Source: an uncultured bacterium (GTDB taxonomy: Bacteria; Planctomycetota; UBA8108; UBA1146). Taken from it: 36,880 nucleotides of DNA. Under the pieces are notes generated by a model. The model had not been told where the DNA came from, made no database searches, and saw only the letters and a list, made by a program, of their open reading frames with translations. Shown one piece after another: positions 1-36,880 of the stretch. Location: assembly GCA_913056395.1 (NCBI GenBank), contig CAJXMG010000027.1, positions 1 to 36,880 of the forward strand. Reading direction: 5' to 3'. Within the stretch, counting starts at the first letter, position 1. The number at the start of each line of letters is the position of its first letter. Both the position numbers and the translations under genes were made by a program.

Positions 1-90
1 CAAAAAATCGAGTTCAAAAAATCGAGTTCAAAAAATCGAGTTCAAAAAATCGAGTTCAAAAAATCGAGTTCAAAAAATCGAGTTCAAAAA
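1..90. repeat. 14-bp A-tract tandem repeat array (truncated by window edge)
   Basis: Six perfect copies of the 14-bp unit CAAAAAATCGAGTT fill positions 1-84, and a seventh copy degenerates into an A-run at 85-92. The array starts at the first base, so its true length is unknown. It ends directly against the terminator hairpin at 91-124. The unit is not a multiple of three and no reading frame of interest crosses it, so it is noncoding. Perfect identity between copies suggests recent expansion or slippage. Confidence 0.95.
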
Positions 91-124
91 AAGGGCCCCG
101 CACGTCAAGCGTGCGGGGCCCTTT
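87..124 (-). terminator. Strong rho-independent terminator of the lipoprotein gene
   Basis: A perfect 14-bp stem (91-104 with 110-123) closes a 5-nt loop. Read on the minus strand it is followed by an uninterrupted T-run supplied by the A-run at 85-92, which is ideal for ending transcription of the lipoprotein gene that stops at 145. The plus-strand side has a shorter T-run, so it may work in both directions. Confidence 0.9.
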
Positions 125-144
125 TCAATGTGTGTGAACTGTTG

Positions 145-729
145 TTACCAGTTGACACCGGTCATGACCGAGAAGTTGGAACGATCAGCAATGTCATCGT
201 AGGTGCTGAATCGGTAGTTGATTCCAAGGTGGGCGTTGTCCCCGAGGTGGAGCAGCGCACCGGTATGGAAGTAGACACCACTCTCATCGGCACTGAAGTC
301 GTACTCGCGAACCTTGAGTTGTGTAAATCCACCACCACCGATCAGTGAGAAGGGGGTGAAGGGAAGTTCGGCAGTGACTCTTCCACCGAAGAACACTTCC
401 GAGTTGTCGATCTCACCGAGTGCACCGTTGTCCTCGGTCGCATTCAGATATCCGACTTCGGGTGCGATGTACCACTCGCTGGGACGGGCACTCACCCAAA
501 GACCGAATCCGTCAACATCGGATAGGTTTTGAGGGTTGTCCTCGTAGTCATCGTAGGTGCCGTAAATGACGCTGACCTGACCCGTGTAGGGCTTATCAAT
601 CGGCTGTTCCACTCCAGAGAAGGGGGACTTGGCATCGGGGCGCAGGCGAATCCAGTCCTCGTTTCCGGCACAGCCGGCAAGGTAAACGAGGCAGAAGAGA
701 GCAATACCAATGGTCTTGAGACTGGACAC
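145..729 (-). CDS. Small outer-membrane lipoprotein, probable beta-barrel
   Basis: The 194-residue product begins with a lipoprotein signal peptide: a basic start, a hydrophobic stretch, then the lipobox LAGC with the lipidated Cys near residue 20. The mature part alternates polar and hydrophobic residues in short strand-like segments rich in Gly, Tyr and Phe, and ends in Trp (GVNW). A terminal aromatic residue is typical of outer-membrane beta-barrel proteins. No specific family was recognised. The start is a GTG at 729 preceded by GGAG 7 nt upstream. The gene is monocistronic, with the hairpin at 87-124 just downstream. A palindrome (GGGACA, 3 nt, TGTCCC) at 781-795 lies in its 5' region and could be an operator, but this is speculative. 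Confidence 0.7.
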   Translation of the reverse strand: MSSLKTIGIALFCLVYLAGCAGNEDWIRLRPDAKSPFSGVEQPIDKPYTGQVSVIYGTYDDYEDNPQNLSDVDGFGLWVSARPSEWYIAPEVGYLNATEDNGALGEIDNSEVFFGGRVTAELPFTPFSLIGGGGFTQLKVREYDFSADESGVYFHTGALLHLGDNAHLGINYRFSTYDDIADRSNFSVMTGVNW

Positions 730-1393
730 TTTGGGTCTCCAATTCTTCCTGAGGCTCTTTGATCTGGGGCTCGGTGACCGGGGACACCATGTCCCGTGGG
801 CACCACTCTTTTCACCACTGTCTTGAGGATCGGGGTCACAATGAAAACCTCAACCCGCAAACAAGGCAGAAGTGCGGGATTCTAGACTGTGAGCGGGAGA
901 GCGGCAAGGGTGCCGGCGGAGGCTTTCTCGGAAGAGGGTGCCGAGGGCCGGATTTTTCCCTCTGGGGGTTGAAAAGTGGTTTGTTTCGCCTTTCTTGACT
1001 CTGATCGGGGATCTTTTACGATCGTTGATTGACGGAAACTCCCGAGGGAGATTTTGTCAGCCCCAGAGTGCCTGAGGAGGCGACCCAAGTCGTTTTTAAC
1101 GGTTTTTTGGATTTCGGGGATGGAGAGAGCCAGGAGGTTGGGGTCACGTCATATGCGATGGCGGTCCTCTCCAATGGTTCCGCCGCCCCCAATGTTCAAG
1201 GTCCCTTTTTCAACGTCGATTTTGAATCAGGGGCACTTTTCTGGGATTTGCGACAGGAATTCCGGAGTGAAAGTTTGTCCCAGCTATTCACTCCTCGTCC
1301 GTAAATCAAGAAGACGTGGATTCATTTGAGTCACAGGTAACAGCGTGATTTCTGTCCTCGATCCGTTCGAAGCCCTTAAAGGGAAGGCCACGC
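730..1393. other. Intergenic region between the divergent lipoprotein and GspE genes
   Basis: This 664-bp stretch holds the 5' regions of two divergent genes. It contains a short palindrome at 781-795 and a promoter-like pair at 995-1022. A 91-codon open frame runs from a TTG at 1029 to 1304. It has no clear ribosome binding site, signal peptide or recognisable motif, and a second open frame overlaps it, so I do not call it a gene. If transcription starts near 1030, the GspE mRNA would have a leader of about 360 nt. Confidence 0.5.
995..1022 (+). promoter_or_regulatory. Candidate sigma-70-type promoter upstream of the GspE pair
   Basis: TTGACT (995-1000, 5 of 6 matches to TTGACA) is followed after 16 bp by TACGAT (1017-1022, 4 of 6 to TATAAT). 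It points toward the GspE/GspF operon, about 370 bp upstream of the first start codon. The match is visible in the sequence; promoter activity is inferred. Confidence 0.4.
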
Positions 1394-3094
1394 ATGAAGA
1401 AAAAAGTCGGAGAGATTCTCGTCGAGAAGGGCTGGGCAACCCCAGACCAAATCGAAAAAGCCCTGGCATACGGCAAGGCCGAGAATTGTCGGATCGGGGA
1501 AGCGCTGCTCAATTTGGAGCTCTGCTCCCAGGAGCAGATCACCCGTGCCCTCGCCATTCACAACCAGTTGCCCTTCGCGAACCTTGGCAAGCATGTGATC
1601 GCCCAGGACATCATCGATCTCGTCCCCAAAGAGGTGGCGATCGAAAACCAGATCATCCCCGTCGCCAAAAAGGGTGAGCGCCGTCTCGTTGTTGCCATCG
1701 GCGATCCGGATGATTACGCCTTCAAGCTCGACAACATTCGATTCATTCTTGGACTCGACCTCGATTGTGCACTGGCCATGCCGGATGCCATCGAAGAGGC
1801 GCTGGACGACTACTACCGCCTTGCGGGGGGATATGACTCCGTTCTCGGTGAGGACGCCGGTTCTGACGAGGATGTCGAGTTTGGTCGCGGGGAATACACA
1901 GGTGACGACGCCGATGCCAACGACGCTCCTGTGATCAAACTGGTGCACATGATCATCGCCAACGCTCTCAAGAGCGGAGCGTCCGATATTCATATCGAGC
2001 CTATGGAACATCACATGCAGGTTCGTTACCGCATCGACGGTGTTTGCCAGGTGATGGATTCTCCGCCGAAGAAGCTTCAGGGCCCGGTGCTCTCGAGGGT
2101 CAAGATCATGTCGCGTATGGACATGGCAGAGAAGCGGAGACCGCAGGACGGTCGAATCAAGATCAAGATTCAGGGTAAAGAGATCGACCTTCGTGTGTCG
2201 GTGATTCCCACGGTTCATGGCGAGAGCATCGTCATGAGGATTCTCGACAAGGACGCCGGACTGGTGGACCTTGAGAAATTAGGATTCCACGAGTCGGACC
2301 TGAAGCGCTTCAATCGCATCATCAAACGACCGAACGGCATCTTCCTGGTCACGGGCCCGACCGGTTCGGGTAAGACGACCACCCTGTACTCGGCACTGAT
2401 GAACCTCAACAAACCGGATACCAAGATCATCACCGCCGAGCACCCGATCGAATACAACCTCACCGGAATCAACCAGTCCGAGGTGAGACACGAAATCGGC
2501 CTCGACTTCTCGCGAATCCTGCGCGCCATGATGCGTCAGGCACCGAATATCATCCTCGTCGGTGAGATTCGAGACCGGGAAACGGCGGACACCGCGATTC
2601 AGGCGGCGCTGACCGGTCACCTGGTCTTCTCCACCCTTCACACCAACGACGCTCCTTCGGCCCTGACCCGACTCATCGACATGGGTGTGAAACCGTTCCT
2701 GGTTGCATCTGCGGTGCTGTCGATCATGGGTCAGCGCCTGATCCGTAAACTTTGCCCTGCCTGTAAGGAACCTTACGAGCCGGCAGAGACCGAATTGCGC
2801 ATGATTGGCCTGACCTCTTCGGAGGTTCAGGGACAGGAGATCTTCCGACCGGTGGGCTGTGACAAGTGCTCCGGTGGATACAAGGGTCGACTGGGTATCT
2901 ATGAGCTTCTGGAAATGTCTCCGGACCTTCGTGACCTGACCTTCAACAAGGCGGTGGCCAAGGATTTGAGAAACAAGGCTCGCAGCGAGGGCATGGTGAC
3001 CCTCCAGGAGGACGCGGTCAGGAAACTGCTCGCAGGAATCACTTCCGTGGAAGAGATCCTTCGTGTGACCCACTCCTCGGAGTTCGCCGGATAA
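1394..3094 (+). CDS. gspE: GspE/PilB-type secretion or pilus ATPase, divergent paralogue 1
   Basis: This 566-residue protein has an N-terminal MshEN/T2SSE-N domain (about 1-145), an acidic linker, and a GspE-family hexameric ATPase domain. Members of the family power assembly of type IV pili or type II secretion pseudopili from the cytoplasmic face. Visible motifs are Walker A (GPTGSGKT, about 320), Walker B (IILVGEIRD), the His box STLHTNDAPS, and a zinc tetracysteine (C454, C457, C489, C492). Two usually acidic positions differ: the Asp box reads AEHP (His350 where Asp is normal), and RQAP replaces RQDP (Ala383). The finger loop GGYKGR is also one residue shorter than in the next gene. ATG with purine-rich AAGGGAAGG upstream. 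It heads an operon with the second ATPase and a GspF protein. Pilus versus type II secretion cannot be decided here. Confidence 0.93.
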   Translation: MKKKVGEILVEKGWATPDQIEKALAYGKAENCRIGEALLNLELCSQEQITRALAIHNQLPFANLGKHVIAQDIIDLVPKEVAIENQIIPVAKKGERRLVVAIGDPDDYAFKLDNIRFILGLDLDCALAMPDAIEEALDDYYRLAGGYDSVLGEDAGSDEDVEFGRGEYTGDDADANDAPVIKLVHMIIANALKSGASDIHIEPMEHHMQVRYRIDGVCQVMDSPPKKLQGPVLSRVKIMSRMDMAEKRRPQDGRIKIKIQGKEIDLRVSVIPTVHGESIVMRILDKDAGLVDLEKLGFHESDLKRFNRIIKRPNGIFLVTGPTGSGKTTTLYSALMNLNKPDTKIITAEHPIEYNLTGINQSEVRHEIGLDFSRILRAMMRQAPNIILVGEIRDRETADTAIQAALTGHLVFSTLHTNDAPSALTRLIDMGVKPFLVASAVLSIMGQRLIRKLCPACKEPYEPAETELRMIGLTSSEVQGQEIFRPVGCDKCSGGYKGRLGIYELLEMSPDLRDLTFNKAVAKDLRNKARSEGMVTLQEDAVRKLLAGITSVEEILRVTHSSEFAG

Positions 3095-3142
3095 GTTTAA
3101 CCATTCAGACGGTACCGCCCCGTGAAGGCGGTGAGGTGACAA

Positions 3143-4852
3143 ATGGCGATTACATCCCAGCCACTCGGACAGATCCTCAAAGAGATGGGGAAAATCTCCG
3201 AACTGGATATCCAGGAAGCGCTGCAGACCCAAAAAGACAAGGGTGGAGCCATCGGCAAAATCCTCGTCGACAAGGGACTGGTCAACGACGATGACATCCG
3301 TCTGGCCATCGCCCGTCAATCGGGCATGGAACCGGTCGATCTTGGCGAAGTGGTCATGACTGCAGACCTGCTCGATATGGTTCCCGCTCATGTGGCGGAA
3401 ACCTATCAGGTGATTCCAGTCGATTTCGATGGCAGTGTTCTGACCCTGGCACTTGCAGATCCGCAAAATGTCAGCGCACTGGACGATATGAAGTTCATGC
3501 TCAACGTCGACGTCAAGGGTGCACTCAGCGACCCCGCTGCCGTCGAAGCCGCACTGGAGAAGTACTACTCTGATCGTTCGGAATCGATGGAGAGTCTCCT
3601 CGGATCGATGGACGGCGGCGACATGGAAGTGATGGACGACAATCGTCACGAGATGATGGATATGGATCAGCTGGAGAAGGACGTCAATGCGGCGCCCGTC
3701 GTCAAGCTGCTCAACATGGTGCTGCTCTCCGCGATCAAGGACCGAGCCTCCGATATCCACCTGGAGCCGTTCGAGAAAGAATTCAAGATTCGCTACAGGG
3801 TCGACGGCGTTCTCTACGAGATGATGCCGCCACCGATTCAGCTGGCTCGCGCCGTGATCTCGAGGGTCAAGGTCATGTCCAACCTGGACATCGCTGAAAC
3901 CCGATTGCCGCAGGACGGTCGTATCGAACTCAACATTGCCGGCCGCCCGGTCGACTTGCGTGTTTCGACGCTGCCGACGATGTACGGCGAGTCGGTCGTG
4001 ATGAGGGTTCTCGACCGTGGCCAGGTGTCACTGGATCTGGAGAACATCGGACTGCGTTCGAAGGATCTCGACATCATTCGCAAGCTGATCATGAAGCCGA
4101 ACGGCATCATTCTGGTGACGGGGCCGACCGGTTCGGGAAAAACCACCACCCTGTATTCGTGCCTGAATGAAGCGAACAATCCGGAGACGAAGATCATCAC
4201 CACCGAGGACCCGGTGGAATACAACATCGATGGCATCGTACAGATTCCCATCAATGAAGAGATCGGCGTGACTTACGCAGCCTGTCTGCGTGCTATTCTG
4301 CGTCAGGACCCGGACAAGATTCTCGTTGGTGAGATTCGTGACCTGGAAACGGCGCAGATCGCTGTTGAGGCGAGCCTCACCGGTCACATTGTGTTCTCCA
4401 CCCTTCACACCAACGACGCACCTTCTTCGGTGATTCGACTCGTCGACCTGGGAGTCGAGGCGTTCCTGCTGACCGCAACGGTCGAGGCCGTCATCGCCCA
4501 GCGTCTGGTGAGAAGGGTTTGCACCGGCTGCAAGGAGGAGTTCGAACCTACCGATGACGTGCTGATGGAGTTGGAACTGACCCGCTCCGATGTTCAGGGC
4601 CGCACCTTCTTCTACGGAAAAGGCTGCAAGGTCTGTAACGGATCGGGATACAAGGGACGAATCGCCCTCTTTGAGATCATGCTGATGTCGGACCGGATCC
4701 GCGACATGATCATGGACGGTGCCAGTACCCAGGAATTGCAGAATGCGGCCCGTGAGGAGGGTATGCAGACCCTTCGCGACGCAGGCCTGATTCACATTTA
4801 TGACGGGGTGACCACGATCGAGGAAGTCGTCAAGGAGACCATCGTCAGCTAG
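3143..4852 (+). CDS. gspE: GspE/PilB-type secretion or pilus ATPase, canonical paralogue 2
   Basis: This 569-residue paralogue of the preceding protein has the same layout: MshEN-type N-domain (about 1-150), then the GspE ATPase core. Walker A (GPTGSGKT) lies near 327, the Asp box is intact (TEDPVEY, Asp356), RQDPD carries Asp389, Walker B is ILVGEIRD, and the His box is STLHTNDAPS. The C-terminal zinc finger has CTGC and CKVC pairs followed by GSGYKGR. All expected catalytic residues are present, unlike its neighbour. A GAGGTGACAA element precedes the ATG, 48 nt after the first gene's stop. It is probably the active motor of the pair, with GspF downstream as its inner-membrane partner. Confidence 0.95.
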   Translation: MAITSQPLGQILKEMGKISELDIQEALQTQKDKGGAIGKILVDKGLVNDDDIRLAIARQSGMEPVDLGEVVMTADLLDMVPAHVAETYQVIPVDFDGSVLTLALADPQNVSALDDMKFMLNVDVKGALSDPAAVEAALEKYYSDRSESMESLLGSMDGGDMEVMDDNRHEMMDMDQLEKDVNAAPVVKLLNMVLLSAIKDRASDIHLEPFEKEFKIRYRVDGVLYEMMPPPIQLARAVISRVKVMSNLDIAETRLPQDGRIELNIAGRPVDLRVSTLPTMYGESVVMRVLDRGQVSLDLENIGLRSKDLDIIRKLIMKPNGIILVTGPTGSGKTTTLYSCLNEANNPETKIITTEDPVEYNIDGIVQIPINEEIGVTYAACLRAILRQDPDKILVGEIRDLETAQIAVEASLTGHIVFSTLHTNDAPSSVIRLVDLGVEAFLLTATVEAVIAQRLVRRVCTGCKEEFEPTDDVLMELELTRSDVQGRTFFYGKGCKVCNGSGYKGRIALFEIMLMSDRIRDMIMDGASTQELQNAAREEGMQTLRDAGLIHIYDGVTTIEEVVKETIVS

Positions 4853-4918
4853 AGGATCATCGACTAGGATGTCATTCACCGGAGCAGGATTTCCGGTTCA
4901 GAAAAAGGAGCAGCCCAA

Positions 4919-6154
4919 ATGGCGGTATTCGAGTTCGAAGCCATTGGACCCGGCGGACAAAAGAAGCGCAGCACCATCGAGGCGGCCAACCAGGCCGAGG
5001 CGATCAAACAGTTGCGGTCCCGGGGATTGAAGCCGACGAAGATTCGCGAGAGCAAAAAAGCTGCTGCCGGTGGCGGTGGCGACGGCAAAAAGAAGAAGGG
5101 TGGCGGCCTCTTCGGCGGCAAGGTCACTCAGGCAGATCTGGTCCAGTTCACCCAGCAGTTGGCGACCCTGCAGGATGCAGGATTGCCCATCGTGCGATCC
5201 CTGAAGATCCTCGCCGACCAGATGAAGCCGGGCACCTTCCAGAATCAGCTTAACGCTGTGACGGACGATGTCGAAGGGGGTTCAACCCTTTCCGAAGCTC
5301 TCGAAAAGTACCCAAAGACTTTCGACACCCTGTTTGTGGCGATGGTCAAGGCCGGTGAGGCCGGTGGTGTGCTCGATACAATTCTTCAGCGTCTTTCCGA
5401 CTTCCAGGAGAAGTCGATGAAGCTGCGCAAAAAGGTGCAGGGTGCCATGGTGTATCCGGTCGCCGTCATCTGCGTGGCTGCGCTGATTCTCGGATTCATC
5501 ATGACTCAGGTGATTCCCCAGTTCCAAAAAATGTTCGCCGACATGAACACTGCCCTTCCCGGCCCGACCCAGGCACTGCTCGGCTTCGCCGAGGCGGTGC
5601 AGAATTACTGGTGGGCCGCTCCGCTGGTCATCATGGGCATGATTGGTTCCCTGAAGGCATTGGGCAGGACCAATGCCGGTGAGTTGATGATCGACAAATC
5701 GAAATTGAACGCGCCCATCTTTGGGCAGATCGTCAAAAAATCGACGGTCTCGCGATTCTGTCGCACCTTGGGAACCCTGATCAGTTCCGGTGTGCCGATT
5801 CTTGAAGCCCTGGAAATCGTGCGGGCAGCGGTCGGTAACAGGGTGATCTCGGACGCCATCGAATCGGTTTGCGGTTCGATCCGTGAGGGTGAAACCATCG
5901 CTGAACCGCTGGGCAGTTCCGGTGTTTTCGATCCGCTGCTGGTCAACATGATCGACATTGGTGAGGAAACAGGTGAGCTGGACAAAATGCTCAACAAGAT
6001 CTCTGACAACTACGATCTGGACGTCGACGTGCTGGTGGATTCACTCTCCAGCCTTCTCGAGCCGGTCCTGATCGTGGGCATGGGAGGTGCGGTCGGATTC
6101 ATCGTCGTCGCGCTGTTCATGCCATTGCTTTCGATCATTCAGAAGGTCGGATAA
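4919..6154 (+). CDS. gspF: GspF/PilC-type inner-membrane platform protein
   Basis: The 411-residue product starts with the family's short N-terminal domain (FEFEAIGPGGQKKRSTIEA and the following Leu-rich helix). A Lys/Gly-rich linker at about 45-65 leads to two tandem T2SSF domains (about 70-195 and 275-395). Hydrophobic segments lie near 178-200, 226-245 and 375-400, as expected for the polytopic platform protein that couples the GspE/PilB ATPase to the pilin or pseudopilin fibre. AGGAG sits 8 nt before the ATG. The gene is 66 nt after the second ATPase and is followed by a strong terminator, so it ends the operon. No pilin, prepilin peptidase or secretin gene is nearby; these must be encoded elsewhere. 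Confidence 0.94.
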   Translation: MAVFEFEAIGPGGQKKRSTIEAANQAEAIKQLRSRGLKPTKIRESKKAAAGGGGDGKKKKGGGLFGGKVTQADLVQFTQQLATLQDAGLPIVRSLKILADQMKPGTFQNQLNAVTDDVEGGSTLSEALEKYPKTFDTLFVAMVKAGEAGGVLDTILQRLSDFQEKSMKLRKKVQGAMVYPVAVICVAALILGFIMTQVIPQFQKMFADMNTALPGPTQALLGFAEAVQNYWWAAPLVIMGMIGSLKALGRTNAGELMIDKSKLNAPIFGQIVKKSTVSRFCRTLGTLISSGVPILEALEIVRAAVGNRVISDAIESVCGSIREGETIAEPLGSSGVFDPLLVNMIDIGEETGELDKMLNKISDNYDLDVDVLVDSLSSLLEPVLIVGMGGAVGFIVVALFMPLLSIIQKVG

Positions 6155-6176
6155 GACCGGACACCTTTTGAGTGCA

Positions 6177-6220
6177 AGCGGGCCGTGTCGGGTATGATCC
6201 TGACACGGCCCGCTTTTTTT
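6177..6220 (+). terminator. Rho-independent terminator after gspF
   Basis: A perfect 13-bp GC-rich stem (6177-6189 with 6202-6214) with a 12-nt loop is followed by a T-run to 6220. It lies 23 bp after the gspF stop and separates the secretion operon from rnr. Confidence 0.93.
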
Positions 6221-6242
6221 CCCATGTTGAAACAGGTGAAGA

Positions 6243-8528
6243 GTGAAACCTTCCGCTGAACTGCTCAAAGCGATTCGGACCTGGTATCGCAGTGATCAGT
6301 ATCGACCCTTCAAGACTTCTGAGCTGCAGGAGTTACCTGATTGGGGAAAGGTCGATCCCAATGAGCTGGAAGAAGCACTCGGAGAGCTGGAAAACCTGGG
6401 CGAGATGGTCTTCCTGTTCGCCCGGGGGTGGTTTTGCACCAGTCGGGAGAACTGGTTTGTCGGCACCCTGTCCATCGCCCGTCGCGGATTCGGATTTGTC
6501 CGTTCATTGGTGGTTGATCCGCGGGGGGATGTCTTTATTCCGATCCGCAGACTTCGCGATGCCCACCATGGGGACCGGGTCCTCGTCGCACTGGAATCAA
6601 GGCGCAAGGGACATCAGGAATATGGGGGTGAAGGTCGCTCCGGAAAAATCCTGGAAGTGATCGAGCGCAGTCCAAGAGTCTTCCCGGGATATTACAGGGA
6701 GGTTCATGGCGGCGGAGGAGTGGTGGAGCCAGCCCGCCACGAAAGCGTTCGTGAAGTATGGATCGATCCCGGTTTTCGCAGCGGGGTAGAGGATGGCGAT
6801 CGTGTTCTCGCAAGATTGAGACAGGGAACGGCGGTGGATGGATTGCCACCGGGGGAGGTCCTTTGTCACTGGGCTCCGGAGGGAACCTGGCTTGCAGATT
6901 TGCAGATGGTGTGTGCAGAACACGAATTGCGGGAAGAGTTTCCCAGAGAAGTCGAAGAACTCGCTGAGAAGTTTCCTGAACAGATCTCCGCAGCAGAAAT
7001 GGCAGAGCGAGTCGATCGCAGGGATCTGCCCTTTGTTACCATCGACCCCATCGACGCCAAAGACTTCGATGACGCCATTTGTGCAGAAGCACTGCCCGAG
7101 GGGCGATTTCGATTGGGAGTGGCCATTGCTGATGTGAGCCACTTTGTCAGTCAGGGTGACCCCATCGATCAGGAGGCACTGCTTCGGGGAACGAGTGTCT
7201 ATATTCCGGGCAAGACGATTCCGATGTTGCCGGAGCGATTGAGCAATGGCCTATGCTCCTTGCGTCCTCACGAAGATCGTCTGGCGAAAATTGCCTGGAT
7301 GGAGCTGGATGCGAAAGGACAATTTCTCGACATACAACTCGAGAAGGCGGTGATTCGCAGCGCCCATCGATTTACCTACGAGGAAGCACAGGCGACCATC
7401 GATGGATCTGCACCTGAATCGGTGGGGCAAGATTTGCAGGAACAGATCATTCTTCTCAATCAGCTCCGGCAGGTCCTGTTGAATCGGCGCTTGCGTCAGG
7501 GATCACTGCAACTGGATATCGAGGAAATGAAATTGGTCCTCGATGATGAGGGTGAAGTCATCGACGTGATTTCCCGCGAGCAGTTGGCGGCCCACGGGTT
7601 GGTCGAGGAGTGCATGTTGGCGGCCAACGAGGCGGTGGCGACCTTCGCATCACGCCACGAGTTGCCGATTCTGAGAAGAATTCACTCTCCACCTGATGAA
7701 GCGGAGCTGGACAAGTTTATCAAGCTCTGTCGGGTTTTGGTTCCCGAGGCGATCGTCAACTCCGTGGACGACTTGCCACAAATGATGGGAGTAGTGGCCG
7801 ATTCAGACGTCGCTCCCGTGGTGTTTTTTGCATTGTTGAGAAGTCTGAACAGGGCTGAGTACAGCCCTACCAAAGAGGTCCATTTCGCTCTCCAGAAGCA
7901 GGAGTACTGCCACTTCACCTCGCCGATTCGCAGGTACCCGGATTTGCAGGTTCATCAGACTCTCGATCGATTTTTCCTGACCGGGGGGGCGGGGCCGACG
8001 ATGAGTCAGGAATCTGTCACTCTGCATGAACTGGCTGAAACCTGTTCGACCCGTGAGCGGGGCGCAGAGGCAGCGGAAAGGGACATGAGCCGATTGAGGG
8101 CGATTTCCTGGTTGAAGCATCGGGTAGGAGAGCGATTCTCCGGAATGGTGACTTCAGTGAGGGATCAGGGGTTTCATGTTCGTTTGGACGGAGTTCTTGT
8201 GGATGGATTCGTCCACGTCTCGAAACTTCGGGACGATCACTACGTGTTCAGTGAAACCCAGTTTGCGCTCAGGGGGATCAACAAGGGCAACATGATCCGA
8301 TTGGGAGATCCGGTAGAGATCGAACTGGAAGGGGTGGATCCCCTCCAAAGGGACATCGATCTGCGTTACCTTCATACCAGACCGGGAGCTCGTCGGGGGC
8401 GTGGCTCCGGGGGGCACGCCGAGCCGCGCTCCTCGCGTTCTTCCAAGAAGGGCCGCCACGGCTCCGGAAAGTCCCGGCAATCGAATCAGAAAACAGGCGG
8501 CCGAGGTCGTCGCAAAGACAGAAGGTGA
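6243..8528 (+). CDS. rnr: Ribonuclease R (RNB-family 3'-5' exoribonuclease)
   Basis: This 761-residue protein has the RNase R/VacB layout: an N-terminal winged-helix-like region (1-65), cold-shock/OB domains (about 75-230), the RNB catalytic domain, a C-terminal S1 domain (about 629-715) and a Lys/Arg/Gly/Ser-rich tail (about 715-761). The catalytic acidic cluster is visible as TIDPIDAKDFDDAI near 266-279, followed by DVSHFV and PMLPERLSNGLCSL. The enzyme degrades structured RNA processively from the 3' end. E. coli RNase R is 813 residues, so the length is normal. The start is a GTG with AGGTGA 5-6 nt upstream, right after the gspF terminator. It leads an rnr-rnhA-FKBP gene group. Confidence 0.95.
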   Translation: MKPSAELLKAIRTWYRSDQYRPFKTSELQELPDWGKVDPNELEEALGELENLGEMVFLFARGWFCTSRENWFVGTLSIARRGFGFVRSLVVDPRGDVFIPIRRLRDAHHGDRVLVALESRRKGHQEYGGEGRSGKILEVIERSPRVFPGYYREVHGGGGVVEPARHESVREVWIDPGFRSGVEDGDRVLARLRQGTAVDGLPPGEVLCHWAPEGTWLADLQMVCAEHELREEFPREVEELAEKFPEQISAAEMAERVDRRDLPFVTIDPIDAKDFDDAICAEALPEGRFRLGVAIADVSHFVSQGDPIDQEALLRGTSVYIPGKTIPMLPERLSNGLCSLRPHEDRLAKIAWMELDAKGQFLDIQLEKAVIRSAHRFTYEEAQATIDGSAPESVGQDLQEQIILLNQLRQVLLNRRLRQGSLQLDIEEMKLVLDDEGEVIDVISREQLAAHGLVEECMLAANEAVATFASRHELPILRRIHSPPDEAELDKFIKLCRVLVPEAIVNSVDDLPQMMGVVADSDVAPVVFFALLRSLNRAEYSPTKEVHFALQKQEYCHFTSPIRRYPDLQVHQTLDRFFLTGGAGPTMSQESVTLHELAETCSTRERGAEAAERDMSRLRAISWLKHRVGERFSGMVTSVRDQGFHVRLDGVLVDGFVHVSKLRDDHYVFSETQFALRGINKGNMIRLGDPVEIELEGVDPLQRDIDLRYLHTRPGARRGRGSGGHAEPRSSRSSKKGRHGSGKSRQSNQKTGGRGRRKDRR

Positions 8529-8535
8529 CGGACCG

Positions 8536-8988
8536 ATGGCAGAGCCTGATTTCAGAATCTGGACAGATGGAGCCTGCAGGGGGAATCCCGGTCCCGGAGG
8601 GTGGGGGTATATCGTCCGTGCCGCTTCAGGAGAAGAGTCGGTTCAGTACGATGCAGAGCGTCAGACCACGAACAACCGCATGGAACTGATGGCGGTAATC
8701 GAGGCGTTGAAGTCATTGCCAGGGCCCAGTTCTGTCGAACTGTTCAGCGATTCCCAGTACGTGGTCAAGGGAATGAGTGAATGGGTCAAGGGTTGGCAGC
8801 GCCGCGGCTGGAAAAAGTCGGATGGCAAGCCGGTCGTCAATGACGATTTGTGGAAAGAGTTGGTCGAATTGGCTGCGACTCACCAGGTTCGCTGGAGTTG
8901 GGTTGAAGGCCATGCGGGCCACGAAGAGAATGAACGATGTGACGGTCTGGCGAATCAGGCCATCGATGAAGCGTCCTGGACTCCCTGA
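8536..8988 (+). CDS. rnhA: Ribonuclease HI
   Basis: The 150-residue protein cleaves RNA in RNA-DNA hybrids. All four acidic catalytic residues are in recognisable contexts: the first Asp in WTDGACRGNPGPGGWG, Glu in NNRMEL, Asp in FSDSQYV, and the final Asp in ENERCDGLA, with the His-containing loop GHAGHE before it. The open frame extends upstream into rnr, but the ATG at 8536 matches the family's normal N-terminus and has AAGGTG 8 nt upstream, so I chose it. It starts 7 bp after the rnr stop and is probably co-transcribed with it. Confidence 0.96.
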   Translation: MAEPDFRIWTDGACRGNPGPGGWGYIVRAASGEESVQYDAERQTTNNRMELMAVIEALKSLPGPSSVELFSDSQYVVKGMSEWVKGWQRRGWKKSDGKPVVNDDLWKELVELAATHQVRWSWVEGHAGHEENERCDGLANQAIDEASWTP

Positions 8989-8999
8989 GAGGAACTGAA

Positions 9000-9686
9000 A
9001 TGAATCTCATGCAGATTTTAATCATATTGAGCATCCTTGCCCTGGCAGGTGCATTGACGGCGGCCATCGCCGATTACACGAGTATCCCGCCTGCAGCCAA
9101 GGATCTTTTTGAGCGGGTCAGCGGTTCTGAAACCGACCTGACCGAGGCGATCGGTATCGCCAAGGAAACCACCGGCGGTGCGGTGAGTTCTGCCCGATTC
9201 AAGGATGACACTTCGCTGGTATTGATCGAGGTGGAAACCGTGACCGCAGAAAAGCGTGAGCGTTTGACGATCACATCGGATGGCAAGGTCAGTAACCGGG
9301 AAGACATCATGCGATTCCCCGGTGTTGCGACCGACAACCCGATCCAGCGAACCGACTCCGGTTTGATGTACATCGAGATCACCGAAGGTACCGGTGAAAC
9401 TCCACCCTCCGCTGCCAGCAACGTTAAAGTTCACTACACCGGTTATCTGGTGGACGGTGTCAAGTTTGACAGCAGTGTCGATCGCGGCATGCCCGCCACC
9501 TTCCCTCTCAACCGCGTCATCGCCGGTTGGACCGAGGGAGTCGGTTCGATGAAGGTCGGCGGCAAGCGCAAGCTGATCATTCCTTTCGACCTGGCATACG
9601 GGGCCAATGGCCGTCCTCCGACCATTCCTCCGCGGGCCACGCTGATCTTCGATGTGGAGCTGCTGGAAGTGGTCAAAGACCAGTAA
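9000..9686 (+). CDS. FKBP-type peptidyl-prolyl cis-trans isomerase, membrane-anchored or exported
   Basis: This 228-residue protein begins with a hydrophobic segment (about 4-24) that is either a signal peptide or an N-terminal anchor. The C-terminal half (about 135-225) is an FKBP domain: VHYTGYL, the DSS loop, GWTEGV, a KLIIPFDLAYG strand-loop and the final IFDVELLEV strand. The middle (about 40-110) has alternating strands resembling a PepSY-like fold; that assignment is tentative. FKBPs speed proline isomerisation during folding. The ATG is 11 nt after the rnhA stop with GAGGAA upstream, so it belongs to the same transcript. Confidence 0.9.
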   Translation: MNLMQILIILSILALAGALTAAIADYTSIPPAAKDLFERVSGSETDLTEAIGIAKETTGGAVSSARFKDDTSLVLIEVETVTAEKRERLTITSDGKVSNREDIMRFPGVATDNPIQRTDSGLMYIEITEGTGETPPSAASNVKVHYTGYLVDGVKFDSSVDRGMPATFPLNRVIAGWTEGVGSMKVGGKRKLIIPFDLAYGANGRPPTIPPRATLIFDVELLEVVKDQ

Positions 9687-9714
9687 TTGACGAAAAGGGC
9701 CGGTAAACCGGGCG

Positions 9715-9766
9715 CAGGGCGGTCTCAGGGAAGAATCCATCGTATTCTTCTTGTGGGACCGCCCTG
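9715..9766 (+). terminator. Long interrupted hairpin after the FKBP gene
   Basis: CAGGGCGGTCTCA (from 9715) pairs with the arm ending at 9766, and an inner AAGAAT/ATTCTT stem continues it, giving a stem of more than 20 bp with small bulges. There is no T-run after it, so it is either an atypical terminator or a structured 3' end that protects the upstream mRNA. Confidence 0.45.
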
Positions 9767-9782
9767 TCCTGTCCGTCTTCCG

Positions 9783-9860
9783 TTGCAGGATTTGAGCAAT
9801 CCCTCTAGGATCTTCGTTTGGCCGCCCTGAACTCAAACGAGAGTTCTTCTTACCGATAAT
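9783..9860 (+). promoter_or_regulatory. Possible promoter elements before the PpiD-like gene
   Basis: Two weak candidates are visible. TTGCAG (9783-9788), 17 bp, TAGGAT (9806-9811) has correct spacing but only moderate matches. GATAAT (9855-9860) is a 5-of-6 -10 element without a clear -35. The region lies between the long hairpin and the next gene, where a new promoter is expected. The imperfect palindrome GTGGGTCAGACCCCAC follows immediately. Confidence 0.25.
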
Positions 9861-9893
9861 GTGGGTCAGACCCCACACAGAGAGGGGACCGGG

Positions 9894-11801
9894 ATGTCCA
9901 CCGGCTTCTTCAAAAGCAATGAGAAGGTCATCATGACCTTGCTCCTGTTGATTCTTGCGCCGACTTTCGCAGCCACCGGGCTGGTGGAGTCTTTCTTCAG
10001 TGGCGGGAATCCGAATTACTACGTGGTCTTCGGCGAGAACATCGATGCGGAGACTTTCCTCAAAAACCGAAGAAACATTTCAGAGGCCCGTTGGATCAAC
10101 GGCTTCCGCCGCTTTGGTCCTTTCGTCAATCTGACTCGGTATGGTTCTGCAACAGCGGATGAGGTCTTGCGTCAGCTGGTCCTGAATCATGACCGTGAGG
10201 CACGGGGTCTCGAACCCAGTGAAGAGCGAAAGCGCGAAGAGATCCGCAATGCCGCATTGGACATCATTGCCTGGCACAAGGTGCTCGAGCAGGTGGGTTG
10301 GACCGGTACCTATCAGGATGTGTTCCCGGAGTGGAATGCTATCCGTAATGATCCCAACTTTGCTTTCAGGACGGCAGACTATGAGGCTGCATTCGCAGAT
10401 GTTCGCTTCGGATTGGCGAAGAGAAGTGAAAGAGATACCGATCGCCCTGTGACCGTCAAGGATTTCGAGGAAGCGGTCGTTCGCAACTTGCGTATCCAGC
10501 AGTTGCTGGAGGCGGTCGTTGGATCTGTGGCTGTTACTGAAGAGGAAACCTACAACGACTTCCTCGCCACCTACGAGAAGCGAATTCTTGAAGTGGTGCA
10601 GATTCCGGCAGATTCCTTCATCGAAGAGGCCCGCGAATCGGTCACCGTTGAGGACTTTGAGCAGTACTTCAACGACAACAGCGAAGAGTTTCTTCTCGAG
10701 AATCGTCTCTCCGTCGAGGTGGCCCGTGTCAACCGCAACAACCTGATCTCCAGCGTCAACTACGAGCCGACTGCTGAGGAGATCGAAGCCAAATATGCAG
10801 AAGACCGGGACATCCTTTACCGCATCCGCCGACCGGAGGGCTACGTGCCACCGGAAGATGCCAGCCCAGAGGATGAGTACCGCCCGCTTCCAGAGGTCTT
10901 TGAGCGTGTCGTGCGTTCGATTCAGCAGGCCAAGGCACAAGAGCAGGAAGCAGAACTGCTTCAGAGTGCCCTCGATGCCCTGATCGACTTCCGATCCCAG
11001 GGTGAAACGGTCGAGTTGAAGCAGGTCTTCCCGGAAGGGCTTGAGTACGTCGAGTATTCGGAGGTGGAGCCGTTCACCCAAAGAGAGCTGGGCACCCTCG
11101 ATGCCACACTTCGTAATCCTGCGGCATACAGCGAGTTCTTTGTCCGTGAGCGAAACACTCCGGGTTCGGTTTTGCCTGGGGATCTCTACGAGGCGATCGC
11201 CACCAACTCTCAGGGCAACTTCATCATTCGTGTTCGTGAGATGATGCCGAAGCGTCCGATGACCTACGACGAGGCCCTGGAAGACGTGATCAAGGCTACC
11301 GAGGAGGACAAGGCCAAGGCTCTCGCCTCGACCGCCGTCGAAGGCTGGGTCAGTCAGATCGCAGAAGGCTCCGCCACGCTGCAGTCCACCGCTGAAGAGA
11401 ACAACTACACCGTCAACAGCCTTGAGCCGCTGACCCGGACCCAATCTTTCAATGTTCGGATCAACGGTAATACCGTTCCTGCAGCCAGAGATCTTCTGAC
11501 TTCCGCTTTCGACATTCAGGAAGTGGGGACCGTGATCGGGCCTGTGGTCAGTGACCTCGACAAGGCGGTCTACATGGTCCGTCTTCAGGGAATGGGTGAC
11601 GCCGATCTGGAGCTCTTCGATACCCTCAAGGACACCACCGAGAATCGTCTTCTTCTTGAGAAGCAGCGAGCCTTGCTGGAAGAGTACGAAGCGAACCTGA
11701 TGACCCAGGCGAATATTCAGGAGTTCCTCAATGAGGAGGAGACCGCTTCCACGGAAGAGGCGGCTGACTCTGAGGGGGACGACGAAGGAACCGCAGGCTG
11801 A
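9894..11801 (+). CDS. PpiD/SurA-like membrane-anchored periplasmic folding factor
   Basis: This is a 635-residue protein with one N-terminal membrane segment (about 10-32) and a long, acidic, mostly helical exported part. A helical SurA-N-like region follows the anchor. The end (about 560-615) has the KDTTENRLLLEKQRALLEEYE type of helix seen at the C-terminus of PpiD-like proteins. I cannot point to a clean parvulin active site, so isomerase activity is unproven and a pure chaperone role is possible. I chose the ATG at 9894, which has GAGGGG about 7 nt upstream; a GTG at 9861 is in frame but has no better signal. The tail is acidic (Glu/Ala/Asp). Its neighbour upstream is also a folding factor. 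Confidence 0.6.
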   Translation: MSTGFFKSNEKVIMTLLLLILAPTFAATGLVESFFSGGNPNYYVVFGENIDAETFLKNRRNISEARWINGFRRFGPFVNLTRYGSATADEVLRQLVLNHDREARGLEPSEERKREEIRNAALDIIAWHKVLEQVGWTGTYQDVFPEWNAIRNDPNFAFRTADYEAAFADVRFGLAKRSERDTDRPVTVKDFEEAVVRNLRIQQLLEAVVGSVAVTEEETYNDFLATYEKRILEVVQIPADSFIEEARESVTVEDFEQYFNDNSEEFLLENRLSVEVARVNRNNLISSVNYEPTAEEIEAKYAEDRDILYRIRRPEGYVPPEDASPEDEYRPLPEVFERVVRSIQQAKAQEQEAELLQSALDALIDFRSQGETVELKQVFPEGLEYVEYSEVEPFTQRELGTLDATLRNPAAYSEFFVRERNTPGSVLPGDLYEAIATNSQGNFIIRVREMMPKRPMTYDEALEDVIKATEEDKAKALASTAVEGWVSQIAEGSATLQSTAEENNYTVNSLEPLTRTQSFNVRINGNTVPAARDLLTSAFDIQEVGTVIGPVVSDLDKAVYMVRLQGMGDADLELFDTLKDTTENRLLLEKQRALLEEYEANLMTQANIQEFLNEEETASTEEAADSEGDDEGTAG

Positions 11802-11820
11802 TCAGGTTTCAGCCATAAAA

Positions 11821-11858
11821 AAAGAGCCGGCAGGGATTCCTGCCGGCTCTTTTTTTTT
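11821..11858. terminator. Bidirectional terminator between convergent genes
   Basis: A perfect 12-bp stem AGAGCCGGCAGG/CCTGCCGGCTCT (11823-11834 with 11839-11850) with a GATT loop is flanked by A7 on the left and T8 on the right. It can therefore end both the PpiD-like gene (+) and the rpiB operon (-). Confidence 0.95.
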
Positions 11859-11867
11859 GAACGACTC

Positions 11868-12308
11868 TCAACCGGTGACACGATCGATCTTGTTGACCCG
11901 TGTTCCGTGTCGTCCACCCTCGAAAGGGGTGTCGAGAAAGACCGCCAGCAGTTCCGAGATCTTTTCAGTCCCGAGAACCCTTTCCCCGAAGCATGCAATG
12001 TTGGCATCGTTGTGACCTCGAGCCATTTCTGCGGTGAAGGAATCGGTGATCACGGCTGCGCGGACACCTGCATATTTGTTGGCCGTCATCGCCATTCCCT
12101 GACCGGTACCACAGACCAGAATGCCGATTTCCGCATCGCCGGAAGTGACGCCAGCGGCAACATCATGGGCAATGTCGGGGTAATCGGCCTTTTCGTCTGC
12201 ATTCGACGGCCCCATGTGCTCGACTTCCCAGCCCCGATTTTCAAGAACTGAGGCGACCGCTTTTCTCCCGTCGATTCCTGCATGATCTGAACCGATGAAG
12301 GCTTTCAT
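11868..12308 (-). CDS. rpiB: Ribose-5-phosphate isomerase B
   Basis: This 146-residue RpiB/LacAB-family isomerase interconverts ribose 5-phosphate and ribulose 5-phosphate in the pentose phosphate pathway. The N-terminus IGSDHAG is the conserved phosphate/substrate loop, CGTGQGM carries the catalytic Cys of the family, and GHNDANIACFGER is the conserved C-terminal motif. The ATG at 12308 overlaps the TGA of the upstream Sua5-phosphatase gene by 4 nt (ATGA), which fixes the start and suggests translational coupling. The shared terminator lies just downstream. Confidence 0.96.
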   Translation of the reverse strand: MKAFIGSDHAGIDGRKAVASVLENRGWEVEHMGPSNADEKADYPDIAHDVAAGVTSGDAEIGILVCGTGQGMAMTANKYAGVRAAVITDSFTAEMARGHNDANIACFGERVLGTEKISELLAVFLDTPFEGGRHGTRVNKIDRVTG

Positions 12309-13393
12309 GGCTTGACGATCCTCTCCAGCCATTGGTGAACGATGGCGTTTTTGATTTCAGAAGCACAGCTTCGATAGATTTCAATGGGACCGCCGACAGG
12401 ATCGGCCACTCCCGTGGGATTGATCATGAACAACTTGTCGAGGATTTCATTTTCGCCCTGACAGGCATGGCGGATACCCTCGAGATGGTTTGGCGCCAGG
12501 GCGAGGACCAGATCGGCAGATTCGAGCATTTCATGGCTCAGTTGTCGTGAGACGTGTTCTTTTGCATTCGCATTCATCTCGCCCATGACGGTGACGGCGT
12601 GGTCACTGGCAGGCCCACCTCCCGAGTAGAGGGCGGCGCTTTCCACGTGATAGCCAAGGGAAGACAGCTCTTCTGCAGGTACACCTTCCCTTTTCGCGAG
12701 CAGTTGCTTGCACAACGCTTCTGCCATCGGGCTTCTGCAGGTGTTGCCGGTACATACGAAGAGGACCCTGAATTCACCCAAAGCTTTGCTGATCATCGAT
12801 CTCGTGATCAATCCCTGGCGAAGAATCTCGAATGCCCCCGTGGAATCAAAGCGGATGATGGTAGAGGCCTCGGCAACCTTGCAGGGGCCACCGTCGATGG
12901 CGATTCCCACCTCACTGCCGATGCTCTCGACCGCATCCTTGCAGTTGAGAGGGGGGGCTGCTCCACGGCGATTGGCACTGCTGGCGATCAGCGGACCCGT
13001 GAGTTGAATCAACTCGCGGGCGATCGTGTTGGCAGGGCAGCGAACACCGACTCCGGAATCGCTGCCGTCGGGAAGGATGACGGTCAGTGGGCCCGGGAAA
13101 AACGCATCGATGACGTGGCGAATCCTGTCGGGGATTTCCGTCACGAGTGAGTCCAATTGGTCCAGTGATCCGATATGCACAGTGAAGGGCTGGTCAGCGG
13201 GGCGTTCTTTGGCGGTAGCGAGTTTCTCGCGCGCTCCAGCCAAGCCGTGAACAGTTCCGATTCCATAGACGGTTTCGGTAGGGAAGATCACGAGATCTCC
13301 TGAGGTGATTACACCTGCCGCTTCACGGAGAAGATCGGGATCCGGATTTTCGCTGTCCAGAGTCAGTGTTCTGGGTGTCACGGGAGACCACAT
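12305..13393 (-). CDS. TsaC/Sua5 threonylcarbamoyl-AMP synthase fused to an arginine-phosphatase-like LMW phosphatase
   Basis: This 362-residue protein has two domains. Residues about 1-205 are a YrdC/Sua5 domain (FPTETVYGIG, PGPLTVIL, SSANRRG) that makes threonylcarbamoyl-AMP for t6A modification of tRNA. Residues about 208-362 are a low-molecular-weight phosphatase with the P-loop CTGNTCRSP (Cys214, Arg220) and a DPVGG aspartate loop. Thr218 sits where Bacillus YwlE has Thr11, which favours phosphoarginine over phosphotyrosine. The start is uncertain: I used the ATG at 13393, but a GTG at 13435 is in frame. Both have weak ribosome binding sites, and the candidate promoter at 13457-13485 fits the ATG better. 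It is coupled to rpiB, the same neighbour order as ywlC-ywlE-ywlF in Bacillus. Confidence 0.9.
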   Translation of the reverse strand: MWSPVTPRTLTLDSENPDPDLLREAAGVITSGDLVIFPTETVYGIGTVHGLAGAREKLATAKERPADQPFTVHIGSLDQLDSLVTEIPDRIRHVIDAFFPGPLTVILPDGSDSGVGVRCPANTIARELIQLTGPLIASSANRRGAAPPLNCKDAVESIGSEVGIAIDGGPCKVAEASTIIRFDSTGAFEILRQGLITRSMISKALGEFRVLFVCTGNTCRSPMAEALCKQLLAKREGVPAEELSSLGYHVESAALYSGGGPASDHAVTVMGEMNANAKEHVSRQLSHEMLESADLVLALAPNHLEGIRHACQGENEILDKLFMINPTGVADPVGGPIEIYRSCASEIKNAIVHQWLERIVKP

Positions 13394-13456
13394 TCCATGA
13401 AGAGAACAACTGTACGAGTCACGTGAACGAGTCACGCTTCACAAATCACTGAAGCA

Positions 13457-13485
13457 ATTCTGCCACCCGCAAGATCTGAGGACAA
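13457..13485 (-). promoter_or_regulatory. Candidate promoter of the Sua5-phosphatase/rpiB operon
   Basis: On the minus strand TTGTCC (13485-13480) is followed after 17 bp by CAGAAT (13462-13457). Each matches the sigma-70 consensus at 4 of 6 positions. The start point would be near 13450. A small inverted repeat (GCTTCA/TGAAGC, 13436-13455) overlaps it. Confidence 0.35.
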
Positions 13486-13527
13486 GCGGGATCAATCGAC
13501 AAGTCTCGGGTTGAAAGCTGCTGTGAT

Positions 13528-14400
13528 CTAGACCGCTGCGTGATAAGAGGATCGCACGAGTGGTGCAGATTCCACCTTGATAAATCCCAGGTCAGTGGCG
13601 AACTTTCCGAGGTCTGAGAACTCCTCCGGAGACCAGTATCTTTTCACGGGAATATGGCGATCAGAAGGTGCCAGGTACTGGCCGAGATTGATTCGCCTTG
13701 CTCCAGCACGATACAGGTCCTCGATGGTTTCCCTGACTTCCTCATCTTTCTCACCAAGACCCAGAATCAGGCTCGATTTGACTCTGTCTCCGCCGATTCT
13801 TTCCGCGGCAGAGGAGAGTAGCGAGACTGAGTGATCGTAGTTGGAACCGGGTCTGGCCGCCGGGTAAAGGCGGCGAACGGTTTCAACGTTGTGGGAGAAG
13901 ATGGTTGGATCGGCACCGAGAACCAGATCGAGTCCCAGTTCCGGTGCGGGCCGGAAGTCGGGGACCAGTACCTCTGTGGTCGCCTCCGGCAGTTTTTCAC
14001 GGAGGGCCTCCAGTGTTTTGGCGAACTGACCGGCACCCCCGTCTTCCAGGTCGTCACGATCGACGCTGGTAATCACGACGTGTTTGAGATTCAGGTTTGC
14101 TGCAGCCTCTGCCAATTCACGGGGTTCGTCGGGATCCACCGGCGTGGGGGAGCCCTTGCTGACCGCACAGAAACCACATTTGCGTGTGCAGACCTCTCCG
14201 AGAATCAGAAAGGTTGCCGTTCCCATCTGCCAGCATTCGTAAATGTTGGGACAATGTGCTTCCTGGCAGACGGTGTGAAGTCCACCCTTGTTCATCAAAT
14301 CGCCGACCTTCTTCAGGGAGTCATCTCCGGGGACTGCGACCTTGATCCATGAAGGGCGTTCGAGCTTCGGCTTTTTTCCACGGTATTCAACGGGACTCAT
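13528..14400 (-). CDS. lipA: Lipoyl synthase (radical SAM)
   Basis: The 290-residue protein inserts two sulfurs into protein-bound octanoyl groups to make lipoyl cofactor. Both iron-sulfur cluster motifs are present: CQEAHCPNIYEC (CX4CX5C, auxiliary cluster) and CTRKCGFC (CX3CX2C, radical SAM cluster). The C-terminal RSSYHA carries the serine ligand of the auxiliary cluster. The length is normal for the family. The ATG at 14400 overlaps the lipB stop by 4 nt (ATGA), so the two are translationally coupled. It is the last gene of the dehydrogenase/lipoylation operon. No T-rich terminator was seen after it. Confidence 0.97.
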   Translation of the reverse strand: MSPVEYRGKKPKLERPSWIKVAVPGDDSLKKVGDLMNKGGLHTVCQEAHCPNIYECWQMGTATFLILGEVCTRKCGFCAVSKGSPTPVDPDEPRELAEAAANLNLKHVVITSVDRDDLEDGGAGQFAKTLEALREKLPEATTEVLVPDFRPAPELGLDLVLGADPTIFSHNVETVRRLYPAARPGSNYDHSVSLLSSAAERIGGDRVKSSLILGLGEKDEEVRETIEDLYRAGARRINLGQYLAPSDRHIPVKRYWSPEEFSDLGKFATDLGFIKVESAPLVRSSYHAAV

Positions 14401-15086
14401 GGGGCCTCCACCCGATTCAGAATATTCAGCAAATGAAAACGCAGGCGCTCCTCTACGGAGCGAAGTTCAATACTTGTTCCGAGCAGATTTTCCATCGTCA
14501 CGATGGGGCAATTCTGCAAACCACAGGGGACGATCCAGTCGAAGGGGCGCTGGTCTCCATTGACGCAAAGCGACAATCCGTGACCTGTGACCCAGCGACG
14601 AACACTCAATCCCACTGAAGCGATTTTCTCATAACCGATCCAGACACCGGTGTGTCCTTCCCTTCTTTCGCCGACGATTTCCCAATCGGCAAGGGTAAGG
14701 ATGACGGCAGCCTCCAATTTGCGCAGCAGTTCGTGGAGGTCACGCTCCTCTTCACGCAGGCGGATGACCGGGTAGGCGATCAGTTGGCCCGGTCCGTGAT
14801 AGGTCGCCTCACCGCCGCGATCAACGGTGTGAATCTCGACACCGCGTTCCTTGAGTTTTTCAGGATCGAGGATGGCGGAGGAGTCGGCACTGCGGCTACC
14901 CAGGGTCACTACAGGGGAGGGCTCAAAGAGGAAGAGCCGGTCGACACCGGCGTCCCCGGTGCTGGAGCCCAGTTTTGCCTGAAGCTCCAGCATCGAGGAG
15001 TGGATCTCTGCAAAGGACACCTTGCCGGGAGTCTCGACCTGAATCTTCTCGGGGTCAGTCCTCACGACAGTATCCATCTCAATCAC
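14397..15086 (-). CDS. lipB: Lipoyl(octanoyl) transferase
   Basis: This 229-residue LipB moves the octanoyl group from acyl carrier protein to lipoyl domains, the step before LipA. Family signatures visible are RGGEATYHGPGQLIAYP, a KIASVGLSVRRWVTGHG segment with the catalytic Lys, and PCGL with the catalytic Cys. The start is either the GTG at 15086, whose first base overlaps the E2 stop codon, or an ATG at 15077; neither has a strong ribosome binding site. Tight packing between E2 and lipA indicates one transcript that makes both the lipoylated protein and its modifying enzymes. Confidence 0.95.
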   Translation of the reverse strand: MIEMDTVVRTDPEKIQVETPGKVSFAEIHSSMLELQAKLGSSTGDAGVDRLFLFEPSPVVTLGSRSADSSAILDPEKLKERGVEIHTVDRGGEATYHGPGQLIAYPVIRLREEERDLHELLRKLEAAVILTLADWEIVGERREGHTGVWIGYEKIASVGLSVRRWVTGHGLSLCVNGDQRPFDWIVPCGLQNCPIVTMENLLGTSIELRSVEERLRFHLLNILNRVEAP

Positions 15087-16876
15087 TAACCAATCGCGGA
15101 TTCGTCGAAGTTCTCAAGGGTGTGCTTGACGTGTGACATGAACTGGTCTGCCAACGCACCATCGACGAGACGGTGATCGTAGGAGAGGCACATGTAAAGC
15201 ATGTCGCGGATGGCGATCTTGTCGCCGTCGACGACCACCGGTCGCTTGATGATTCCACCGATACCCAGGATCGCCACCTGGGGCTGATTGATGATCGGAA
15301 TGCCGAAGAGGCCGCCGAATTGTCCCGGGTTGGTGATGGTGAAGGTTCCACCGGCGACTTCATCCGGCAGCAACTGTTTGTTGCGGGCGCGATGGGCGAC
15401 GTCGGAGACTGACTTCTGGATTCCTGCGATACTCATGTCCTGAACGTTTTTCACAACAGGAACGATGAGTCCATTGTCGAGGGCGACGGCGATTCCGATG
15501 TTCACATCGTTATGCAGGAGGATGTCATCCCCATCGATGGATGCATTGACGTGGGGGAACTGGCGCAGGGCATCGCAACATGCCTTCAGGAAGAAGGGCA
15601 TGAAGGTCAACTTGGTGCCGTTGCGTGAAATGAAATCGTTCTTCCACTTTTGACGCATCTGTGCAATCGAAGTCATGTCTGCTTCGAAGACGGAGTGGAC
15701 GTGGGCGGAGGTGCGACGGGAGTCGACCATGTGTTCTGCGATCTTGCGTCGCATCACCGACATCTTCTCGACCTGACTGCCGCCTCTCGGGAGTCCCTGA
15801 GGGGCGAGTGCCGGAGCAGGGGCTGCGGCCGCGGGACTGGCAGCGGGACTAGCAGCAGGAGCGGAGGGAACCGCTGCCGGTGCAGCAGGCACTGCCGCCG
15901 GTGCAGCGGGAGTGGCCGGTGCAGAGGCGCCGGAAGCAATGAAGCCGAGAATGTCGTCTTTGGTGACGCGTCCACCCGCTCCCGTTCCGGGAATCACGGA
16001 GAGGTCGGAGATACCATTGTCTCGGGCGATCCTGCGTACCAGCGGAGAAGAACGGACCTTGTGCGATCCATTGGCCACGGCTGCTGCTGCGACCGGTGCA
16101 GGTGCGGCAGGTGCAGGTGCGGCAGGTGCTGCGGCGGGCGCAGGTGCAGGTGCGGGAGTTGGCGGTGCCGGAGCCGGAGCAGCGGCAGGTGCGGCCGCAG
16201 GTGTGGCCGCAGGTGTGGCCGCAGGTGTGGGTGTGGGGGGGGCTGCACTGGCAGCTCCTGCTTCACCGATCCTGGCGACCACAGTATTGACCTCCACGGT
16301 CGCACCCTCTTCGACGATGATTTCTGCCAGGACACCACTCGCGGGAGCGGGAACCTCGGCGTCGACTTTGTCGGTGGAGATTTCAAAGAGGGGCTCATCC
16401 CTCTCGACAGTGTCACCCGCCTGTTTGAACCAACGGGTCAGGGTTCCTTCGGCGATCGACTCACCCATTTGCGGCATCGGTACATCGGTGAGGGAACCAC
16501 TGGCCGCAGGTGCGGCGGCGGGAGCCGGTTCGCTGGCAGCGACGGGCTCTGCAACAGGGGCAGGCTCAGCAGCGGGTTGCGGGGGAGTGGCTTCTGCCAC
16601 AGGGGCCGCTTCCGCTGCGGGTGCCGCCGCAGCTCCATCTCCACTGCCGAGAATGGCGACGACCGTGTTCACTTCAACGGTTGCACCTTCTTCGACGATG
16701 ATCTTTTCCAGAACTCCATCCGCGGGGGCGGGGACTTCCGCATCGACCTTGTCGGTGGAGATTTCAAAGAGAGGCTCATCGCGCTGGATGACATCACCCG
16801 GTTGTTTGAACCAGCGGGTCAGTGTTCCCTCAGCGATCGATTCCCCCATTTGGGGCATCAGCACTTCAGTTGCCAT
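15086..16876 (-). CDS. Dihydrolipoamide acyltransferase (E2) of a 2-oxo acid dehydrogenase complex
   Basis: This E2 core subunit is about 596 residues. Two near-identical lipoyl domains at the N-terminus each carry the lipoylation lysine in EISTDKVDAEVPAP. They are joined by Ala/Pro-rich linkers and followed by a peripheral subunit-binding domain (SSPLVRRIARDNGI ... GGRVTKDDIL), a further Ala/Pro linker and the acyltransferase domain ending in DHRLVDG, which holds the catalytic His and Asp. The substrate (pyruvate, branched-chain or other 2-oxo acid) cannot be read from sequence alone. I chose the ATG at 16876 (MATEVLMPQMGESI); a GTG at 16885 is in frame but too close to the AGGAAG. The linkers make the gene locally very GC-rich and repetitive, which opens long meaningless frames on the other strand. 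Confidence 0.96.
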   Translation of the reverse strand: MATEVLMPQMGESIAEGTLTRWFKQPGDVIQRDEPLFEISTDKVDAEVPAPADGVLEKIIVEEGATVEVNTVVAILGSGDGAAAAPAAEAAPVAEATPPQPAAEPAPVAEPVAASEPAPAAAPAASGSLTDVPMPQMGESIAEGTLTRWFKQAGDTVERDEPLFEISTDKVDAEVPAPASGVLAEIIVEEGATVEVNTVVARIGEAGAASAAPPTPTPAATPAATPAAAPAAAPAPAPPTPAPAPAPAAAPAAPAPAAPAPVAAAAVANGSHKVRSSPLVRRIARDNGISDLSVIPGTGAGGRVTKDDILGFIASGASAPATPAAPAAVPAAPAAVPSAPAASPAASPAAAAPAPALAPQGLPRGGSQVEKMSVMRRKIAEHMVDSRRTSAHVHSVFEADMTSIAQMRQKWKNDFISRNGTKLTFMPFFLKACCDALRQFPHVNASIDGDDILLHNDVNIGIAVALDNGLIVPVVKNVQDMSIAGIQKSVSDVAHRARNKQLLPDEVAGGTFTITNPGQFGGLFGIPIINQPQVAILGIGGIIKRPVVVDGDKIAIRDMLYMCLSYDHRLVDGALADQFMSHVKHTLENFDESAIG

Positions 16877-17189
16877 AATGCTCACTTCTTCCTGAATCCA
16901 GTTTCTGAATCCACGTTTTCAAAATCATTCGACTCGGGAGCAGAGCGGAAAAGGATGCCCGATCCCCCGAAATGATGGAGTGACACAACCGTCCATCAAA
17001 CGATGGAGATCATACCCGGGAGCCGTTCGGGCAACCACCGGAGTTGAAGGTGCCGGGGGATGAAAATTGGCAGATTCGGCGAATGGAACAGGTCTCTGGA
17101 CGCGTTGATCTCTGGATTCGTTGAATAGTGTCGAAGAGAATTGTGCCGAGGAGGCCAATCCCTGCAATCAGGGAAGTGGCACACTCCGT
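16877..17189. other. Intergenic stretch between E1-beta and E2 genes
   Basis: This 313-bp gap is unusually long for an operon that is otherwise tightly packed. It contains the palindrome TCCATCAAACGATGGA (16992-17007), and next to it on the minus strand a -10-like TATGAT (17014-17009). There is a short hairpin TCCCTG/CAGGGA near 17159-17174 just after the E1-beta stop. An internal promoter or processing site for E2-lipB-lipA is plausible. No gene was recognised. Confidence 0.4.
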
Positions 17190-18170
17190 TTACCAGGCGG
17201 ACAGCTGGCGGATCTCCTCGAGGATTCTTTTCTCGTCAGGCAGGGAGGCGTCCTCGAGGGCCCCTGCGTAGGGGATCGGTACGTCCAGAGCGGCGATCCG
17301 GCGGACCGGTGCATCCAGATCTTCAAAGCAATCCTCGACGATCCTCGCCGCGATTTCCGAGCCGGCACCACCGGTCAGATTGTCCTCGTGGATCACCAGC
17401 ACCTTGCCAGTCCTGGCCACCGTCTCCCGAATCGCCTCCAGATCGAGGGGGCAGAGTGATCGGAGATCGAGAACCTCACAGGAGATCCCGTCTTCCCGTT
17501 GTGCGGTTTCCGCTGCTGCGGCACAGCGGTGCAGCATCGCACCCCAGGTGATGATGCTGATGCGGTCTCCAGAGCGATGGATCCGGGCGCGACCGGGTGC
17601 GATCGCTTCAGGCGTTCCTTGAACCTCTTCCTTGAGGGTTCTGTAGAGTCCTTTTTGCTCGAGGAAGAGTACCGGGTTGGGATCTGCCACAGCCCCCAGA
17701 AGCATGCCGTGAACGTCACTCACCGTCGCCGGGACGACAATTTTCAGACCTGGCGTGTTGAGGAAGAAGGATTCGACCATCTGGCTGTGAAAGGGGCCCG
17801 CATGAACCCCTCCTCCCGATGGTCCCCTGACCACGATGGGGACGTTCTGGCCCCAACGGAAGTGGCAGGTGGCGGCAAAGTTGGTCAGCTGGTTGAAGGT
17901 GCAGGAGATGAAATCGATAAACTGCATTTCAACGATAGGTTTGAACCCTGCCATTCCCGCACCGATCGCTGCACCGACCAATCCCGTCTCGACGATGGGC
18001 GAATCGATGATGCGGTCTTCACCAAACTCTTCGAGGAAGCCATCGGTCAGTTTGAAGGCTCCCCCGTAGGCTCCGATATCTTCACCCATGATGAAGGTGG
18101 AAGGATCCTCACGAAGAACCTGCTTCAATCCACGTTGCAGCGACTCGAGGTAGGTGATGGTTTCTGCCAA
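17190..18170 (-). CDS. 2-oxo acid dehydrogenase E1 component, beta subunit (stand-alone)
   Basis: The 326-residue protein is a complete E1-beta subunit of the alpha2-beta2 class. It shows MGEDIGAYGG, the catalytic Glu region DSPIVETGLVG, VEMQFIDF, a GGGVHAGPFHSQ loop and the C-terminal transketolase domain (VLDLRSLCPLD, VIHEDNLTGG). It helps form the thiamine diphosphate site with an alpha subunit. No separate alpha gene is beside it; the only alpha domain in the window is in the fused protein at 19903-22065. The start is TTG at 18170, fixed by AGGAG 5 nt upstream, which overlaps the TAG of lpd. Confidence 0.95.
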   Translation of the reverse strand: MAETITYLESLQRGLKQVLREDPSTFIMGEDIGAYGGAFKLTDGFLEEFGEDRIIDSPIVETGLVGAAIGAGMAGFKPIVEMQFIDFISCTFNQLTNFAATCHFRWGQNVPIVVRGPSGGGVHAGPFHSQMVESFFLNTPGLKIVVPATVSDVHGMLLGAVADPNPVLFLEQKGLYRTLKEEVQGTPEAIAPGRARIHRSGDRISIITWGAMLHRCAAAAETAQREDGISCEVLDLRSLCPLDLEAIRETVARTGKVLVIHEDNLTGGAGSEIAARIVEDCFEDLDAPVRRIAALDVPIPYAGALEDASLPDEKRILEEIRQLSAW

Positions 18171-18181
18171 GAAAACTCCTA
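18168..18181 (-). promoter_or_regulatory. Ribosome binding site overlapping the lpd stop codon
   Basis: On the minus strand the lpd stop TAG (18181-18179) is the beginning of TAGGAG. It is followed by 5 nt and then the TTG start (18170-18168) of E1-beta. This arrangement supports the unusual TTG start and suggests re-initiation coupling between E3 and E1-beta. Confidence 0.75.
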
Positions 18182-19594
18182 CATATGGATGGCGCCACCC
18201 ACGAGACCGTGAGCCGCTTCCATCATGCCTTCGCCAAGGGTGGGGTGGGGGTGAATGATGTGGGCCAGGTCAGCAGCAGTTCCTTCGAGGCCGAGGATGG
18301 CACAGCCTTCACTGATCAGGTCGGTGGCGTGGGGACCGACGATATGGATACCGAGGATCTCTCCGTACGCTTCATCCGCGATGATCTTGAAGAAACCGGG
18401 GACTGCTTTGCCGACGATGCCCGACTTGCCGAGTGCGGAAAGGGGGAACTTGGAGACCTTGATCTCGTGTCCCGCTTCACGGGCGGCATTTTCGGTCAGG
18501 CCGATGCTGGCTACTTCCGGATGGCAGTAGGTCGCATTCGGAACGCGCTCATTGACGATTGGCTGGGTGTGCATTCCGGCGATGGATTCCACGGCGATGA
18601 TGCCTTCGGCACTGGCGACGTGGGCCAGCTGGGCAGTGCCATGGACGATGTCACCGATCGCAAAGATGTTCGGGCGAGTGGTGCTCTGGTTGGGGTTGAC
18701 CGGGATGAAGCCGTTTTCGGTCTTGATCCCGACCTGATCCAGTTTGAGGGCATCCGTCACCGGCTTGCGGCCGATGGCGCAGAGGAGAATGTCTGCATGA
18801 ATCTCTTCCGTTTTGCCATTGCCGTCAGTCAGTACCAGATCGACCCCCGAGGCGGTCGGGGTCGCTTTCTCCAGTTTGGTGGAGACCATGCTGCGAATGC
18901 CATGCTTCTTGAAGGAGCGCTGAAGTTCAGCGGAACACTCGTGGTCCTCGATGGGCAGAAGTCGATCCATCATTTCGACGATGGTGACGTCACTGCCAAA
19001 GGAGTTCAGGATCGAGGCGAACTCACAGCCCACTGCACCGGCACCGAGAACGACCACTTTGCCCGGAACCGAATCGAGTTTGAGAGCTTCATCGCTGGTG
19101 ATGATCTTGTCGGTACTCCAGTCGAGGAATCCAGGTCGAGCAGCAACAGAGCCGGTCGCAAGGATGATGTTCTTTGCCTCGACCACTTTTTCAGTTTGAT
19201 CATCGATCACGACACGGATCGAGTTGAGGCCGTCGAGCCTTCCGGTTCCGTGGACGGTGGTGACGCCATTTTTCTTCAGCAGGTATTCGACACCCTTGGC
19301 ATTTTTCTGGACGATCTTTTTCTGGAAGGAGAGGACTCCCTCCATATCGACCGCGGGATTGTCGAGTTGGATACCGAAGTAGGATGACTCCTTGGCTACG
19401 TCGAGCACGTGTGCACTCTGCAGAAGGGCTTTGGTCGGGATACAGCCCCTGTGAAGACAGGTTCCACCAGGTTGCGGATCTTTTTCGATGAGGACCGTGG
19501 ACATTCCCAGCTGGCCGGCGCGGATGGCAGCCACATAACCGCCGGGTCCACCGCCGACGACCGCCACATCGAAACTGCCGATCTTCTCAACCAT
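18179..19594 (-). CDS. lpdA: Dihydrolipoamide dehydrogenase (E3)
   Basis: This 471-residue flavoprotein reoxidises dihydrolipoyl groups with NAD+. It has the N-terminal FAD-binding GGGPGGYVAAIRAGQLG, the redox-active disulfide in GGTCLHRGCIPTKALL, an NAD-binding GAGAVGCEFA near the middle, the second FAD motif (FAIGDIV), and the C-terminal HPHPT with the catalytic His. The ATG at 19594 has AGGAAGGAA 6 nt upstream and matches the family N-terminus. The longer in-frame extension upstream is not supported. It is the first gene of the minus-strand operon E3, E1-beta, E2, lipB, lipA. Confidence 0.97.
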   Translation of the reverse strand: MVEKIGSFDVAVVGGGPGGYVAAIRAGQLGMSTVLIEKDPQPGGTCLHRGCIPTKALLQSAHVLDVAKESSYFGIQLDNPAVDMEGVLSFQKKIVQKNAKGVEYLLKKNGVTTVHGTGRLDGLNSIRVVIDDQTEKVVEAKNIILATGSVAARPGFLDWSTDKIITSDEALKLDSVPGKVVVLGAGAVGCEFASILNSFGSDVTIVEMMDRLLPIEDHECSAELQRSFKKHGIRSMVSTKLEKATPTASGVDLVLTDGNGKTEEIHADILLCAIGRKPVTDALKLDQVGIKTENGFIPVNPNQSTTRPNIFAIGDIVHGTAQLAHVASAEGIIAVESIAGMHTQPIVNERVPNATYCHPEVASIGLTENAAREAGHEIKVSKFPLSALGKSGIVGKAVPGFFKIIADEAYGEILGIHIVGPHATDLISEGCAILGLEGTAADLAHIIHPHPTLGEGMMEAAHGLVGGAIHM

Positions 19595-19902
19595 TTCAGG
19601 TTCCTTCCTGCCCGTCGGTGACGGGACCTTCATTCCAGAGATCTTGTCTGTGCGAGGGAGAGTGTGATCTGGAGGGGATGATCTGGATCGACAACTTCCG
19701 GGCACGGGTTCCTGAACGATACCCGGAATCGCCCCTGTCCATCCAGCAAAGAGGAAGGATCGGGTCTCGTTGAATGAAGGCCTTGAGGACCCTAGAATGG
19801 CCAGAGTTCGCTATAGCCCTCTGGGGATCAAACCGGGGGGATCATGCCCAGTGAGGGATAATGCCCAGCCTCTCCAGATCCTGGGGAGTGGTCAGGACCG
19901 AC
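19595..19902. other. Divergent control region between lpd and the fused E1 gene
   Basis: This 308-bp region separates the lpd operon (-) from the fused E1 gene (+), so it must hold promoters for both directions. A good plus-strand candidate is listed separately (19770-19798). I could not find a convincing minus-strand promoter. It has no recognisable gene. Confidence 0.55.
19770..19798 (+). promoter_or_regulatory. Candidate promoter of the fused E1 gene
   Basis: TTGAAT (19770-19775, 4 of 6) is followed by exactly 17 bp and TAGAAT (19793-19798, 5 of 6). Transcription would begin near 19805, giving a leader of about 100 nt before the ATG at 19903. Confidence 0.5.
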
Positions 19903-22065
19903 ATGCCGACTCAGAAAAACAAAAAACGGAAATCTCCCGGGCGTCCCCGGAAGTCAGAGGAGCCAAAAGTGGATCTGCATGGACTGGAGAAGGATGACCT
20001 TCTCGATATCTACAGAAACATGTTCCTGAGCCGGGAGATTGATGACGAAGAGATTCGTCTCAAGGGCAAGGGAAAGATATTCTTCCAGATCAATGGTTGT
20101 GGTCATGAAGCCATCAACACTGTCCTCGGCAGGGTTCTCGATCCGAAGCGTGATTGGTTCTTCCCCTATTACAGGGATCGTGCACTGATGCTCCAGCTGG
20201 GGCTGACGCCGACGGAGATGCTCAAGATGGGAACCGCTGCCCACGACGAGCCCGCCGGTGCCGGTCGCCAGATGCCTTCCCATTGGGGAGCGAAGCATTT
20301 GCATGTGGTCAATCAGTCCTCCTGTACCGGCAGCCAATGTCTCCATGCGGTGGGAACTGCAGAAGCATGGAAAAAGGGCAAGGACGATGCCTCGCTGCGT
20401 GAACAGATCGATGATTGGTCTGACGGCGAAATCGCCCATGTCTCTGTCGGTGATGGTACGACCAGTGAAGGCGAGTTCTGGGAATCCCTGAGCACCGCTT
20501 GCAACCTGGAGTTACCGGTTCTTTTTGTCGTCGAGGACAACGGCTACGCCATCAGTGTCCCTGTGGAGGTCAATACTCCCGGTGGATCGATTTCGAGCCT
20601 CGTTCTCGGTTTCCCCGGTCTCGACGTTCATGAAGTCGATGGCTGTGACCCGGTGGCCTGTCATGAACTCCTGACCAAGGTTGTGGCGGATATGCGCAAG
20701 GGCAGTGGCCCGACACTGGTGCATGCCAAGGTCGTACGCCCCTACAGCCACAGTCTTTCCGACGATGAGCGCCTCTACCGTCCTTCCAGTGAGCGGGAAG
20801 AGGAAGAACCCCGTGACCCCCTGAACTCCTTCCCCAAGTTCCTGATCGACAACGGCTTCGCTGACGAGGAAACCCTCGAAAAGATTCGCGAGGAGATCAA
20901 GGCCGAGGTGAGAGCCGCATCGGATGCTGCCGTGGCCGCACCGCAGGCGGATGCATCAACGGTGCTGGATCATCTTTACTCGCCCACCGTCGATCCGACT
21001 TCAGACCGATTTGAATCGCCCGCAGTTGTCGAGGAAGGCGCAGAGCCGACGACGATGGTGGACATGATCAATGCCTCGATGCGTGATGAAATGCGTCGAG
21101 ATCCGCGAATCCATGTCTTCGGAGAGGATGTCGCTGACGCCAGTCGCAGTGAGGTGCTCGAAGAGGTCAAGGGCAAGGGTGGAGTCTTCAAGGCGACCTT
21201 TGGTTTGCAGAGAGAGTTCGGGGGCGATCGCGTCTACAACTCACCGCTGGCGGAAGCCAACATCGTCGGCCGTGCCATCGGCATGGCGGTTCGTGGCCTC
21301 AAGCCTGTCGTGGAGATCCAGTTCCTCGATTACATTTGGCCCGCCTACCATCAGATCCGTTCCGAGTTGGCCCTGATGCGCTGGCGTTCCGCCGGTGCGG
21401 ACAGTTGTCCGGTCGTGATCCGGGTCGCCAGTGGTGGCTACCTTCGTGGGGGAGCGGTTTACCATAGCCAGTCTGCGGAAACCCTTTTTACCCACATCCC
21501 CGGTTTGCGTGTGGTCATGCCCAGCAACGCCACCGATGCCAACGGATTGTTGAGAACGGCGATTCGCTGTCAGGATCCTGTGATCTTCCTCGAGCACAAG
21601 CATCTCTACCGACAGACCCACAACAAGGGTGCCTACCCCGGCCCCGATTTCATGATTCCTTTCGGCAAGGCGGCAAAGGTCCGCGAAGGGGATCGATTGA
21701 CCATCGTCACCTACGGAGCTCTGGTTCACCGGTGCATGACCGCTGCCAAAACTCTGGCGAATGAAGGAATTGAGGTGGAGATCCTCGATCTCAGAACACT
21801 GGCTCCCTACGATTGGAATTCCATCGAGGAATCGGTCAAACGCAATCACAAGGTCCTGATCGTCCACGAAGAATCGCTATCTTGGGGATACGGAGCTGAA
21901 CTGGCAGCCAGAATCCAGGATGAACTGTTTGATCATCTGGATGCTCCCGTTCGCCGTGTGGGCGCAATGGACTGTTTTGTGGCCTATGCACCCGAATTGG
22001 AGGAAGTGATCCTTCCCCAGCCAGAGAAAGTGGCACAAGCGGCCCGCGATCTGGCATTATATTAG
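19903..22065 (+). CDS. 2-oxo acid dehydrogenase E1, alpha and beta subunits fused
   Basis: This 720-residue protein joins a complete E1-alpha (about 30-330) to a complete E1-beta (about 385-720). The alpha half has the thiamine diphosphate motif [12 protein letters not shown] ... EDNGYAI. The beta half has [17 protein letters not shown] with the catalytic Glu, the GGAVYHSQS loop and [13 protein letters not shown]. It decarboxylates a 2-oxo acid and passes the acyl group to the lipoyl arm of E2. The substrate is undetermined; the alpha half resembles the branched-chain/2-oxoisovalerate type. The start ATG at 19903 has AGGA 5 nt upstream; an in-frame ATG at 19861 is less likely. It is transcribed away from the E3/E1-beta/E2 operon. 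A weak hairpin (22068-22091) follows without a T-run. Confidence 0.95.
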
Positions 22066-22242
22066 GCCCGGAACAATCCGCTGGATTCCGGAACCCGGTG
22101 AACACCGACCTCGTTGAATCGATGGCGGTGCCTGGGAAGTTCCCCGAAAGGGTCTTCCACGGCTGAGCCGGTCAAGACGTTCTCGTGTCCGGGGACGTTC
22201 AAATCATCATGGGATGCAGATTGCCGCAGCATTCCAGTGACA

Positions 22243-22257
22243 GAGGAGCAAATTTTG
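22243..22257 (+). promoter_or_regulatory. Ribosome binding site that selects a TTG start for ftsH
   Basis: GAGGAG (22243-22248) is 6 nt before the TTG at 22255. The in-frame GTG at 22237 and the more upstream ATG at 22114 have no comparable element, so the TTG is the best start. Confidence 0.65.
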
Positions 22258-24309
22258 AGAGATCCCGATCGAAGTAATCCCGATCCCAACGACCCAGACG
22301 AGCTGGATGAGAATGAACAGTCTCCACCTTCCTGGAGCCAGAGACCCTGGTTCTGGATGCTGGTGATCCTCCTCGGGGTTTTCACGCTGACCAACCTGTT
22401 CAGTGACAAGTTGAAGATCGGCGCTCTCGAGGTGGAAGCCAATCGTCTCTTCAGCGAAGTTGAGCGTGGTAACGTGGAAAGTGTCACCGAGGCGGAGCAG
22501 GAAGTCTTCGTGGCGGTCCTGCGCAGCAAAGTGACCGTCGACCAGCCCGGTATCGATTCTGAAAACAGCCTCGAGACCCTGAAGATCTTCGCGGTCATTC
22601 CCGGTGAGCTGAAAAGTGACCTCAACAAACTGGGTGCCGAATACACGGTTCCCGTCACCTTCCGTGACAACACGACGCCCGGCTGGCAGGTGCTGGTTTC
22701 CGGGATCGTCCCATTCATCATCCTATTGCTGTTTTTCTGGTGGATGAGCAATCGCCTCCGTCGACAGATGGGTGGGCCGGGGATCTTCGGCAAGTTTGCC
22801 GGCAATCAGGCCAAAAAATTCGAGAAGGGTGAGGGATCGGTGACCTTTGATGACGTCGCCGGACTTCGTAATGTGAAAACCGAACTGCAAGAGCTCGTCG
22901 ATTTCCTCAAGGAGCCTGAGCGTTTCACCCAGTTGGGTGCGAAGATTCCCAAGGGAGTCCTTTTGGTGGGCCCTCCCGGAACCGGAAAGACCCTGCTCGC
23001 CAGAGCAGTTGCCGGCGAAGCGGGAGTCCCCTTCTTCTCCATCTCCGGATCCGAGTTTATCGAGCTGTTTGTCGGTGTCGGTGCCTCCCGGGTTCGCGAG
23101 TTATTTGACGAAGCCAAGAAAAGTGCGCCCTGTATCGTCTTTATCGATGAGATCGATGCGGTTGGGCGTTCCAGAGGAGCAGGACTGGGTGGCGGTCACG
23201 ACGAGCGCGAGCAGACCCTGAATCAGATCCTCTCTGAGATGGATGGCTTTGAATCGAATCAGGCCGTGATCGTTCTTGCGGCAACCAACCGTCCTGACGT
23301 CCTCGATGCGGCATTGGTCCGTCCTGGGCGATTCGACCGCCAGGTAGTGGTTGAGCGACCGCAGAAAGATGGCCGAAAGGCGATTCTGGGTGTCCACACC
23401 CGCAATATGCCCCTCGCCTCCGACGTCGACATGGAGTCTCTCGCCCGTGGAACCATCGGCTTTTCCGGTGCGGATCTGGAAAACCTCGCCAATGAAGCCG
23501 CTCTGATGGCAGCCCGGAGAGGCCACCAGCGTATCACCCATGGAGACTTCGAGCGTGCCAAGGACAAGATCCAATTGGGGACGTTGCGGGATGAGGCGAT
23601 GAGCGAGAAGGAAAAGGAGCTGACCGCCTATCATGAGGCAGGGCACGCTCTTCTCGCCCTGCTCCTTCCTGAGACGGATCCGGTGCACTCTGTCACCATC
23701 GTTCCACGCGGCCGGGCATTGGGGGTCACCCAGCAGTTGCCGATGGAGGACATCAATAATTACTCGAAAACCTACCTGCTCAACCGGATCGCGATTCTGT
23801 TGGGGGGAAGGGCCGCAGAGGACCTGGTTTTTCAGGAGTTCACCACCGGGGCTTCCAACGACCTGGAGCAGGCGACCAGCCTTGCAGAGAGAATGATCTG
23901 CCTTTGGGGCATGAGTGAAAAAATGGGCCCCGTCTCATTCAAGAGGGGTGAAGAGCATGTCTTCCTTGGCCGGGAGCTGGGTGAAGCGAAAAACTTCAGT
24001 GAGCACACGGCGATGATGATCGACGAAGAGATTCGCACGATGCTCGAGGACTCCTACCAGCGAGCCCTGAGAATCCTTGGGGAATCCAGGGAGAAACTGG
24101 AACTTTTGACCCGTGAGTTGTTGGAGAAGGAAGTGCTCAACGACAAGGAGATCTATCAGTTGATGGATATTCCATTGCCTGATGTACTTCGTGATATCGC
24201 CGTCCCGCCAGTGGCTGCGGATGATTCTTCCGCAGATGACACCAAGGAAGAGAAAACCCAACTGCCACCGGACGTGGATCCGGGGCTTCTGGGGCTTGAA
24301 GGTTCCTGA
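22255..24309 (+). CDS. ftsH: ATP-dependent zinc metalloprotease FtsH
   Basis: This 684-residue membrane protease degrades misfolded membrane proteins and short-lived regulators. An acidic Asp/Pro-rich N-terminus (about 1-25) precedes the first membrane helix (about 29-50). A periplasmic domain, a second helix (about 142-165), the AAA domain and the peptidase domain follow. Motifs are Walker A GPPGTGKT (from 240), Walker [10 protein letters not shown], the second region of homology ([12 protein letters not shown] ... RPGRFDR), zinc-binding HEAGH (from His460) and the third zinc ligand in [12 protein letters not shown]. The TTG start is chosen on its GAGGAG. The gap to the upstream E1 gene is about 190 bp. 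A pseudokinase-like gene follows within 100 bp. Confidence 0.97.
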
Positions 24310-24359
24310 CCAAAGTTGTTGAGAACTTTGGTTCTCCCGCAATTGTCAGGTTGTTCTGT

Positions 24360-24394
24360 CCCCCTCCCCGGTGCAACATTCACCGGGGAGGGGG
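24360..24394 (+). terminator. Perfect 14-bp hairpin between ftsH and the pseudokinase gene
   Basis: CCCCCTCCCCGGTG (24360-24373) pairs perfectly with CACCGGGGAGGGGG (24381-24394) around a 7-nt loop. The following bases (ATTCTCTT) are only mildly T-rich, so termination may be partial. The right arm contains the GGGGAGGGGG that would serve as ribosome binding site for a TTG at 24401, so the hairpin could also hide that site. Confidence 0.55.
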
Positions 24395-24400
24395 ATTCTC

Positions 24401-26206
24401 TTGGTAGAGGGCGATGGTGTCGAAACTCCGGATATGGGTGCAGCCACCCCTTCGGTGGATGCCGATGGGGATTCTTCTCAAAAGGAAGAGGCCCAACTCC
24501 GGCAGTTCCGTTCCCCATCCCATTCAACCGCAGGTCTTTCCGGTGGTTCAATCGGCTGGCGCCAACAATTGGATTCCCTGACGCACCTTTCCTCACTGGA
24601 TGATTCGGACTTTGGCCTGCGCCTGGTGGCGTATGACCAGTTCCACCCATCGATGATGACCCTTCGTGACGGAATATCGCTGACCCGGTTGAAACCGAAT
24701 CGCAATTGGGACGTCTTGTTGGTCGGCGGATATCACACCCTCCTGAGCCAATTTGCTCAGCTGGCGAGAATCTTTGGAGCTTTGCTGGAGCGTGGGATCC
24801 CTGTTGCGGTCATCGAGCCGGATGCCATTCTGATGGGCAGCGACGGTCAATTTTCAATATTGTCCTCGAGGCTTGTTTCACGCGAGGACCTCGATCTGGA
24901 TATCCATGCTTCGAGAATCGCCCCGGAAATCCTGCTGGCAAATTACGAAGCGGAGATCGAGGAAACACAGGTTGTCTATGCGCTCGCAGTCTTGTTGCAC
25001 GAATGTGTCGTCGGTTCTCCACCCTGGGCTGGACGGGATGCCACAGAGGTGGCAGATCGATTGCTGTCAGGGAGTTCGGTTTTGGAGACATCAGAGATCT
25101 CCATGAACCCACCGGGCCTGAAAGGGCTTCTGCGCGACGCCTTGTCCCTCGATCCCAACAAGCGTCCCTCGACCCTTCGGGGTTTCGCAAAGATGCTGGA
25201 AGCAGTACGCGATGGAGAGAGACCGAGATCAAAGGGCCGATCCCACGGAACTGGAAGTTCCCCCGCAGGCAATTTGCGCATCGGTCTATTTGCAGGTTTG
25301 ATCATCCTTGCGACTTTAATGGGCCGATTCCTGGGAACGGACAGTGATCAGTTCGAATCAGGAACCGATCTTCAGAAGGGGATGTTTATCAGGCCCCTTC
25401 CGGTTCATGGTGAAGAGCAACCTCTCGCTGATCATGCGATTCGCTGGTTTCAGCGCTTTGATCAAAAAGAACAAGATGGATTCAGTGATCCACGACACCA
25501 GCTGGATTTTGCGTGGGTGTGCCTGAGGGCCGGTGAGTATGACCGCGCTCGTCAATCCGCTCACAAGGCTGCCAGAGAGATGCCAGAGAGTCCCGAGCCT
25601 TGGGTCATTCTCGGCATCGCAGCTTTGGAAAAGGGTGATTCCGCTGGGCGGATAGAGATAGAAAATGGGCTGCGACACGAAGCGAGGGATGTCTCGGGGT
25701 TGTGGAGCAGGGTTGCCGGGCACCTTTATCTTCTCCAGAACCGGAAAGCACAGGAGTTGCTCAACGTCTTGTCTGTGGAGACTCCCAATGATCCCAATGT
25801 GTGGTTCCACAGGGCACTGTGTGAGTTGAGAAGCGGTCAGGCAGAATCTGCCCGGTCTTCGATCGCAAGGTTTACGGAGCTCAACCCACTCGACGGGTGG
25901 GGGGATTGGTTGAATGCGGAAATCGCCTTTGCCGAGGGACGACTTCGCTCTACAGAATTGATCCTCGAATCAGCGCAGGTGAGATTGAATCAGGATCGAT
26001 CTTTGGCGATTCGAACTTCTTCCCTGTGGGATCGACTGGGCCGTTCGAAAACTGCTCATGAATGGCAAAAGCGTTCGATGGACAGCGGCAATACCTGGGG
26101 TGGGCTCGAATGGCGCAGTGGCGGCCGCCTGGTCATGCCGCAGAGATCTGCCCTGTTTCTGGGGCCTCCTGCTCCCCCGGAAAATATCGAAAAATCCCCT
26201 GAATAG
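24401..26206 (+). CDS. Membrane pseudokinase with periplasmic TPR-like domain
   Basis: This is a protein of about 601 residues. Residues about 95-285 resemble the C-lobe of Hanks-type Ser/Thr kinases. IPVAVIEPDAIL (133-144) occupies the place of the catalytic loop HRDIKPDNIL, an APE-like motif is present (IAPEILL, about 174-180), and VYALAVLLHECVVGSPPW and DPNKRPSTLRGF match helix F and the C-terminal region. The HRD Asp, the DFG motif, the glycine loop and the VAIK Lys are not visible, so it is probably catalytically dead. A membrane segment (about 293-313) is followed by TPR-like helical repeats (about 350-560), presumably outside the cytoplasm. The start is uncertain: TTG at 24401 follows a G-rich element, with GTG at 24371 and ATG at 24434 as alternatives. 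It lies just after ftsH. Confidence 0.7.
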   Translation: MVEGDGVETPDMGAATPSVDADGDSSQKEEAQLRQFRSPSHSTAGLSGGSIGWRQQLDSLTHLSSLDDSDFGLRLVAYDQFHPSMMTLRDGISLTRLKPNRNWDVLLVGGYHTLLSQFAQLARIFGALLERGIPVAVIEPDAILMGSDGQFSILSSRLVSREDLDLDIHASRIAPEILLANYEAEIEETQVVYALAVLLHECVVGSPPWAGRDATEVADRLLSGSSVLETSEISMNPPGLKGLLRDALSLDPNKRPSTLRGFAKMLEAVRDGERPRSKGRSHGTGSSPAGNLRIGLFAGLIILATLMGRFLGTDSDQFESGTDLQKGMFIRPLPVHGEEQPLADHAIRWFQRFDQKEQDGFSDPRHQLDFAWVCLRAGEYDRARQSAHKAAREMPESPEPWVILGIAALEKGDSAGRIEIENGLRHEARDVSGLWSRVAGHLYLLQNRKAQELLNVLSVETPNDPNVWFHRALCELRSGQAESARSSIARFTELNPLDGWGDWLNAEIAFAEGRLRSTELILESAQVRLNQDRSLAIRTSSLWDRLGRSKTAHEWQKRSMDSGNTWGGLEWRSGGRLVMPQRSALFLGPPAPPENIEKSPE

Positions 26207-26287
26207 AATCGGCACTGCCCCGTCTTTCATGGTGTGAACCTCTCCGACTCAACTGTTGAGTGAGGGGCCACTGGAAAGGAGCGGGCC

Positions 26288-26809
26288 ATGTTGTCCCGTA
26301 TCTTGTTCGGATGCACAGGCATCCTTCTCGCATTGTTTCTGGCTCCACAAAATGTGGAAGCCGGAGCTTCAAGTGACGATCGTCTGCGACACTCGAGAAG
26401 TGTTCGCTGGACTCAGGGGGGTTGCAGAGTTTCCCCTCGACCTGTCACTCGTGTTTTGCCCCGCAGGGTTTCTCCGATCCAGAATTCCCATCAGATTCAG
26501 TACTTCTGTATTGGTGGGGTTCAAAAGCGGCGCTTGCCCTGCGGAACGGTTGAGAGGTGGATCGCACCGCACACCAAAATCGTGACCAGGAAGGTCAAGG
26601 TGCCCGGTGGTTTCAGGACAGAAGTCCGTTACAGAAATGAATGTATCTGTGGGATCACGGTGCAGGTGCCATACACCGTCAGGATACCGCTGCCTGCCCG
26701 TTGTGAATTGAAGCGGGAGAAGGTTCATGTTCCTGGGCGCTGGGTGGCTGAAAAAGGTCGCCAGAGTCGACTGCGAACCGTTCACCATCCTTACCAGACC
26801 AGATTCTGA
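26288..26809 (+). CDS. Small secreted basic Cys-containing protein, unknown function
   Basis: The 173-residue product has a clear signal peptide (about 1-26, hydrophobic core GILLALFLAP, likely cleavage after VEAGA). The mature part is rich in Arg, Val and Pro and holds several cysteines, including a CIC pair. It contains VPGGF and VPGRW motifs linked by strand-like segments such as VQVPYTVRIPLPA. No family was recognised. AAAGGAG lies 6 nt before the ATG, strongly supporting the start. It stands alone, with two hairpins directly downstream. Confidence 0.65.
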   Translation: MLSRILFGCTGILLALFLAPQNVEAGASSDDRLRHSRSVRWTQGGCRVSPRPVTRVLPRRVSPIQNSHQIQYFCIGGVQKRRLPCGTVERWIAPHTKIVTRKVKVPGGFRTEVRYRNECICGITVQVPYTVRIPLPARCELKREKVHVPGRWVAEKGRQSRLRTVHHPYQTRF

Positions 26810-26875
26810 GCGAAGAAGGTCTTCGCTTTTACCCCGGAGTGGAAATGCGGGTCTCCACTCCGGGGCTCATTTTTT
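26810..26875 (+). terminator. Tandem terminators after the secreted protein gene
   Basis: The first hairpin is GCGAAGA/TCTTCGC (26810-26826) followed by TTTT. The second is CCCCGGAGTGGA/TCCACTCCGGGG (26832-26843 with 26854-26865) followed by CTCATTTTTT. The stop codon is at 26807-26809, so termination is immediate. Confidence 0.88.
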
Positions 26876-26892
26876 GGGGGCTCATTTTTTGA
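26862..26892. repeat. Direct duplication of the terminator tail
   Basis: GGGGCTCATTTTTTG occurs twice in succession, separated by about one base. The second copy has no hairpin of its own, so this looks like a local slippage duplication. Confidence 0.8.
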
Positions 26893-26990
26893 AGGGGTGA
26901 GCTTCCGGAACACGGGTTGCCGCCACTGCTGGACCGGAACAATTGAAGCCTGAGTTTCAGTCAGGGTCCCAATACTTTGAAATAGGGTCC

Positions 26991-27019
26991 TTGACGTCAT
27001 TAATTATCTTGGGCATATT
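26991..27019 (+). promoter_or_regulatory. Candidate sigma-70-type promoter in gene-poor DNA
   Basis: TTGACG (26991-26996, 5 of 6) is followed after 17 bp, with an AT-rich spacer start, by CATATT (27014-27019, 4 of 6). The nearest downstream start codon is more than 800 bp away, so the product would be an RNA or a very long leader. Confidence 0.45.
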
Positions 27020-27193
27020 CCCCTTCGGAGAGCCATCCCGTCACCTTCTCCTCCCAGCCCTCTCCAGACCAATACAAGTGATTAGTGTCTCTGAAGCGAT
27101 CTGATCCACAGTTATTGCGGTTTCTCGTTCCGAAACGTGCACTGACCATAGTGTGGGTGCTGTTTCAAAGGGGACTGAAGAAGATCTCATAGA

Positions 27194-27253
27194 GATTCCC
27201 ATGTGGATTCCAAAAGGGATTCCCACAGGGATTCCCACAGGGATTCCCACAGG
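27194..27253. repeat. 12-bp tandem repeat, five units
   Basis: Three perfect units of GATTCCCACAGG (27218-27253) are preceded by two diverged units, GATTCCCATGTG and GATTCCAAAAGG. The unit is divisible by three, which creates a repetitive minus-strand peptide frame (MGIPVGIPVG), but there is no sign of translation. Confidence 0.92.
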
Positions 27254-27565
27254 GAACCTGGACGGCAGAGCCTCCGTCGTTCAGGGAACCCGCTTTCTCA
27301 AGGGCCAAGGGGCCTGATTGAGCTCAATGGAGGCTTGCAGAGGAAGACCTGAGGGTCACGACGGGATGGGGGTCCCGCCTGTGCAGTTGGGGGAAGTCGA
27401 TCTGTTTTCACACACTCTCTGTGTGGGAAGAACTGCTCATCCCGCTTCTTGCCTGGCCAAACCCGGACGGTGTGATCCGATTCGTGGGTGATCGACCAGA
27501 GAGGATCGTTTTGAATCGATCCTGAGCTGCACTTAATGCCTGAAGGCTGAGTGGTGTGGGTCATT

Positions 27566-27606
27566 AGTTTTTTGCCACAGTTTTTTTGCCACAGTTTTTT
27601 TGCCAC
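27566..27606. repeat. T-tract tandem repeat, three units
   Basis: AGTTTTTTGCCAC is followed by two copies of AGTTTTTTTGCCAC. The first differs by one T, a typical slippage variant. In composition it resembles the A-tract array at the left edge of the window. Confidence 0.9.
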
Positions 27607-27676
27607 CTAGACGCCTGTCCCTCCCTACACACATCAGGGCAGGTGCCTCGACGTACCGTCAACAAGTCCAAGCAAT

Positions 27677-27700
27677 CCCCGTCGTGTAGGGACGACGGGG
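27677..27700 (+). other. GC-rich hairpin before the regulator gene
   Basis: CCCCGTCGT (27677-27685) pairs perfectly with ACGACGGGG (27692-27700) around a 6-nt loop. AGTATTTCT follows, which is only weakly terminator-like. It could end a transcript started at 26991-27019 or act in the leader of the regulator gene. Confidence 0.5.
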
Positions 27701-27852
27701 AGTATTTCTAAAGTGTTCCCAATTAACATCTTGTGAGTAATCGTGATTTCGGAGCGTCCATAAACTTTACGCCCGGAGCCCTTGCCGATACCCTAATTGT
27801 CAGAATTCGTTACGGTCCCAAAGGTAGGGGACATCGATCAGGGAGGACTCCC

Positions 27853-30800
27853 ATGAGTGAAGAATCATTGACCCGCTCGTCCGATGAGGCAGCGATCACG
27901 CTTTTGCCCAGACAGCAGATTCTCAAAGATTTGAAGAACTGGATTCATGAGGGCCATGACCCGCGTGAGGATTCGGACTCCAAGTCCCCCTGCACTCTGA
28001 CTCTGGTCAAGGGGGCGGCGGGCCTCGGCAAATCCCGATTGATTCACGATGCATTGTCGGCAGATGCGGTCGACACAGATCTGCCCCTTCTCTGTTGCAG
28101 GGTCCAGTGTCATGAGCGACAGGGAATTCCGTTTCTGCCGGTCCTGCGTCTGATCAAGGATCTGATTCTTCAGAGTGGCGAGGAATCTGCCCTCTGGAGG
28201 CGTTATGCCCACGTTCTCGCCAGAGTTTTCCCTGAACTTCGGGAGGAGTTGGGCGAGGATGTCCTGACACTTCCTCTCCCCGGTCACAGTGGCCGTATCC
28301 AGTTCCATGAGGCCCTGGGAGAAATCCTCTTTGAGTTGGCTCAGGGAAGAACCCTGATCCTGGTGCTTCATGACCTTCACCGCAGTGATCCGGGAACCAT
28401 TGAGTTCGTCGAGTTTCTGGCCAGAAACAGCTCCCTCTCCAGCCAGCAGGGCAGTGCCGAAGGGCCCTTGGGAGGCGCGACAGATACCCGCGATTGGAAG
28501 CACATTCGAGCCAGAGAAGGACGAGCGGGAGAGTTCGCTTCCTCGATCATCGAGGCCGAGGCCTTCGATCAGGAATCGGCGGAACCGGGTGGAAGATTGC
28601 TGCTTCTCGCCGATCACGGTCAGGGTGAGGACAACTGCAAGACGAGCCAGGCATTGCAAGGCCTTTCGCTACAACCCTTCTGCCAAACCGTTGAGATTCC
28701 GGCCTTTGAGACAGAAGAAGCGACCCCTTTCCTGGAGGAATTGCTGGAAGGGGAAGTTTCTGCGGAAATCTCGACCCTGATCAGCAATGCCTGTGATGGA
28801 AATCCGCTGTTGATCAGCGAGTTGGGCCGCCTGTTGTCAGAGTCTGGAGTGGCCTCACCCATCGAAGAGGAAAACGTGCAGGCACTGGTGGAAAGTGCCG
28901 GCAGCAGTTCGATGACCACCGTGCTGGTCGAGAGAAGACTTGCGGCACTTCCTCCTCTGGAGCGCAAGGTTCTGGAGCACCTCGCCATGCTCAGGAGGCC
29001 GGTGCAGTCGGCGTTGCTGGCGAAATCGTGTGCGGTGACAGAGGAACGTTTGATCTCTGCCCTGGAGGATCTGAACCGGAGGGGTTACCTGTTGATCCAG
29101 GAGATCCAGAACAAGGTTCGGTACTCGATCGCCCATGAGATGTACCTTCAGGGAGTACGTGATTTTCTCGGCAACGACCAGGCGCGACGCCTTCAGGCTG
29201 ATTTGGGCAAGGCCCTCGCTGAAGACGAGCGCAGTGGCGACCCGGTGAGAGCCTATGAAATTTTTGAACTGCTCAGTGCTGCGGAACAATTCACGGCCGC
29301 GATCCCTCACGGAATGGTGGCGATGCGATTCTTCGCCAGCGCATATGCTGAGCCACTGGCCATCGACATCGGTCGCAGATTGTTGCCGCATGTGGAGGGT
29401 GAAGCGGGTTCCCCCGAGCGCAGGGAGATTTTGTCCACCCTCGCCAGAATCGAACTGGAGTCCGATCAACCCCAGGCCTCCAAGACCCACATCAAGGCAC
29501 TCATCGCCGAGTCGGGGCTCGATCCGGTCATTCGCTACGAATCACAGGTGTTTCTCAGCAACATCTATCTGCAGATCAATGAGCCCCTGAAGGGAATCAA
29601 GGTTCTCAACAGGGTCTCCAATGCAGAGCTGGAGGCAGCAGGGCCTCTTTCCCATGCGCGGGTCAGCACGATGCGTGCGAAACTGCGTTTGAAAAGACTC
29701 GATATCAAACGTGCGATGAGCTTGTGTCTCAGGGCACAGAAAGAGATTTCGGCGGTTGAAGACCATCCGGAAGCCGTCGCACTGCAATGCCAGATCCATG
29801 AGGTCACTGCAGAAACCCACCTTGCGAGGGGGGATTCCGCAGCAGCACTGAACAGTTATCAAAGGGTTCTCGAATTGGTAGAGGAGAGGGACGATGCGGT
29901 CTCTCTTGGGACCCTGTTGCGTACGATCGGCAGGGTTTACTACGACCGGGGCAAGCATTTCCGCGCCGCACGCTATCTGTTCCGTGCGATGGAGGTGGTC
30001 GAAAAGACCCAGGATCTCAAGTCTCTTGCAGCGACCTACGACCTGCTCGGAAAAATCTATCGCAACAGTGGTGATTTCTCTCGCAGCCTGGGTTACTTCC
30101 GCAGGGCACTCCATTTGAGTGAACGTATCGGTGATTCTGCTGAAATCTCTCCCACCCTGAATTCCATCGGCAGTTTGCACGCCCACTCCGGGGATTACTC
30201 CAGAGCGGTGCGATACTTCAAGAGAAGTGTTTCCAACAGCGAGAAGCAGGGAAGTACCCGAGGCATCGTGCAGTCATTCCTGCATTTGGGTTGGACCTGG
30301 TTTGCTCTGGGTGAACGCAAGCAGGTGGAGAATCTGGTACGCCAGATCCTGATCCTGTCACAGGAATTCGACATGCCGGAGAATCAGGCTGAGGGACATC
30401 GCCTGCAGGGTAATCTCGCTCTCTTGCGAGGGGAGTGGAAAGCCGCTGCCAAGGAATTGAAAAAGGCGGAGGAACTGTCCCTGAAAAGGGGCTCGGAGCG
30501 AGTGGTTGCTGCCAGTTGCTTCGATCAGGCCCAGTTGGCCATCGAGCAGGAGCAGTACGAAGCGGCATTGAAAGTCGTGACCCGCGGAATGGTGACCGCT
30601 GAATCGTTGCAGTCGGTACCGTTACTGGTGCGGGGTTTCCTGTTGAAGGGGGCCATCGCTCGCCAGAGGAATGAAGACGGGCACGAGAAAGCGCTCGAAA
30701 ATTACGAGAAGGCTCTTCAGATGATCACGGGGGATTCCCTGTTGCCGTTGCAGTGGCAGATTCATTACGCGATGGCACGGGTACTCCACGCCACACATGA

Positions 30801-32199
30801 AATTGAGGGTGCGAGAACCCATTACGAGCGTGCTTCTGCGCTGGTGGAGAGAATTTCCCAACGCTTGCCCGAGGATATGAGAGTCGTCTTCAGGGACGAT
30901 CGACGCCGCAAGGATTTCTTCACTGACCTGATGAGATTCCGTAAAGAGACCGCCACTGTGATGCCGGTTCCTCAAGTGGCGGTTCCTGAGGAACGTACAG
31001 ACAATGTTTCTGAGAACCCCGCGGTAGAGGATGCTCCGGTTCAGGAGTTGGGTCACCACGCCTACTTCCAGACGATGCAGGTGTTGGGACAGCATCAGGA
31101 GTTGAGAGCTTTTCTCGCGGGATTGCTCGAAGAGGTTCGTCGTGTGGTGCCGAGTCCCAGGGGCTTTATCGCTGCGCGCCGTCGTCGGCGTTGGCAAAGT
31201 CTGGCCGATGTGGACATGGGACCCGAAGAAGACTGGTTGCCACCCCAGCATGCACTGGGTGGGTTGGCTCAGGAGAGTCTTTCCCGAGGCAGTGCCCTTC
31301 GCAGCGGTGATTCGGATTGGGACGCTTGGGTAGAAAACCATCCGGCGGGAAGCTCGCTCAGGGGAAGAAGCCTGCTGGCGGTTCCTTTTGAGGCTTCAGA
31401 CCTTTTCAGTGCAGTTCTCGTTCTGGAGAGGCCGACCGCAGGTCACCCTTTCCAGCCACAGGAATTGGACCGGATCGGCGAGATGATGTCCCTGGTCCGC
31501 GGTCAACTCGCTGCCCTTGCCCGAACCGCAGACCTTCTCGAATACGAACAAAGCGAGATCGGATCACGGGCAGCTTTTGATGACGATCTGGGCGAGATGC
31601 TCTTCCGTCATCAGAGGGACAAGGAGCCCCTCGGATTTATGGAGATCAGCCTTCCGGGCCTCGATCTGCTGTTGCGCGATCGTGAAGACGAGTTGTTCGT
31701 ACGCAGCCTGATCGAAACGCTTCAGCCGATCCATGGTGTTTACCACACTGGAGGTGACCACCTGATCTGTTCCCTGATCGGTACCGGTGAAGAGAATCTG
31801 CGCAAGCGCTGCAAGGATCTTCAGCATGTTCTCCAGGATCTGCGTGAAAAGTTCAGCTTGCCAGTGGATGTGGCTGTGACGGTTCTGCCTCATTGGTTCG
31901 CAGTCGCTTCTGCGGAAATCTCCTCTCTGGCCTCGAGTGGAAGTGAGTTCTTCCGGGCGGGTTCACAGCCGGACCTGGATCAGGAAGTGGCCAGTTTGAC
32001 TTCAGGGGAGATGTCCCTGAAAGAGGCAAAGGCTGCATTGGAGAAGCGATACATTATCGCAGAACTGTTCCGTTCCGGCGGAAACATAACGCGTGCGGCT
32101 GAGGCCCTCGGGATTCACAGACCGCAGCTTTCCAATCTGCTCAAACGGCATGACATCCGCAAAGAGGATTTTGAAGGCGAGTCCGGTCGAAATTCCTGA
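27853..32199 (+). CDS. Large STAND-like ATPase-TPR-GAF-GGDEF-like regulator with a Fis-type DNA-binding end
   Basis: This 1448-residue signalling protein looks like a transcription regulator driven by an NTPase switch. An AAA_16/STAND ATPase (about 15-440) has Walker A GAAGLGKS (54-61) and a Walker B-like LILVLHDLHRSDP (about 165-177); a winged-helix-like segment (about 365-440) follows. TPR repeats span about 500-1010 (for example GDFSRSLGYFRRALHLSERIGD). A GAF-like domain lies at about 1070-1230. A degenerate GGDEF-like domain (about 1238-1360) reads GGDHL in place of GGDEF. The C-terminus (about 1396-1436) is a Fis/NtrC-type helix-turn-helix, GGNITRAAEALGIHRPQLSN. The ATG at 27853 has GGGAGG 6 nt upstream. 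There is no kinase domain, unlike PknK-type proteins. Ligand and targets are unknown. Domain calls beyond the ATPase, TPR and HTH are less certain. Confidence 0.85.
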   Translation: MSEESLTRSSDEAAITLLPRQQILKDLKNWIHEGHDPREDSDSKSPCTLTLVKGAAGLGKSRLIHDALSADAVDTDLPLLCCRVQCHERQGIPFLPVLRLIKDLILQSGEESALWRRYAHVLARVFPELREELGEDVLTLPLPGHSGRIQFHEALGEILFELAQGRTLILVLHDLHRSDPGTIEFVEFLARNSSLSSQQGSAEGPLGGATDTRDWKHIRAREGRAGEFASSIIEAEAFDQESAEPGGRLLLLADHGQGEDNCKTSQALQGLSLQPFCQTVEIPAFETEEATPFLEELLEGEVSAEISTLISNACDGNPLLISELGRLLSESGVASPIEEENVQALVESAGSSSMTTVLVERRLAALPPLERKVLEHLAMLRRPVQSALLAKSCAVTEERLISALEDLNRRGYLLIQEIQNKVRYSIAHEMYLQGVRDFLGNDQARRLQADLGKALAEDERSGDPVRAYEIFELLSAAEQFTAAIPHGMVAMRFFASAYAEPLAIDIGRRLLPHVEGEAGSPERREILSTLARIELESDQPQASKTHIKALIAESGLDPVIRYESQVFLSNIYLQINEPLKGIKVLNRVSNAELEAAGPLSHARVSTMRAKLRLKRLDIKRAMSLCLRAQKEISAVEDHPEAVALQCQIHEVTAETHLARGDSAAALNSYQRVLELVEERDDAVSLGTLLRTIGRVYYDRGKHFRAARYLFRAMEVVEKTQDLKSLAATYDLLGKIYRNSGDFSRSLGYFRRALHLSERIGDSAEISPTLNSIGSLHAHSGDYSRAVRYFKRSVSNSEKQGSTRGIVQSFLHLGWTWFALGERKQVENLVRQILILSQEFDMPENQAEGHRLQGNLALLRGEWKAAAKELKKAEELSLKRGSERVVAASCFDQAQLAIEQEQYEAALKVVTRGMVTAESLQSVPLLVRGFLLKGAIARQRNEDGHEKALENYEKALQMITGDSLLPLQWQIHYAMARVLHATHEIEGARTHYERASALVERISQRLPEDMRVVFRDDRRRKDFFTDLMRFRKETATVMPVPQVAVPEERTDNVSENPAVEDAPVQELGHHAYFQTMQVLGQHQELRAFLAGLLEEVRRVVPSPRGFIAARRRRRWQSLADVDMGPEEDWLPPQHALGGLAQESLSRGSALRSGDSDWDAWVENHPAGSSLRGRSLLAVPFEASDLFSAVLVLERPTAGHPFQPQELDRIGEMMSLVRGQLAALARTADLLEYEQSEIGSRAAFDDDLGEMLFRHQRDKEPLGFMEISLPGLDLLLRDREDELFVRSLIETLQPIHGVYHTGGDHLICSLIGTGEENLRKRCKDLQHVLQDLREKFSLPVDVAVTVLPHWFAVASAEISSLASSGSEFFRAGSQPDLDQEVASLTSGEMSLKEAKAALEKRYIIAELFRSGGNITRAAEALGIHRPQLSNLLKRHDIRKEDFEGESGRNS

Positions 32200-32252
32200 G
32201 ATCAGGGCCTTTCAATCATGACCCTGGTCGATCGGTAAAAAGAGGTGAACAC

Positions 32253-32299
32253 AAAAAAGAAGGAAGCCCGGTGTGTGACACCGGGCTTCCTTCTTTTCG
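32253..32299. terminator. Bidirectional terminator between the regulator and histone-fold genes
   Basis: A perfect 18-bp stem (32257-32274 with 32278-32295) closes a 3-nt loop, with A-rich and T-rich flanks. It serves the convergent genes on both sides. Confidence 0.93.
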
Positions 32300-32323
32300 A
32301 TCATGAAGATCGTACGGCTACGA

Positions 32324-32512
32324 CTAGCAGGTGAAGTCGTGAGCTCGAACGGTCTTGCGACCATTCTCAGTGGCACGCTTGGCTGCCTGCTGGATGTAGT
32401 GATGAATCACACTGTTCAGTCCATCGAGGGCATCTCCGCCAACATTGACATCGTGCTCCTTGAGAGCAGCCTTGGCCTTGCTTCCGACGAGAAGCATTTC
32501 TTGTTCAGCCAT
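32324..32512 (-). CDS. Bacterial single-histone-fold protein
   Basis: This 62-residue protein matches the layout of bacterial histones such as Bdellovibrio Bd0055. A short N-terminus ends in LLVGSKAKAALKEHD (helix 1). The conserved GGDALDGLNSVIHHYIQQA starts the long helix 2, then RATENGRKTVRAHDF holds the loop, the conserved Arg-Thr region and a short helix 3. The RKTVRAHDF end is characteristic of histone folds. Such proteins dimerise and bind or coat DNA; DNA binding here is inferred. The ATG has AAAGGA about 6 nt upstream. The gene is monocistronic, with its own long upstream region and a shared terminator downstream. A Cys ends the protein, which is unusual. An open frame on the other strand is spurious. 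Confidence 0.88.
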   Translation of the reverse strand: MAEQEMLLVGSKAKAALKEHDVNVGGDALDGLNSVIHHYIQQAAKRATENGRKTVRAHDFTC

Positions 32513-32861
32513 GGTGTTCCTTTCCTGCCCTCTCAGGGATCAATTTCCCTCTTCGAGGACCTACTTGGTACCGTTCAAATCAAAGAAATCGGCTCAGGAG
32601 CCCTCCGCTGACCCCACCGAAAACATTGAAACCCACTTCCTGGCATGTCGCCCTGTGCGGAACAGGGCAGGAGGCGTGCCTCACGTCTAGAAGGATAGCC
32701 GCCACCGGTCTGAAAAAGAAAGAGAGAATTAGGCGATTTTTGCCCATCAAATGGGGGTATTGCCCGATTCATGAAAAAGGGGGGCTTCCTGGCTGTGTCG
32801 TGGAAGCCCCCCCTCGAGTATGCGGGAAATGTCTTAAGTTCTTATTTTGTTTAGATTTGCG
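32513..32861. other. Upstream region of the histone-fold gene
   Basis: This 349-bp region has no gene. It contains several small hairpins, notably GCCCTGT/ACAGGGC (32650-32668) and GGCTC/GAGCC near 32591-32602, which on the minus strand would lie in the leader of the histone-fold mRNA. The terminator of the fatty-acid gene occupies 32774-32813. No convincing -35/-10 pair was found for the histone-fold gene. Confidence 0.5.
32774..32813 (-). terminator. Rho-independent terminator of the hydroxyacyl-CoA dehydrogenase fusion gene
   Basis: GGGGGGCTTCC (32779-32789) pairs with GGAAGCCCCCC (32802-32812). On the minus strand the stem is followed by TTTTT (32778-32774). It lies about 50 bp after the stop codon at 32862. 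Confidence 0.88.
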
Positions 32862-34907
32862 TTATGCGTTGACGAATTTTGCCGGAGTTCTGGGTCCATT
32901 CTCAAGGAAGTTGGTGACGCCGATGCGCATATCCTGAGTTGCACAAACTTCCCCAAAAAACCGAGCTTCCAAGGCGATTCCCTCTTTCAGAGGCAATCTG
33001 CACCCCTCGATGATGGCACTTCGCAGGATGCGATCCACCTCAGTTGAGAGGTGTCCCAGATCCGCTTCGGCGAGTTCATCGGGAGTTTGCAGGGGGCCAC
33101 TTTCAATCCCCTTGAAGGGGGCATCACCACGGATGGCTCCGTGAAGGAGTTCGGTGGCACGGCGGCGAAGGGCACGGGGGTCTCCGGGGACCTCTTCGGA
33201 AATGAGTCCGATGGCCAGTGCCTCGGCGGAAGAAATGGGACGTCCGGTCCGCATCAATTCGGCAGCCTTTTCCACTCCGACCCAACGGGGGAGTCTCTGG
33301 GTTCCACCCGCTCCTGGAATGATGCCGAGGTTGACCTCCGGTTGGCCGACGAAAACCTTGAGTCCCGCGCGGGCGATTCGCACATCGCAGGCCATGGCGA
33401 TTTCATTGCCCCCCCCGAATGCGAGTCCATTCATCGCGCAGATCACCGGCTTGGGGCAATCTTCGATGGCTTGAACGGAAGCCTGGGAACCACTGGAGGT
33501 TTCCTCGCCCATCTTTGCGGAATCAATCTTTGCCAGGAAGCCGACATCAGCACCGGAGACAAACGCCTTGACGCCAAACCCTGTCAGCAACACTCCGTCG
33601 ATGGCGGAATCTTGACTGATCTCCTTGAAGTGGTTCTCGATCTGCAAAAACGCTTCATTGTTGAGCGCATTGAGGTGACGGGGCCTGCGGACGACGACGT
33701 GGGCGATGGATCCATGATCCTCCCGAAGAACAAGGGGGATCGGGAAGGGGGTACCCGTCGCAGCCTGATCGGCGAGGCACTGGGGAACCGGGAAGCCCGG
33801 ATGTCCATCGGCGTACTTTTTCGCCAGTGCCAGTGACTCCTCCATACCGAGAGAATTCATCAGGCGGAAGGGAGCCTTGACGTCGAGGGCGGTTTCCACA
33901 GCCATGTCCATGTCAGCCACATTGGAAATACCACTGTCGACGATCTCTCCGACGATGCCGAAGTAGGCACCCAGAAGTGCGTCACGGACGGCAGCAAAGG
34001 TCTCTTCGGGAACCTCGACCTTTTCGCCACGAGCAGGGACTTCCCACGCCGTCTCATCGGCGACCGCCTTGCGCAGGATTTCCGGGGTCCGGTACCAGCT
34101 GTGGATCTTCTCGTTGTAGTTGTCGAGTCCAACCGCAGTGATGGGGTTTCCACCGGTGAGGTTCATGGCCGTGAAGGGACCGACGGTGTAATCGAGAACG
34201 TCGCAGGCCACCTGATCGACTTCGCGACTGGAGGCGACTCCCTCTTCGACCAGAAGAGCGGCAGCCAGGAACATGCCCTCGAAGACGGGGTCGATGGCGT
34301 AGCCGTAGCGGCTACCGACCTTGATCGGGATTTTGCCGATGGCTTCGTAGAAGCCCATCATGTCGTGTGCCAGTTCACCATTGGTTTCCTTACCGGGCAC
34401 GATTTCGACGATGGGGTTCCGCTCCGCAGGGAAGAAGTAATGGACCACCATCGTTCTGCCAGGGTTGGAAATGCCGTGGAAGATCACTTCCGGCTCCAAG
34501 TGGGAGGAGTTGGAACAGAGGACCGCATCTTCTGCGACCAGTTCCTGAACCTGAGAAAAGATTTTTCCCTTCAGGGCCTTGTCCTCTGTCGCTGCTTCGA
34601 CGACCAGATCGCAACCAGCCAGTTGCGAGTAATCTGAAGTGAAGACGACTCCATTTTTCATCTTCTCGCCCTGTTCAGAGCGGAAGGCTCCCGATTCCAC
34701 TCCCCGGTCGACCTTTTTATTGAGTTTGGATCGACCTCGTTCGAGAGCGTCTTCAGAGATGTCGACCACGACCACCGGAACATCGGCGGGGGAGAACACC
34801 TTTGAGAAGTGAAGGGCGATGTCGGGACCGATTTGCCCGGAGCCGATGACGCCGATGCGTTTCACCGGTTTGCCCAAAATGTCGATCATGGGTGATTCGG
34901 AACTCAT
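32862..34907 (-). CDS. 3-hydroxyacyl-CoA dehydrogenase / enoyl-CoA hydratase fusion, dehydrogenase first
   Basis: This 681-residue bifunctional beta-oxidation-type enzyme has its dehydrogenase half at the N-terminus: the NAD-binding GVIGSGQIGPDIA, VVEAATED, SNSSHL, then a helical domain to about 380. The crotonase half (about 420-680) shows the oxyanion-hole segments NGLAFGGGNEIAMACDVRIA and GIIPGAGGTQRLPRWVG, with Glu and Gly positions typical of hydratases. FadB and FadJ have the opposite order. The same order as here is known from archaeal crotonyl-CoA hydratase/3-hydroxybutyryl-CoA dehydrogenases. Substrate chain length is unknown. The ATG is preceded by GGAGG 7 nt upstream. Monocistronic, with its own terminator. 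Confidence 0.9.
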   Translation of the reverse strand: MSSESPMIDILGKPVKRIGVIGSGQIGPDIALHFSKVFSPADVPVVVVDISEDALERGRSKLNKKVDRGVESGAFRSEQGEKMKNGVVFTSDYSQLAGCDLVVEAATEDKALKGKIFSQVQELVAEDAVLCSNSSHLEPEVIFHGISNPGRTMVVHYFFPAERNPIVEIVPGKETNGELAHDMMGFYEAIGKIPIKVGSRYGYAIDPVFEGMFLAAALLVEEGVASSREVDQVACDVLDYTVGPFTAMNLTGGNPITAVGLDNYNEKIHSWYRTPEILRKAVADETAWEVPARGEKVEVPEETFAAVRDALLGAYFGIVGEIVDSGISNVADMDMAVETALDVKAPFRLMNSLGMEESLALAKKYADGHPGFPVPQCLADQAATGTPFPIPLVLREDHGSIAHVVVRRPRHLNALNNEAFLQIENHFKEISQDSAIDGVLLTGFGVKAFVSGADVGFLAKIDSAKMGEETSSGSQASVQAIEDCPKPVICAMNGLAFGGGNEIAMACDVRIARAGLKVFVGQPEVNLGIIPGAGGTQRLPRWVGVEKAAELMRTGRPISSAEALAIGLISEEVPGDPRALRRRATELLHGAIRGDAPFKGIESGPLQTPDELAEADLGHLSTEVDRILRSAIIEGCRLPLKEGIALEARFFGEVCATQDMRIGVTNFLENGPRTPAKFVNA

Positions 34908-35053
34908 TGGAAAACCTCCGTTAAAGAACGGTTCAAAACAGACAAGTCCGGGGATTGTAATCAATGGGCGGAAAGCCATCACCCCCACCGGGCATTTCCG
35001 TCAAAAATCGCTGAACGGAGTGACGGTGTCAGGGGTTTAGCCCACGGAATCGA

Positions 35054-35713
35054 TTACTGGAGGCGATTCACCAGCCATCGGGAGATATCCCCGATCTGAT
35101 CCGGATGAAGGCCATGGGGAGCCATGTAGTCGTGCCATTCCACAGGCCAGCCCAGTTCGCTGAGTCGATCCGCAGAGGATTTACCGAGCGCATGGGGGAC
35201 CACAGGATCCAGGTTTCCATGGCAGCACAGCAACGGAACCGAGCCTTCCCGGTTCGCGACCTCGGGATCGGCAAGATAGGCGGACAGGACCATCAAGCCC
35301 GCGAGGGGAGGATCGTGGGAGAGCCCTACATGATAGGTCATGGCTCCACCTTGCGAAAATCCTGCGAGAATCACCCGGTCTGCGGGGATACCGAGAGCGA
35401 TCTGGTCTGCGATCAGTTGTCGGATCAATGCCGCACTTTCCTCCAGCCCCGCGTGGTCGATCTTGCGGTCGATGTCCATTTCAAGGATGTCGTACCAGGC
35501 ACGCATGACCATTCCATGGTTGATGGTGACCGGACGCACTGGAGCGTGGGGGAAGATGAAACGGATGGGTGGTGCGCCTGCGAGATCGAGCTCGGGAACG
35601 ATGGCCTCAAAGTCATGGCCGTCTGCTCCGAGGCCGTGAAGCCAGATGATGGCAGCGGTCGGGTCTGACCCGGTTTCCACGGTTATAAACTCAAGACGTA
35701 GCTCTTCTGACAT
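35054..35713 (-). CDS. Alpha/beta-hydrolase, phospholipase/carboxylesterase family
   Basis: The 219-residue protein has the carboxylesterase/acyl-protein thioesterase layout. IIWLHGLGADGHDF forms the oxyanion region, GFSQGGAM holds the nucleophile Ser, a Gly-Asn-Leu-Asp segment (HGNLDPVVP) supplies the Asp, and HGLHPDQI supplies the His. A FPHAPVRPVTIN segment is also typical. Substrate unknown; short acyl esters are usual for the family. GGAGAG lies 6 nt before the ATG. It is 36 nt downstream of the HAD hydrolase gene and probably co-transcribed with it. Confidence 0.93.
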   Translation of the reverse strand: MSEELRLEFITVETGSDPTAAIIWLHGLGADGHDFEAIVPELDLAGAPPIRFIFPHAPVRPVTINHGMVMRAWYDILEMDIDRKIDHAGLEESAALIRQLIADQIALGIPADRVILAGFSQGGAMTYHVGLSHDPPLAGLMVLSAYLADPEVANREGSVPLLCCHGNLDPVVPHALGKSSADRLSELGWPVEWHDYMAPHGLHPDQIGDISRWLVNRLQ

Positions 35714-35749
35714 CGCGGGCTCTCCAAAAATCTGGGTGTCGTGGAAACT

Positions 35750-36433
35750 CTATTCGAGACGATCGAGGAGTGGTATCAGATCTGCCAGATCTTCAACCGT
35801 GTGGTCACCCGCGGGTTCGAATCGCTCCTGCCAGTATTGCTCATCCCCGTTGTCGACCCAGACAGTGGTCATTCCCAGTTTTTTGGCACCGGGAAGTTCG
35901 TGGGAGTTGCCATCACCCACATAGAGGCAATCTTCTGCATTCACATTCAGTTCGTTGATGACGTGTTGGTACATCAGAGGGTCGGGCTTGCGGGTGCCGA
36001 GGTGGGCAGAACTTGCTCTGCAAGAGAAGTATTTTCCCAGAGGGGTCGTATCAAGAATCTCTGGCGCAGCAGAGGAGCAATCGGTGACGAGAGCCAGTTT
36101 GAGACCGCGCTCAAGGATCCGGTCCAGGGTTTCAATGGCATCGTGCTTGGGCTGCAGTGCGGTCGCCAACATTTGTCGATGAGCCTGATAGGCCACATTG
36201 CGTGTCTCTGTCGGGAGGGAATGATTGAGCTGTTCAAGAATGTCATCGAACTGGCCGGGACCATCGGGAATCTGGCCGGTCATTCTTTCCTCGAATCGCT
36301 CTGACCACAGTCTCCCGTAGTCAGAAGGGTCAATGCCCAGAATCCCTGCGATCTCCTCACAGCTTCCGGACCAGACCTCCGGGGCAAGATTGGGCACAAG
36401 TGTGCCGAACAGGTCGAAAAGTACCGCTTTCAT
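35750..36433 (-). CDS. HAD-superfamily hydrolase (phosphoglycolate phosphatase-like)
   Basis: This 227-residue HAD hydrolase has motif I DLFGTL (nucleophile Asp near residue 7), motif II LVTDCSS, motif III with Lys in TRKPDP, and motif IV GDGNSHE. A helical cap lies between motifs I and II. Substrate unknown. The ATG at 36433 has GGAGG 4 nt upstream, and the motif I position near the N-terminus agrees. The first gene of a two-gene operon with the esterase. Confidence 0.92.
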   Translation of the reverse strand: MKAVLFDLFGTLVPNLAPEVWSGSCEEIAGILGIDPSDYGRLWSERFEERMTGQIPDGPGQFDDILEQLNHSLPTETRNVAYQAHRQMLATALQPKHDAIETLDRILERGLKLALVTDCSSAAPEILDTTPLGKYFSCRASSAHLGTRKPDPLMYQHVINELNVNAEDCLYVGDGNSHELPGAKKLGMTTVWVDNGDEQYWQERFEPAGDHTVEDLADLIPLLDRLE

Positions 36434-36495
36434 CAAACCTCCGCCTGAAGGATGAAGGTAATCGGTGAAGCTGGCAAGCACGGCTGTCGGGGATC

Positions 36496-36538
36496 AAAAA
36501 AAATCCCTCCGGAAGCCGGAGCTTCCGAAGGGGGGGGA
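36496..36538 (-). terminator. Terminator downstream of the dockerin-like gene
   Basis: The stem TCCCTCCGGAAGC (36504-36516) pairs with GCTTCCGAAGGGG and neighbours around a CGGA loop, with one G-T wobble. On the minus strand eight Ts (36503-36496) follow. A further 9-bp hairpin (36602-36623) lies nearer the stop codon without a T-run. Confidence 0.85.
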
Positions 36539-36643
36539 TCAAACAAGTTTTAAACGGTACCAAAGTACTCTGTTCACTCGCTTGAAGTGGAGGTGTTTCC
36601 ACCGACCTGATTTCTCAGGTCGGCGAAGGTATTCCAAGTGAAA

Positions 36644-36880
36644 TCAGCAGTTGGTGTCGTCACTGTCACAGACCGGCAAGGTGTCGTCGGTCGTGGCATC
36701 CGGACCATCCTCATACGGGCCAGGGGCCGGAGGAATCGGACCGAACTTGAAGAGCCAGTTCAGCAGGTACACGGAATCGGCCATGTTGAGGGCTCCGTCG
36801 TCATTGCTGTCACAAGCATCCGGACACAGAATCGGCAGACCATTGAACTGGTTGGCCAGCATGGTGGCCGAGTCAGCCAG
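36644..36880 (-). CDS. C-terminal fragment of a secreted dockerin/EF-hand-repeat protein (partial)
   Basis: The reading frame enters from the right edge and ends at a TGA at 36644, giving the last 78 residues only. It contains the end of one repeat (LADSATMLANQFNG) and one complete Ca-binding-type repeat (CDSNDDGALNMADSVYLLN). A Pro/Gly/Asp-rich tail ends in CDSDDTNC. This kind of repeat is common at the end of large secreted proteins of Planctomycetota and similar bacteria, where it may mediate attachment or assembly. The function of the missing N-terminal part cannot be told. Confidence 0.85.
   Translation of the reverse strand: MADSATMLANQFNGLPILCPDACDSNDDGALNMADSVYLLNWLFKFGPIPPAPGPYEDGPDATTDDTLPVCDSDDTNC

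Follow-up and report, generated by a model that had tools for sequence, protein, structure and literature searches.

A tailless, cysteine-ending FtF-type histone encoded behind a conserved RNA leader in uncultivated planctomycetes

We report that a 62-codon gene of an uncultured planctomycete encodes a histone which, on its residues and its predicted fold, is of the face-to-face type (FtF; HLp/HTkC-type) rather than a dimer histone of the Bd0055/HBb type. In the window, that is, the whole stretch of DNA analysed (36,880 nucleotides of contig CAJXMG010000027.1), the gene occupies 32324..32512 (ATG 32512-32510, stop 32326-32324), and the preliminary description was right to place an open reading frame for 62 residues there, on what proves to be the minus strand; its product is MAEQEMLLVGSKAKAALKEHDVNVGGDALDGLNSVIHHYIQQAAKRATENGRKTVRAHDFTC. 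The FtF type is known in Planctomycetota, where such histones have already been listed (PMC11390915), and the new aspects are the tailless form ending in Cys and the structured leader that precedes the gene.

The gene is real and under strong purifying selection. A chance open reading frame is unlikely because intact relatives occur at 77 loci of the genome collection, dN/dS within the genus is ~0.02-0.06 with synonymous sites near saturation (dN 0.025 and dS 1.19 between the window and locus L006), and each of the 16 family genomes searched holds one histone copy. The sole genome searched from another family of the order (n=1) had no histone, and across a phylum sample 121 of 392 genomes matched it at E <= 1e-4. 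The window protein falls within a supported clade of family members (tree support 100/93); so short a protein settles deep forks poorly, and we therefore make no claim about origin or transfer. The source assembly is a planctomycete genome of 2.77 Mb, and the nearest named records, Planctomycetota MCMED-G47 and Planctomycetia TMED53, would be marine to judge from their names. Upstream of the start codon, the ribosome binding site noticed earlier is borne out as the Shine-Dalgarno sequence AGGAAAGGA (32518..32526, minus strand), within which GGGCAGGAAAGG is invariant in the genus.

The AlphaFold monomer (pLDDT 92.4) is a single histone fold, as had been proposed, and its best match in the PDB is HLp of Leptospira perolatii. 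Foldseek placed HLp first (rmsd 0.8-0.9 Å, TMt 0.94-0.95, 44-45% identity), followed by HBb and by the archaeal HTkC (rmsd 0.9-1.2 against the AF2 monomer). The same order was obtained with phmmer against solved structures (HLp 1.9e-9, Bd0055/HBb 3.3e-4, HTkC 0.007) and with a profile of 47 members (8.4e-19, 1.2e-13 and 4.2e-12, respectively), HLp leading HBb by 16 bits in both searches. The match to bacterial histones expected from profile searches was thus obtained with HLp and HBb, and not with the library models for histones, as Pfam PF00808 (archaeal nucleosomal histone) scored 13.2 bits against a cut-off of 21.4 and NCBIfam NF043032 scored 24.7 bits against a cut-off of 50. A DUF1931 pseudodimeric histone, in which two folds are fused in one chain and DNA-binding residues are missing, was considered and ruled out by the length of 62 residues, the presence of one fold and the retention of DNA-contact residues.

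The FtF signature comprises R41, N45, R47, T49 and D54 in Haloferax numbering, and in bacterial-dimer histones the R and N that belong to the interface between dimers are missing (PMC11390915). In the window protein the signature is found with identical spacing as R46, N50, R52, T54 and D59; the interface residues R48/N52 of the HMM numbering correspond exactly in spacing to R46/N50, and the RxTxxxxD motif of loop 2/alpha3 is present as R52-K-T54-x4-D59. Among 47 aligned relatives R46, R52, K53, T54, R56, H58, D59 and F60 are invariant, N50 is conserved in at least 90%, and so is each of K12 and K14, which supply the alpha1 lysine (HMM K16). The shortened alpha2/alpha3 of an FtF-like fold are likewise seen in the AF2 monomer. 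In HLp, the tetramer residues are R49/N53/R55 and the DNA contacts are K15/K17/K21/G29/T57 (PMC12701072), and these align with R46/N50/R52 and with K12/K14/K18/G26/T54 of the window protein.

The protein had been compared with Bd0055, and a dimer histone of that kind, bending DNA as a dimer, would fit in several respects: Bd0055/HBb (Bdellovibrio, PDB 8FVX, 8CMP) shares the single fold, a similar length, the alpha1 lysines and RKT (K53 here), coexists with HU, was the runner-up in every search, and has counterparts among Planctomycetota (PMC11390915). Yet HBb has S and D where the window protein carries R46 and N50, two positions that its relatives keep invariant or nearly so, and it scored lower throughout. 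Bd0055 was therefore a close comparator but not the best one, HLp being nearer by sequence, by fold and by tetramer-interface residues, and we regard a Bd0055-like dimer as very improbable. Because the class-defining R46 and N50 are present, the FtF assignment is preferred.

HLp (PDB 9QT0-9QT2; PMC12701072) resembles the window protein in length, fold, the R-x3-N-x-R-x-T-x4-D signature and the alpha1 lysines. Unlike the window protein it bears a tail at the N-terminus, and its chain stops at Phe (F63), two residues short of the window protein, and its T27, S52, T56 and T61 are replaced here by V24, E49, K53 and H58. The settings differ as well: Leptospira is without HU, whereas the planctomycete genome has two HU genes, and hlp lies beside smc/map, whereas the window gene lies beside FadJ-like and AAA/TPR/HTH_8 genes. 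HTkC (Thermococcus kodakarensis, PDB 9F2C; 32-34% identity) is also a tailless single FtF fold, but it is archaeal, coexists with hypernucleosome histones and has no C-terminal Cys extension. Closer in sequence (55-76% identity, with the same signature) are uncharacterised bacterial FtF-like histones from Planctomycetota, Myxococcota, Acidobacteriota, Krumholzibacteriota, Elusimicrobiota and Bdellovibrionota (L015-L071), although these mostly bear lysine-rich N-terminal tails, have no terminal Cys and, in those searched, no leader element. The record 'Euryarchaeota archaeon SP339' (L072:4800-5180) encodes a fused tandem histone with two consecutive folds in one chain, each bearing the FtF signature (RAEQNGRKTVRAHDF and RAESNGRKTIRGHDF).

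A lysine-rich N-terminal tail is present in most bacterial relatives outside the clade and absent from the window clade, in which five loci (L002-L004, L006, L007) have an in-frame stop codon six codons before the start. With a pI of 6.9 and a charge of -0.15 the chain is close to neutral, whereas most of the tailed relatives checked carry about +5 to +15, and a weaker affinity for DNA is therefore predicted. The terminal Cys noticed earlier is a clade trait: Cys stands last or penultimate (after HDFx) at 13/13 clade loci and at 0/64 others. In the two genomes of genus g3, which belongs to the same family, the N-terminus is short and basic and the Cys is absent. A genome-wide check for HU/IHF-family genes, suggested in the preliminary description, found two in the source genome, and nearly all family members likewise carry two, so the histone is one among several candidate architectural proteins. 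With its missing basic tail, its charge of about zero and its clade-specific Cys, and with two HU genes to do the bulk packaging, the protein could be a specialised histone fold, acting as a DNA-binding factor of low affinity or under redox regulation or as a protein-interaction factor. The Lys, Thr and Arg residues that contact DNA are nonetheless kept, and we consider such a specialised role unlikely.

We favour instead a histone that packages DNA alongside HU, and the proposed working is as follows. Two 62-residue chains would form a head-to-tail dimer of the alpha-3 histone kind, and contacts made by R46 and N50 at the end of alpha2, and by R52 in loop 2, would hold a pair of such dimers together on both sides, closing the tetramer. 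Non-specific wrapping of DNA round this tetramer would use K12, K14 and K18 of alpha1, G26 of loop 1 and K53, T54 and R56 of loop 2, in the manner of HLp, whose tetramers wrap about 60 bp (PMC12701072). By analogy with HLp, a tetramer wrapping DNA non-specifically is the most likely form; it rests on residues and homology, since the structure prediction was of a single chain, and the replacement of HLp S52 and T27 by E49 and V24 is a counterpoint to it, as is the two-residue extension. In FtF histones the last carboxylate takes part in a dimer-dimer salt bridge (PMC11390915), and as the C-terminal carboxylate sits in the interface, an extension ending in Cys is placed to matter: the two extra residues, ending in Cys62, would adjoin the dimer-dimer interface and may adjust it or lock it by redox. 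The protein would be a core single-copy nucleoid protein, and the folded leader of its mRNA, found in this lineage alone, would probably contribute to setting its level. Taken as a whole, this explanation, from tetramer and DNA wrapping to the role beside HU and the tuning by Cys62 and leader, seems to us likely, although the near-neutral chain, the library scores below cut-off and the presence of HU count against it, and the probable nucleoid role suggested at the outset was judged to be supported.

The gene had been described as stand-alone, and it does form a single-gene unit. On one side, a terminator with a near-perfect stem-loop and T runs on both strands (32255..32297) is common to the histone gene and to a convergent gene for a 1488-residue AAA_16/TPR/HTH_8 (Fis-type) regulator (27733..32199, plus strand); on the other, a terminator-like hairpin in the sequence, GGGGGGCTTCC...GGAAGCCCCCC-TTTTT (32779..32813, minus strand), follows the upstream gene for a 3-hydroxyacyl-CoA dehydrogenase/enoyl-CoA hydratase (3HCDH/ECH, FadJ-like; 32862..34988, minus strand). 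Because terminators separate it from both neighbours, we take the histone gene to be monocistronic. A probable -10 box, TATCCT (32692..32697, minus strand), lies 185 nt before the ATG and is kept at all loci but L013, and a generic promoter scan missed this candidate. The order HAD, esterase, FadJ-like, histone and convergent AAA/TPR/HTH_8 is conserved in four genera and persists down to 46% neighbour identity. One record labelled 'Bacillota bacterium MAG 7' (L012) contains the histone locus of planctomycetes, with its full gene order and the leader, so that its contig or its taxonomic label is probably wrong. Elsewhere in the window, two adjacent GspE/PilB-like secretion ATPase genes (1394-3094 and 3143-4852) are followed by a GspF/PilC-like gene (4919-6154), all named by eye.

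Between TATCCT and the histone ATG lies a leader element of ~90 nt with two stem-loops (window 32588-32673, minus strand). Stem-loop 1 (32636..32673) has an outer helix, an inner helix GCCCUG/CAGGGC, the loop UUCCGCA and a 3' bulge, GACAUGCC, in which CAUGCC is invariant; stem-loop 2 (32589..32620) consists of an outer helix UCGG/CCGA, an inner helix GGGGUC/GGCUCC and the loop AGCGGAG. The long structured upstream region of the preliminary description thus stands as regards this conserved element, but not as regards its overall folding energy, which is ordinary for the whole 291 nt (z = -0.22). Three genera carry the leader ahead of the histone gene, as does a fourth on assignment by eye (L013). 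A covariance model built from two sister genera alone located the element in the window genus, in the orthologous position at each of its loci (E 2.6e-5 to 1.4e-3 over 381 kb), and the leader is the top covariance-model match in its whole own genome.

In 12 sequences, 92% of cells pair and 12 of 22 pairs have changed on both sides. This set scores 0.547 for covariation, where shuffles score 0.304 +/- 0.026 and slid partners 0.07-0.15; the value leans towards the structure because the alignment was fitted to it. When only the two sister genera were aligned, without such fitting, the result was weaker but in the same direction (0.164 versus 0.119, 2/500). Folded individually, with no alignment, seven sequences of stem-loop 1 and six of stem-loop 2 share one design, in which an inner hairpin is accompanied by a bulge on the 3' side (in L013, in the centroid). 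The inner helix of L013 is much longer, with the CAUGCC bulge at the same junction, and the models miss this locus. RNAalifold missed stem-loop 1 in the MAFFT alignment that had not been fitted (A2), owing to a one-base difference in loop length; the individual folds do recover it. Pairs of G-U in the standard orientation outnumber A-C (32 cells versus 8), a bias in favour of the histone-sense strand. In every sequence the two apical loops complement each other, by at least 3 Watson-Crick pairs and by up to 7 in L005, and the covariation test for kissing of these loops, with a p of about 0.06, is no more than suggestive.

Convincing matches to a pooled model were confined to the histone leaders of family members, in one of which (G009) leader and histone gene lie at contig ends, and in a sample of 149 genomes of the phylum no other genome matched at E <= 0.01. 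Four further candidates were rejected: a second match within the source genome (C41) overlaps an antisense coding frame and one in a sister genus (L126) overlaps, on the opposite strand, a cobalamin riboswitch, both being chance matches, and two weak ones lie inside open reading frames (L127) or away from any histone locus (L128). The riboswitch itself (L126:1299-1546; Rfam RF00174, 76 bits) mimics the leader model on its reverse strand. No Rfam family matched the leader at its gathering score, the weak matches near the gene falling only on or around the terminator hairpin, and a literature search retrieved no description of a planctomycete histone leader. Whether the leader is an undescribed cis-regulatory RNA that adjusts histone synthesis we put at about an even chance; histone autoregulation and a ligand switch are our two leading guesses at its purpose. 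In that case it would be, within the library and literature searched, the first control element acting at the RNA level to be described for any bacterial histone; the leader is also the part of the locus most worth following.

Bacterial histones are a young and sparsely sampled field, and to the best of our knowledge HLp is the sole bacterial FtF histone to have been characterised. Across a whole family of uncultivated, probably marine planctomycetes that keep HU, a predicted FtF histone belongs to the core genes, fixed and in single copy; with both proteins encoded in the same genomes, it can be tested whether histones of this type take the place of HU or operate next to it. Since the clade has naturally lost the basic tail and gained a terminal Cys, what tail and interface each contribute to the wrapping of DNA becomes testable, and the structured leader raises the question of how histone dosage may be controlled in bacteria.
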